The notes below the pieces were generated by a model, which did no database searches, was not told where the DNA came from, and saw only the letters and a program-made list of their open reading frames with translations. A program made the position numbers and the translations under genes. From contig OX393563.1 in NCBI GenBank assembly GCA_947652115.1, positions 26,175,292 to 26,239,291 on the forward strand: a stretch of 64,000 nt of DNA, written 5' to 3'. This DNA comes from Blastomussa wellsi (Eukaryota; Cnidaria; Anthozoa; Scleractinia; Plerogyridae). Each line of letters opens with the position of its first letter. The stretch's first letter is position 1. Shown here piece after piece: positions 1-64,000 of the stretch.

Positions 1-519
1 ATACTTCATTGTCATTAGCGAAGCGTTAAAAAATATATTTAAGCATTGCGCCGGCACCATTTATAATTATTCATAAAGTATATTAATATTCAACACACCA
101 GTATGTCATCCTTCTTCCATTGAATTTCTTTCGTTTATTCGATCACTGGCCTTGCTGGGTTACATTACATTTCTTTATTGCAATTTTTGATTAAAAACCT
201 GAAATCTGGACAGTACATGGCATTCGGCACGTTAAGAGTTGCTTACCCTACTTGTCGAGACGAAACAGCTCGCCTACCCTACCTCCACACCGAGACAGCT
301 CGGGTAGGATCACATAAACGGTTGGCGGAATTTTTCAACATTTTAGTGAAGAGTTAGCTCGCCCAGAGTAACTCGGGGGAGGCTTGTCTCGGGTACCAGA
401 GGCCATATAAATGGGGCCTAAGAATCCCTTCATTTTTAGATCAAGAACGAGTATACCCTCACTTACGTCACTAGCCCCCTCTGCGAAAAGTGATTTCTTG
501 AAACTGGAATTGTCGAGGG
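1..519. other. Non-coding stretch
   Basis: No gene is recognised. Short repeats of a GAGAC...ACAGCTCG...TACCCTACC type occur around 245-310. Open frames here are short and lack domain signals. Confidence 0.6.
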
Positions 520-1279
520 TAAGGCCTAGTTTATACGTCGAATTTAATTCAGACGAATTCAATTCAAATTAAATTCGTCGATCAGTCGACGATGAGTCGA
601 CGGGTGATTTAGACGTCGAATTTCTAACACAAATTTATTTTTTTTACCCGGGCTTCCATACCCGAGCCTTCACAATTTATCTGTTAACCAGCGGTGAATT
701 AAAAAAAACGCATGAAACACGCAGATTACGTGGATAAATAAATATAAAATGGCAAGGGTCTTTGTTGAAAGGTTCGTTTTGCCCAGTAGCCCCAGCACGC
801 GGCAGGCAACGGTACACACTTATGTTTGCCTCCATCTCAACGTCTCTTCGTACTCTTCAACAATCGAGCATTCCAATAAAACACATTCACTTTTTCCACA
901 AGATATGCATGAATACTTTGTATTCCTCTAACAAATTGTGCACGCGAACGGCAACTTTTTCCGCCACAAAGCAAAGCGGGAAAGACGCGGGAAAAAGTGA
1001 GAACGAAGGAACTGTTTGCGCATGCGACATGAACGAAATGTACCACGGACTCAAAGGATATACATTATAGATAAATTTTAATAATGTATACATTTAATTC
1101 GGTGCGTCTGTATCCGTCCTAGCCAGACGGATAAAACGTCTTGGACGAATTTAATTCATCCGACGAATGTAATTCGATTTATACGTCGCTCAATCGTCGA
1201 ATTAAATTACCAGCAGGTCCTTGAATTAAATTCGTCTGAATTAAATTCGATGATTGTGCGAGGTATAAACAGGGCCTAA
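520..1279. mobile_element. Non-autonomous DNA transposon with inverted repeats (MITE-like)
   Basis: The left end (AAGGCCTAGTTTATAC, from about 521) matches the reverse complement of the right end (GTATAAACAGGGCCT, near 1263-1277). Inside both ends the same AATTTAATTCAGACGAATT string recurs in inverted order, so the terminal repeats run for at least 50 bases with mismatches. TAA lies next to both ends, which would fit a three-base target duplication of the Harbinger type (inference). No transposase frame is present. The short open frames at 749-1093 are inside the element and look spurious. Confidence 0.65.
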
Positions 1280-1926
1280 CTGAGCTGGTGTCTTTTTCTG
1301 ATTTATAAGCAGTTTCGATTTTATTTTGAGGTATGCCTCACAGAACTGAACTGCGAAATCTTCAGGTGGGATTCATTTGAATTAAAAATTATTTTTTAAT
1401 TATATTCAACTTTCAATGTCACCTTTGCACGCGTTTGGAGAAGAAATGTAAAATAGAGGCAGAGTGATCATCAACGTTGATTCCTGTATTGCTAGTTCTC
1501 GTTGTTGTCGCTTTCCAAACGATGGTTCAGCTTCTAGTAAAATGACCGCTTGGCTTTGATGTGCGAAAATTTGGCCCGCCACTCTGAGGTAGCGTATTGC
1601 GCTTTATTACCGCTTTGCTTTTGGTTTTTGAAGTTGTTCTGCATGAATTAGTATTCAGCTAGCTACATTCCATTCTCGCTATTCTAGATAAGTCATTCGG
1701 TTTAGTTCGGGCCATTTTGAACTTTAGATCAGTTTTAGATGATAGCAACATGATTTCGAGCTTTAGATACCACACTGAATCGATCATAGACTTTTACCGA
1801 GCTTTGTTCTGTACAAACTTTTAGACCGCATTGTTCAGAATTTTAAAATGCACTGTTTTGGGAATTGAATTTGGTGTGTTGCTTTTCTCTTTTTCGAAGG
1901 TTTGTTCTTTTTCCTACTTTGCTTAG

Positions 1927-2009
1927 ATGCCGAGATGAAGGATGGCGTTCGAGAAGGGCTTCACATTAAGTGCAAGAAGGAGGAGAAGTTCGAGTTTGTG
2001 AGCAAATAA
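1927..2009 (+). CDS. Weak candidate terminal exon
   Basis: A pyrimidine-rich acceptor (CCTACTTTGCTTAG) is followed by an open block of 26 codons in one frame only, reading AEMKDGVREGLHIKCKKEE and ending in TAA at 2007-2009. The peptide is lysine- and glutamate-rich. No family is recognised and no upstream partner exon could be joined with confidence, so this may be chance. Confidence 0.15.
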
Positions 2010-2416
2010 TATGTTAATTGTTAATAATGTTAATAATTGTTGTTGTACGTAATGATTAAGCGGCAAATATGCAAATATACTGTATTTAGTATTACGACTG
2101 ATTAAAATTCAAGTTTCTTGATCAGTGTTTTCATCAGTTTTTGAACTAACTGGATTAATCTTGATCTAGATTTTCATTGGGTATCAAGATACATGCACCT
2201 GACCAAAATGGGGCACTCCGATTGGCTTATTACCGTATGAATAATTAATGAGTTTGACAAAGTTTTGTATAAAATTTCCAAGGAAGAATGAATATGTCAG
2301 TGTCAGATCGAGTCCAGTCAGTGATGCGACCTGCAAACTCGGTAGCGCTTTACTGATGAATTATATTTATTTTTATTGACTCATCACTCGATTGATCCAT
2401 ATCTTTCTCATTTTAG

Positions 2417-2469
2417 TTTGCAAATTGATAGCAAACTACGTGATCTTAAAGAGCTGGGAACTCCAGCAG
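2417..2469 (+). CDS. Weak candidate internal exon
   Basis: A 53-base block lies between an acceptor (TTCTCATTTTAG) and a donor (GTATGC). It is open in one frame, reading LQIDSKLRDLKELGTPAG. It follows the stop-bearing block at 1927-2009, so the two cannot be consecutive exons of one simple transcript. Function unknown. Confidence 0.12.
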
Positions 2470-5243
2470 GTATGCATAAAATAATTACATTATTGGTAAA
2501 TCTATAATGATTTGTCTTATTATTCATGTTTTGATCACCGGTTTCGTTAAGTAAAAATAAAGCGGGCAAAGTACGTTGCATAACAAATTTCTCGTTAGGC
2601 ATTTGAATATCTAATGAGAAATCTGATGTCCGACTGTTTTCCTGCCCATTTTGATCTAGCATCAGCTGGAGGTATACCGCAGTTGATATTACTCGTTTGC
2701 GTATCTGGCAGCACGTTCTCCCGGGAAAATTTTTGTCCTATCCTGGTATTTTGAGTCATTCCCTGCAGACAAGCGGTTGACCAATTTAATAAAAAAAACT
2801 CAGGCTGATTCATCGCCTATTAAACCTGGTTTGGAATTGTATTGCATATATTCGTGCTTACTGAGGTTCATTCATCCGAACGTTTCCGCTCACGAAACTA
2901 TTCGTACGAGCCATTTCCTTTCCCTCCCGAATTTCCCTCCCTCTCGTAACCGTGGCAAGGTATTGGCCAATAGAAATGGAGTATTTGGCTAATCTTGTTT
3001 TTTTTTCATCTTTAAAAGGAAAATGGCAAGCATAGGAGGTCTAGGATATCAGGGAAACGTGGTGTGCAAGTGATGGAACACTTGACATGAAATATAGGTC
3101 AGTCCTTTTAAATCTCTTTGACTTACAAAGTGACTTCAAATACAAGGAAAACCTTATAATAGCTAAAGGATTTACGAAGTGTGATGCCCCGGCACTGCAT
3201 TCTGCTGCGTCAACCTCTTCTTGATTTGGAACCCATGAAACCTTTCTAAAACATTTCAGCTTTAACAACATGAACGTTTTCAAGAAATGTGTCTTATTAT
3301 TGAAAGTGATATTGTAGCTTCAGGGGAGAAAGAAAATGCAATGAGCTGCTGATGTGTATATTAGTGGATGGAAGTTAACAACAGGTCAGTTCTTGCTCTT
3401 AAATAAACTTGGTGATAATCCTGTCCGGCTTTAACTAGTAGAACACCAAGCCTACTTCCCCCCCCCCCCCCCCCCCTTCCACCCCTACAAACCCCAAACC
3501 CCTCAGCGTGGTAGCCTCGCGATCTTCCTTTTATTAAATAAAGCGGAAAGATAATTATAAAAGAACTGTCAAGATTGTACACAGGTCCTGACATTTATTG
3601 AATATCTATATTTTTATTTTTACGTCCATGCAGCAAAAGACGCAAAGAGTACATGAATAGGATACTGGATAGGATACTGCAGAACTGGGGTATTGCATCA
3701 ACTGATAGGTCAGTAGTTACTCTTGCTTGGCTGTGTAAAAATTGATCAACAAACGTTCTTATAATAACAATACTTTGTCATGCAGACTGGAAATCGTTAA
3801 CTAGAACGCAAAGAAACATAACGATGAAAGACAATGCCATAGAAAATACAGCCAATCAGAACACAGGAATTGAAGCTGCAACAGTATTACACCCAACTTT
3901 CCCATTGTATGGCGCGATCTTTTCCTCACTGCCCGTGAATCCTGTATATTGCATCTGGTATAAAATGGCTATGAAACAATTTCGTGTGGTATACCATGCA
4001 GCATCACACATGCCTTGGAATAAAGGTTTATTTCTTGCGAAAATAAGGGGCTCGTGAGATGATCCATGGTATACCACTCGAAAACGTTACATAACCAGTA
4101 TATACCTGCCCACTATACTGATTTACATGCACGCTTCCAATTTGCCTCACAGAATTTTAGAGATTCATTTATAGTTGAACTGATCATTCTTTGATCTAGC
4201 ATCGAAAATTTATAAGGAATGTTTGACTTATTTATTCTTCTTAACAGCAACAAAAGCCAATCAGAAAACGTATTGGATTTTTATTCGTGGAGTTGATGGA
4301 ATACTTTCCGAGTAAGAAGCCACTGAATGGCACTGAGGCCACAGGAACTGAACCCTTATTCTACAACGTCATTAATCAACCATGACAGATTCGCCATATT
4401 CATTATTTATTTCGAATTATCTCTACCAAGAGTGATCAATATCGAATTTCTCCTTGAATTTCCATAGCTTCTCAGGCGTAAAGGTAACAAGAAAAAAGCA
4501 AATCATAAAGCCTGGAAAAAAATGCCGCTAAAAGAAAAAAGACCAAAATGTGCGTTCACCGTTGGATTCCTCTAATTATTGCTTTGAGAAAGAAGAAAGG
4601 CATGAGAAAGAGACTAGAGGAGGCGCGGTGTGACTAGATTATAACTGCAACTGCAGAGTTTGATACTGAGAAGCCAATACCTTAAACAACAAGGAAGCTT
4701 CTCCATAAAGAAATTACTATTGCTCACTTTCCAGTTACAACCTGAGTAAAAACGTAAGAGCTGCTGTCTGAAAAAATCAAATATCGCTGGAAAGGACGAA
4801 TTTCCTGTTATTCTACCCAACTGCTCCGTTTACTGTTTGACCTACAGCACTAACTATTTTCAACGAATGACTTTGGAAATCTGGTTTGCTAACTTAGAAC
4901 AAAATCCTCTCCACAGATACAACAACTACCGGCACCGTACAAAGAACTAGTTTACGACATGGGCATAACAAACAGACCGAATAGAATGATCTAATTTTAC
5001 CTACGGATCGAAATTAAACCGACCAATCACGACCGACGACATCAACGGCTCGAGTCTCACAGCCAATAATACCAAGGCCAAACTCTTTGTAATGTATGCC
5101 TATCATTTGGAGCGCTTGATAATTATGCGAGCCTGGTTTTTATTGTGTATTCAAGAGCCACCATCTTGAAAGTTGTAACTTAGAGCAGTCAGGCCTAAAG
5201 TTGTGTTTCTCAATGCGTCAGAATCGAGATCAACCATCAAGAA

Positions 5244-6103
5244 TGGATTTAACCGGAGTACAGTGTCCTCAAATGGACTAGGACGCAGAACATTTACCAG
5301 AACGCTGGAAACGCTTCCGACAACACGTGGAACTCGTGTTCAGTGTTCCGCTCGCTGCAAAGAAAGAGGAATAAAAGTGTAGTTATTTGCTGATATGGTG
5401 TGGCGAGAAAGGACGAGACATTGCCAACACTTTGAGCGATGTTACTGAGAACGATGTTACTGAAGACGTATTTTGAGAGATTTGCGAATCATGTGGAACC
5501 GAAATGCAATCCAGTATTTTCCCGTTACAAGTTTCACAAAAGAATACATGCAGAGTCAGAAACGGGAGAACAGTTCGTAACGGACCTGAAGCTTCTGGTG
5601 AGAGATTGTTCCTTCAAGGAACCCTACGAGATGATCCGTGACAGAACTGTTTTTGGGACAAACTCTCGTAAGATCAGAGAAAGGTTAATTAACGAAGGTA
5701 AAGAACTGACCCTTGACAAGGCCGTAGACATTGCCCGAACACATGAAATGTCACAATCACAAATGAAGTCAATGAAGGCAGGCGATGAAGCGTGCACAGT
5801 GTCAATGGAGATCAGCGATCCAGAAATGATCCTCCAAGGCTACCAACGGAGCCGCTACAGCGGAAAGACCTACGCAAAGGATTTATGTCCAGCCATGGGG
5901 AAAACGTGCCTAAAGTAAAAGCAAACCACTTCGCCAACATGTGTAAAACACGAGACCAGAAAGTACACGAGGTCAGTGATAAGCCTTACCAAGTAAGTGA
6001 CAGTTTTTGTAGATTCTATCTAAAAAGATGTCAACCAAATCAATCAAGTGTTTGTAGACATTTAGATTGGAATCAAGAAGATACCAGTAAGTTCCAAGCT
6101 TGA
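5244..6103 (+). pseudogene. gag: Ty3/Gypsy gag, decayed
   Basis: The reading starts at ATG 5244 (MDLTGVQ...), meets an early in-frame TAG near 5278, and shifts frame before the 5439-5918 block. That block carries the Gypsy capsid-type strings KTYFERFANHVEPKCNPVF, GEQFVTDLKLLVRDC and FGTNSRKIRERLINEG, which are characteristic of gag proteins of animal Ty3/Gypsy elements (established knowledge). After another shift, a Cys/His-poor remnant of the nucleocapsid region runs to about 6090. At least two stops and two frameshifts make it non-functional. No LTR or primer-binding site was recognised upstream. Confidence 0.8.
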
Positions 6104-7713
6104 TACTGGGGCCTAAGTGAATGTTATTCCTTTACATACTTTTCACCAACTTGAGTGTAATAATCTAGAGAGCACGACACAGAGGCTGTTTGGCTATGGT
6201 GGCAAACCCCTCAAGGTGGAAGGGAAGTGCACTTTAGCTTGTTCATACAAAGGAACACAGGGGCAACACCATTTCTATGTAGTGTCTACGCAGGCACCTC
6301 CAACACTGGGATTATCACCGTGCTTATCACTAAACCTGATTCACCTAGTACTCTCTCTAGAAGAAAGACAGGGCAGTGACATTCTCTTCCAGACCCCAGG
6401 AGACATATTAACTGAGTACAAAGATGTGTTTGAAGGTTTGGGGTCATTTCCTGGAGTACAAAAATTCCAACTTGAACCTGACGTCGACCCTGTAATTCAT
6501 CTTCCGCGAAAAGTCCCAATAGCCCTCCGGAAAAAGAGTTGGAGAGAATAGAGAGTTTGGAAGTTGTTGCAAAAGTGACGGAACCCACCGACTGGGTTAA
6601 CTCAATCGCAACTCCTGAGAAATAACGCACAGTTGCTTTGCGAGTGTGCTTAGATGCACGAGATCTGAGCAAGGCTGTAAAGCGAGAGCATTATCCTCTA
6701 CCGACCCTGGAGGAATTGACAATTATGTTGCCGGATGCTAAGAGTTTCGGTGTCCTGGATGCCACTTCAGGTTACTGGCAAATAAAGCTCGACGAGGAAA
6801 GCTCCTTTTTAACCACTTTCAACAAACCGTTTGGGCGTTACCGTTTCACCAGAATGCCATTCGGCATACAATAGGCACAAGAGGTGTTCAAGAAGACCAT
6901 GAGCATGGCATTTGAAGGCATTAATGGGTGCAAATCCATCATTGATGATATCCTTGTCTAGGGATCGTCCAAGCAAGAACATGACCAGAATCTGAGAAAA
7001 GTCCTAGAACGCAAACGAGAAGTTGGGATCAAGTGGAATGCGGGAAAATGGTCATGTAATATCTGCCATCCAAGAGATGGAGCCACCAAGAAACAAACAA
7101 CAACTCGAGACCCTACTTGGAATGGTGAATTATTTGGCTAAATTCGTACCAAACCTGGCAGAGACCACTGCACCTATGGGAAGCCTACTAATGAAAGATT
7201 CAGAGATTGAATGTGCACAGCAAACTGCTTTCGACAAAATGAAGCTGCTAATTACTTCAGCGAGAACCCTAGCGTACTACGATGTAAAGAAGGAAGTGAC
7301 ACTAGAAGTCGATGCATCTAAACATGGTTTAGGCGCCGTGCTCATGCAGGAAGGAAAACCCGTCGCCTATACGTTAAAATCTTTGAGACCCGCAGAACAG
7401 GAGTATGCCCATATAGAAAAGGAGATGTATGCAATAATATTTGGCACGAAGCGCTTCCATCACTACATTTACGGCAGAAATGTTACAGTCACACACGTTG
7501 TCCCGTCTGAATCTCAATGAAGTTGATGACACACACGAAGCTTTTGATGCCCAAGTTCACTTAGTCGTGACGAATTTGCCAATCTCTGACCAAACAATTT
7601 CGGACCTACAAGCCAGTACTGCATCGGATCCCGACATGCAGCAGCTTATCGCCGTCATCAAAGAGGGGTGGCCAGATCACCGAAACAGTTTTCCACCATC
7701 AGTAAACCCCTTC
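6080..7713 (+). pseudogene. pol: Ty3/Gypsy pol (protease, RT, RNase H), truncated before integrase
   Basis: An aspartic protease active-site string DTGA (6102-6113) is followed at once by a TAA stop. Reverse transcriptase follows: VCLDARDLSKAVKREHYPLPT near 6641, the SGYWQIKLDEES and FGRYRFTRMPFGIQ block ending in a stop at 6872-6874, and the catalytic IIDDILV near 6937-6957, again followed by a stop. RNase H is visible at 7023-7520, with VTLEVDASKHGLGAVLMQEGKPVAY and a TVTH string in place of the usual TDHKPL. Several stops and frame changes show old decay. The linker SDPDMQQLIAVIKEGWPDHR before integrase reads up to about 7700. Then the sequence switches abruptly to the GC-richer Rep element, and no integrase domain or 3' LTR appears on either side of it. 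Confidence 0.88.
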
Positions 7714-7816
7714 TTCTGTTTTTCGGCACCCAAATTTTCGGCAACTTTTCCATTGCCACAAGCCAGACCACTTTTACGTCGCCCAATAAGAGAAGGGTTG
7801 CCGAAAGTAAACAAGA

Positions 7817-9594
7817 ATGTCTTCGCAACAGCTAGTGGATTTCGACAACGGAACAGTGGTTCCACATCCTTCAAATATTGTAGCTTCGTTTTTCTCCGGG
7901 GCCAAAAACGAAGGCACAACACCCCCACCCCTCGCAACACCCGCTGCAAACGACGAAGTAGAAAAACAGGAAGTTGCAGCGACGAACGTCGACGACGCGA
8001 CCAAAACAAACCTTCGAAAGCATGACCAAAGACGAAGCCACAACACCCCTCGCAACTTCCGCTGCAAACGACGAAGTGGAAAAACAGGAAGTTACAGCGA
8101 CGAACGTCGACGACGCGACAAGACAAACCTTCGATAGTATGGGTCTGCGGTGCGAGAAATCTGTTGCCTACCACCTGCTACTCGAAAACGCGTACGAAAG
8201 CAATCTTCTGGCCGACATCGCCAAGGTCGACTATCTTGCAGGGAACCAAGGTCGCACGAACCTTCGGCCATTGGCTGGTCTTTCGCCTTTCGTCGACGAC
8301 ATCTTCGTATTTGACTATCTTTCCAGAGAGGAGTGCGTCTACAAGAGAGGAAAAATCTCCTGCCACGAGGGCCCATAAGGCGTGGCAAAAATTGTCGTGT
8401 CAAACATCGCAATAGCTTTGGAAAATGTCTTGGGGAAACGCAACACAACAAACATCGTCCACACAGTGTGGCAAGGGAAAGTTGAAAACAGCGCAATCCG
8501 CGCCACCATCGAGAGAATCGAGAAAAACACCTGGCACAGGGCAAAAAGAAGCTGGTTTGATCTACACCCCGGGGAAGAGATCGCCGGCTATTTCGTGGCA
8601 AAATGCGACGTTTCCGAAGTCCCAATGGAAGAGTTGCACCAGGCGCTGCCGGTTTTCGCAAATCGTCTGGTCGGAGGCTTCGGCTACGATATCTACTCCA
8701 TCGACTATACACAAGACTTTTCGGGCACTTTGGATCGCAAAACTCTTGTGGACTACCTTGGATTCGAAACGACAGGAAGTTTGTCCGTCGCAATGGGAGA
8801 AAATAGCCCCCGGCTCCTGGACAACATCGCCAGCGTCGGGGAGCACTGCTGCACCTGGCTCGAGACCACAGAACAACAACAAACCACAACCACCCGAAAC
8901 TAGATCTACAACAAAGTCGTTTCGAAATTCGAGGCAGGAGAAATCCGCGAGCCTGTTGGCGGGCACCTGGCAGAATACGCCGACTGCCCCAACCAGCAGC
9001 TCCGCCAAACATTCTTCCACCCAGACGTGCAAGCCCGAGGTTGTACTCGAATCGAAACCACTTTGTATGGCCTCCCACTCGACGAACTATAGAACGAGAA
9101 AGCTTCCGCCTGCATCGAGAAAGTCTTGGCGCAGGTTTCTGTCGACGGCGAACAACAAGCTCTCTTTGTGGTCCAACCGCCCAGCAAGCAGTGGCAAAAC
9201 CTCGCCGACCACCCTCTTGGGACGAAATGCGAAGAATACGACAAACTTTGCGCAGATCTCACCAAAACCAATTTTTCCAAAGTTTCTGCGCCAGCGAAAA
9301 AAAACGACAGACTTGCTGGCAAGAGAGTACATCTCCAAACGTTTCGCAGCGACAACCTTCCGAAACTCACCGCGGACCATTCTCTTCCTGCTCTCGCTCG
9401 GTGAAGACGGGGAACCGAAAACAGACGAAGAAACCCCAACGCACGGGTACTTTATGGAAAGAGAGATCGAGGCAATGGGAGGCCTCCATGCGCTAGAAAA
9501 AAAGAAAAACCCCATTGCATTGCCGACTTGGGGAGGAGAAAACGACACCGAGCAAGAAAAAAAGCCGCCGTGTTGCCCTGGTGTAGACCGGTGA
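7817..9594 (+). pseudogene. Rep-like replication protein, plus-strand copy, broken
   Basis: Translation begins at ATG 7817 (MSSQQLVDFDNGTVVP). A tandem duplication near 7908-8125 and a stop break the start; the main block reads on in other frames at 8164-8380 and 8382-8903. Key strings are KRSWFDLHPGEEIAGYFVAK, FGYDIYSIDYTQDFSGTLDR (the IDYTQDF part resembles the first motif of rolling-circle initiators), then IYNKVVSKFEAGE and RGCTRIET after a TAG at 8901-8903. An internal deletion near 9213 and a frame change near the A-run at 9297-9304 precede a plausible C-terminal block ending at 9594. The order motif-1-like, IYNK, R-x-E resembles Rep_trans or Replitron-type HUH proteins. This is my reading of the pattern and not a database match. 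The protein acts presumably on element DNA. Confidence 0.45.
7908..8125 (+). repeat. Tandem duplication of about 120 bp inside the Rep N-terminus
   Basis: The segment containing CTCGCAACACCCGCTGCAAA ... GAACGTCGACGACGCGAC occurs twice in a row (about 7908-8028 and 8029-8125 on). The opposite arm of the fold-back has this segment once (about 12000-12095), so the duplication arose in this arm after the copies separated, and it contributes to the frame disruption. Confidence 0.75.
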
Positions 9595-9879
9595 AATCGC
9601 AACAACCAATCCACCTTTGGTGCAGAAAACAAAACTCCCCCGGCAAGCAACAACAAAAAGCTCTCCCAGTCCCCAGTCCAACCATTTTTCTGCAGTCTCT
9701 GCATCGATATGTCCGACAATGTTGGCCGGAATATCTTCCATCGAGGTGCAGAACTTGCCAAGAGCTCTCCATTCCTTCCAGCAGACTTTGTCTTCTTGCT
9801 GCTCGTGCTCTTTCTTTCGGGTATGGAATTGGAAAAGAAAATGTGGCACACAGCCTGGTGGTAGAACCACAAGATCCAT
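9493..9879 (-). CDS. Unknown ORF of the Rep element, 128 aa
   Basis: This minus-strand frame starts at ATG 9879 and reads as plausible protein, with a Lys/Glu-rich stretch (HTRKKEHEQQEDK), then MEDIPANIVGHIDAETAEKW, LDWGLGELFVVACRGSFVF and a hydrophobic end. It lies 40 bases downstream of the coiled-coil ORF on the same strand, which suggests one transcription unit with it. The last 30 or so residues cross the junction with the plus-strand Rep copy and may not be native. Competing frames in this stretch are arginine- and cysteine-rich shadows. No family is recognised. Confidence 0.35.
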   Translation of the reverse strand: MDLVVLPPGCVPHFLFQFHTRKKEHEQQEDKVCWKEWRALGKFCTSMEDIPANIVGHIDAETAEKWLDWGLGELFVVACRGSFVFCTKGGLVVAISPVYTRATRRLFFLLGVVFSSPSRQCNGVFLFF

Positions 9880-9921
9880 TGTTTCTTTGTATATTGCATT
9901 GCATGTTTCTAATTGCGACTA

Positions 9922-10380
9922 CTATCTATACCATTGGACGAATTCGTTTGTCCGCAGGCTGCTGTGGCGGGGTGGCCAACTCCTCCTTTGCGCATTCTGT
10001 TGTTGCCACTCTTCGAATTTCGGTCGCAGTGTTGCATACAGAACAAGGAGGGCAGAACCAATCCCACCAACAATCCCAACAACCTGCACAACACCCACAA
10101 CAGCAGACGTTGCGGCATTGGCGGCGCCCACTATTCTATCTGTTTGCTCTCGAACAGCATTGCCGTTTTTTTCTATGCTCTCCAGGATTCCTTCGCTATT
10201 TTGCTCCAATTCCTCTTCAAACCCCTGCAAATCTTCCACAATCTCCTCCACATCTTCGAAGTGGCTTTCTTGGGTCTCCAAAAACAAATCCATATTTTTC
10301 TGCAGGTCCTGCACGCCGGCCAGGATCTGCGGCAGAAGAACATCCTGCCACTTTTTTCTGCGGTTTCTGCCGGCTTTGCA
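9922..10380 (-). CDS. Coiled-coil protein with C-terminal membrane segment, N-terminus in gap
   Basis: The open frame enters from the N gap and ends at 9922. The visible part (about 150 residues) has a helical, heptad-like acidic region (LQKNMDLFLETQESHFEDVE, then EELEQNSEGILESIEKNGNA), followed by a Gly/Val/Ala-rich hydrophobic segment (VVGVVQVVGIVGGIGSALLV) and a basic tail (RPKFEEWQQQNAQRRSW). This is a coiled coil plus one membrane helix with glycine spacing. It follows the Rep gene on the same strand, so it belongs to the minus-strand copy. Family not recognised; a virion or membrane-associated protein is possible but unproven. Confidence 0.45.
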   Translation of the reverse strand, partial: CKAGRNRRKKWQDVLLPQILAGVQDLQKNMDLFLETQESHFEDVEEIVEDLQGFEEELEQNSEGILESIEKNGNAVREQTDRIVGAANAATSAVVGVVQVVGIVGGIGSALLVLYATLRPKFEEWQQQNAQRRSWPPRHSSLRTNEFVQWYR

Positions 10381-10580
10381 NNNNNNNNNNNNNNNNNNNN
10401 NNNNNNNNNNNNNNNNNNNNNNNNNNNNNNNNNNNNNNNNNNNNNNNNNNNNNNNNNNNNNNNNNNNNNNNNNNNNNNNNNNNNNNNNNNNNNNNNNNNN
10501 NNNNNNNNNNNNNNNNNNNNNNNNNNNNNNNNNNNNNNNNNNNNNNNNNNNNNNNNNNNNNNNNNNNNNNNNNNNNNNNN
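10381..10580. other. Assembly gap (200 N)
   Basis: Exactly 200 unknown bases, the usual placeholder for a gap of unknown size. It interrupts the minus-strand Rep gene after ATLDRCLVLA and hides the start of the coiled-coil ORF. Any frame running through it is not evidence of coding. Confidence 0.99.
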
Positions 10581-12184
10581 CCGCGAGAACAAGGCACCTG
10601 TCGAGGGTGGCGGCGAGGTTTTGCCACTGCTTGCTGGGCGGTTGGACCACAAAGAGAGCTTGTTGTTCGCCGTCGACAGAAACCTGCGCCAAGACTTTCT
10701 CGATGCAGGCGGAAGCTTTCTCGTTCTATAGTTCGTCGAGTGGGAGGCCCTACAAAGTGGTTTCGATTCGAGTACAACCTCGGGCTTGCACGTCTGGGTG
10801 GAAGAATGTTTGGCGGAGCCGCTGGTTGGGGCAGTCGGCGTATTCTGCCAGGTGCCCGCCAACAGGCTCGCGGATTTCTCCTGCCTCGAAATTCGAAACG
10901 ACTTTGTTGTAGATCTTGTTTCGGGTAGTTGTGGTTTGTTGTTGTTCTGTGGTCTCGAGCCAGGTGCAGCAGTGCTCCCCGACGCTGGCGATGTTGTCCA
11001 GGAGCCGGGGGCTATTTTCTCCCATTGCGGCGGACAAACTTCCTGCCGTTTCGAATCCAAGGTAGTCCATAAGAGCTTTGCGATCCAAAGTGCCCGAAAA
11101 GTCTTGTGTATAGTCGATGGAGTAGATATCGTAGCCGAAGCCTCCGACCAGACGATTTGCGAAAACCGGCAGCGCCTGGTGCAACTCTTCCATTGGGACT
11201 TCGGAAACGTCGCATTTCGCCACGAAATAGCCGGCGATCTCTTCCCCGGGGTGTAGATCAAACCAGCTTCTTTTTGCCCTGTGCAAGGTTTTTTTATCGA
11301 TTCTCTCGATGGTGGCGCGGATTGCGCTGTTTTCCACTTTCCCTTGTCCCACTGTGTGGACGATGTTTGTTGTGTTGCGTTTCCCCAGGACATTTTCCAA
11401 AGCTATTGCGATGTTTGCCACGACAATTTTTGCCACGCCTTGTGGGCCCTCGGGGCAGGTGATTTTTTCTCTCTTGTAGACGCACTCCTCTCTGGAAAGA
11501 TAGCCAAATACGAAGATGTCGTCGACGAAAGGCGAAAGACCAGCCAATGGCCGAAGGTTCGTGCGACCTTGGTTCCCTGCAAGATAGTCGACCTTGGCGA
11601 TGTCGGCCAGAAGATTGCTTTCGTACGCGTTTTCGAGTAGCAGGTGGTGGAGGCAGCGTGGCCGAGTGGTTAGGGCGCCGGACTTGAAATCCGGAGGTCA
11701 CGGGTTCAAGTCCCGCTGTGACCACTTAGCTGGAGCTGTTTCTTGGTGGACCCTAGTTCAACTCCTCGGTCATGCTTTTATATAGCCAACTGGTCCGCCT
11801 CCCGCCAGTTGGGATTTTCAAGCTTGTTATGTTTATTTGAAATATTTGTTTCCCTCAGTTTGAGTGGCATGTCTGAGAATTAGCTTGATGTAGCTAAGTG
11901 CATGACCACTATAATCATTCATTTGACATTTTGACATTTGACATTTTTTAGGCAACAGATTTCTCGCACCGCAGACCCATACTATCGAAGGTTTGTCTTG
12001 TCGCGTCGTCGACGTTCGTCGCTGCAACTTCCTGTTTTTCTACTTCGTCGTTTGCAGCGGGTATTGCGAGGGGTGGGGGTGTTGTGGCTTCGTTTTTGGC
12101 CCCAGAGGAAAACAAAACTACAATATTGGAAGGTTGTGGAACCACTGTTCCGTTGTCGAAATCCACCAGCTGTTGCGAAGACAT
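10581..12184 (-). pseudogene. Rep-like replication protein, minus-strand copy, split by a SINE
   Basis: The start is ATG 12184 (MSSQQLVDFDNGTVVPQP), giving one open frame to GLRCEKSVA at about 11950. There a SINE of about 300 bp interrupts it. The frame resumes at about 11640 (YHLLLENAYESN) and stays open to 10750, covering LHRAKRSWFDLHPGEEIAGY, FGYDIYSIDYTQDFSGTLDR and KIYNKVVSNFEAGEIREPVG without the stop found in the plus copy. After a stop near 10729 a further block (MAQVSVDGEQQALFVVQPPS) runs into the N gap. The 50-codon N-terminus is acidic and low in complexity. Without the SINE this arm is the better-preserved copy. Assignment as an HUH-like replication initiator is tentative. Confidence 0.45.
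11649..11949 (+). mobile_element. tRNA-derived SINE inserted in the Rep gene
   Basis: The head has the pol III internal promoter: A box TGGCCGAGTGG (11659-11669) and B box GGTTCAAGTCC (11703-11713), with a serine-type anticodon stem-loop around TGA (CCGGACTTGAAATCCGG). The body contains the segment GCCAACTGGTCCGCCTCCCG and TTATGTTTATTTGAA, which I associate with a SINE common in coral genomes. The 3' tail has repeats of TTGACATT. The other Rep arm at 8160-8185 gives the empty site: host sequence reads on across the insertion point there. Confidence 0.85.
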
Positions 12185-12230
12185 TCTTGTTTACTTTCGG
12201 CAACCCTTCTCTTATTGGGCGACGCAAAAG

Positions 12231-12284
12231 TGGTCTGGCTTGTGGCAATGGAAAAGTGGTCTGGTTTGTGGCAATGGAAAAGTT
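12231..12284. repeat. Two 26-bp direct repeats upstream of Rep (iteron-like)
   Basis: The unit GTGGTCTGGYTTGTGGCAAT plus GGAAAA occurs twice without a spacer, 50-100 bases upstream of the Rep start at 12184. The other arm (7745-7780) has only one unit. Placement directly before a Rep gene resembles iterons, the binding sites of replication initiators. That function is inference. Confidence 0.5.
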
Positions 12285-12299
12285 GCCGAAATTTTGGGT

Positions 12300-12483
12300 G
12301 CCGAAAAAAAAAGTGCGCTCTTCTAAAAACTCCGATGCCACAGCTGCGGCATGGTGCGGGCTTTTGCATTCCTTTTTTTATTTGCCAGTTATGCTGTGAG
12401 CAATAGTTTCCGTCGCACTTTTTGCCGCAGTTCTTTTGCCGATTTCGCAGCAACCACATGCAGTTGTTTGCTCCGTGTGCCAT
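12300..12483 (-). CDS. Small Cys/His-rich ORF of the Rep element
   Basis: The frame starts at ATG 12483 (MAHGANNCMWLLRNRQ) and has a metal-binding-like series: C-G-K-K-C-x4-Y-C-x2-H, then PCRSCG. The spacing of three to four Cys/His pairs in about 50 residues suggests one or two zinc-binding knuckles. The frame formally stays open to 12118, but the last part crosses the iteron region and does not look like protein. It lies between the terminal hairpins and Rep on the same strand, so it would be the first gene of the unit. The plus-strand arm lacks it. Exact family unknown. Confidence 0.4.
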
Positions 12484-12520
12484 TACAGGGCTCGCCGCTT
12501 CTGTCTAATTGTTCGAAACT

Positions 12521-12890
12521 GACAGGGGGTGTTCTTCTACAAGTAGTATCTCCGGGATTTAACAAATACACACCTGGTCGTTCTACCGTTTTGCTATTAC
12601 TGTAACTCCCAGGAGAAATAAGTGAGCAAAGCGAGCTTCTTTGTCCTGGGAGTTATAGCAAAACGGTTGAACGACTAGGTGGTTCGAACCTGACAGGGGG
12701 TGTTCTTCTACAAGTAGTATCTCCGGGATTTAACAAATACACGCGTGGTCGTTCAACCGGTTTGCTATTACTGTAACTCCCAGGAGAAAGAAGTGAGCAA
12801 AGCGAGCTTCTTTCTCCTGGGAGTTACAGTAATAGCAAAACGGTTGAACGACCAGGTGGTATTTGTTAAATCCCGGAGATACTACTGGGG
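12521..12890. repeat. Two tandem long hairpins at the outer end of the Rep element
   Basis: A unit of 171 bases beginning GACAGGGGGTGTTCTTCTAC starts at 12521 and again at 12692. Each unit is itself an inverted repeat. The second is nearly perfect, with arms of about 80 bases (12713-12798 and 12799-12884) that close on AGTGAGCAAAGCGAGCTT. The first has shorter arms (about 12573-12682) and lacks a CAGTAA step in one arm. Such terminal palindromes suit replication ends or a MITE. The position at the end of a Rep unit favours the former (inference). Confidence 0.7.
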
Positions 12891-14085
12891 GCGTGGGCCT
12901 GCCAAGCCGTGTCGTTTATTTAACACTTACGCAGATATGTGCAAATAACAAGTATTATATATAAACGAAAAAACAGGAGCACCAAACCGGACACGAAAAC
13001 CCCAAAAAACCAGCAAGTGGAAAAAACACGGGGAACGTTACCCCCGACCAAGGCAGTGGTGCAACCCTTGGGGTTTTAGGGAATGCTAGTGTCTAAACTA
13101 TAAACATCAATAAACACACAAGTAAAACTGAGTTGCGTAAATGTTCGCAAGACCAAGCAAACTTTCACGTCTTTTCCCTCCCTACACCTTTCCTTTTTAC
13201 GCCTGCTACGTGGGTTATTACTGTCCCGGAGGGGGGGGAGGGGGTACTTGACCCATGTTTGGTTATAAGGGGTGCCGCTGGAGGTGACCCTGTTTAGGAC
13301 CAAAATAACCTCAAACATGTACCCTGTTTAGGACCAAGGAGAATGTTTTGTTACACTCTAGCGCTAGTGTCTAGTCCTGAAGATGATTTAATGTTGACTG
13401 ATGATCGGCTAACTGAGTGATGATGAACGGTTCTGATTTCGGATATGCTTACAACTTGACGAAAGTCTTGAAGCTATACCGTCTACAGGACGACTCCTTA
13501 ATATCCAAACCCTGTTTAGCACAGACTCTCTTGAATTATTTACCCTGTTCAGGACTGAGGGTTCAAAAACCATACCCTATCCAGCGGCTGTCCCCGTATA
13601 GCCCATGCAAGGGAGGACTCCCCTTCCCCCACGAATGACTGTACCAAAAGCCGCCTACGTTTGTGTCTGTTGAATGAGTTAAACAAGGTGCTGCCGTATT
13701 TTTTTATTTGTTGATCGTGTAATCCTTCACGTGAAACTGAAATCAGTCTATCAACTGATAGTTAACAGAACGAAACGAAACCACCAAATTCTCAAAACAA
13801 ATACCAGTATAAAAGGTCGTGTGATGCTGCACACTACACAAAATGAAATCGTGCTTATATAGTGCTCTTGATGAAAGTTTTGAATGGCAAGAGATCGTTT
13901 AAAAGTGTTGCAGGAAATGACTGTGTTTATCCAAGTTTATTGACGTTTTTTAATGATAATGACGAAAGGGTGTAAGTTCAGGAGGATTGAAGGAGTGTAA
14001 AGTCCCATATCTTGGCAACTGTTTAAATTGTGTTGAAAAGAATTTTTATTTAGAAAAGAGGCAAGCACAGTGAGAAAGTTTTAAA
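12891..14085. repeat. Non-coding DNA with CCCTGTTTAGGACC-type repeat
   Basis: The string ACCCTGTTTAGGACCAA occurs at about 13288 and 13322, with diverged forms near 13511 and 13541 (ACCCTGTTCAGGACTGAGGG). A G-run segment at 13219-13235 precedes it. This looks like an old dispersed repeat. No gene is visible from 12891 to 14085. Confidence 0.45.
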
Positions 14086-14089
14086 CTGA

Positions 14090-14865
14090 ATATGACACGA
14101 AATGTTTTTCTCTTGATTCTTGTAGTTGGACATCTAAAGAAAACGTTTCGAAGCCTTAAAAGTGCTGGAAAAATCTAAAAAGCATTGTTTTGGCTTTCAA
14201 AATACGCGTAATTTCCCTTCAAATTAGCCTGCGTAGCAAGCGTTCCCAGCGAGCGAAGATCGAAGAGCGATTTCTGCGAAGAGCTAAGAGCTATTTCCTT
14301 TTTGCCCTCGCCCCAATTTTCGCGCGACCGGAAATCGCTCTTCGCTCTTCGCAGAAATCGCTCTTCGATCTTCGCTCGCTTGGGAACGCTTGCTACGCAG
14401 GCAACCTTCAAATTTGTCCCAGAGACTGGGACCTAGTTTATCGACGGCGAAGTTATTCGTTACGTCACATTGTGTACCTTTGCCGCGAAGGTGCTCTGAC
14501 TACCGGAACAGTGACAAACTGGTGCATCGTAATTCCCTCTGTGTGTGAATTATTCCCACAGCTCGTTTTATTCGGGGCGCCAGCGACGCAGCGTCTTCCT
14601 CCTTTCGGTTTCTTTCCCTTTTCCGCCACATTTTGTGTTGCATTGAGGTACACAATTTGACGTCACGTTCCGATATCACGTGTGATTTTGGCCGCGCGAT
14701 GACCGGAACAAATTTGAAGGCAAGTTGCGCGTATTTTGAAAGCAAAAAAAGTTCTTTTTAGACTTTTCCAGCACTTTTAAGGCTTCGAGTCGTTTTCTAA
14801 AGATATCCAAGAGAAAAAAATTCAAGAGAAAAAAATTTCGTGTCATTTGCACTTTAAGATGCGAT
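14090..14865. mobile_element. Long-inverted-repeat DNA transposon, non-autonomous
   Basis: The left arm (14090-14225, with AAGCCTTAAAAGTGCTGGAA and GGCTTTCAAAATACGCG) is the inverted counterpart of 14715-14860. The arms are about 130 bases and imperfect. The left arm is interrupted by a second, younger element (14226-14405). The interior (14405-14700) has no transposase frame; open frames at 14465-14745 are unrelated to known proteins. Confidence 0.7.
14226..14405. mobile_element. Nested 180-bp MITE with 9-bp target duplication
   Basis: The ends AGCCTGCGTAGCAAGCGTTC and GAACGCTTGCTACGCAGGC are inverted repeats that extend through GCGAGCGAAGATCGAAGAGC inward. CTTCAAATT stands directly before (14217-14225) and after (14406-14414), a 9-base target duplication as made by Mutator-like transposases. 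A related fragment lies at about 40252-40350. Confidence 0.88.
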
Positions 14866-15573
14866 TGCATTTGGCGGGAAGCTGATCTATATTGCAAATT
14901 TACAATGCAAATGATTTCAAAAGTGCGAGCACATTCTGATAATTATTCATCACAAGTTCAGTTCGCCATCACCTTCGTTGGTTCTTGTTCAGTTGATATC
15001 GCTACAAAGTAAGAGCACACCTTCCTACAATAAGCTTGTAACACAGAAGATTGTAATGCTGAGACAAGAAGGAAAGCCAGGAACTGAAGACTGTAGCGAA
15101 ACAGCGTTATTTCCAACTTAAACTGATGGTCTTGCCCTAATGCAAAATGCACGTGGTAGGTCCAAGAGTTTTGGTGGAACTTATTTCGACTTAATTTGGC
15201 GGGTTGGTAGAATTATAGAAGCCAATGTTAAAGGGGGTAGTAGTTATTCTTAATTAGATTTTACATCTTGTGCTAAAATACAGTACAGCTTTTAGTTAAA
15301 ATATTCGTTGCTTTGTGAAAGAGCTGTATGCGCTCATTAACAGAAGCGTTTCAATGGAAAAACAACATTTTACATTGGATTAATCTTTAAAGACTTACTC
15401 TAGATCTACAGCGATATTTATGCATGGTCTACAAACCGGTAGATCTAGAGTAGTTGATATTTCTAAAGCGGGCCAGTTCATGGGATCCATTGTTTCGGAT
15501 GACTGTGGTGTTCGCACCTTTGTGATTTTAAGTAAAGTTTTTTTTTTATTTCTTGTTTTTTGCATTCTTCAAG

Positions 15574-15661
15574 CCTTTTGATCGAAGGGAATTGGTAAGC
15601 AGACGGACAAAGAGAATGGAGCTCTTCCTTGATACCAACCTAGAGGCCTTTCACGGAAAAG
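15574..15661 (+). CDS. Weak candidate exon
   Basis: Between a T-rich acceptor (GCATTCTTCAAG) and GTAAAC, one frame is open and reads PFDRRELVSRRTKRMELFLD and on to EAFHGKG. A second donor (GTAAGC, 15595) lies inside it. Charged, no domain recognised. Confidence 0.2.
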
Positions 15662-15959
15662 GTAAACATTATTGCATATTTTTTGTTGTTATTTATTTAT
15701 GTTTGTTTGTTTATTGTGGTTATGGTTTTATTGTTTGAGATGGCGATAACGTCATAATCACCCATTGTTATTAATATGCTCACCAGAACCTAATTGGCTC
15801 TTGAAACAATGACTTTTGTTCCGTGGTTGGCAAATTTGAATATCAAAAGAAATGTGGCGTCAATGTTTGTAAACAAGAAAGATCGCTATAAAAACTATAA
15901 TGCTGTATTATATTCGCTTACCTCAATAAAACATGATCTTTTACTTTTTCATTAATTAG

Positions 15960-16022
15960 GATATTGACGGCAAGCAAAATCTGCATAGTCTGCAGTACAG
16001 GGATAATTCTAACTTCTTCATG
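15960..16022 (+). CDS. Weak candidate exon
   Basis: A 63-base block with acceptor TTTTCATTAATTAG and donor GTAAGA reads DIDGKQNLHSLQYRDNSNFF with no stop. The phase does not fit the block at 15574-15661, so a shared transcript is not shown. Confidence 0.18.
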
Positions 16023-16480
16023 GTAAGAAGTGTTTAATTTTGTTTGTAGCTTTAGATGTGTCTAGTTCTATAAGAATGGATGCTTGCATGTGTAAACAGG
16101 AGGTTGCCAAACTATAAATTTTGGAAATGAAGAGAAAATTTGTTCCTTGCAAGAGGTTCCCCTCCATTTCGACTACCCCAAATCAGTGAACGTTTCCCAA
16201 AATAACATCGATCTGTTAGCGCAAGGGCGATGGGGGTGATGATTGTGGGAATCGGTGGGCGGCAGCTGTCAGTCTTGTTAAGGTCATACCAGGGGCAATT
16301 TCCCTTCTGATAAAGAGGCTCTTATATGCATGACGGCCTGGTTATTTTGCAAACAACATGTCTTTAAGCTAGACCAGGATCCACAAAAAAAGAGCTTGAT
16401 TGCTCTTGGGAAAAGTTTCTGCACTGAAGTAACAAGTCACTTAGAAACAACCTTGCTGACCTATTTTATTCTTTTTGTAG

Positions 16481-16539
16481 TTACATGGTACAAGCCAGTA
16501 TCAGGACCAATCCATTTTTGTCAAAACATCTTCATAATG
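16481..16539 (+). CDS. Weak candidate exon
   Basis: A 59-base block lies between TATTCTTTTTGTAG and the consensus donor GTAAGT. Two of three frames are open (one reads TWYKPVSGPIHFCQNIFIM). No family recognised. Confidence 0.15.
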
Positions 16540-17430
16540 GTAAGTCTCTAAGATAACGTTTTTAATTTATTAAACCTTATCTCCTCGTTTAAGCGCACCG
16601 GACGACAAGTATTAGACCCCCATCCCCATATCAATGCCATTGATTGTCACGAACCAGTTTTATTACATGCTGTGATGTTTTGTGCAAGAAACCTAAATAA
16701 ATCTCGTCACTTCGTATATTCATTTTGACTGGTCTTTAAGGATAAGAGTGGCCTTGAGTCATATTTTAATTTTCATTAGCCTATGTGGACGCATGGGCAC
16801 CTAATCAAGGGTATATTTCATTTTAATTGTATGTTCTCATTGAAAATTAAAAATTCCTCACCTTGGGATACATTTTGATCTCCTCCACTGTAGCTGCGAA
16901 TTGATCTTACAAAAATAACTTAGATTTAGATCACTTTTGGTCGAAGGTCTCGTATCTGAAGCAAACGCATTTAAAACAAGACTTGTATTTGTTGTGTTTT
17001 TTCTATTTTTTAATGCTTATATATTGCTTTATTTGAATTTATGCATTCGATGAAGGTAGTGAAAACAATTAAATTGTCCAGTGAAAACAGAAGTCGATTT
17101 TTGTGATAACCTAAACCTCAAATTATGGTTCTTTCAAATCGAAAACAAGAATGTCCATCTTCTTTTTTGTACTGAAACGGTTAGTGCAAAATGAAACGCT
17201 TGTCACCCAAAAATGGAAAAAAATTCAAATTCGGTTTTCTTTCACATGTAACTCTTACTAAACAAAACTCAATTTCTGAGGAATATTTTCCGACATTTAC
17301 AAATTCTTCCAGATATCACACTTTGTAAATAGGTTAAATTTGTCATTACAAGAGATATCTTTACTTGGTTTTCCAGCTGTTAGTGAGAGACTAGGACCTA
17401 AAGTTAACATCAGATCGAACTGTTTGTCCA

Positions 17431-17754
17431 TTCTCGTCCCCATAGCCCTTTTCGTTTCTCTTAGCTGACAGGGCCTTGGCACGAAAAACGAAGGGCTCTG
17501 GGGACATACGATTTAAAAAAAATATATATTTTCTTTTATTGGCTGTTGAGAACAAAGAAATCTTAACCGGAAGTCCAAATTTTCGCCGGCCGCCATATTA
17601 CAACACACAACATGTAGAAACATCAATGCTATATACATGAAGTCCGGAAGTCCTACAATCTCGGACTAGAAATCGTATGTCTCCAGAGCCCTTCGTTTCT
17701 CGTGCCAAGGCCCCGCCGACTAAGATAGGCGAAAAGGGCTATGGGGACGAGAAT
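17431..17754. mobile_element. MITE with about 86-bp inverted repeats
   Basis: CATTCTCGTCCCCATAGCCC at the left pairs with GGGCTATGGGGACGAGAATG at the right, and the match continues inward through the segment with CCTTGGCACGA. GTTTGTC flanks both sides (17423-17429 and 17758-17764), consistent with a 7-8 base target duplication. It carries no coding capacity. Confidence 0.85.
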
Positions 17755-19988
17755 GCCGTTTGTCATGACCATTACGAATGAAGTTGTTTCACCCTCGGAC
17801 GTACGTGGTGTAGGGAAGGGGAGGGGAGTAGAGATGTGATGGGTCCCCCAAACTGGCTCATTTTTGCACTGGTATTCGTTCTGGCTATAAAGAACTGAAC
17901 TTACTCTACAAGGTGAATACTTTTTGCTGATTATGACGTTATCTGAAGTCATTAAGGCCTCCATCTTAGATCCGCCATCTTGAATCTTGCTATTTTCTTG
18001 AATAGCCAGAAAATGAAGGAAATCAATACGAGATCAGGGCAAAATGTCAATGGAATGCAAAAATATATGAATTTGGTTATTTTGCAGAAGAAGACTAAAA
18101 ATAAAGATTGATGTCAACAATGTTGATATTTTGTCACCCATGTATGTTATTATGCGGTTACCATGGTAATACCGAAAATCATGGGCATCAAAATTTTCGC
18201 AACGGATAAATGAACAGCTACTAAAAATTACGGTATCATGGAGAAAATCCTCTTTTCACAGTAGTTGAAACCTAAAGTGGTGTAGTGGGGGGGGGGGTGG
18301 CATTCAACCCTCACCCCTCCCCTGGTACGTCCGAGGGTTAAAATTCCAGGCTTTGGGGGTGGTGTAGGAGCCCCTTTCCGGCCCGGTTGAAAGAGTTTGA
18401 AATCCAAAGGTGTGTTTGATGTTGGGTCAATCCAATTACAGTAAAAGCGGAGCGTTTTCCTCAAGGATATATTTTAAGTCGCTGCAAAAATGGATGTTTG
18501 CTTTTCAGTCGAAGTGAACAATAAAAATAATTTCCTTGATTTCGATGTCAAAATTGGAAAATTACATTTTACTGGAGTTTAGTTCCATTAATGGAATGAT
18601 CGGAATGTGGACAAAGTGGATTCCCATTTACCATAAAATAGCGCATAAAATTCACCGATTTTCTTTGCTCTAATGATTCTAGAACAAAAAATTACAAAAA
18701 CGATTTCTAGTTTAATTTCGTTTTGAAAGAAATCAATAACTTGAAATACTATTTCTGCTGAAAATAAGGACTTTGTAACACAAAAGAAACTTTTTAATCC
18801 AAAATGCTACTTGCCACATTTGATTTCTCGCCTTTAGAACTAAAATTGAAGTTTTTAAATCGACATTGAAACTTGTTGACTACAAAGGAAATGTTTTCAG
18901 CTAAAACTGGAATTTGTAACTCGAACTAGCTGTTATTTTATGACTGAAAAACGGATCTCTTTAAAGTGAATATTCGCTCCTTTTCAACTCGCAAGGACAT
19001 ATTTTTCATCTCAAAAGTGTCTTGTCCATTTTAAAAAGACAGCAAAATATGATACTTCTTTTACTCAAACGGGGTCTATTTTGGCTCACATTTCACGGTT
19101 ATTTTTCTAAAAAAATGATGGTTCAGCTTAAGGTATTTTCCATTTGAGTCTTTCTCGGGTGAAAAAGTGACGTTTTTATATCAAAAACTCACTTCCTCTC
19201 GAAAGAGAACCGTTTCAGAAAAATATGATACTTTTTAAGTCAGACAAACGGATTCTTTTTACTTCAAATTGATTTTTAAGTATAAAAGTAAATGTTTCAG
19301 TTGTAAGGAATATTTCAAGTGTCCATTTTCAACGAAAGAATGAACTTCTTCAACAAAGATAAATGAGTCTCTCTTAACTTGTTCTAGTTTCTAAAGTTCT
19401 ATTTCTGTTTAAAGGACTATACTTAAATACTAATGAACTGAAATTGTTGACAACAGGTGTTTTGAGGTTGAAAGTATATTTTCATGGTTTTCTTTGAGAC
19501 AAAATTTACTTTTTTTCTATTCCAGACGTAAGAACAAGTATCCAATTACACTGAAAGTTTACTGCACTGGACTTGTTTTCTTCAAGGTCATATGTTTACA
19601 AATTCATTTGCAAGTAGCTATAGGTTAAAAAAAGTTTGGATATAAAGTTTTAGTATGAGAACGGTAGTTAAAACTGTCAATCAATTCTTAGTGATGGAAG
19701 GAAAGTTTAAATTAATTAAGAAACTTGCCTGGGCTAGGCGATTTTAAAGTTTTCAATTGTGCGTGAGACATTCTCATCCATTATTTCTTCAAAATAATTT
19801 CTTCCGCCTGGGTTTAACATACACTGCTGTAGGGACTTTTTTAATTGTCGTAGATTTCTAATTAAAATGTTAAAAGCACTCTCCTACCGTTAGCCAGGAA
19901 CCTTTGTTTTTCTAAATTCTGCAACGTATGTTTCAAAAAAAGATATTACTTTGCTTGATTACGTTCAAAACCGTTTTTTTCTTTCTAG
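17755..19988. other. Non-coding AT-rich DNA
   Basis: No gene is visible. A G-run occurs at about 18287-18296. The stretch 18500-19500 repeats loosely worded strings such as AAACTTTTTAA and ACTTGTTGAC, which suggests old low-complexity decay. Confidence 0.5.
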
Positions 19989-20184
19989 AAAGTTTACATT
20001 TCTGCACAGAGAGTACAACAGTGGTTTGCGGTTTGCTCTGTTCGCTAAATTTGGTTTGGTTGCAAAGTCAGACTTCTTTGTAGAAAATTTCGAAGGTTGC
20101 CGGATAACTGTAATAAACGTTGTTTTAGAAAACGGAGACATTATTGTACAGGGATCAGAAATCAAAAGCCGCGAGTTACTGTGA
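19989..20184 (+). CDS. Candidate terminal exon, about 65 codons
   Basis: A strong acceptor (TTTTTTTCTTTCTAG) leads into an open block reading KFTFLHREYNSGLRFALFAK and later CRITVINVVLENGDIIVQGS, ending in a TGA at 20182-20184. The peptide alternates hydrophobic and charged residues like a small beta-rich domain. It is the most protein-like of the exon candidates in this region, but the family is unknown and partner exons are not established. Confidence 0.25.
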
Positions 20185-21384
20185 AATTTTACATAGTATT
20201 GTCCAACACTGCAAAAACTATCGAAAAACTATCGAACATAGCAAAATCCTTTGAGAACGTTTGGCATAACTTTTGAAAAAATAACGATGGAACTTTGGAG
20301 GCATGTTCACATATCAACTGCGTTGTTCAGAGTTTTCAACCCCACTTTTTTTTTCTACTGACACCGTGTCTTCGCGATGTGATCATCCTTTTGTCGGTTA
20401 CGGATTCCCCTTTTGTCGTCGATATCTTTGAGCTTTTCTTTGCAACGTCCAACGACGGGTTGCATGAGTTCCGCCTATATCCAATTTGTTTTTCTTTTCT
20501 GTGAAATTTTATTAGCCAGAGATGTATTTCCTTTTTTTTTTCTTTTGCTACAAAAAAAATACGTCTCTTGGCTACTAAAAAATAAAGGATTTTGCTTCTT
20601 CAAAATTCTGAAAAAGAAAGAAAAAAAAGGGCGATGGGGCCTCAAGCCCCTTGCTGTGGAAGTTGTTAAGAAACAACTTAAAGAACTCGACGGCGAGAGA
20701 GAGAGGCCGTCGACGCCAGAGGGCGCGCGTCAAACCGCGAGGCCACGGTGGCGTTGAGAAAAACATGGCCAATTTTTAATAGATATAGGTTCGGAGCTAT
20801 TGTTTAACGAAATTATGCATAAAATACTCATTGGTATGCAAAATTGATGACGCATTAATACACAGGAGACGAAAAAGGCGGGCAATCATAATTACCATAT
20901 AACGTTTGTTTCATGTTTTTCAAAATATAATTATATTTAATATAATTAAATTATATTGTTTAAGTTGAACGAAAGTAGTAGTAGTAATGGTAAAGTTTGA
21001 ATTGCCGATAGCTAATTTCTTGCAGTTTCTCAAACTAAATAGAACTGATATTTTCTGATTGCATTTCTTATTGTAAACATCCTTCTTACTCTACACGCAT
21101 GTTTGCTTTTTCCTTTCAGTGTATCTTGGACTTCTTGCTAAGTGGGCGATGAAGATCAAAGTCAAGTACAAAGAAGACAAGAATTAACTGTTAAGAACTC
21201 AGGACAATAATTTTAGAGGTGATTTAGCCACCGGAAATAATCTTTCCGAATATCCAATCAGACTCGGTTACAAGTCAGAATGAAGATATTAACTTCACAA
21301 TGACACTTGAATAATCAGTTTTCAGAAAATCAGTGAACAAATTTGAATAACCGTAGTCTAGCTGCAAACATTTTTTTTGAGGAG
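20185..21384. other. Non-coding DNA with one weak exon candidate
   Basis: Contains a GC-rich patch at 20680-20757 (GACGGCGAGAGAGAGAGGCC) and an acceptor-led block at 21120-21187 (YLGLLAKWAMKIKVKYKEDK, then TAA). Neither shows a recognisable domain. Confidence 0.35.
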
Positions 21385-21705
21385 AGGTGTAATCTATCAC
21401 TCTATCCTGGGACAGTAATAATTCGCTCTGAAGTAATGGTAATGACGTTGAAAAAGTTCCGTTAATTGTACGAGTTTGAGCAATAAAAGTTTTAAAATAT
21501 TTTGCGACAGCCATCGACAAAATGCTATGTAATTCGCCTCGACATATTTAAGTCACGAGTTTTCTGGCAATTAATTTGTCAATGGCTGTTACGAAAAACT
21601 TTTATTGATCAAACTCGTACAATTTACGGTACTTCCTCAACGTCATTCTCAAAACTCAGAGCGAATTATTTCTGTCACGGAAAAAGTGATAGATTAGACA
21701 ATCAA
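21385..21705. mobile_element. Fold-back MITE
   Basis: The segment 21385-21518 (TAATCTATCACT...AATTCGCTCTGA...TTGTACGAGTTTGA) is repeated in reverse at 21578-21705, giving arms of about 130 imperfect bases around a 60-base centre. It encodes nothing. Confidence 0.7.
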
Positions 21706-23756
21706 GACTTCTCCCGGCAAGAAAGCATGTTTTGATTGAATAGTTTACGATTTCAGATGAGATGTTGAGTACTGCGCCTAAACTTACAAATTCAAGTCAG
21801 AATCGTTAGTCTTAAATAATGAGGAGCAAAATTGTAAACAGAATTTTCCTGTTTTACGCTTTCAAAGCGAATTTAGTTCTGTTATTTTAAATCTCTCTTT
21901 GCAAATTAGTTAAAAGAAATATTAATTTCATTTTTCAAAGTCTAAACCAGAAATTACTAAGTGTGGAAATCACGACTCCATATACAATGAGTAAAACAAA
22001 TTATTTTATTGTATATTGAGTAGTAATTTCTGGTTTAGACATTGAAAATGAAATTGCTTAATGACAACAATTACTTGTAAAATTTGTTTAATGGTTTGAT
22101 AAATACTCTTTCAATCGCTCTTGTTTCTTTCTTTTATTATCAAGCGTGCATAAATAAAAAATTGCGCTTTTAAAAGGGGCCTGGAAACTAGTCAAAATGT
22201 AGGCTATCTCTTTTACTACATTTTGACTATGTAGGGAACGGAAAAAAACTTCTGCGATTTTGAACAGAGTCTAGCCTGAAATCAAAGCCATACTAAGGAC
22301 TTTTGATGAGACCAATCCATTGCACAGTGCAAGATTTTTCCCGCCAAAAGACTTAGTATATTTTTGACTCAAAACCAGACACCATTCAAAAGCACAGACA
22401 TTTTTTTCCAAGGACAATTTTCCCGTCAAAAGACTTGGTTTTTTTCCTTGACCCCTTTTAAAAGCGCAAAACTTTCCGGTCGAAAGACACGCATACATAT
22501 ACTTCATTTAACCTCGAAATTAGAGTAGCTAAAGAAAAGCAAGTATCATTCTAATACTACTAAAATGTAGACTTATCCACATTTCTTCTTTTTAATTTGA
22601 GATATACAAGATTGTCCTGCCAATGACTTTTCAAATGAGTTTCCCTGTTAGGTCTAAAATTACGTGTATCATAAGTCAACAACCAAGATTTTTATGTTAA
22701 TCAATGAACTTCTTGAATCTTCTAGCGTAGTCTTTTCACCTAAAATTAAAAGGAACATTCAAGTCAATGGTTGGACCACACTTTCCAAAGTTTGTACTTG
22801 CATCATTCATTAGACTATTAATAAAACTATTCATGTAGTGTGACTGTGTTATAAATAACAACTTTGCAGAAAATGTAAGAATTTAAGGTGACTCATCTCA
22901 TGGCTGTAATCAAACGCGGCAAGTCGAGCATGGCAAATTTGCTGATCCCAAAGCACACAAATATGTAGATAATACTTCTGAAACAAACTAGCTGTCAACA
23001 AGTAATCGGATAACGAAACTTTCCGCAGCAAATGCAAAAGTACCCTATATTTTTATAAATATTTCGCGCTCTTAAAATGGTTCAATGCCTTTGAAATTTT
23101 CGAGATGACACATAACAAGCTAGACTTTCGATCTAGAGATTTTAAAAAAAATTCTATCGACTAGTTTTTAAATAGATGCTCCCATATCAAAGGCATGAGA
23201 AAAATGTGAATATTAAAGACATTACTTTTGAGTTCGCAGAAAAAAATCTAGTGAAGCAAACTGGATAAAAACTTTCAGGAAAGTTGTTCTATGCCAAAGG
23301 TATAAAACATGGAAAGGACATTGTTACAATCTACAGGAAGCCGCTGGAATCACGAACTAACAGATACTAAGGCGAACATGTTAAATTTTGACAGCAAAAT
23401 ATTCAACTAGCTTTTTTTCAAAAACGCTCTCATATAATTTTTCAAAACTTTGCAGTGTGGAAGATCTAAATGTATACTAGAAGGGACGTGGATTCGTTTT
23501 AAAAGTTTAGGTCTGGATTTGGAGAAAAATGCTGATTTTCAGAAACCATGACGTCATCATTTCGTTGCTATGGTAATACCGATACCAATGAAATGTACAT
23601 TTTTGGAAACCTTATTCATTTTCTAGTTGCCCGACCGACGCAAGACAGCAAAGCTGTAGCCTATTAAAGCCGGGTTGGTGTAGTTCCGAAAAACTGAGAT
23701 GAGCTACCTTAACGCACAAGCAGTCCGAAAAGCTTCAATTATGATTCAATATTAAT
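21706..23756. other. Non-coding DNA with small hairpins
   Basis: Holds a hairpin at about 21948-22040 (TCTAAACCAGAAATTACTA against TAGTAATTTCTGGTTTAGA), a shorter one at 22194-22233 (AGTCAAAATGTAG), and two loosely repeated segments at 22330-22490 containing CCGTCAAAAGACTTGG. No gene recognised. Confidence 0.5.
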
Positions 23757-23913
23757 ATAATTTGGTTTTATCAACTGGGTTGATAATGTCAATTGGCCAC
23801 CGTAAAGAGATTCAAGAGCTGACGTTTCGAGCGTTAGCCCTTCGTCGGAGCGAATCGGACTCTTTACGGTGGCCAATTGACATTATCAACCCAGTTGATA
23901 AAACCAAATTATA
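23757..23913. repeat. Palindromic Penelope-type terminus with hammerhead-like loop
   Basis: The left arm 23757-23809 is a perfect inverted copy of 23861-23913 (ATAATTTGGTTTTATCAACT...CCACCGTAAAGAG). Between them, on the minus strand, lie CCGACGA and CTCGAAACGTC separated by a short stem (GGGC/GCTC), which is the hammerhead ribozyme layout with C in place of the usual U in CUGANGA. The same unit closes the Penelope-like element at 63590-63680. Confidence 0.75.
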
Positions 23914-23922
23914 TTGTTATAC

Positions 23923-23959
<37 letters not shown>

Positions 23960-25763
23960 TATCCCCTCTATGATTCAATATTACTTTCTTAATCTTCTAC
24001 AGCCTGAGTAAAACTTGTTATAAACACGTCTATGCATGGCGTACCTACTTTTCATTTTGGTTCTATTTATTTATCAAAGCGACCCTTCTGTTCCAAGATT
24101 AAAATAGAAAGTCTCAAAACTAGTTACAATGCATTTTCGTTAATGTAAGTTATGAGAATTTGACAGTGCATCAAGACATCCCTAATATTCATGCTTGTTA
24201 TTCTTATTGCTACATCAATTCGATAAAACTGCAGATTTTCTTACTGAATGCCTTACGTTCCTTTAACATTCACTCTGAGAAATGTTACATAACAATTTCA
24301 CATGGAATAATTGTAAATCCTTTCCATATGGACTTTTGTTTCCTTACTTTTGTACATTGAATACAACACAATCAGTGTCAATAACAATTTTTGAGAATCA
24401 CCGCACATCTTTTTCACATTTTTCAAGTATATCAATTTCAATCCTTTTCTATAAAAGCCATCCTTGTTTCTTCTCAGTGTACTTCTTTGGTGTTTTTCTA
24501 CCTTTGTAAACAATTATTTCAAGGTTTTTGATTTGAGGCTTGATTAGACTAACTTCACTCTTGGTAACTAAAGTCCATTTTAAAAAAACTATCATTTCGG
24601 TGTACCACAGCTCGATTTGAAAATTCCAAACTGTTGCACAATTTCCCAGGACAAGACAGAGCCCCGTTAACGAATCTATAGCTATGTTATGGTTTGTACA
24701 TCCTGAAAATTTAGCCTAAATTTGTTTGTCATTTGTAATCCCCATCAATCTTCTCCATCCTTGTTTTCTGTATCACCTCTTTGGTGTTTTTCTTCCTTAG
24801 TAGACTAATGTTCTGTAGTTTCCAACATTGAAAGGGTAATTTTCTTCCATGCAAAGAAAGAAAACAACTCAAAATATAGTGAGGTAAATAGCTTGCTACA
24901 ATTCAATTAACTTCTGTGAAACAATCTAGCGGCAGCAGTTAAAGAATCAATCGACACCCAAAAAATGAGTTGTTTTCATCAAAGTTGAAAAACTTTTCTG
25001 CTTGCTTGAACAGCATAAACTACTTTATAGAGAAGCCTTGGGAAAATTGTAGTATTTACTGCGCAACGGCCTTTTGGCCTTCTTTGGGGTACCATAAAAA
25101 ACTGTACACAGAATTACGACAATTCTAGTGGTGCGAAACAAATACGCAATAATTGGCGAACAAGTTGTGATTTTTTTCTTGGCATTACTAATTACATAGA
25201 AACAAAAAACAGGTTTGAAACACCCTTAATTTTATAACTTACAACTTAAAATCTAGCTTGTTGATCTCCATTTTTTATTGTTAAATACTGATTAGCTCGT
25301 CAGGATACAACTTTTTTAAAGTTAACAAAATTTCCAGGAATGGTTTCAGAGCCACCTAAACTGTTTGAAAATTTATGGTGCCTCCGAAACCGCTCTTTGG
25401 TTGATCACAATTCAGTAATAAACAAGGGAGTTCACTGATCTCGTTTTTGAGTTACAAGCACTTAAAGCAAAACTTAAGGGTGTTTGTAACCAGTTATACT
25501 GTTGCTATGGTAACCAGAAATGTCACGAAAACAATCATAACTTTTCGATTTTATTATTCTCACATCAACTGATAAAGAGCAGTAGCACTGATCCATCAAA
25601 GTATAACAGCTGGAATATGTTGGAAACTATTCTGAGCAACCTTAATTAAGCTATCACTTCTAAAACATTGACAGGTTTGAAAATACTAGATCCATTTTTA
25701 GCAGAAACATTTCATCAGAGATATCACAAATTTAAAAAATAATTTATGTCCTAAACAGAGTGC
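23914..25763. other. Non-coding AT-rich DNA
   Basis: No gene, RNA or clear transposon was recognised in this stretch. Short open frames at 24160-24513 overlap on both strands and show no domains. Confidence 0.5.
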
Positions 25764-26209
25764 TTAAAGTGCATCTAACCCCAAAAATAGTTTTGGCTGA
25801 AATAACCCTTTGCATCAGTTTGAAATGCATTGCACCTTTCATTTCTACTTTTTACCTAATTATGACTGTTTATAGCATTCAAAAGTTACGATAAACTGCA
25901 TCAAACTTCAACAAAGTCAGAAGGGGCATGGGTCTATTCCCAAATTGATATCACAAACTGATTCGCATTGCCTCAAGACTTTGTAAACATACATGTAAAT
26001 CAGTTTGTCACGTCAATTTGGTAATAGAACCAGGCCCCTTCTGATTTGGTTGTGGAACAGATGATGCTCAGTTTTCCGTAACTTTTGAATGCTGTAAATA
26101 GGTAGTCAAAAGTTAGTAAAAAGGAGAAACAAAAGGTGCAAATATACGTTTGAAACTGATGCAAAGGTTTATTTCAGCAAAAAATACTTTGTGGGTTGGA
26201 GCACTTTAA
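25764..26209. mobile_element. TTAA-ended palindromic MITE, copy 1
   Basis: The element starts TTAAAGTGCATCTAACCCC and ends with GGAGCACTTTAA. Most of its length is an imperfect inverted repeat (for example GTCAGAAGGGGCATGGGTCT against AGGCCCCTTCTGA). It shares layout and sequence with the copy at 43221-43663. Confidence 0.85.
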
Positions 26210-26545
26210 TCAACACCCAAATTTGAATGAGAAAGAATATTTTTTGAAATAATTATCAAAAGTTCAAATTTTAGTATTCTTGGGAAAAGCTGATAAAAAC
26301 CACTTAATAAACTTCAACCAAATGTTCAAGAAAAAGAAAATAGTAAACCAAAGTCTAGATATGAATTGGTGCACACGCGAACTTAAATTCCATTTTATCT
26401 CACTTCACTTTTTAAACAGCATTATTATTACAGGGATTTCCATCCCTCAGAAACTGTGATTGAGCTTGTGTAAAACTATGATAACCTTGCTGATGTTATT
26501 GATGATTTTATTTTTGGTATCATGTATGCTTGACCCTTTTACTGT

Positions 26546-28074
26546 ATTTAAGGTTACTTCCCACCTCTATGGCTGTCCCTTGGGCAAAATTCGAATGCAC
26601 GCTAGTTTCAATGAAATCTTAACAAACTACACATCAAAAGAAAGCTCAATAAATGGAGTCTCCAATAATATATAGCTTTAGCCAAGCCTAAAAGTGGAGC
26701 TCCGAATTTTTGCTGGTTCTTAATAATTTCTGAAATTGGGTGCTGAAATTGCATTCATTCAAAGTTCAAGCACGTGCAACTACTTAAAAAAGATTCCACA
26801 GCTGAAATAAATAAGAATTAAAAACGTCAGCTCCAATTGCAGAATTTCAACTGAGAATGACCATGAAAAAATTAAAAAATCCTGTCAGTAGCCAAAAAAA
26901 TCGGACCTCAGACCGTGATCAATGAAAAATAATACCTGGTCAGCGATCAAATTAAAAAAAAATGACCTCGATGAGTTCTAAATGTGAGCCTCCGATCTGG
27001 TAATGTCATAGCGGAGCTCCAGCGGCCCAAAGGGCCGCAAAGGGGAGTCCCATACTCATATGGGAAAGAAAAGGAAACCCATGAGTTGATTTTCTCATGG
27101 TTATCATGGCTACTGGTATTGCTCGTGGGCACGTATGCACAACGATGGCGACTATTACGACGATGACGGAGTCGCGCAACATGACAGCTATAAATAGCCA
27201 TGTCTTGTCAACACCTAGTCAGCCATGTTATGGTCAATTGGCAGCTGTCAAATCGAGGTATCCGCTGACCAGTATCACATGACCAGATCGTGGGCTCAGG
27301 TTAGAACTCATCAAGGTAACGCGATTTTTTTTAAATTGACCGCTGACCAGGCATTGGTTCTATTCATTGATCGCGGGTTCAAGTCCGTTTTTTTCTTCTG
27401 GCAGCATTTTTTAACTTTTTATGGTCATTCTTAGCGGAAATTCTGCAATTGGAGAATTTATTTCAGAGAAATTATTAAGAACCAGCAAAAATACGTAGCT
27501 CCGCTTTTAGGCTTGGCTAAATCTATATATTACTGGTCAATGGATACCTTCTTTTTACAGCTGTCAATTGACCACAACATGGCAAAGATGTCAATTTATG
27601 GCAGCCTTTTAAAATGTTAACCAGGTGGAACTCTCTGGACTCTGGCATATTGATATTTGGGGCCACATCGTACACGCCCGAGTCGTGCTGCTTGCCATTT
27701 TGACCATGAGAAATTAAATTAAGCGAGATGAGTTGCATAAATGGATGCCATGGGAAAAATATTTTACATATCAGAATTTCCTGACCCTTTTGTTGACTGA
27801 TGCCTTGTGAATAACACTGTGCAGGCATTTTGCTCAGCTGTGGCATCCGATACCCGATAAATTCAATAGAAACCTTGATTGTTTCACGTCTTACCAGCTC
27901 CTGCCACTTACATGGACTAAAGGGAAAAATCTCTTAACTACATTTTATTGTAAACACCATTAATTTTATTAAGCTTTCTTCTGATGTATAGTTTGTAAGG
28001 ATTTTATTGAAACTAGCACACGTATCAATTTTTCCTGAAGGACACCCGCAAAGGTGGGAAATAACCTTAAATTT
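26546..28074. mobile_element. Long-inverted-repeat transposon with interrupted right arm
   Basis: The left arm is 26546-26735. Its outer half (GGTTACTTCCCACCTCTATG ... ACTAGTTTCAAT-like segment) matches the reverse complement of 27959-28074, while its inner half (TTAGCCAAGCCTAAAAG ... GGTTCTTAATAATTTCT) matches that of 27465-27536. The right arm is therefore split by about 420 bases. The centre (26880-27400) contains GACCAGG-type strings and GC-rich sequence but no transposase. Confidence 0.65.
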
Positions 28075-28239
28075 GTTAATGCGAAGCCAAAACATCTTTG
28101 CATATTCCTCTAGGCAAAAACGCAAAGGCAACAATGGAAAAAATGTTCTGAAACGACCTTCAGACTTCAGACAGTTTGAAAATCTTCAGAAATCTGAAAA
28201 ATGGTCACAAATCTTCAGAAAATCTTCTAAAACTTTATT

Positions 28240-28375
28240 TATAATTTATGTATTTTTTCGCTGTTTTCTTTTCTTCCCTTGAGCCCGCCTCGAATAGCTA
28301 TCAAGCTACTCACGGGCTCAAACATTTTGTATTACTTCGGTATTAATTAATAAAGTTGTTGTTGTTGTTGTCTCG
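28240..28375 (+). mobile_element. 3' tail of a LINE
   Basis: A GAGCCCG...CGGGCTC hairpin followed by ATTAATAAAG and a (GTT)n run is typical of a non-LTR element 3' end in such genomes. No coding part remains upstream. Confidence 0.4.
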
Positions 28376-29415
28376 TGTTCAACTCAGTATATCTCATTTG
28401 TTAAACAACAATTTCACATCTCTGTGCTCCATTTATTATTCTATTTTTAATTTGCCATAGGTTATTAAATTGGACTACACTTCTCACTTTAAGAAATCTA
28501 AATACTAAATTCTATACTGCATGACATCTCAAAGTTGTCAGATCCTCTTACATCTCCTTACATTTAAAAAACCATGTCAAACATTCAGAAAAATCTGCCA
28601 TTAAATCCAGATGCACCTCAATTGCAGAACTTAAAAAAAAATATAAACACTTACATCGACCAATGTTTTGATCTTTTAAATGACATTATGTTTACTGTCA
28701 CGCCAGCAAAATATAGTCAATGGAACATGACGCCGGTATCTTTGGGTCTTTCATGGCAACACAGCTCTCAATAAAATTATTTTGCAGTCAAGTGCCAAAT
28801 GTCGTCAAACTCTGAGACTCTTTGTATATTGGGTTTAAACATTATGACTTTGTTGTCTTTAGCATATTATAACGATTCATGGCATTGGTGTAAAATATTG
28901 AAGCACTATGCATTGTGATGTTTTAACAAGTGTAATGATAAGCTGGTCCGTAGTACAGCTCTTTCTACTGGGTATTTTGTAGACGTTTGTCTAGCTATAA
29001 AAGCTCAAACAAACTGTTCAGAGTTCACTTCAGTGTTCTGTTGTACAGCGCAGTTAGTACTTGTTGTACCATCAACTCTACATATGAAGCTCAAGACGTC
29101 ACAGCTGATGAAGTTATACGGAACCACACAACCACTTTAGACGACTTATTCAACATCACATTACATCAGAAGGAGAAAAATTTGCCTCAAATGTATTGGA
29201 TACCTAAGCTTCACAAAACACCATACAAAGCATGATTTATTGCAGGATCAAGTTCTTGTACCACTACTAAACTTTCTCAAACTCATTAATAATTCATCGA
29301 GTTAAAACAAAGACAATCATAACCGTGAAGGAGGTTTTGATACCCGATCTTAATTAGCATAGATTTTGACGATTTTATTTCTCCGTTTACTCCTTGGTTT
29401 TTGTTTCGATTGAGA

Positions 29416-29564
29416 AGATATATCAAACACTCGAGACAGTGTTTCATCGGCTATCCAAACACCTCGAAGTTCATTAAAAATACTCCGCTGTGCGTCGTAT
29501 TTTCAACTCTCTTCTCGGTGTTTGGATATCCCGATGAAACACTGTCTCTCGTGTTTGATATATT
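29416..29564. repeat. Imperfect palindrome
   Basis: The arm AGATATATCAAACACTCGAG...CCAAACACC (29416-29463) pairs with GGTGTTTGGATAT...GTGTTTGATATATT (29517-29564). It lies inside the insertion at 29283-29825. Confidence 0.8.
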
Positions 29565-29749
29565 ACATCTAAACAAGCAATTATACCATGTTAATTTAAC
29601 TCTCTCGTTCTAATCAGCATGTTACTATTGTACATTCTTTTGTTACTTTTGGCTATTTTGTTAGGTTCCCAATTTATTTCACACTTGTTAGTTATCTTTG
29701 TTTAGCATTATATTATAAGTTCAAATGTAACTTCAAATTAATTCTACTT

Positions 29750-29790
29750 TCAACTGAAGATGGTCGTTGAACGACCGAAACATGTCTTGC
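29750..29790 (+). ncRNA. Hammerhead ribozyme core
   Basis: CTGAAGA (29754-29760) is followed by a six-base stem GGTCGT/ACGACC with a small loop, then GAAAC (29777-29781) and ATGTC. This matches the conserved CUGANGA...GAAAC core. Hammerheads are a known feature of Penelope-like termini. Stem III is minimal, as in those elements, so self-cleavage may need a dimeric form. Confidence 0.7.
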
Positions 29791-30797
29791 AAACGTAGTT
29801 TCAAATGTGTCGTTATTTTTATATAAATTAATTACTAGTTGCCTCAAACTAGTTAAAAATCATTGTCATGCTTATTGTAAAACTATTCTACAAAGAACAG
29901 GTATTAACAGCATGTGGATCATCAACAACTCACTGGATGTACTTCGCACTTTGCAAGACAAACAACTTTCGTTAAACAAGTTAAGCACTTGGGACTTTTC
30001 AACTCTATATACAAGCCTACCGCACGCCAAACTTAAACTTCAACTGCACGATCTACTGGAAAGAGTTTTTAGCAACCAATTCATTGCAACCAATAAGAAG
30101 TCGTCAAAATACAGTTACTTTTCTTGTAGAGACCTTTGCTGTGCTATTGACTTTCTTATCAACAACATCTACGTCCGTTTTTTCGGCAAGTTATTGGTAT
30201 ACCGATGGGCACTAACAGTGCGCCTTTATTGGCTGATCTCTTTCTCCACACTTTCGAGTACGACTTCATGCTAAAAACTATGAAACAAGACATGACAAAG
30301 GCCGCAACATTCAGCAATACCTTTCGCTATATCGACGATTTATTCAGCGTCAACAATGCGAATTTTGGAAATTGTATCCACGAAATTTACCCGACAGAAC
30401 TGGAACTGAAAAACACTACCGTGGCTTCAAATGAAGGGTGTTATCTTGACATTAAGATCATTCAGACGACAACACACCTTGTCATATAAGTGTCTACGAC
30501 AAGAGAGATGACTTCTCATTCTGGATTGTAAACTTTCCTCATATGGACAGCAACATCCCAGCCAATCCGGCCTATGGTGTTTACATATATCAATTGGTGC
30601 GATATGCTAGAATTTGCTCATCCAAATTGGACTTTATAGACAGGCTTCATAGTCTTTCTTCACGTCTTCATCACCAAGGCTTCAACACTGCTATGCTTCT
30701 CAAATCGTTTAATAAATTCTTCAAGCGCCACGGTGAAATCATTCGCGTTAAATATGACATTACACTTAGGGAATTGAGATCAGTGGTTTGTGATTGA

Positions 30798-32540
30798 GAA
30801 CAAACAACGTATCCTTTGCTTGTTTGTAATTGTTACGTCGTCTTTGTAACTCTAATTAATTTATACGCACTGCTTCCGGGTCCTTCATTTGGATTTGAAG
30901 GCGTGTGCACATATTTTCGTATGTGGTGCGCATGTTTGGTTTATTTAGTTGACGTGTATGCTTAGTTCGCAATTTAACGGTTTAATTTATTTTTCGTTGT
31001 TTTCCTTATTACTTTTTCTTGTCAGTAACTGTGCTCACATCGTGGGTGGCTCCACCTGAAATGTTCTGCAATTGGTATAGGATTTAATGGAGCCAAAACC
31101 AATTGTGGAATTACAAGCATTTTAGGCATCCTACTGATGAACGGTTATGGCAATTAGATATTTTTTACAGGAGCCAACATTGAGATTGTGGTCTGTCGCC
31201 TTTGAATTGTAAAGTATCGTAAAAAATTTTTCCCTCCCTCCCTCCCTTTGGCGACAGGGTTGGTCATTTTATTTGCAATCTATTAAACAAGGGTCACTCC
31301 TACGTCTTTTGGTGAAGTCTGCGCAGTGACTTCCCCTAAGCTTGTTGAACTGACTGCCTTTGGATATCGCTTGCTAACCTATACTCTTGTCCGATCCAGC
31401 ATGTGCTGTTTTGCATTTAGTAGCCCACATATTAAATAAATATTAAGGAAAAGTGACATTTAAAGACTCTATCCACCAGGATGCTTTGCGCTCCACGGCT
31501 GAGGTTTTGTACAATAGGAAACCTCCATTGGTTGTGTTGAAGATCATTTCGCTCTTCAATGCTTTAGAAACCAAGTCATCTATCTGGATTTTTTGGCCCC
31601 TATTGCTTTAATGAAAAGATTTGATATTGTTCTTAACATTGAGGAGATTATTTGGCCATAAATTGTTCATCTGGCATGTATTTGAGAAGCTAAACAACTG
31701 CCGTTTCCCGATGTGACTTTGTCCATGGCGACAGCAAAGAATTCTGTGGAAAGGAGAAAGGCTCTTTTCAAGAAATACTTCAGAAAATCTGTCCAGGATC
31801 GGTGGAGGAACAAAGAAGATGCACCCGAATAAATGTTCTGGTTTGCTCTAGTAAGTGACACTGATTTTCCTTCGCATTAATTTGTTGCTTTCAGAACAGA
31901 TGAAAATAGGCTATCGCATTACATTTACATTCTTCCAGTGTCAAGTTAACTTTGGTGTGATTGCTTGAACTTTATTGCGATTATATTTGCTTTCTCTTCT
32001 ACGATTGATTCCTGGTAAAGGACACCTTCCATTTCAAAAAGGAACGAGCTGAAAACATTTGAGCATTCGTACATGACCGGATAAAACTCTGTAGGGGATT
32101 CTAAACTCTGGTAAGGAAATCGCCAACAGAAAAATAAGGATTCATTGCTTGTACATCTTTGCCTGTACAGAATTTTAACCGTAGTAAGTGCTTTGTATTC
32201 TGCATATCTGATTGAGAAAGCCAATAAGGGCAAATTTATCTTACCGAGTTGTTTTCAAATTGTTGCATGACACATCGTTGCATGCACGGCAGGAGCTTGC
32301 AGTTGATTGTGACCCCAACACAACGCGGTCATAATTTAAAATACGGTTTATCTGTATTTCTTAGCTATATGTAGATGGTATGAAAAGAAAACATTTTATG
32401 CCATTTTGTACTGGTAGATTTTATTTTAGGACGCTAAATGCCCAAATCTGTTCAATTTTCAAACGCATTTTCTTCATCACAAAAACAAACGCGCGCAGTG
32501 CATCCTGGCAGAAAGAGAGTCTTTAAAGTAACTTGAAATG
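30798..32540. other. Non-coding DNA
   Basis: No gene recognised. A (CCCT)n microsatellite lies at 31231-31248. Open frames at 31667-31861 and 31946-32233 (minus) show no known domain. Confidence 0.5.
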
Positions 32541-32599
32541 AAATGAAAGGTGACAAAAGGAATGATCATGTAGGTCAAGGGTGATGGTCTTCGGTGTGT

Positions 32600-34340
32600 C
32601 CACAGGTGACTTACGAGTCCAATTAATTTTTTGCTTGAAATATTGGTCACATTGTGGGCAACTGGTACCAGGCGGGAAAGCAGGCAGTGGTTGTTATTGG
32701 TGCTCTTTCCTACTCCTTCATTTCTTCTCCAGCTCTTGACATCTTCTCACTTCAAAGTGTTTCTCAAGAGAGGCCTGTCCCGTGCTTTCTCCTCCCAACA
32801 ACTGATGTCGATGCTGCACATCTTAAGGTTCGCTTTCAGCACATCTTTGAAACACTTCTACTGCCCCCCTCTCAAACCAGTTCCGAGTAGAAGATCTGCT
32901 TAGCAAGATGTTGGTCAGGCATTTGTCCTACATAGCCGCTCCACCTGGGTTGATTCTTGATGATGTTGACTTTGATGCTAGTTGTTTGATGCTTCTCGTT
33001 CTTCTGTCTTCCCAACTGATGTGGAGGACCTTTCGGAGACAGCGTTGATTGAACTTCTCGAGAGATTTTAGATTGTGACGATAAGGGGTACAGGTCTCAG
33101 ATCCATAGAGGAGCGTTGAGATAATGACTGTCTTGTACATCAGGGCCTTTGTTTCTGTTAGAATATCACGGTCCTCAGAAACTCGTATTTGGAGTTTGCT
33201 AAAAGCATTACCAGCGAACTTCAGGAGATATTGGATTTCAACCTGAATGTCAACATTTGCTGACAGAAGTTGTTTACGTTCTCCAATGGTGTTGCGCCTG
33301 TTACAAGTGTGGGGAGGTGTTTGATAGAGGACCTGGGTTTTCTTGATGTTGATGTTCAGTCCAAGCCTCGTGCATGCCTGATGGAAGGCAGTCAAGATAT
33401 GCTGCAGATAGTCTTCATTGAGTGCTACTTAATACAGTCTTATCATCAGCATATTTGAGCTCCAAGAAGCTGCACACGGTTGGTTGTCTTGGTCTTTCTT
33501 TTGAGGTTGAAGAGTTTGCCATCCATATATGTAGTAGGAGATCTTGATGTTTCTGTGAGAATATCATGGTCCTCGGATACTCATATTCGGAGTTTGCTGA
33601 AAGCATTCCCCAGCGAACTTCAGACGATGTTAGATTTCAACCTGAAAGTCGACATTTGCTGACAGATGTCTTCCGAGGTAATAGAAGTGGTTTATGTTCT
33701 CCAGTGGTGTTGTGTTATCTTCAGCATATTGGAGGTCCAAAATGCTGCACACGGTTGTCCTGGTCTTACTTTTGAGGTTGAAGAGTTTGCTGTCCATATG
33801 GTAGGAAATCTTGATGCCAGGTGGAAGGTCATCGCAGATTAACTCCAGATCATCGCAACGATGATGGTGAAAAGATGGGTGCCACTAAACAGCCTTATAT
33901 TACTCCAGATGTAACTGTGAAATGCTCAGAGCTGTCCCTGTTGGTCTGGACTCTAGACAGCAAGTCATCGTGAAGTAGTTGGAGGATTTGAATGAAGTTG
34001 TCTGGGCATCCGTATCTGGTCAGTATGTCCCAGAGGAGCTCACGATGAAGGCCATGTAGAGTGGTCGGTGTTGGTGACGGCGTTTTTCTTGCAGTTGGAA
34101 GAGGGGTGGAGAACATATCAGTGGTGCTTCACGATGGTCTGAAGCCGGCCTGCCACTCGGGAAGGATCCTCTCTGACAGAGCTTTGAGATGGTTGTTCAA
34201 GATACAGTATGTGCTAGCATCTTAACGGCTGTTGCCAACAGGGAGATCCCACGATAGTTTCTACATTCAGATCGATCACTTTTGTGTTTGTTTGTTGGGG
34301 TTAAATGGATACATGTGAAGGTTGTGGAACATACACTAAA
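32600..34340 (-). pseudogene. LINE reverse transcriptase with C-terminal zinc finger, decayed
   Basis: Read on the minus strand, the order is SECRNYRGISLLATAVKML (34270), HGLHRELLWDILTRYGCPDN (34020), then VIISTLLYGSETCTPYR and FNQRCLRKVLHISWEDRRTR (33395-32928), and finally a CPQCDQYFK-type zinc finger near 32650. These are RT palm-to-C-terminus strings of a non-LTR element of the kind with a C-terminal CCHC/C2H2 finger. An internal duplication (33170-33550 and 33556-33830), stops and frameshifts make it inactive. Confidence 0.8.
33170..33830. repeat. Tandem internal duplication within the LINE
   Basis: The segment from TATCACGGTCCTCAGAAACTC through GAGGTTGAAGAGTTTGCCAT (33170-33550) recurs in diverged form at 33556-33830. 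The two copies differ at many sites, so the duplication is old or two related LINE copies lie head to tail. Confidence 0.7.
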
Positions 34341-34879
34341 GCTGTAACTGCCTATTTCTAGAAGATATTTGATTACGAGGAAAGGCTGCTTGGAAGGCAA
34401 TGACTTAAAAAAGTATTGCACTAAAAGTACTTTGTAATTCGTCATTGAATAAAAATAACATTCATTTGACAAGCTGTTCCAAGGCCCAAACCCTTACACT
34501 ATCATATGCCATTCTTGGCAGAAAAGGTATCCCTTCCATATAGACTAGTGTACTTTTGATAGGAAAATGGTACCCCTTTCAAAAGGGCTACTTTTTTCTT
34601 GATTTTTAACTTGAATAAATCGTGGGGTTTCGTTTTTCCGACAGACCGAAACAACTTTTTCTTTCAAATAAAAAAAAAATGATTATAGAAGTATGATGGC
34701 CGTAGGGCAAGTTAAAGGACAAACCTAAATAATTCTTTTGAAATCACCAAGAAAGACATTGTAGCTGATGGCTGAAATTGAGAAACAAAGCATTCTTTAT
34801 GCTCTTTTATTTAACTCTGGGTAATCACAAGTCAAGGAAATCTTCTGCCATAAGTAAGACTCTCTGTTACCCTTAATTG

Positions 34880-36545
34880 ATCAGAGCTCACTAATTTTGC
34901 AAAGATATTTCAAGAGAAAACAGGCTTTACAACATAAATTGGATAAATATAGATTGACTAATTCATGGTTGCTTGGAAATATGAAATTTCTCTTCAAGTG
35001 TTCAGCTCGATATCTCACAAGAGATATCAAATTGAACACTTTCATATCTTCAAGCAACCAGGGAGGGCTAGACATGCCAGATTTTCAAATAACCAATGAA
35101 GCACTTAAAGTTGTTTGGGTAAGAACATTAAGTGACAGCAATGGAAGGGCAAGTTGGAGTGATATCCCTCTTTCTTATAGATCTACAACCAGTCAGTGGT
35201 CTGTTTCTTCTGCAATGTTATCTTGACTTAAAGCTACTTAAAGTTGATATACCGATTGATTTCTGCAAAGAAGCTCTGTGTACCTGGCAAAAAAGCTATT
35301 AATTAAAAGGAATTGTTTGGAACAACAATCACATTAAGATAGAAGGATATTCCATTTATTATAAAAAAAATGGCACGATGCTGGATTAACTAAAATTGAA
35401 GACTTTTTTCAAGGCAACAGACTCCTAACTTTTGAAGAATTCTACAGCAAGTTCACAATTAAAACAAACTTCTTAAACTACTACGGTCTATGTCATGCAG
35501 TCCCTCCAAAATGGATCAATACTCTCAAAGGAAAATGTTGCTGAACCTTTGGAAAAAACGTTCTGAGAAGGATAAGATATCTTTAGATAAACTCTCTTGT
35601 AAATCAGCAACTAAATTCTTTGTTAAGAGCAACTTCATTACGCCTACATCTGAACGAAGGATGGAAGATTCAAGTCTAAAAGAACACACAATACAACTCA
35701 TTTATAACCTTCCGTTTAACCCTTTCATGCCCAATGTTTTTTTCTGGACGACATTTGGAGGAGCAGCCGTTCTATCACTTGTGACATGATCAATTTGGAC
35801 GTCACCAGACGTTCTAGATAAGCACTTAATAGAGCTAGGATAGACCTATCTGCAAGACTGTCGGCTTTGGATATCGACTGCATTCTGGCAGAGGTAATTG
35901 AAAAAAACCTTACCACTTTTTGGCGCAAAATTGGTGGTAAAATGGCCCATTACACCTGACATTGACCAAGGTCCCATTTCCAGGCTTTTACCATAATTAA
36001 TATCGAACTTTTTATGGCTGACAGAAAGGATAGGAAGAGCAAAAGATAGCGAGAATAAAAGGGCAGAGAGAAAGGAAAGAAAAAGGGCAAGAAAGAAAAA
36101 TCGGAACGGGCTAGCAAAAAAAAGTCCAAATTTTGGCTTATACGCATGCGCCAAAGTCAAATATTGTACCTTTTTGTACCTAATCTTCCGGAAAATCTAC
36201 CTCCCGGGTAAGAAATCGCTTTTACATCAAATTTAAGGCCAATCTAGCATCATTAGAGCCAAAAAAGTGATTTAACGGTAAAAAAACCCGCAATTTTGAG
36301 AAAATTCATGGGCGAAAGGGTAAAGGTTACCAAAGACACTAGACACGCAATTTTCCAATTTAAAATAATTCATCACATTCTACCCACAAATTCGACACTT
36401 TTTAGAGATTCAATCAAAGAACATGATAAATGCCACCTCTGTGGAGAAAGACAAATGTTAACCCATCTTTTTGTTACCTGTTCTGAAGCTCAGCTTTTTT
36501 GGTCCCTCTTTACTGCTTCGATAGAAATATATTACCGTATATAGT
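34880..36545 (+). pseudogene. LINE C-terminal region with zf-RVT, interrupted
   Basis: The plus-strand frame 34897-35226 has FKCSARYLTRDIKLNTFISS and GGLDMPDFQITNEALKVVWV. Further blocks follow at 35490-35717 (EHTIQLIYNLPF) and 36325-36545 (FQFKIIHHILPTNSTLFRD, CHLCGERQMLTHLFVTCSEA). The last is the Cys/His zf-RVT domain typical of L1/Tx1-type ORF2 ends. The split between the blocks is an inserted transposon, and there are other frameshifts. The catalytic RT core is not in this fragment. Confidence 0.8.
35716..36324. mobile_element. TTAA-target transposon inserted in the LINE
   Basis: The left end TTAACCCTTTCATGCCCAA pairs with the right end GGGCGAAAGGGTAAA. The LINE frame is restored if the insert and one four-base copy are removed (CCG TTT AAG GTT ACC). 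The TTAA duplication is intact on the left and TAAA (one change) on the right. This is the signature of piggyBac-type insertion. No transposase remains. Confidence 0.8.
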
Positions 36546-36708
36546 TCAGATCAGTCTAACTGTCTTAACGTAAGCCTTCAGTGGTATTTTTGTCAATTCA
36601 TCATGATAGTAGCTGGTAGCTGATTAGCTAATCAATCTTGCCAATAGTAAGTTATCTCTTATGCAAATAACGTTAAACACATTTTGCTAGCACAAAAATT
36701 GAACTTAC

Positions 36709-36773
36709 GTGGGGCATAGAATGTCTTTTCCAGTGATCTGTTTTGAATTTTTCCCAAGCTTAAGTCACAGAAG
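36709..36773 (-). CDS. Candidate exon, duplicated copy A
   Basis: Minus strand: pyrimidine tract and CAACAG acceptor, then an open block reading FCDLSLGKIQNRSLEKTFYA, then GTAAGT. It is similar in sequence and signals to the block at 37310-37393, but the lengths (65 and 84) differ, so phases differ. No family recognised. Confidence 0.25.
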
Positions 36774-37134
36774 CTGTTGAAAAAGGGAAAATGAATAATT
36801 GCTCTTTTCTGCCAGATCACAATCAAAGAAATAGTATATCAAATACACAATGTAAATACAAGTTCTGCTTAGACCAAAATTGAAGGCATCAGTATCAGTA
36901 TCATACGTGTACAGTATCATACGTGTACAGTACATGTCTAACCACAAGGCCACTTGGCTGTCTATTGCCGCAGGTGTACCCGCAGGTGTACCCTGGGGTA
37001 CTCCCATAGGATGGAATGATAGTCTGTTGCAAGTTCATTACCTTCCCACCCTTAACCCTTCTGCGTCAATGTTTTGTCATACTCAAGTATGTACAATTTT
37101 CTTTTTCCTACTTAAACTCCTGGTGCTGGTTGGA

Positions 37135-37215
37135 TAACACTATCCACTGGGTAAATTGCTAACCAGTATACAGCATAGTTTTATCTACTATAGATAGTGA
37201 TTTATCCAGTGCATC
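37135..37215. mobile_element. Small MITE fragment
   Basis: ACTATCCACTGGGTAAAT at the left is inverted at the right (ATTTATCCAGTG with a TAGTG step). The element is short and lies between the two duplicated exon-like blocks. Confidence 0.45.
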
Positions 37216-37309
37216 GGTTAAGCATTATTGAAGCATTTACCTAACAAACATAATACTGTTTTGCTAATACAGGTTAAATATATTTTGCTAGCAGGAAAAC
37301 TGTACTTAC

Positions 37310-37393
37310 AGCGCACATATTGGCTTGGAGCAGATAATGTATCTTCCAATGATCCGTTTTGAGATCAATGTTTCCATGCATAAGTTGCAGAAG
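37310..37393 (-). CDS. Candidate exon, duplicated copy B
   Basis: Minus strand: acceptor TTTTTCAACAG, 28 open codons (FCNLCMETLISKRIIGRYII...), donor GTAAGT. The region around it (37260-37450) is a diverged direct repeat of 36660-36830. It could be a duplicated exon or part of a repeated element. Confidence 0.25.
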
Positions 37394-37833
37394 CTGTTGA
37401 AAAAGGAAAAATGAATAAATTCCCTGTTTGCCTGTAGCAGTGTGTTTGACCTAACAGAAACTTGGACCTCGTAGACCACTCTATTTGAATATACATGTAC
37501 CTTGCTAACCGAGAGTATCATTGTTATTAATTTTTCTCCACTACAAAGCATAATAAGTGATCAAGTAGTAGAGGCGAATTTAATGGAGATGATGGACTGC
37601 TTTGTTGAAATACACCAGTGTCAACTGAAGCCACCATGGATTAGCGTTTTATCAATTCGTTGTTTATAGTAGACGAACATCATTCAGTGGAAACCTGGAC
37701 TAGGCTGAGATAAGCTCATTCGTCACTTTCTAAAATTGTATTTTCAAAATGTTAATGGATTTCCCTGCAACTAGTGCAGCGATTTTGACGAAGTGTTTTG
37801 TATAACCTTAATCATAGCAGAAAATTTTCAGAT

Positions 37834-38044
37834 CTAGTAAAGCTGGCCATGTTTATAAAGTTCTTTGTGTTCAAGTAGGATATTTGTGGCTGCTTGCCAA
37901 TTCTTGTTACTTTCCTCCCCGTGAGGAATTCTTGCTGTCGCTTTATCGGTAGAATAAATGATTACTTCTTTGACTTGAAGTGTCCCATCAGTTGGTAAAT
38001 AGTCCATGCCTGTGTTCAACTTCGAATTAACAGAATCTTTCTGT
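37834..38044 (-). CDS. Weak candidate terminal exon
   Basis: Minus-strand frame MNTGMDYLPTDGTLQVKEVI...LLEHKELYKHGQLY ends at 37834. It looks more protein-like than its neighbours and can be extended upstream to an AG near 38045. The long-TIR transposon begins about 10 bases further on, so any upstream exon may have been displaced by it. Function unknown. Confidence 0.2.
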
Positions 38045-38055
38045 GCCTACTGTGG

Positions 38056-39686
38056 TATGGTGGCCGACTGTTCTCACAGAAAAATTGGGCCAAATTCTTA
38101 AATATCCGAAGTAAAAGCGAAGAAAAAAAAACTTTTTGTTGAATAAATTTTTTCTGAAAAATAAAAAAATATATAATTATATAAAAAAATAAAAGGGATA
38201 TACTACAAATGTTTTAAAATAAATTTAACTTTGGTTTAAAAAAAGGGAAAAAATGAAGAAACATGTTTCGGAAATGAAAAAAACAAAAAACAAAAATAAA
38301 CTAGAGTATATTTACAAAAAAGCAGTAAATAAAAAAAAAAACAAAGAATAAAATCAGAGTTTTGAATTTCAAAAATGCTGTGAGAACGACCGGCCATGAG
38401 ACGGCCGGTCGTTCTCATACAAAATTGTAATTGAAAACAAAATGTTTGATGACGGCCGAATGTTCTCATAGCCCGCTATATCCATGATCAGTGGTCTTCT
38501 AAGCGGAAGCAGTAACTGGGAGGACTATGAACAGATTTAAGTCAGAATAACTGCGCTATGTTGTGAAAAATCTCTGGCGAAAGAAGATTCTGGACTTCAT
38601 ATGTTTGTCGGGATTTTCCTGAATATGCTTGGAGTTTAGGAACTTTGAGCAGAAGGCTAGGAGTTTTCGGTGATATCGATCGAAGAAGTGGAAAGTGTAA
38701 AAATGTTGACAAGCCTGCACGACTCCTACATGCCGTGACATTTGTACTGATTTGTCGTTCCCTTTTCGATTTCGATCTTTCGACCGTTTTCTTGCTTCGC
38801 ACTTGTTTCTTAAGGGCAATAATTCTGTGTTATGAGGAGGACTATGAATAAGAATAGATCCGTTTTAGCGTTGTACAGCAAATGTTAAGAGGTCATAGGG
38901 CTGCATGATTTCCATTGTTATCTGACGCTTTCGTGTAGAGTCTGACACCTCTATAATTTATCACTTGCTGTTACATGTAGTTTATTTTGGATCATATCTA
39001 ATGCAAGACTTTCTTTTAGCTCTCTAAATTTGCTTTAGAAAGACAAAGTGTGAGATTTACCATGAGATTTATCTTACTTGCATTCTACATTGTGGAGCTG
39101 GGTCTGGCTGTTTCATTAAACTATTGCAAGTTATTGTTGCGTCTTATCACGGATACGATAATTATCTTTGTCCGACTAAACCAAATGCTGCTTTAGCTTT
39201 ACTTCTTGAAGGCTATTAGTTTGTCTTAGAGAGACGCTGTCTGTCGCCAAGGTTGTTTCTTGCATCAACTCGGACAAGCTTTTTTCTCTCGAGCTCGGTG
39301 TTTAGGTTTCTATCTCCTTTATTCGTCAATGTGACATTCTAGACCTTTCTGCCATCTTTGATTAGAAGACCGCTGATCACAATTTTGTATGTGAACGACC
39401 GGCCTTCTCATGGCCAGTCGTTCTCACAGCATTTTTGAAATTAAAAACTCTGATTTTATTCTTTGTGTTTTTTTTTATTTACTGTTTTTTGTAAATATAC
39501 TGTACATATACTTTTTAAACCAAAATTAAATTTATTTTAAAACATTTGTAGTATATCCCTTTTATTTTTTTTATACATTTTATTTTTCAGAAAAAACAAA
39601 TTTATTCAACAGTGTTTTTTTCTTCGCTTTTTCTTCGGACATTTAAGAATTGGGCCCAATTTTTCTGTGAGAACAGTCGGCCACCA
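38056..39686. mobile_element. 1.6-kb long-TIR DNA transposon with 8-bp target duplication
   Basis: TGGTGGCCGACTGTTCTCAC at the left is inverted at the right end (GTGAGAACAGTCGGCCACCA), and the inverted match continues for 300-400 bases. TACTGTGG flanks it on both sides (38048-38055 and 39687-39694), which suits an hAT-like transposase. Each arm ends inward with a palindrome (GAGAACGACCGGCC...GGCCGGTCGTTCTC at 38380-38420; 39391-39430). The internal 900 bases hold only short overlapping minus-strand frames, so it is probably non-autonomous. Confidence 0.85.
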
Positions 39687-39694
39687 TACTGTGG

Positions 39695-40656
39695 CTGCGA
39701 ATTATAAAGACTTCCGAGAAGCGTTTTGTGAGACGGGAGAATTTACTGCTACTCGGTGCCTTCCCGAGCAGCGGCTTGAAACGTTAATGCTCTGTTTTGG
39801 TGGGATTTTGCAAGCAGCACTCTCGCTATCTATCGAACTCTGTATGTGTTGACTGTTCGTACAGAGTCCATAAATTAAAATTTTCCGAGCGTAAGGATTG
39901 CAAACACACTCTGAAAATAGCTCGTTGTTTTCCACAACTTCGACTCCAACTGGTCTCCAAGTAGCAGCAAGGTTTTCTTTGTATGCATATTTTTATTTCG
40001 ATGGCTTGGAAAGATTTTCTGAGGAGAAAACCGGGCGCCCCTTGTTGAGATTCAGTTCCAAATTTTACTTTGAAATTATACCGCCAAATATCACAACAGT
40101 TTCGCCGGTTTGACAAGCTGATTCACGTGACAAGTGAAGGAAATATAATTTCAGATCAGGCAAAATGTTATTGGTTAATTCTTGACAAGCTGTCAACCTA
40201 TGAATGAACTCAAGCGTGAAAGATCAGTGGGCGTTTTTCAAAATCATGGGGTTTGCGGGTAAGCGTTCCCTTGTCCCCTCACCCCAATTTATACAATAAC
40301 AGATCATAACAGCTCTTCGCTCGCTTGGGAACGCTTGCTACGCAGGCTATTACAACCTTTAAGTTGTGGTTTTTCGGTGAAACAAGTGTCTGCGGTGATA
40401 ACACTCTTTAGAACGGTTGGCGTCCGGTTGTTTTGCAAGTGAAGTGTTTTGTAAATTACAATGCATCAGGGTTCATTATACATGTATCAGCTTACAATTT
40501 AACTCTGTGGTTTGCAATTACGGCCTTTTCCAGTTAATACTTTGTGATTAACTGTTTTGGCCAATGATGCATAGACTTCGTGAAATTCCATGCCGGATGT
40601 TAGCTCGTACAGCCGTACAGCCTCGTGTTCTCGTTGCTTTGATTCAATGCGCGACA
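39695..40656. other. Non-coding DNA with a partial MITE
   Basis: About 40252-40350 is a partial copy of the AGCCTGCGTAGCAAGCG MITE found at 14226. The rest shows no gene; open frames at 39667-40116 on both strands overlap and lack domains. Confidence 0.5.
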
Positions 40657-40696
40657 ATGGCAACTAAGCTGCAAGAACTCGATACGGAAGAGCTAG
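40657..40696 (+). CDS. Candidate first coding exon
   Basis: ATG GCA ACT AAG CTG reads MATKLQELDTEEL and is followed by the donor GTACGT. The AT-poor leader before it (GTACAGCCTCGTGTTCTCGT) and the GCGCGACA before the ATG fit a 5' exon. No following exon was recognised in the next kilobases. Confidence 0.25.
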
Positions 40697-41390
40697 GTAC
40701 GTTTTAACAATATAATAATCAGTCACCCAATGCAAGACATACAGGATCCACTGAGGATCAGTGACAGAGTTTTTCAAAGTCAAGGGAGATATCAATACTC
40801 GGCATGACCCACATACTTGGCATTTGCTTAGTAGTAAATAGAGTATAATAGTGTAGTACAATATACCATTGGCGTTATGATGGTATGCTTAATATTAGCG
40901 CACAATGTTATCAAAATATATCACAAGTCTTGCTGACGTCAGCTTTCAGTTCATATTGTGGCCTACATGTACATGCGGTTTCAGTATTCAGGAAAAATCT
41001 GATGCGGTTTGTGGTTTTTTGGTGTATTTCTGTGCGGTTTTGTGGTTTTCGGACCCCCCTTACGACCCCTCCTAACCATAAAGGTACTGTACATTTCTTC
41101 GAACCAAAATCCTCATGGAGATCATATGTAGCTTACCCAGAGTGATTTGCCACTAAAGATTATTTTTTACAACCCCAATCCGGGGGAATACGTCTTGTAA
41201 TTTTTAAGAAAAAAAACTAAAGTAAACTGTGTAAGTGTATGTATGTAATACTATGTACTTACCTCTCTGTTATCACTTGTGAACTTGTTGCATGGTCAGG
41301 CAAATTGTCTGGAAAACTGTTGGAATAGTGAAGTTTACGAGTGATTTATTTTGTAGAGGACAAAATAATTGTAATAGCAAGTAAAACATC

Positions 41391-41802
41391 TTAACCCTTT
41401 ATCCCCTAAAGCAAATGGTCATTTCTCATAAGTCAAAAAATATCCATGTATGATACACCATTAATTGAAAGGTGTTGATTAGCAAATTTCATAAAACACA
41501 GTAACAAATAAAAAGAAAGTGAAAGCTTTGAAAGAAATGAGTCAAAATTTTAAAAAGAGAAGGATTGTATTAAAAAAGTTTTCTATCACCATATATATTA
41601 GGTATACCCCTCAAATATATCTCAATTTGCAGCTTTCAGTCCAATGGTTAGTTTCAGATATGTTGCATACTACAATTTTATCCTTTCAAAATGCAGATTT
41701 TTCATAGACAATTTTGATGCCAAAAATCAGATTAGTTGGACAAATATTGACCAAGTTATGACATTATGTGCCATATGGCACTCTCAGGGGTCAAAGGGTT
41801 AA
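41391..41802. mobile_element. TTAA-ended MITE
   Basis: TTAACCCTTTATCCCCT at the left and AGGGGTCAAAGGGTTAA at the right are terminal inverted repeats ending in the TTAA target of piggyBac-type elements. The frame at 41519-41707 is internal and not a transposase. Confidence 0.85.
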
Positions 41803-43220
41803 GAGAAGGCTTTAGTTGGTACTGACGAAGACATGCCAAAACGAAAAATAATGAGGGGATACAGATGGACACTGAGGGCATTGCCTAGGGTAATTATGTC
41901 GATTTCACTAAAGCTATTTGGACATTGGCTCTGGAACGGAAAACTATGCTTCCCTTGACATCAGCAAAATGATGTTTTAGAAAGTTGTTTTAATCAACCA
42001 AAAATTAATTACCTCCACTTGGCCTGGCAATGGATTACTCCCTACCCCCCCCCCCCCCCATAATTACCAGGCTAAGGACTCCTTCAACCTTGGAAACCAC
42101 ATGTTTCTTAACTCTGTTACGCAATCGGCATTCATGCGATATCATCGAGCTATCACACCCTTTTGTATAGCAATTAGCATACATTGTGTAATCAGGTATA
42201 TACAGTAAAAAATGCTAGAACTTTCTAAGCCTATATAAACTCTGAGTTTAGGTTCGGCATAACTTATAATTATTGTGTGTGTGTACATATCGTTGCAAAC
42301 TGGAGTAGTTAACAAACTCTAACTGCAACACTTAAATCCAAATTCTTTTTTTTACAATCAATATAAAACACATTAATTTCACTGTACTTAGGGCATAAAC
42401 TGTGATCAGGTGTTCTTATTTTCGCTGCAAAAAGATTAGAACACCTGATTGCATGTTACTCAGGTCAAAAAGTAAATAGCACTCATCAACAGCTAGATTG
42501 ATCATAATTGTGTCTTTTGTGAGCTGTTGCATTGTCAAAGTAATGTACATGTACTGTACCAGTTAAATCCAAGCTTCAACAGCCCCCCGGCATACATGTA
42601 CCCCAGGGAAAGGTATTTGACGCCTTGGCCTTCCTGAGGGGGAATGGGGAATTCATTGTTACTCATGAATAAGCTTGGGGAATCTGAACGTTAAGCCTCA
42701 TTTTGTCCCTGCAATTCCATGGTGGAGGACGACATGGCAGGTTTTGAGGATTTTAAAGAAAAAGATTGTAGCTTCTTGACGGCTCGGTTAAAAAGCAAAG
42801 GACTATAAAAGCTTTAAGCTCCCCATAAATTGAATGGTTGCGATATTATAATGTTCTCGGAGCTAAAACTACTCCCAACAGATGTCAGGGTTCTAGGGCA
42901 GTTTGATTACTGCATTTGAAATTTACTGGCAAATGTTTTGTGATACAGTACTTAGTAGTTCTTAAGACTCGGCTTCAGGAGCATAATACTGTAGAAGCAA
43001 CTAAAAAGTTAAAATTGTAATCTCATCACTTGTTAATTTTCCGGTGTGGGGGCATTTGAATGGCTTTTTGGCCCGGGGAGAGGGGAATTTGAACACAAAT
43101 GCCTGTGGGAATCCCCGGGGGAGGAGGGCATATTGCAGGTTCAATGCAACTGGTACATAAACATTAAAAAAGGAAAATAAATAAATCCAAACACATTTTC
43201 TAAGCAATCGACCAATATTA
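41803..43220. other. Non-coding DNA
   Basis: A poly-C run lies at about 42043-42059. A hairpin-like pair (ATCAGGTGTTCTTATTTTCG against GATTAGAACACCTGAT) lies at 42403-42450. No gene is visible. Confidence 0.5.
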
Positions 43221-43663
43221 TTAAAGTGCACCTAACCCCAAAATATTTTTTTTTTCGCTAGAATAAACCTGTGCACCAAATTGAAACGCATTGCACCTTT
43301 TTACCAAATTCTGACTATTTATAGCATTCAAAAGTTACGATAAACTGTGCATCATTTGTTCCACAACCGAGTCAGAAGGGGCATGGGTCTATTCCCGATT
43401 TGACATCACAAACTGATTTGCATGCATGTTTACAAAGACTTGATGCAATGCAAATCATTTTGTGACGTCAAATCAGGAATAGACGCACGCCCCTTCTGAC
43501 TCGGTCATGGAGCAAATGATGCACAATTTTTCATAACGTTTGAATGCTATGAATAGGCAGAATTTGGTAAAAAGGAGAAACGAAAGGTGCAATGCGTTTC
43601 AAACTGGTGCAAATTAAGGTATATTTTAGCCAAAAAAATATTTTGGGGTTAGGTGCACTTTAA
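43221..43663. mobile_element. TTAA-ended palindromic MITE, copy 2
   Basis: Starts TTAAAGTGCACCTAACCCC and ends GGGGTTAGGTGCACTTTAA. The arms are nearly full-length inverted copies (GTCAGAAGGGGCATGGGTC against GCCCCTTCTGAC). It is better preserved than its relative at 25764-26209. Confidence 0.9.
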
Positions 43664-46130
43664 AAACTAGCTACATGGTATATTGCATTTCCCGAGTTTT
43701 GACTGGTTTAGAGGCAATGGTATATGAGCCCATATACCATTGACCTAAAAATATGGTAGGTGTACGCATGAAAGAATGCATTTTTCACAACATTTGTTGG
43801 ATATGAGATGGTTATAGCCAACTCATCTCAACGGCACTCGTGGAATAAATGTTAAACAGTTGATGATAATTATTAATTACTATCGGTTGTTATCAGCCAA
43901 CGATAATCACAAGTTCAAGTCCTCTAACGGACGACTTCGGAGCTTCTCGTCGAAAGCCTTTAGTCCAAAGGTTAACGACGAGTCTGAACGTTTGGAGCAA
44001 AATTCAGCTTAACTGCAGAATACCCTGCCACTTATTTGCATGTCATTGAATAAGAATAGCATCTATTGTGTTCTGCTTCGTTCTTCAAAGAACGCCGACC
44101 AACGAAAACAATGGTGGTACAGAGTGGCGGGGTATTCAGCAAGAAATCCCAAAATTCTACTTCAGTATACACTGACCCGGGTTGATTTCATCTTATCTAT
44201 TTTGCTTATATTTAATTTAATTTTATTTCCATATTATTTTTTTTACAATTTTAAATTTTTTCTGTCTTGTGTTCCGGGTGAATTCAGGGGTGTTCCGGGG
44301 TGTTCCGGGTGTATTCCGGTGTGTTCGGGTGTGTTCCAGGGTGTTCCATCCTTCACAGAAACCCCCGGCCAACAAGGATGATGCAAGTTACAGTAATTAG
44401 ATAGTCCAGCATAACTACGTACTTGATCGCGTTCATGGCAATGTTCTTATTGGCATCTGGAAAAACTATATACAACCAATAATTGATATAAACAGTAAAG
44501 TCTGGGACTAATACCTTACAAAGAAGCGAGGCATTCACGAGACTGACAAGATGGTCATTGACTTTCGCTCACTGCTTCTCAGCTCAACTTTGCATCTTCT
44601 GTCGATTACAATTCTGCGGACAAAGTGCAAAACATTTTTGCTGTCCTTGAACTTACAAAATAGTCAGAATTTCCATTTAGAAGCGCTTTCTCCAGTATCG
44701 GCAAATCTTTCAAGAAATCGCAGTTTGCCGAAGAAAACTCCTCGTGTCGTGAACTTTGCATTTAATTAATGCAGCAACCATTTTCTAAGCGAGCAGGGGA
44801 CTGAGAACGAATTCCAGTAGATGAAGATCCACAGGCAACCCACGGGATGAAACGATGTTGACTGAGAAAATCTAAACGGAAGTTTTTGGATCTTTTTATA
44901 TCTCTTTCCAAGTTTCTATCGAACAGCTTCGAGCGTCCTCATTAGGTTCTGATGAATCAGATAACCGCAATAGTTAAAAATTGTTTGCCAACAAAGTTAA
45001 AAAAACACTAGAGGTAATTTTAATTATTATTAAAATATTAACTGTGTGATGAAAGCAATAAAGTTGATTTTGAAGTCGAAAATACGCAATAATTATAATT
45101 GTCAAGAGACTAGCTCATTGATAATCCCACGTGAGCCATTTGGTTTACAGTTTAAAGGTTTAACGGTGCATGAGCGTGGGTAATAACCACACAGACTTTC
45201 TTGTTAAGGAGCTCTATGGCGATCACTGTTAATTTTCATATTTGTGAATTACAATTGTCAATAATTATGTATTTCTTGAAGAAAATTCCTTCTTTCTTGA
45301 AATTTTTGGCTTTGCGAATTCATATCTCGTGTTTTGTATCAATATAATAATATTCTTTTAGAAGAGAACGATTTTTGGTAATGTCCTATATGGTTATTTT
45401 GGCCATTTACAGGGCACTAGACTGCAAAATAGCCACAAAATATATAGCAAACGACTTGAGAGTAGTTACTAATATGAGGGCACGAGCATTTTGGCCCAAT
45501 TAAAATCTGATACGAGCCTACGGCTTATAATTCACAGAGAATTTATCTATAAGGCAAAAGAAGGATGCAAGGGAAAAGAAGAGAGCAATTTTGCCTTCTC
45601 GGGAGAGTGAAAGAAAGAGTGTAAGCTTTAGAGTAACGAAGAGTTTAAGCTTCGAAGAAAGAAGAGTGCAAGCTTCGAAGGAAAAAGTGAATAATAGAAG
45701 AGGACGCAAAATTCATAACTTCTTATGGAGTACCCTCATATTAGTAACTACTGACCCTATCTTCTTTTCTCTCTCGTGAACAAATTTATTAGTGGCGAGT
45801 ATATTTCAAAAATTTAACCTATTTTTCTTCTTAGATAAAAAGTGAACAGATTTCGTCTTTTCTCTTCATAATTTGTAATTCTAGAGATAAGCTCCTCGAA
45901 AACTGAGTAATTTTCTAGAATGAAAAAATATGAAGAGTTATTCTTTTTTATAAAGACAAAAATGAATTCTAGAAAAATGAGTGTAATTCTAAGTACATAT
46001 TCATAACCTTCGAAAGTGTATTTATTTCTCTGACTTTCTCTATAAATAATGTTATAAAATTATAAATAATATGAATAATTATATAAAAAAGAGGAAAGAC
46101 TATATCTTTTTTCTCTGAAAGTAATAAAAT
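43664..46130. other. Non-coding DNA with a minisatellite
   Basis: At 44270-44347 there are eight to nine units of roughly GGGTGTTCC. At 45600-45690 the string AAGAGTGYAAGCTTCGAAG recurs. No gene is recognised; the frame at 44040-44381 is produced partly by the minisatellite. Confidence 0.55.
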
Positions 46131-46155
46131 TACCTATTTATTGTACCCAAAGATA

Positions 46156-46425
46156 GAAAGTATGTCCACAATATATTAGGTAATTTAAGTTAATGGCCTC
46201 AGAGAGCTGTCTAAGAGCATAGAATAGATCATGAATGACTCTAACTACAATTACCTAATTTAATGTGGACATACTTTCTTTCATCATTGCAATTTATATA
46301 TCAATTTCAAAACTTTCTCTAAAAAATTAATAAATATATAATAATAATATAATAGAGTAATAATTTTCTAAGATGACAGAAAGTATGTCCACAATAAATT
46401 AGGTAATTTAAGTTAGAGTCATTTA
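46156..46425. repeat. Three copies of a 38-base repeat, two inverted
   Basis: GAAAGTATGTCCACAATA and TTAGGTAATTTAAGTTA occur together at 46156-46193 and 46378-46415 in direct order, and inverted at 46231-46280. It sits just outside the last gene of the virus-like module, so it could include an end of that element or be an unrelated MITE. Confidence 0.55.
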
Positions 46426-46592
46426 TGATGCCATTCCTCCTTTCTCTTTCTTCTCTTATTCTCTCATAAATCATTCTATTCCATTACTAATCGAAGAAAT
46501 AGAGATACAAATCTATTTATTATAACAAATGTAAATAATAAATAGGTATATATTTTAAAGAAAAAAATCATATTCTGTTCCCAAATATTCTG

Positions 46593-47027
46593 TCATACGA
46601 CAGAAGCAACATCAATTTTAAGATCATCCTTCTGATTCATTACCAATGTCAAGTGTTCTCGAGAAAATTCACCACTCCTCAAAGAAGTTCTAATTTCTCC
46701 CATAAGATGTTGATAAGTCTGATAAGCATATTTACTCATTCTTATCTTATCATCTAAATTTTTATGTTTTATGTACATTTGAATTATAATAGTTGCAGAA
46801 GATATCCCAACAAGTCCAATTCCACTCGTTGCTATAGTTGAAATTATACCTTCACTAGAAAATAAGACGGAAGCAGTATCAGCAATGATTTTCCATTTTC
46901 TGTATTTCTTATGAGCCATCATATAACACCAACTCTTTTTATGATATGACTTATAATAAGATTTCAATTCTTCGGCTTCTTCTCTTGACAATTTTTCGGA
47001 GATATGATTAAAGTCAATTATTTCCAT
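46593..47027 (-). CDS. Helical membrane protein of the virus-like module, 144 aa
   Basis: A complete frame from ATG 47027. Residues 1-45 are charged helix (SREEAEELKSYYKSYHKKSW). Residues 46-86 form two adjacent hydrophobic helices (IIADTASVLFSSEGIISTIA, then GLVGISSATIIIQMYI), and the rest is amphipathic (DDKIRMSKYAYQTYQHLMGE). The overall layout resembles SLATT-type two-helix membrane proteins, but I cannot claim membership. It lies on the same strand as, and 34 bases beyond, the fibre-like gene, so it is probably co-transcribed. It is the only frame of the module that is unbroken. Confidence 0.5.
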   Translation of the reverse strand: MEIIDFNHISEKLSREEAEELKSYYKSYHKKSWCYMMAHKKYRKWKIIADTASVLFSSEGIISTIATSGIGLVGISSATIIIQMYIKHKNLDDKIRMSKYAYQTYQHLMGEIRTSLRSGEFSREHLTLVMNQKDDLKIDVASVV

Positions 47028-47060
47028 TATACAAAATATATAATTATGGTAGATAATATC

Positions 47061-49265
47061 TTATTTTTCCACATAAAGTCCATTTCCAATTTCATTGAGT
47101 AGAACTTGATGGTGCTTTACATTATCCGTGTCAAAGAATTTATGTGATGATATTGCTATTTTTTCAGTTTTATAATTCCAGTCCCCAAAATATATTGTTC
47201 TAATTGGAACATTACCTGAACGGAAAGTTTTGCTTACTTCAGCTCCATTTACATTCATTTATATGTGTTATTAATTTTACAAAACCAAAGCATTAAGTTT
47301 TCATCAGTATAACTGCTGACGAGTGATAAAGATGCATATGTTTTACCTTTTTGAATAACTAATTGGTTTGAGGTGGTTATGAAAAAGTAAAAAATTAGAT
47401 TTCTAGGTGCATCAAGAAAACTAATGGTAGAATATTTATTTTCATGTTTAAAGACAATAACAAATGCAAATTTATTAATATCTAAATTAATATTAATCTT
47501 AGCATTTTTCACATCCATTCCTTTTGGTCCAAAATAGTAGCTAATACTTTTATTTAAATCAAAACTTGACTTGAATCTGAATTACTCACATCATTTGCTC
47601 CCTTTATTTCTATACCATATGTATTTGGATCAAATTTTAAATTTTGTGGATTTCTGAAGTAAAAAAAAGTATCGAATAACTGAAGATAAATCCCGTCATT
47701 AATCAATTTACGATCCATCTGATTTTCTTCTCTCAAGATATCAGAATATTGCTTCAGAAGATATAAAGATACAGCAGAGTCTTCATCATCATCAGTTAAA
47801 ATTCCTCTTATGATTTTATTACTCATATTTATCGACTCATTGAAGTAAATTTGATTATTTTTAAAATAGAACAATTCATCGTAAATCTTAGAGTCCACAT
47901 CATTTGCATATCCAACAACTCCATAGACAATAATATAGCACTCCTCCCATTGATTATGAAGTTCAGTTGGAATGTCATGTTTCAAGTCGAAATTTATATC
48001 AATATACAGTGTACCGTGATTTGAGTATTTATGAAAATGAACGATAAATTTTTTGTAATCTCCGAAATCTTTTGATGATTGTCTATTAACATTAATTGAA
48101 TCAGAAGTGACATTTCATTGAGTGTTAATATTCTACTTTGGGGATACGAAACAGAATGTATGTTCTTTTTTATGAAATGAACTTAAATCAAGACTTAATC
48201 TCCCCAAATACCAATAGAATTTTCCACCACTTCCACTCTTTATTCACTCTGCATGTATTTCAAATTTTATTAAATCCCAATTATACCTATGAATTTTTAA
48301 ATCTTTATTTGCTAATATTAAATTTCTGATTTTACTTTCAGCTTTCCAACAATCAATCAATTTCATTGTGTCAGAAAATACATTAATTTTATTTGTTGAT
48401 GGATTTATTAAATTAAAATCAACGTATTTTTTTACTTGTGGCATCATCATCACCAGAAGGTAATCCGAGATTCACAATTTTAAAATCTTGCATATCCAAA
48501 TTACCAGTCATTTTATTTGATCCATCAATTTTCAAATAATTAGAAGACGATCCAATTTTTGAATCTACATATCTTTTAGTAGCAGCATCTTTATCATCTA
48601 AAGGATCCGCTAAATAAAAAATTCTATTATCTCCCATATTAAAAGAAGCCAGAGCCACCGTAGAACCATCTACTCTAAAAAAATTGTAGCTCTATCATCC
48701 AGATATTCTTTAGTTACAGCATTTGTTGCACCAACATTATCTGCAGAATCAAAATCTAAGCTGATACCAGTAATTTTATTACCCCCCCCCCCCCCCCCCC
48801 CCATATCTAAATTACCATTTCTATCCAGTTTCGGGAAATTATCGTCAATATACTTCTTTGGCACCAATGACTTCCCATCAAAATTAGCTGAAGAATATTC
48901 TTCAGAATTAATTATATTTTTACCGCCTACATCAAAAGAATTACCGTCAAAAGATCTGAGAAAATGCAAATTGAAATATTCTTTATTCACTACACTTTTC
49001 ATATCTTTCACATAATCATCATATGGACCATCATCTCTTGTATCAGGATTATTCTCCAATCCAAAAATTTTATGTCCACCTAAATTTAAATCTCCTTTTT
49101 TACATTCCCATGTGCTATATCACTTTTCAGAGTATCAAATTGATGTTTTGTTACAGCATCACCATCTTCAGTGCCTTCGGCCATATTAGTTATCCTCTTA
49201 TTTCCAATATCATAATTTCCTTCTGGGGTCAATTTGAATAAATCATTCATAGTGGGCAAAGTCAT
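47061..49265 (-). pseudogene. Tail-fibre-like protein with ConA/LamG-like end, broken
   Basis: Starting at ATG 49265 (MTLPTMNDLFKLTPEGNYDI), the gene carries repeats of the phage tail-fibre type: GNLDM..KI.NL....DDDAT.K.YVD. Examples are IGNKRITNMAEGTEDGDAVT, NMGDNRIFYLADPLDDKDAA and NLDMQDFKIVNLGLPSGDDD, with a later one near 47830. The C-terminal part (47518-47061) is beta-rich, with VNGAEVSKTFRSGNVPIRTI and FGDWN, like a LamG/ConA-like head (inference). At least five frameshifts or stops (near 49095, 48670, 48430, 48130, 47570 and 47258) break it. A 21-G tract at 48782-48802 is in frame as glycines. Such fibres occur in Polinton/adintovirus-like elements; the protein would act in virion attachment. 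Confidence 0.65.
48782..48802. repeat. In-frame poly-C/G tract in the fibre-like gene
   Basis: Twenty-one consecutive C on the plus strand encode M-G7-N on the minus strand inside a fibre repeat, without shifting the frame. Confidence 0.95.
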
Positions 49266-49299
49266 TTATTACTCCCATTTATAAAAATAGTGTACACAA

Positions 49300-49946
49300 T
49301 TGTTATATAATGAAGATTCCAAATTACGAAATTCATGGAAAAGGACAGAAAAATAATTACAGACAGTTATATTCGTATATGCCCTCAGATACCTTTCGTA
49401 TGCTTGTCTGTGGCCCATCAGGTTCAGGTACATACGACTAGCACACTTATACACATGATATTAAAACCCCTGATTTTCTATGACGCCATATTCCTATACG
49501 CAAAAAACTTAGATCAAAATAAATATAAACTACTCATCAGCAAATTTGCCCCCATATCAAAACAAGTAGGTTATAACATAATTACCACATCTCAGAGTGA
49601 AATAATACCAGTCACCCAACTATCACCACAAGGTCAAAAGATAGTCATTTTTATGACTTTGTTACAGAGAAAAATCAGAAACCACTATATAGATTACTTC
49701 ATTCAAGGACGTCTTATAAAAATTGCTCAGTCATCTATCTATCACAATCCTACTACTCCACTCCCAAAGACATTAGACTGAACTGCTCACATCTAACCAT
49801 ATTTGACCTCCAATCAAAAACAGAGAGTAATGCTTTTTCAAGGGAGAGTGGCGTAACAAATGAGCAATACCGTAGAGCAATCCGTGATGAATATTCATTT
49901 CTCTACACTGATAAACCAAGAAAAATAATATCAAAGAATTTTAACT
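49300..49946 (+). pseudogene. Packaging ATPase (FtsK/HerA, A32-like) remnant
   Basis: The first block (from about 49314) contains a P-loop GPSGSG whose lysine is lost by a small deletion near 49428. The second block (49335 frame) reads TLIHMILKPLIFYDAIFLYA, KNLDQNKYKLLISKF and QKIVIF, the Walker B strand, with the following DD altered by a shift. The third (to 49946) has NCSVIYLSQSYYSTPKD, RLNCS and SRESGVTNEQYR. This order is that of the genome-packaging ATPase of Polintons/Mavericks and adintoviruses. It is transcribed opposite to the fibre gene. Loss of the P-loop lysine and two frame changes make it inactive. Confidence 0.75.
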
Positions 49947-50039
49947 AACTACTGTGAGCTAGAGAATTAAGATTCCATAAATACATTTTAATTTATGAAA
50001 TTAAATTTATAAATTAAAATGTATTTATAAATTTATCTA

Positions 50040-50775
50040 CACAGAATATATATTAAGTGATATGCCAATTAGTAAATGGAAAGAAATTGCCAGAGAATAA
50101 GAATCAAATGAAAAACTTATAAAAGAATTAATTATCAAATATTCGACTATAAACTTTCGCTTGAAGTTGGTCAATCACGATTTGAAAAAGTCTTCAAACC
50201 TATTACATCACGTATCGATGAAGGCATTAATATAAAAAAAACCCAGCACCTAAAGTCTTAGCTGAAAAAGGTGTTGGTGAGGATTATGACGTGGAGCTCG
50301 AAGACGATGACTTTGATCCATATGATGATGGTTATGGTCCAGGTTCATCAAAACCCCCCGATCTCCCACCATATATACCACCAGATGACGATGAACACCT
50401 ACCACCGCCGCCACAGCCAAGAGAAAAATGGAGTAGTCCACCACCTTATAAAGATGATTTTAAAAAAATAAAAACTAAATTAAAAAGAGAAATTGTTGGA
50501 AGAAAGAAAAACATTAAGAAAACTCATTGGAAAATATGAAAAAAAGAGATGATTATGTTTGTAAACATGAAGAAGGAAAATTTTATGATAAACAATTGGT
50601 GAACTGAGGGAAGAAGAAAAAGAGTTAACAAAAAGAATAGATGAAATTGTGCACTCGCCTAACAGCCGAAAGATGGCAGGATTCGATGTCCTGTGGGCAG
50701 AAAATTTGAAAAATCTTAAACTTCCCACACTGCCGAGAATTGTAAATAAAATCATTTCATGGAAAAAAAAGTAGG
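50040..50775 (+). pseudogene. Proline-rich PPxY protein remnant of the virus-like module
   Basis: After the ATPase comes LPISKWKEIARE (50060), then YKLSLEVGQSRFEKVFKPIT (near 50160) in another frame. The 50291-50539 frame is acidic and proline-rich (DDDFDPYDDGYGPGSSKPPD, PPYIPPDDDEHLPPPPQP) with SPPPYKDDF, a PPxY motif. A basic coiled stretch follows and the last block ends at 50775 (SRKMAGFDVLWAENLKNLKL). PPxY motifs recruit ubiquitin ligases for membrane traffic in many viruses. Whether that applies here is unknown. The gene is broken by several frameshifts. Confidence 0.5.
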
Positions 50776-50790
50776 GGTCACCGACCATTT

Positions 50791-51608
50791 AAGAGAGTAA
50801 ACTACCAGCAATGTTACGAAACGTCTTCTGGCCCTTTGTTTTTTCTCAGCGCACGCGCCCGATGGATGACGTGGCGTGACGAATTCCGTGCGCAGTAACG
50901 AAGCGCAGAAACATTAGCGCGAACTGCCTTAAGAAGATAGTTCACGTGATACAACATGTGACTTTCAAAAGAAAAACGAAATGATAGTTAAGGGATTGAG
51001 AGAGGTACACGGCCCATTAACCGATTCACGGGCGCGCTCGCGCGCGTTGCCATGGGGTTGAAATTTCGCTTCCGGTTACTTGCGTCAACCTGCGCGCGGA
51101 AAATATAAACAACTCAATAACTTGCAAATTCGCTTACATTTAGAGGTTTTTTCTTTCTGTTTTACAGGATGCAAAATAAAAAAAAGTATAAACAAAGACA
51201 AAAAAAGAGAAAAATAGAAACACAAGAGCAAAAGAAATAAATAAAAAAACTAAGTTCGCGTGGCTTTCTTTGATCTTACCGAAGTGCGCTGGTTGTGCAA
51301 GTTGGGCTGCGCTGATTGGGTAATTTCCAAGATATATCGGGCGCACTTCCGGTTTCTTTAAATGCTAAAGGAAACGCGGTTTTTCATTAAATCGAGCCTT
51401 TTTCGAAGATTTTCGATTAAAGCCAACTTTGGAAACATAGCTATGCATTCTTTTTTCAAAATCATGCTTTTTTCAGAAAATTACAATTTTTTCAATATTT
51501 TGAAATTATCTCAAAACCTGAGCTTTTAGATAAAAACAAAATCTATGCATATCATAATGAGGATTAAAATTAACATATTGAATCAATGAAAATAATCCCG
51601 ATAAAGTA
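50791..51608. other. CpG-rich patch followed by AT-rich DNA
   Basis: 50840-51090 is unusually rich in CG dinucleotides (CGGGCGCGCTCGCGCGCGTT at 51028). No gene follows directly; 51130-51240 is A-rich. It could be a promoter or unmethylated relic. Confidence 0.35.
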
Positions 51609-51767
51609 ATAGATCAATTTCGATATTTTAAAATTCAGCCTAAAACAATAGACCTCAGCACGAGGCTCCGGGGTATAAATTATAGAGTTTGTGGGATTTA
51701 TTCCCCGGAGCCTCGTAGTGATGTCTATTGTTTTAGGCTGAATATTAAAATATCGAAATTGGTCTAT
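51609..51767. mobile_element. 160-bp palindromic MITE
   Basis: ATAGATCAATTTCGATATTT...CACGAGGCTCCGGGG (left) is inverted at the right (CCCCGGAGCCTCGT...AATATCGAAATTGGTCTAT). Arms are about 70 bases with few mismatches and a 20-base centre. Confidence 0.85.
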
Positions 51768-52374
51768 TTGCCTGGGAGCCTTTGCATTTTTTCAGTGTTA
51801 GTCACATGGCCAAGGGCGTGGCCTGATGACGTCATTCCTGATGTTACTGGTCACGAAAAAATTAATACACCTGAGATAACCCTGAACTGACTAAAAGTGA
51901 TGAGGTTATATGAGAATTAATTTTCCTTAACAACGGCTCGAAAAGATCAGTTAATGGGCCTTAGCTTTTGCGTTTCGAATTACCTTCCGTCGGTTAGCCG
52001 AAGATTTTGTGAGATCAAGTCAAATAGAGCTCGCTGTGGCAAATCCAACAATTTATATGGCGAATATAAATGTTTTACCTTTGAAACCACGTTCAATTTC
52101 GTTTCGAAAGATTGTAGTATTCCATTCGGTGGAAAATTCTCACAGAGCTAACCCTGAGAATTATTCAAAGAAAATAGCACGATTATTTTTCAAATAATGC
52201 GGGTATAAAAGGCAATCAGTATTTTAAAAAGAAGCTATGGGCGCGTCAGTATCTTTGTCACTCAGCAATTTCCAATCCAATCCAACTCAGCTTTATTGGA
52301 CATTAAAAGATTTTTTTACACATATTTCTTGCGCCCGCAAATAGTTACAAGTTAATCGAGGCGGAGGAAAGATG

Positions 52375-52545
52375 CCACACACAGATTGCTAAGACTTTTG
52401 CCGAATGCTACTTTCCCCCAAGTGAAGACAATTTGTGTTTCGCCAGCGCCCTTCTCCAAGTTATATGCTAATGAGGCAAAGCATAACCGGCCCCGACGCT
52501 GATTTCCGTTTCGTAAACGGTCGATGCCATAATTGGTAACCAAGC
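52375..52545 (-). mobile_element. Partial SINE body, inverted relative to the next one
   Basis: The segment GATTTCCGTTTCGTAAACGG TCGATGCCAT is the reverse complement of GGCATCGACCGTTTACGAAA at 53370, the body of the SINE at 53215. A tRNA head is not clear here. Confidence 0.4.
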
Positions 52546-53214
52546 TTTTCGGAAGGGACGATGCTATATCTGCTCTAGTTTAGGCCTGGACTAGGTAGAA
52601 ACTGGTTATAATTTGGTGATATACTAATACACTCTTTTTTATATAAGAACGTCTAATTTTGTAGCTGAGGCTGAACATTCTTGTATTTTTTGGCGATTTG
52701 AGGCTGAAAGCGTTCTTTAAATGTTCTTAGATTTACATGTTGTAGTATTTCATGATGCGAACGTGAATAGGAAACCTATCAAAGTTCATTGCTTGCTGAG
52801 ATGTAGTATGAAGTTTCTTGCACATTCTTAAGCGACTTGCTCTGATACCACGTGCGAGATCTCTCGTCAACCAACAATGGCTAAATTTGGCTTTAGAAAA
52901 AGCATTGAACATAGAGATTTACAACGGGACAGTACGCGCAGAAAACCATTCATTAACCAACATTTAAAATATACAGTGAGCAAAATAAAAGCGTTCTTAA
53001 TCGAGTCTCAGCCTGGGGAATGTTCTTAATACGTTCTTAAAATGTTGGTTTATTTCAGCCTCAACGTTCTTATAAAGAAGGTTCTTATAAAAGAAAAATA
53101 GTGTACACACTTACCAAAATTAATGCTTAATTGTTCAATTCCACACTGGGTTGCTCACGGCAATACTTTAAGTAAAATAGACTTAGAAATTCATCTTTTA
53201 TAATGAAATTTTGT

Positions 53215-53430
53215 GGCGATTTGGCGGATCAGCCTGGCAGTGTAGTGGTTAGATAGGGATGTTGGCATGCCAGAGGTTCAGGGTTCGGTTCTGGTCATTG
53301 ACGAACAATTTTTTTTCTTTCATTTTTTGTGGGAAAAACTCGATGATAGCCAAAAATATCCCAAGTGGCGAAAAAATGGCATCGACCGTTTACGAAATGG
53401 ACATGAGCGGCGCCAACGTCAACAAAGATT
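53215..53430 (+). mobile_element. tRNA-derived SINE
   Basis: An A-box-like TGGCAGTGTAGTGGTTAG and a B box GGTTCGGTTCTGG lie about 45 bases apart, as in tRNA-derived promoters. The body contains GGCATCGACCGTTTACGAAA, shared with 52500. The cloverleaf does not fold as a functional tRNA. Confidence 0.6.
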
Positions 53431-54237
53431 CGTGACAGTGCATATCCAGAAAATTAAAAATAAAGTCTGTTTTCAAATTCTGCCGTAAAGTGATGAGGAT
53501 AGCTGTGCCTTCGGACGTGTTATCACAAATTAAAGTTTGCTGACTGACGTTGATGATGTATTTACATGGATGGGAAAATGATATAAGGATTTGGTAAATT
53601 AAAAGGAACAATAACGAACAGATTTATTAAACAAAAATTATGTTAAAGACGAACAGCGACGGTACAGGGCGGTCCTGGATGATAGAAAAAGTAAATGGAG
53701 GAAGACGAGAAAATATTCTATTTATCGCAAGGCATCGCTTTGTCTGTGTAACATCTGTTTTTAAAACACTGTCTAAATATTAATATTAACATAGCCCACT
53801 CAATAAACACTCTAGAAAACAAGTTCATACATGCGAGCGCTTACCAAAACTGAAAATATTGAGAATATTTTAACTAGACAAGGAACATATGATACATAAT
53901 GACTCATTATATTTAGACGGTGTGTTTCTTATCTGAATCTACAGCAATAATCTAGATCTGTGCTTTTCTGAGCTAAATAAAACAAAATTGCGTCATAGAA
54001 AAATAACGGGTGTCCTTTGAAGAGAGCACTTTAAAGCGCTGACAACTTGCCCTGAGTATTTGGATTACGATTGGTTCATGCTCTTCAATTGAAGCATCAG
54101 TTGTGCAAACAGAAATGAATAAAAACCCATCAACAGAATGAAAGACACAATGTTGATAATAACAGCCTTTCACCTGCTCTGGCGTTTTGAACTGAGAGAA
54201 AAGCTTTGAAAGAAGGAGCGAGAAACCAATTCAGGAA
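53431..54237. other. Upstream region of the GPCR gene
   Basis: No gene or repeat recognised. The minus-strand frame at 53973-54173 has no domain. AT-rich; a promoter cannot be pointed out by eye. Confidence 0.45.
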
Positions 54238-55240
54238 ATGAATAAGTCGGATAGCGGTACTGGAAATTGCCTGTTTCTAGACGAATTGGACACGTCGCAT
54301 GATGGTTTTACGCTGGCGATCGAAATATTTACGCTTGTTGTGAACTCCCTATTCTCGATAACAGCTGTTATAGCAAATGCTTTAATAGCACTGACACGTC
54401 ATCTTTAGAACGCCATCGTTGCAATCTCCGTCAAGCGTTCTTCTTTGCTGCCTTGCCTTATCCGATTTCGTCACCGGACTAATCACGCAACCATCTTTTG
54501 TCGCCTTCAAAATCGCAGAGTTGACAGGTAACACGAAGTCAGTCTGCATTGGACGAATTGTGCACTGGGTCGCTGGTTTTACCTGTACAGGCGTATCCGT
54601 GATGATTATCGCTTCCATCGCAATTGACAAATTTCTTGCCTTGTACTTGCACTTAAGATACAGAGAGATCGTTACCAACCAGCGAGTTGCAAAGGTGATA
54701 TTATTTATCTGGTTGTTCTGTGCATCTATTGGAATTTCCGTGGTGTTTATCAAGTCTGATAAGTATTGGACTTTCCTTCCACTTCCTATGCTACTGTTAT
54801 CGTTATTGATTACCGCCGTGTGTTATTTCCAGATATTTAATATTTTGCACCGCCACCAGCGACAAATCATTGCTACAGAGAGAGTGGTTTCTCAAACCAA
54901 AAATACCGCTATAGACTTGAAGAAATACAAAAAATCTGCTCTTACTATGGGCTACGTGGTCATTCTGTTCATTTGCAGCAACATGCCTTTCCTAATTGCG
55001 ATGGTTGTCCGTGTTGTCGTTGGGTACAATTCAAGCGTCAAGCTTGCTTACGAAAGTGGCTGCACTGTTATGTACGTCAATTCCACCCTTAATCCTGTTT
55101 TGTATCTTGTGCGAATGAAAGATGTCCGTGAAGCAGCCTTGACTCTGATAAGGAAATTTTACTCAGCTTCAGAACCGGTGATTCAATTCAGCACACGAAA
55201 AAATGTATCCGAAGCTAAAGGGGCAAATGTTATTGCTTAA
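54238..55240 (+). CDS. Rhodopsin-like GPCR, single coding block, one frameshift
   Basis: Starts at ATG 54238 (MNKSDSGTGNCLFLDELDTS), with TM1 VVNSLFSITAVIANALIAL. A T-run at 54403-54406 carries one base too many and yields TAG at 54406-54408; the frame continues from about 54407. Then come TM2 (LLCCLALSDFVTGLI), the TM3 cysteine (SVCIGRIVHW) and SIAIDKFLALYLHLRY with DKF in the DRY position. TM5 is LPMLLLSLLITAVCYFQIF, TM6 VVILFICSNMPFLIAMVV, and TM7 has NSTLNPVLYLVRM (NPxxY type). Total about 330 residues, normal for class A. A plasma-membrane receptor; the ligand is unknown. The shift may be a sequencing error or an early pseudogene mutation. Confidence 0.85.
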
Positions 55241-56399
55241 TACAACGTAAGTGCTTCTGCTTTTTAAATCACCGTCTTTCGGCATGAGTGTAAATTGTAT
55301 AGACTTTAAGTATTTACTCGTTGGAATTTGCACGGGATACAGCAGAAGAGAAGTCTAAGTCAATCGTGTTTTTCAAGTTTATGTATATCGTCAACGTTGA
55401 GCGGTCATTTCCATGCATCGACATATTTAAAGTGCTTCTAAAAAGTTATTTTGCATCATTGAATTCATTTTTTTTCTGTTAGCTGTTTGGCTTTTCCTTT
55501 CTATCCTTGTGGATTTTAGGGATTTAAAACTTTTAAAATGATTTAGTCGCGTTGTTCTGTGGATTTTGAGGATGAGCTGAACATGTGTTTCATTCTTTCA
55601 TCCGCTGTGATTGGTTTCTCGTCACTCGATGACTATGTTGAGAATAAGCAACTTGATCACGAAATCTAAATGTATTATTTATTTGACAAACGTTTTCTAT
55701 AGTTCTTTCAATAGACCACACTTTCTAGGGATTTACCAGCGTTATAAAACCACTTTGTCTTTGAATGTTGGGAGAACATTCGAAAAGCTTGTAAATCACT
55801 CGACTGACTGCTCGTGATTTACAAGCATTTCTCATGTTCTCCTGCGTGGTTCTATTACGCCAGTAAACCCCTGCAAAGTGTGCTTTTTAGTTTCTCTTAG
55901 GTCTCATCGCCACTTTTTTACAACAAAACACAAGTAATAAATTTAAGTTAACTAAAAAGAAAAAAAAAAACAGGAAATAGTTCACACAACCCGCAGTTAA
56001 CAAAAGCTAATCGAGGCGCGAGGTGAAGTGGGAAAAATATAGAGAACAAAATTGGATGCCCTACACGGCATAATTATTTGCTAAAGCATCTAAGTTAATT
56101 AAATATATGCATTGCATCTATATTGAAGAGCCTGAGTGATGTCATTGAACTAAAGTGTCGACTTCAACATAACCAAAGAGCATCGAAGAGAAATCCGCGA
56201 ATCTTATTGTTAAAAACGAATTTAGAAGCATCTCTGCAGCCAGAAGCTTTCGCTCCAGTTCTTGAAATTGAGCGTTTGAAAATTGCCAACTTTGCTTCTT
56301 GCTAATAATAATTACCATTAGTAGTATGCCTAGTATTATATCTGGGAATTTCATTTGAAAAGATTTCTTAGCGGCGACGGAGCAATTCCCGTCTAGACA
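55241..56399. other. Non-coding DNA with a hairpin
   Basis: A palindrome at 55726-55870 (GCTTGTAAATCACTC...GTGATTTACAAGC in the middle) is probably a MITE. The rest shows nothing recognisable. Confidence 0.5.
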
Positions 56400-56950
56400 T
56401 CATGTATCACATTCGCGACGGTGTCAAAATAGATCCTAATAGGTAAATAAGCCAACGATAAATCATCAGGAGAGTTTTGCGTGCAACAAAATGTCTTAAC
56501 CTTGCTAAAATTCCAATAGTTTTGTTGCTATGATGTTTCCAACTTAGGTTACAATCGATGAGAATTCCAAGGAATTTAACAGTCTTTACGATCAAGAGAA
56601 CAGTACCCATTAGCGTTGGAATCGTATATTTTGGTACAAATGGATGAAATATAACATAACTTGATTATTGGATATATTTGACCTTAACTCATGATTGACA
56701 GTAAGCCACTTAGAAACTTCGAGTAGTTCGGTGTTAATATTTTTTTAGCAATTGTAGCTTTTTGTGAGCAAATGGAAGAGTGGTATCATCGGCAAAAAAG
56801 AATTGTAATTTTTTGGCGGAGGATTTATGAATATCATTGTTGTAGATCAAAAATAAAAGAGGGCCCAGAACAGATCCCTGAGACACTCCACAGAGATTTA
56901 GTTCCTTGAGGAAGAAATGCTCGCCTCTTGGTTTTTTTGACAGCGACACT
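56400..56950 (-). pseudogene. LINE reverse transcriptase fragment (CR1/Jockey-like)
   Basis: On the minus strand, GVSQGSVLGPLLFLIYNNDI, then FFADDTTLPFAHKKLQLLKK (with the RT catalytic FADD), then VKFLGILIDCNLSWKHHSNK. These are RT motifs of non-LTR elements. Frames break between 56734 and 56610, and both ends are missing. Confidence 0.85.
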
Positions 56951-57642
56951 GATTAAATTTCACCGATGAATGTAACTACAAAAGTCGTTATTGTGTATCA
57001 CTGCCTTGACTTTTTTACTTTCTAGTCCCCAAGCAAGGGCTAATACTAAATGATATACTATCAGAAACCCATATGAGTTGAATTGAACCCATTATTAGTT
57101 TCTGTTATTATAAATGCGTAATAATAGAAAAAAAGTACAATTTAGAAAAATAAGATAAGGCAAGGAGACCTCCAAGAAACCACCGGGCTTATAAGGGCGG
57201 CCACCTCGGTCAACAATATATATTTTAAATTAGTCTGTGAAAGTGCGGCTTCAGTATCATTTCATTGAAATTCAAATATATATTGCTTAAAATACGACAG
57301 TGATGTGATCGATAACAACTGGCTGATCTATTTTCATAACTATGTACTTTACTACTTGTTTGAACAAATTGTGAAACATCGGGGGAATTAATTTGTTATG
57401 ACAATAACCTGGAAAATATCTAAAGTCCCCAACTTAGCAAATAAGGGGTCAGTATAATTATGTGCTCAATAATGTGAGTTGGTAATAACTCGCCCAGCAA
57501 GCGTCTGTAAATAAAAAACTGAAATCCTATTTAAATTATTCACGTATGTAGACTACCATGTAGAATTATAATTAATGATATATTTAGACACGGAAATCTG
57601 CAGCATACATTTAATATAAAGTCTTTTTTATCTTCTTAAAGT

Positions 57643-57879
57643 TATTTGGTAAGGCCTGGTTCACACTGGCGACATAAGGCCGACATAACGATGAGGTCAA
57701 AAAATACCTTACACTTACGTTTTATGTGACCAGTGTGAACAACACAACACAAAGACATAGCAGGAACGTAAGGACATAAAGCTACATAAACATAACGACA
57801 TAAGGAAAAGATTTATCTTTTCCTTGTGTCGTTACGTCCATGTCGTTATGTCGCCAGTGCGAACCACGCTTAACCAAAT
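57643..57879. mobile_element. MITE with about 35-bp inverted ends
   Basis: ATTTGGTAAGGCCTGGTTCA CACTGGCGACATAA (in two pieces) at the left matches inverted sequence at the right (TTATGTCGCCAGTGCGAACC). Inside, CGACATAA-type strings recur. Non-coding. Confidence 0.8.
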
Positions 57880-57984
57880 TGTGCGACGTAATGATAAGAT
57901 AGCATTGAAATCCCAGAGACAACGGAAAAGCCTTCATTATACGCGGCAAAAAAAAGGGGATGGAAGTTTTTGGAAATCAAGAAA

Positions 57985-58115
57985 TAAGGGTGCGTTCCTT
58001 TGGGTGATCCGGATCAGAATCAGTGATCTGGATCATGGCGCATCAAAGGTGCCGCGAATCCTTGCTCAGAGTGGATTCGCCGGCGCCTTTGATGCATCAT
58101 GGGACCTAAAGACTT
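57985..58115. mobile_element. MITE fragment
   Basis: GGTGCGTTCCTTTGGGTGAT, GATCCGGATCAGAATCAGTG and, inverted, CCTTTGATGCATCATGGGAC indicate a short palindromic repeat often met near such loci. Boundaries are uncertain. Confidence 0.4.
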
Positions 58116-58477
58116 CAACGCTCCGTCCCAAACCAGGACGTATCAACATAGCAAATAAGTTAAATCACGACGAGAACCGATATGAACGTAACGAAAAAAG
58201 ACAGTTTTGTAAACAGGATTTTCAGCCAAGGATAGCAAGAATGCTCTAAACCGATGCACTTTTTTGGAAGCTAGTTTTCAAAGTTGAATTACTGAAATGT
58301 TATGTAAACGACTTCAAGCTAAAGAAGAGCTCAAAAGAAACACAGAACTGAAAGCCATAACGGATGGGACTTGGATTCAAAAGACTCCGAGTTATCGCTG
58401 GACAATGTTTATGCCAAGACCTGTTACTATTAATTTTTGGTTGTTGAGAAAGGTTGTGAATTGTTTAATTCAAATCT

Positions 58478-58753
58478 TTGTTTTTTTATGAATTAGTTCC
58501 TCCATATTTATCGGATTTTGGCACTATTCACCCTTACAAGACAAGACAAAGGAACGACATTAATTTACTGAACCTTAAGGGAAAAACATATTTATTAATT
58601 ACATTTTCAGGTGCTGTTAATAATTTACCAAATGGTATAAAAGAAGCCACGTCGCTTTCCATTTTTACGAACTTTCTTAGATCTCATTTTAGCCCCACTA
58701 GTGATTTCCTTTTTACTCACTTTTTTATAACATTGTACATAACTTTAAAGTAA
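58478..58753 (+). pseudogene. LINE C-terminal fragment
   Basis: IHPYKTRQRNDINLLNLKGK, then FSGAVNNLPNGIKEATSLSI and FTNFLRSHF match the typical ending of CR1/Jockey-type ORF2 (H-x-Y-x-TR...LWN-LP...). The preceding frame at 58297-58491 is not clearly related. Confidence 0.6.
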
Positions 58754-59849
58754 TTCTTATTTTTTCTTTTTAATTGTTCATCGAGTATGTCGTAATTTAC
58801 AAAGGGCCTCTTTTGATGCCAGCCTATGACAGGGCTACCCTGCTTAAATTAAGTTGACTTAAAATCCGATTAGCATTGTCGAGCTGATGGTTAAATAGAA
58901 CTGACAATAGATTTTCGTTCAAACTTTGCCCATTTGTTGTTCATCGTAAGGGAATTTAAATTTTGTAATGAAAAAGAGGGGTTCCCATATTCGTTTAGGA
59001 GCAGGAGCACCTTGAAAATACCCCATAATTCGTTAAAATATCAGCTACAGAAATGTTTTCATTTGACTAGCTCATGCCACGTCTAATGGGAGAAGAAAAA
59101 ATAGGGAGAGAGCAAAACAACGGAATAAACTATAGATATACTGTATCGCCTTCAAGGAACAATTTAATATATGTTTCATTATGAAAGCACGCATTTCCAG
59201 TCGACCTTGATTCAACTTGTTACTAGTATGCAGTGATCTCGAGGCCACAATATCTGTTCAATAAGTTCACGTTTCCGTCGATTATTTATTTTTCTGCAAT
59301 GGGAATTTGTTTATATTCCTGTTATAGGAAGAAAGTGATTGCTAGTCTTAGAAAAAGGGTAAAAAATATAAGTCACCATACTCGTTTACAAGAAATTAAA
59401 ACGACGATTTATCTCCTTCACGAGCAAAGCCGCAAATAAAACGCCACAGTTTTCTTTAGGTGCGCGCGCTGATGACGCAATAAATCGTGCGCAGTGAGGA
59501 TGCGCAATGCAATACAGGGGAATGACCTTAATATAGTGAATAAAAAATAAATATTATACCTTTAATGAAAGATGGTAATTTTCTTTAAAAAATTACTCAA
59601 ACGTTACTCTAATTTGCATAAATAGAATTTGGAATGTAAATCAGAAATTGACAAATTCAGCAGCGATCGATAATGAAAGTAATTTATCGAAGCCGCGACG
59701 TTGGGCAGAGGTGACAAGAGAATACTTCCTATTCTCTTGAGATGAGGAATATTTGTAATCAGACAAATTACTTTTGGTCAATAAATTTAATAATAACGTC
59801 AAAATAAAATGCAATTGCCAACACATTGATTATAAAGTTATGGCTTCGA
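58754..59849. other. Non-coding DNA
   Basis: No gene recognised. Frames at 59233-59439 and 59641-59826 lack domains. Confidence 0.45.
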
Positions 59850-60297
59850 TGCGAGTTTGTCCCCTGCAAAGACTTCCCGTTATAAATGATATATTAATTA
59901 CAATACATAAAAAAGAACAGTCACCTTTTAAACAGAAAGTGCGCATCTCGAAGCACAGTTAAAGTGGGATACAAGTTCCTTTTTTTGAAAAGGGAAATCT
60001 GACAACTTGTTAGCTCCTTTGTCCCCTTCTAATTGTTTACTCACAACGTTGAACGGAGCAATTATAGAAAAAGATTAAACTTGGATCGAGAAAGAACACC
60101 TGTTTGCCCACCTCCAACAAAGAGAAATAGGCTTTTGTAAAGCAGGAAAATTAATATTCTCAATGAAAAGATTCCCAGCGCCCTATGGATAGAAGTTACA
60201 GGAATTTAAAAGAGCGAGCAACCACGAAGTTTATGTCAAAGATTGATTGCTGCCTCGACTCCCACTTTTCTTGCTTTGTTTTGATCCAAATTGAACA

Positions 60298-61153
60298 TGA
60301 ATCTGAACTCAATACTCACTATCGCAAATGCAGCTATAAACGTCCCACTTTGCATCATAACCATTCTTGGAAATACTCTGGTTCTTGTCTCAATTGCACG
60401 AACTCCATCACTGATCTCACCGACAAATATTCTATTGTTTGACCTCGCCATCACCGACTTGTGTGTTGGTCTGATTGCTCAACCACTGTTTATCGCTTTG
60501 AAGTTTGTACAGGTCACAAATCCAGGACAAATCTTTGGAATGTTCACGAATATCCAATCCTTCCTCGGAAGCGTTCTCTGTGCCGTCTCCTTTACTAACG
60601 TAACACTACTTAGCGTTGATAGATTTTTAGCGCTTTATCTGCACCTAAGATACAAAGAATTAGTTACTGCCAAACGAACAGTAAATCCTCCTTGCAATCA
60701 TTTGGCTGGGGATCGTAACCCTCACCGCCCTTCGAGTCGGACCGACTAAATCAAGTTCCCGTTACACTCTTGTCGCAATGGCTGGTGTTCTTATTATCGC
60801 TAATGCAATTCTTTATTACAGAATTTATGGCATAGTCCGGGGTCACCAAATGCAGATTCACAGTCAGCTACAAGTACAGTCCAACAACAGATCCACAAAC
60901 ATCAGCCACTTGAAAAAAATCATTTATTAACATGTTTTATGTGTATCTCATTTTTACAATTTGTTATCTTCCCTACATTGTAATTTGTGCGTTTTTGTCG
61001 CACATTTCTTTGACGATCTTTGAGATTTCTTGGACTTTAACTTTCGTTAATTCCTTATTAAATCCGTTGCTGTTTGCCTGGAGGATTCAAGGAATTCGCG
61101 AAGCCATAATCAATACAGCGAAAAAAGGAAAACAGGTGTTGTTTTGCCGATAG
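60298..61153 (+). CDS. Rhodopsin-like GPCR, two one-base frameshifts
   Basis: Starts at ATG 60298 (MNLNSILTIANAAINVPLCI). TM1 reads ITILGNTLVLVSI, TM2 LLFDLAITDLCVGLIAQPLF, TM3 ends LLSVDRFLALYLHLRY (DRF). An extra A near 60691 shifts the frame in TM4, and an extra A in the A-run near 60912-60918 shifts it back before TM6 (INMFYVYLIFTICYLPYIVI). TM7 is NSLLNPLLFAWRI (NPxxF). Total about 285 residues, short termini, typical of small coral class A receptors. Close to, but not identical with, the gene at 54238. Both shifts lie in short homopolymers, so they may be assembly errors. Confidence 0.82.
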
Positions 61154-62301
61154 CAACTGCCTGAAAACATGACCCTGGTGGTCCAATGGCAAGTGCAGAT
61201 TGTCAAGGCAACGGCCCTTGAAGCAATACGTGTGGGCTGACGCGTATCCTAGAAAGTCGCGGATGGTCAAATGATCGCCATGGGACAGCGTAAAAAGTTG
61301 ATATCTCAAAGGGAAAGAGTCACCATCAATTATGCCACCTTTGGTTAACGTTGTCCCCTGCAAAGATTTCCCGCTGTGGATGATATATTTGTAATGCATG
61401 TTTTATTTTAGGACAGGGTCGTTTCTCATAATAGAAAATAAGTATTTTAAAATGCAAACAAAGTTGGGTAAAAATTGTTAATTAATTCGTTTTGTCCCTT
61501 TTAGTTTAGTTGCGAAATTGAACACAGCAATTATTACAGACAAATAGGCTTTTTTAAAGCAGCAAAATTAATCTTTGCAAAGAGAAGGAGCGCTTCATAA
61601 AAGTTATACAAAAAAGAGCGAACAACCACGAATTTCTGGATTTGACTCAGTCACCTTTTTTCGTGTTTTGTCTTGATCCAAATCGAACATGGATTTGAAT
61701 TCGACACCAGCGCTATTTAAACGTTCCACTTTGTATCATAACCATTCTTTCACCATAACCATTTTTGGAAATACTTTGGCTCTTGTCTCAATTGGACGAA
61801 CTTCAATACATTACTGATCTCACCATCAAATTTTGATTTATCATTCTCTTGTTTGGCCTCATCACTGACTTGTGTGTTTGACTGATTGCAGAACCACTCT
61901 ATCGCTTTGAAATTGGTAAAGTTCATAAATACAGGAATAAGCGTTAGAATATTAAAAGGTATTCATGCATGCCTTCACTGCAAGCGTTCTGTGCGTCGTC
62001 TCGCTACTCAGCGCTGACACACCTGAGAAACAAGGAACTTATCACGGTCAAATGGACAGTAATTCTCCTTTTAATTATTTGGCTGGGGATCGCAACTTTA
62101 ATAGCTATTATTATCAATATACGCGGACAAACTGAAATTCGGCCTCGTCAAAACACACGGCGTACGCGCGTGCGGGCCGCAAACGGCCCTGAAGCTGATT
62201 GGTTCACGCGATGAATTTATACCAATCAGATTACGTTCACACCGTTTGAAGTGGGAAACAATCGAGGTGCGTACGAGGGAATAGCAAGCTTTAGACTTTA
62301 A

Positions 62302-62457
62302 GATAGGCTAGAAGCAAAAGCCAATCCAGAAGAAACAAAGAAAGCAAGTTCTTGTCGTCTTTGCAAAAAGCGAAACATCGTTCGCTTGATTCCTACGGGC
62401 AAGCAAAAGTCGGCTGAAGTACTGCAGGAATTTTGCACCGAAGATCAACTGGAAATT
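62302..62457 (+). CDS. Exon-like block with a CxxC motif inside the split GPCR copy
   Basis: Open after a TAA at 62299-62301, it reads DRLEAKANPEETKKASSCRL, then CKKRNIVRLIPTGKQKSAEV and LQEFCTEDQLEI, and ends with a consensus donor GTAAGT. A CRLC pair suggests a zinc finger start, for example a ZAD or THAP-like finger, but the family is not recognised. The sequence just before (62130-62280) is GC-rich with CCAAT-like strings (GATTGG, CCAATC) and may be a promoter brought along with it. Confidence 0.35.
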
Positions 62458-62734
62458 GTAAGTTCGTTAAATATTATGATTATCTATGAGTTCTTAATTG
62501 GCGATTATTTTCAGAGACATTGTAGCTATATCGGCAAAGTTCTGCACCTGTTCAGAGCATATCAGTTCGGCTTTTACAGTTATAACATTTTCAGCGTGAA
62601 GTAAGTTCTTACTTGTATTCTTGTAAACGTTATTAAATGTGTTAGTCATCAAGATGTTATTTGGCCTTGTATATTTAGTGATAATAATGACAATAACATG
62701 ACTTTCCTCGAGAATATTGTTTATTTGCACCCTT

Positions 62735-63215
62735 GTAGTGATAGAGATAGAGTTGTTTATTCAGACCCACTTGCAGCTAAGAGCTGGATAACAGGATCGT
62801 GCGCATATTACACATAATAAACATTTATCTTATGACAAAAAATCTGAGTATTTCACAGTTACAAATTCTGACAGTCATTTTGTGTTACACATTTTGTTAT
62901 TATAGTTCCGACAGCTTCGTAACGAGTACGAGTGAGCGGTAGTTACCCTTCTATTCATGGCAAGGCCGTAAACAGGATTGGACGGCTTTAAATTACACAT
63001 AAATGATTCGCAAGCAGCAGCCCTACGGTCTTCTAAAGACGACAGGCCACTTAGTATCAATGCCTCGTCATAATGTAAATTCGGAAGAATTATCCTAACA
63101 GCGCGCTTTTGAATTCCCTCCAAAGCATCAGACAGATAGTCATTTGCGACCCTCTCGTTTCGCGCTCGGACCGACACTACGCGGGCGCAAATAAACAATA
63201 ATCCCTCCAAAAGTC
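62735..63215 (-). pseudogene. 5'-truncated LINE 3' end inserted in the GPCR copy
   Basis: The minus-strand frame 63210-62875 reads SDALEGIQKRAVRIILPNLH and YDEALILSGLSSLEDRRAAA, the typical C-terminal block of CR1/L2-like ORF2. The 3' end has a short TCTA-type run (CTCTATCTCTATCAC, near 62740). Confidence 0.75.
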
Positions 63216-63589
63216 ATGTTAATCCCTTATTGGATTGAAACTGTGTAAATCAATTTCCCGCACCACCCTTGTCCCAGCAGCTAGTGTTATCATTATCGCC
63301 AATGCGAGACTTAATTGCGGAATTCATTGTGCAGTTCGGCGTCATCAAATGCAAATACACAGTCAGCTTCAAGTTCAGTCCAACCACGGATCCACAAACA
63401 TCATCTCTTGAAAAAAAAAATCATTTATTAACATGTTTTATGTGATATTTTGCTGCGGAGCGAGCGGAGCAAGTGGAGCAGCAATTCGTAATCATAATAA
63501 AAAGGTGCAAAAAATCGAGATTTTGCCGTGGTTTGTAGCCTCGCTTTCAGCGGACCAGAATGCACAGCTGTGGAAGATAATATAATTTG

Positions 63590-64000
63590 GTTTTATCAAC
63601 TGGTTTGATAATGTCAATTGGCCACCGTAAAGAGATTCAAAAGCTGACGTTTCGAGCATTAGCCCTTCCTCGGAGCGAATCAAGGAATTGTGCGTCGTGT
63701 GTTTTTTATATACAGAAAGATGAAGCTTCGCTATTGGCTGGTGCCTGGTAACGTGAATGAAAAGTTGAATGAAAAGCGTTCGTTGATACCGTGAGGATTA
63801 AGAGTGCCGATTTGAAAAATAAATTTTTGTTCTAGAGTTTTACGGCTTTCCGTGTTTCCTTGGTGAAGGGAAAGGCCGAAGACTGCCATATGTTTCTTAG
63901 AATGATTTGGGAGATTGAAGTGTCTCGCGATCGGTCTCGATGCATTTTTGTCGTCTTTCACTACGTCCCGAAGGTGTTCTCGGAATCGGTCGCCAAGTCG
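63590..64000 (-). pseudogene. 3' end of a Penelope-like element with GIY-YIG tail, cut by window edge
   Basis: From the right edge, the minus-strand frame reads LGDRFREHLRDV and KDDKNASRPIARHFNLPNHS, then RKTLEQKFIFQIGTLNPHGI, ending at 63731. The EHLRDV block is the end of the GIY-YIG endonuclease of Penelope-like elements. Downstream (63641-63676, minus) comes CCGAGGA...CTCGAAACGTC, a hammerhead-like core with two substitutions, then the ACCAAATTATATT terminus. The main body lies beyond the window. Confidence 0.85.
63641..63676 (-). ncRNA. Degenerate hammerhead ribozyme at a Penelope-like terminus
   Basis: On the minus strand CCGAGGA replaces CUGANGA, followed by GGGC/GCTC stem and GAAACGTC. 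The C in place of U in the core predicts weak or no cleavage. Confidence 0.55.

What the first reader, a model, noticed from the sequence alone, without database searches (positions are those of the whole stretch)
7712..12890. Fold-back element encoding a Rep-like protein, with iteron-like repeats, terminal hairpins and accessory ORFs
Two inverted copies share a Rep-like gene. The minus-strand arm also has a Cys/His ORF, a coiled-coil membrane protein, another ORF, a 26-bp direct repeat before Rep and long terminal palindromes. The protein has the order IDYTQDF, IYNK, R-x-E, which resembles HUH initiators. No known transposon or virus family that I can name has this set. It may be an undescribed animal replicon or integrated virus-like element.
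Basis: partly seen in the sequence, partly recalled or inferred. Interest (0 to 1): 0.85.

Follow-up and report, generated by a model that had tools for sequence, protein, structure and literature searches.

The report
Hairpin-ended fold-back mobile element
The window holds a damaged copy of a multi-copy jumping DNA element whose main protein is predicted to fold like a bacterial plasmid DNA-nicking enzyme, and whose two halves mirror each other between hairpin ends.

Summary
Window 7719-12886 is a left-truncated copy of a multi-copy mobile element (150 Rep match rows in the host genome, a lower bound). Complete copies are bounded by hairpin ITRs starting AGTAGT and ending ACTACT, with 5-bp target duplications in 12 of 12 elements whose two matching ends I read. 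Of 21 loci, 17 show long inverted arms, usually with Rep, a ~100-aa ORF and a coiled-coil/membrane ORF, often partly deleted. Hairpin stems covary between copies (34 of 60 pairs changed on both sides). The Rep-like protein has no convincing Pfam, NCBIfam or PHROG match, no conserved HUH, no helicase motif. AlphaFold2/Foldseek put homolog P0020 first with Rep_trans initiators; motif order and conservation agree (D, D...D, KxYNK, RxE), but scores are modest, TBP scores as well, and PF02486 does not match. A 2026 paper calls Rep_trans restricted to bacteria and adds an archaeal relative. How the element inserts is unknown: its ends equal a Polinton end motif, and six intervals of 14.6-47 kb carry the same ends and duplications, contents unread. 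Probably a new class of eukaryotic mobile element; mechanism inferred.

The parts
7719..9207 (+). left arm of the inverted repeat (outer hairpin lost)
   Evidence: inverted repeats I1, I2, I3, I5; no palindrome found on the left
8178..9065 (+). left copy of the Rep-like gene, broken by stops
   Evidence: (93% identical to the right copy; 1 TAG, 1 TAA)
9126..9404 (+). C-terminal part of left Rep, joined to the part before it by an internal deletion
   Evidence: residues 1-27 and 31-92 of this piece lie about 1 kb apart in several other copies
9493..9879 (-). small ORF (~100 aa in other copies), convergent with Rep
   Evidence: pooled dN/dS 0.38 over 30 copies
9922..10377 (-). coiled-coil/membrane ORF; its N-terminal helix-turn-helix-like part probably lies in the gap here (inferred from other copies)
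   Evidence: pooled dN/dS 0.57 over 19 copies
10381..10580 (.). 200-N assembly gap between the arms
10611..11648 (-). right arm, inner part
   Evidence: I1
10753..11547 (-). Rep-like catalytic domain, 265 codons open
11652..11725 (+). tRNA-Ser(TGA) inside a ~300-bp insert (about 11649-11948) in the right arm; probably not part of the element
   Evidence: arm pairing resumes at 11949
11948..12184 (-). N-terminal region of right Rep
12226..12283 (+). 26-bp direct repeats (iteron-like)
   Evidence: same unit in L020 1516-1591 and 8923-8998
12542..12886 (+). right end: two tandem copies of the terminal hairpin; outer copy 12713-12886 ends ...TACTACT
12887..12891 (.). GGGGG, first flanking bases at the right end (left end lost, so not provable as a target duplication)

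Best explanation
This is a truncated copy of a multi-copy eukaryotic mobile replicon. Shown: hairpin ITRs, 5-bp target duplications, fold-back arrangement, a conserved three-gene set under coding constraint. Inferred: the main protein is a metal-dependent tyrosine nickase of Rep_trans type (Tyr213 and Lys215 of the window ORF; metal ligands Asp9, Asp145, Glu262) that opens the terminal hairpin, so that replication runs into the element and folds back through the self-complementary arms. That would copy one arm onto the other and rebuild the hairpin, as in rolling-hairpin or self-complementary genomes, and would explain arms that are mostly most alike within a copy and hairpin stems that differ between copies but stay paired. 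The DNA then enters a new site through a 5-bp staggered joint. Whether Rep, the coiled-coil/membrane protein, the small ORF or an integrase supplied in trans makes that joint is unknown.
Confidence: 0.5

Rival explanations
1. Hitch-hiker on Polinton/Maverick-type elements: the Rep elements wear ends like those of larger elements whose integrase inserts them in trans; Rep does only replication or is a passenger.
For: Ends equal the Maverick motif (AGT)2//(ACT)2 (PMC8097293 passages). Six ITR pairs 14.6-47 kb apart match one Rep element's ITR at 80-87% and have perfect 5-bp TSDs. The genome holds many DNA_pol_B_2 matches (140 rows).
Against: TSD is 5 bp in 12 of 12, not 6. No DNA_pol_B_2 match listed inside those six intervals (but only 74 of 1043 candidates scored, so weak). 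No listed Rep or coiled-coil match in them either; those lists are also incomplete.
Confidence: 0.25
2. A cut-and-paste DNA transposon with long inverted repeats whose 'Rep' is a TBP-fold DNA-binding protein or an unrecognised transposase, not a tyrosine nickase.
For: Constant 5-bp TSD; TBP scores as high as Rep_trans or higher.
Against: Tyr, Lys and the acidic residues expected of a Rep_trans site are among the most conserved positions; hairpin-forming, covarying ends are not expected of ordinary terminal repeats.
Confidence: 0.17
3. Integrated parvovirus-like or CRESS-like virus with an HUH Rep.
For: Hairpin termini and rolling-hairpin-like anatomy; AAV5 Rep at rank 36, E 0.36.
Against: No H-x-H among the conserved columns of the domain; HUH pattern in 14 and Walker A pattern in 2 of 48 long family members; no Pfam match; TSDs present.
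Confidence: 0.04
4. Fold-back arrangement is an assembly artefact.
For: 200-N gaps in 11 of 21 loci, at or near the middle.
Against: Arms differ by up to about 14%, gap-free inverted copies exist (L021, L022, L023, L027), and L022 and L023 carry matched hairpins and TSDs at both ends.
Confidence: 0.04

Closest known systems
Rep_trans (PF02486) rolling-circle initiators: pT181-family RepD/RepC, RepSTK1, CTXphi-type phage Rep
   Same: Predicted TBP-like curved sheet; order of D, D...D, Tyr-x-Lys, Arg-x-Glu; bacterial members act at hairpin DNA
   Different: No sequence-profile match; two active-site arginines replaced; many long members 600-800 aa with a long unknown C-terminal part; eukaryotic, chromosomal, with TSDs and hairpin ITRs
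Rep-Arvir (archaeal viruses and plasmids; PMC13107129)
   Same: Structure-only relation to Rep_trans, similar Foldseek company (TBPs, the same Inoviridae entry A0A345MNV4)
   Different: Archaeal viruses and plasmids; different tyrosine context (KHYYM there, KxYNK here)
Helitrons and Replitrons (recalled, not compared by sequence)
   Same: Eukaryotic elements thought to move by a rolling-circle type nuclease
   Different: HUH enzymes; no hairpin ITR with 5-bp TSD (recalled)
Polintons/Mavericks
   Same: End motif (AGT)2//(ACT)2, target duplication; size range of the large ITR-bounded intervals
   Different: 5-bp not 6-bp TSD; hairpin ITR; ORFs scanned from Rep copies show no polymerase, integrase or capsid match
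Parvoviruses / self-complementary AAV vectors (recalled)
   Same: Hairpin ends; inverted-repeat genome that can fold on itself
   Different: HUH plus SF3 helicase Rep; no TSD (recalled)

Membership tests
Rep_trans (PF02486) | Rep_trans catalytic fold | tested here: inconclusive
Rep_trans (PF02486) | catalytic Tyr with Lys two residues on, on a strand | tested here: met
   K-x-Y-N-K: Y213 80/82, K215 82/82, Y213 in predicted strand 207-214; Y191/K193 in PMC4797284. Sequence motif only; geometry not inspected
Rep_trans (PF02486) | three acidic metal ligands on separate strands | tested here: inconclusive
   D9, D145, E262 conserved, in order; D9 and E262 superpose by the end points if ungapped there; D145 by motif order only
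Rep_trans (PF02486) | match to the family profile | tested here: not met
   not reported for any of 20 members scanned, E up to 10
HUH endonucleases (Helitron, Replitron, CRESS, parvovirus Rep) | conserved HUH metal motif | tested here: not met
   HUH pattern in 14 of 48 proteins; in the domain only H232 and H250 are conserved columns, not an H-x-H
CRESS/parvovirus Rep | SF3 helicase with Walker A | tested here: not met
   GxxxxGK[ST] in 2 of 48 proteins, at residues 34 and 665
Polinton/Maverick | 6-bp TSD | tested here: not met
   5 bp in 12 of 12
Polinton/Maverick | end motif (AGT)2//(ACT)2 | tested here: met
   point changes in L022L and L023L
Polinton/Maverick | protein-primed DNA polymerase B | tested here: inconclusive
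   none in the ORFs scanned or listed in the large ITR intervals, but 74 of 1043 candidates scored
Foldback transposons | long inverted repeats that can fold on themselves | tested here: met
   17 of 21 loci; anatomical likeness only

The most novel reading that the evidence does not exclude
A new class of eukaryotic mobile replicon, driven by the first eukaryotic Rep_trans-type nickase, with covarying hairpin ends and a naturally self-complementary genome; its larger kin (14.6-47 kb, same ends, same 5-bp TSD) may be full transposons or integrated viruses on which it depends.
Probability: 0.4. Interest if true: 0.93.

Novelty: categorically new. Interest (0 to 1): 0.84.

Why it matters
Rep_trans initiators were described in April 2026 as apparently restricted to bacteria, with a newly found archaeal relative (PMC13107129, abstract and passages). 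A eukaryotic branch in chromosomes would extend this replication chemistry to the third domain and add a class of transposable element beside Helitrons, Replitrons and Polintons. The covarying hairpins and mirrored arms also give a natural system for studying how palindromic genomes are copied and inserted. In the genome examined these palindromes often sit at assembly gaps (11 of 21 loci).

Tried and rejected
Pfam, PHROGs and NCBIfam on window pieces or family members gave no usable family; the weak Fe-S_assembly, apolipoprotein and phrog_2990 hits of the coiled coil look like coiled-coil noise. One homolog, P0046, bears precomputed Pfam domains listed; not followed. Viral contigs and genome contigs gave no confirmed relative; phages gave two matches at E 2 and 6. 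PDB by sequence gave nothing convincing (best E 0.097; 0.047, a designed protein). RepDE is absent from the 50 rows shown. HUH/parvovirus reading rejected, artefact reading rejected. Rows set aside: L026 is a chimera of two elements (Rep copies 66% alike, ITRs and flanks differ), so it is not among the 12 TSDs. Elements with only one readable end as fetched (window, L011, L013, L016, L021, L024, L038, L051) are not counted; the one seen in L048 is counted through L066/L067. L023's duplication GGGGG lies in a G run. L016R in alignment A4 was cut at a guessed inner end, so its inner side does not pair; it was kept, whose 14 hairpins come from 11 loci. The 20 loci were picked from the 48 rows, so the sample is biased; L014 and L015 are two arms of one place. 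One search was uninformative because about 226 of its 370 query bases are Rep coding sequence. Literature: nine searches, judged from listings (seven aimed at this question, 51 and 131 at Rep_trans structures and Polinton ends), showed no eukaryotic Rep_trans element; only open-access PMC was searched, no Repbase, so an unclassified entry may exist.
Full report
WHAT IS IN THE WINDOW. Its two arms are inverted copies (1038 nt at 98%, plus further blocks). The right arm ends in two tandem terminal hairpins, the outer ending at 12886; the left end has lost its hairpin. A 200-N gap lies between the arms, and a tRNA-Ser gene sits in an insert in the right arm.

THE FAMILY IN THE SAME GENOME. A DNA probe from the element gave 48 match rows (40 of 305 candidates scored) and the Rep ORF 150 (144 of 491 candidates scored), so counts are lower bounds. 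Most Rep rows are 77-95% identical to the window, a second group 50-60%, with a few between. I read 20 loci of 10 kb chosen from the 48 rows. With the window, 17 of 21 loci show long inverted arms, mostly 86-99% alike (L026, two different elements, only 73%); L014, L015, L019 and L024 show none, but L014 and L015 are two arms of one place. tblastn of the window pieces shows a common order per arm: N-terminal part, Rep, then convergent small ORF and coiled-coil ORF, then the centre, then often the mirror image, with many partial deletions. 26-bp repeats before Rep occur in the window and in both arms of L020; the centre of L020 carries about 11-bp repeats. A 200-N gap is present in 11 of 21 loci, at or near the middle. 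L037 of the second group is a compact single-Rep element of 2538 bp.

ENDS. Complete hairpins start AGTAGT and end ACTACT, with point changes in L022L and L023L. Between copies the stem sequence changes but pairing is kept: 34 of 60 pairs show changes on both sides, 93.4% of cells pair against 78.1% in shuffles and 33-41% when slid (14 hairpins from 11 loci, so some rows are close kin). Outside the hairpins, 12 of 12 elements with two readable matching ends have a perfect 5-bp direct repeat: L009 ATAGT, L010 AAACG (left flank from L040), L022 ACTGG, L023 GGGGG (in a G run), L037 GGTCT, and ATAAC, CGGGT, ACAAA, CCTCC, AAGCT, AGTTG, TATTC for seven ITR pairs found by probing the genome with one hairpin. 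Six of these seven are 14.6, 15.3, 14.8, 19.5, 47.4 and 38.8 kb long; the seventh, 7.2 kb, holds Rep and coiled-coil matches.

ACCESSORY GENES. The coiled-coil protein (complete in L021:5325-5969) starts with a helix-turn-helix-like segment and has a hydrophobic stretch near its C-terminus (both by eye; no Pfam match beyond a 0.23 coiled-coil hit). It has 40 homologs at E <= 1; six contigs, matched by their lengths only (3928902, 2614759, 1155043, 1711270, 3455624, 14290), carry both it and Rep homologs, so the gene pair seems linked in other assemblies too. Pooled dN/dS is 0.40 (Rep, 22 copies), 0.38 (small, 30) and 0.57 (coiled coil, 19), with 0-2 stops per copy (copies covering at least 80% of the query). 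Ten ORFs of the complete copy L023, from both strands, gave no Pfam match at E 0.01.

MECHANISM. Shown: structure, copies, ends, target duplications, coding constraint. Inferred: Rep nicks at the hairpin; copying through self-complementary DNA keeps arms alike and rebuilds the hairpin. In one search the same-locus copy is nearest in 18 of 24 Rep and 17 of 19 small-ORF rows; four of the latter 17 are same-strand duplicates, and 8 of 43 rows go the other way. The 5-bp target duplication needs a staggered double-strand joint. No integrase matched among the ORFs scanned, and because the ends equal a Maverick end motif (PMC8097293 passages), trans-supply by larger elements is a serious rival.

NOVELTY. 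PMC13107129 (abstract and passages) states that Rep_trans enzymes appear restricted to bacteria and describes an archaeal relative. My PMC searches (listings) showed no eukaryotic case; Repbase and subscription papers were not searched. I file it as working like Rep_trans, not as a PF02486 member.

Noticed in passing
G000:C12:12202877-12217500, C12:16259268-16274530, C15:12391411-12406213, C2:10011594-10031113, C16:9664990-9703785, C1:3491558-3538927: Large intervals bounded by the same hairpin ITRs with perfect 5-bp TSDs; gene content unknown and possibly the more important find.
   Followed up: partly
window 6117-7520: ORF pieces left of the element read by eye like a Ty3/Gypsy-type pol fragment; the element's left end lies close to it. 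Not searched.
   Followed up: no
window 14218-14411: Nested inverted repeats of GAAATCGCTCTTCGCTCTTCGC units, probably a small inverted-repeat element.
   Followed up: no
L021:881-1074 and L011:9545-9737: About 194-bp near-perfect palindrome present at two places, with different ends from the AGTAGT hairpins; looks like a separate palindromic repeat family.
   Followed up: no
L014:1030-1175 and L015:8411-8560: A pair of arms about 10 kb apart with palindromes of a different sequence (ACACA... ends) where the AGTAGT hairpins are expected: another ITR type or a nested element.
   Followed up: no
G000: Many long open DNA_pol_B_2 genes (140 rows; several 1322-codon frames), suggesting a Polinton-type expansion in this genome.
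   Followed up: no
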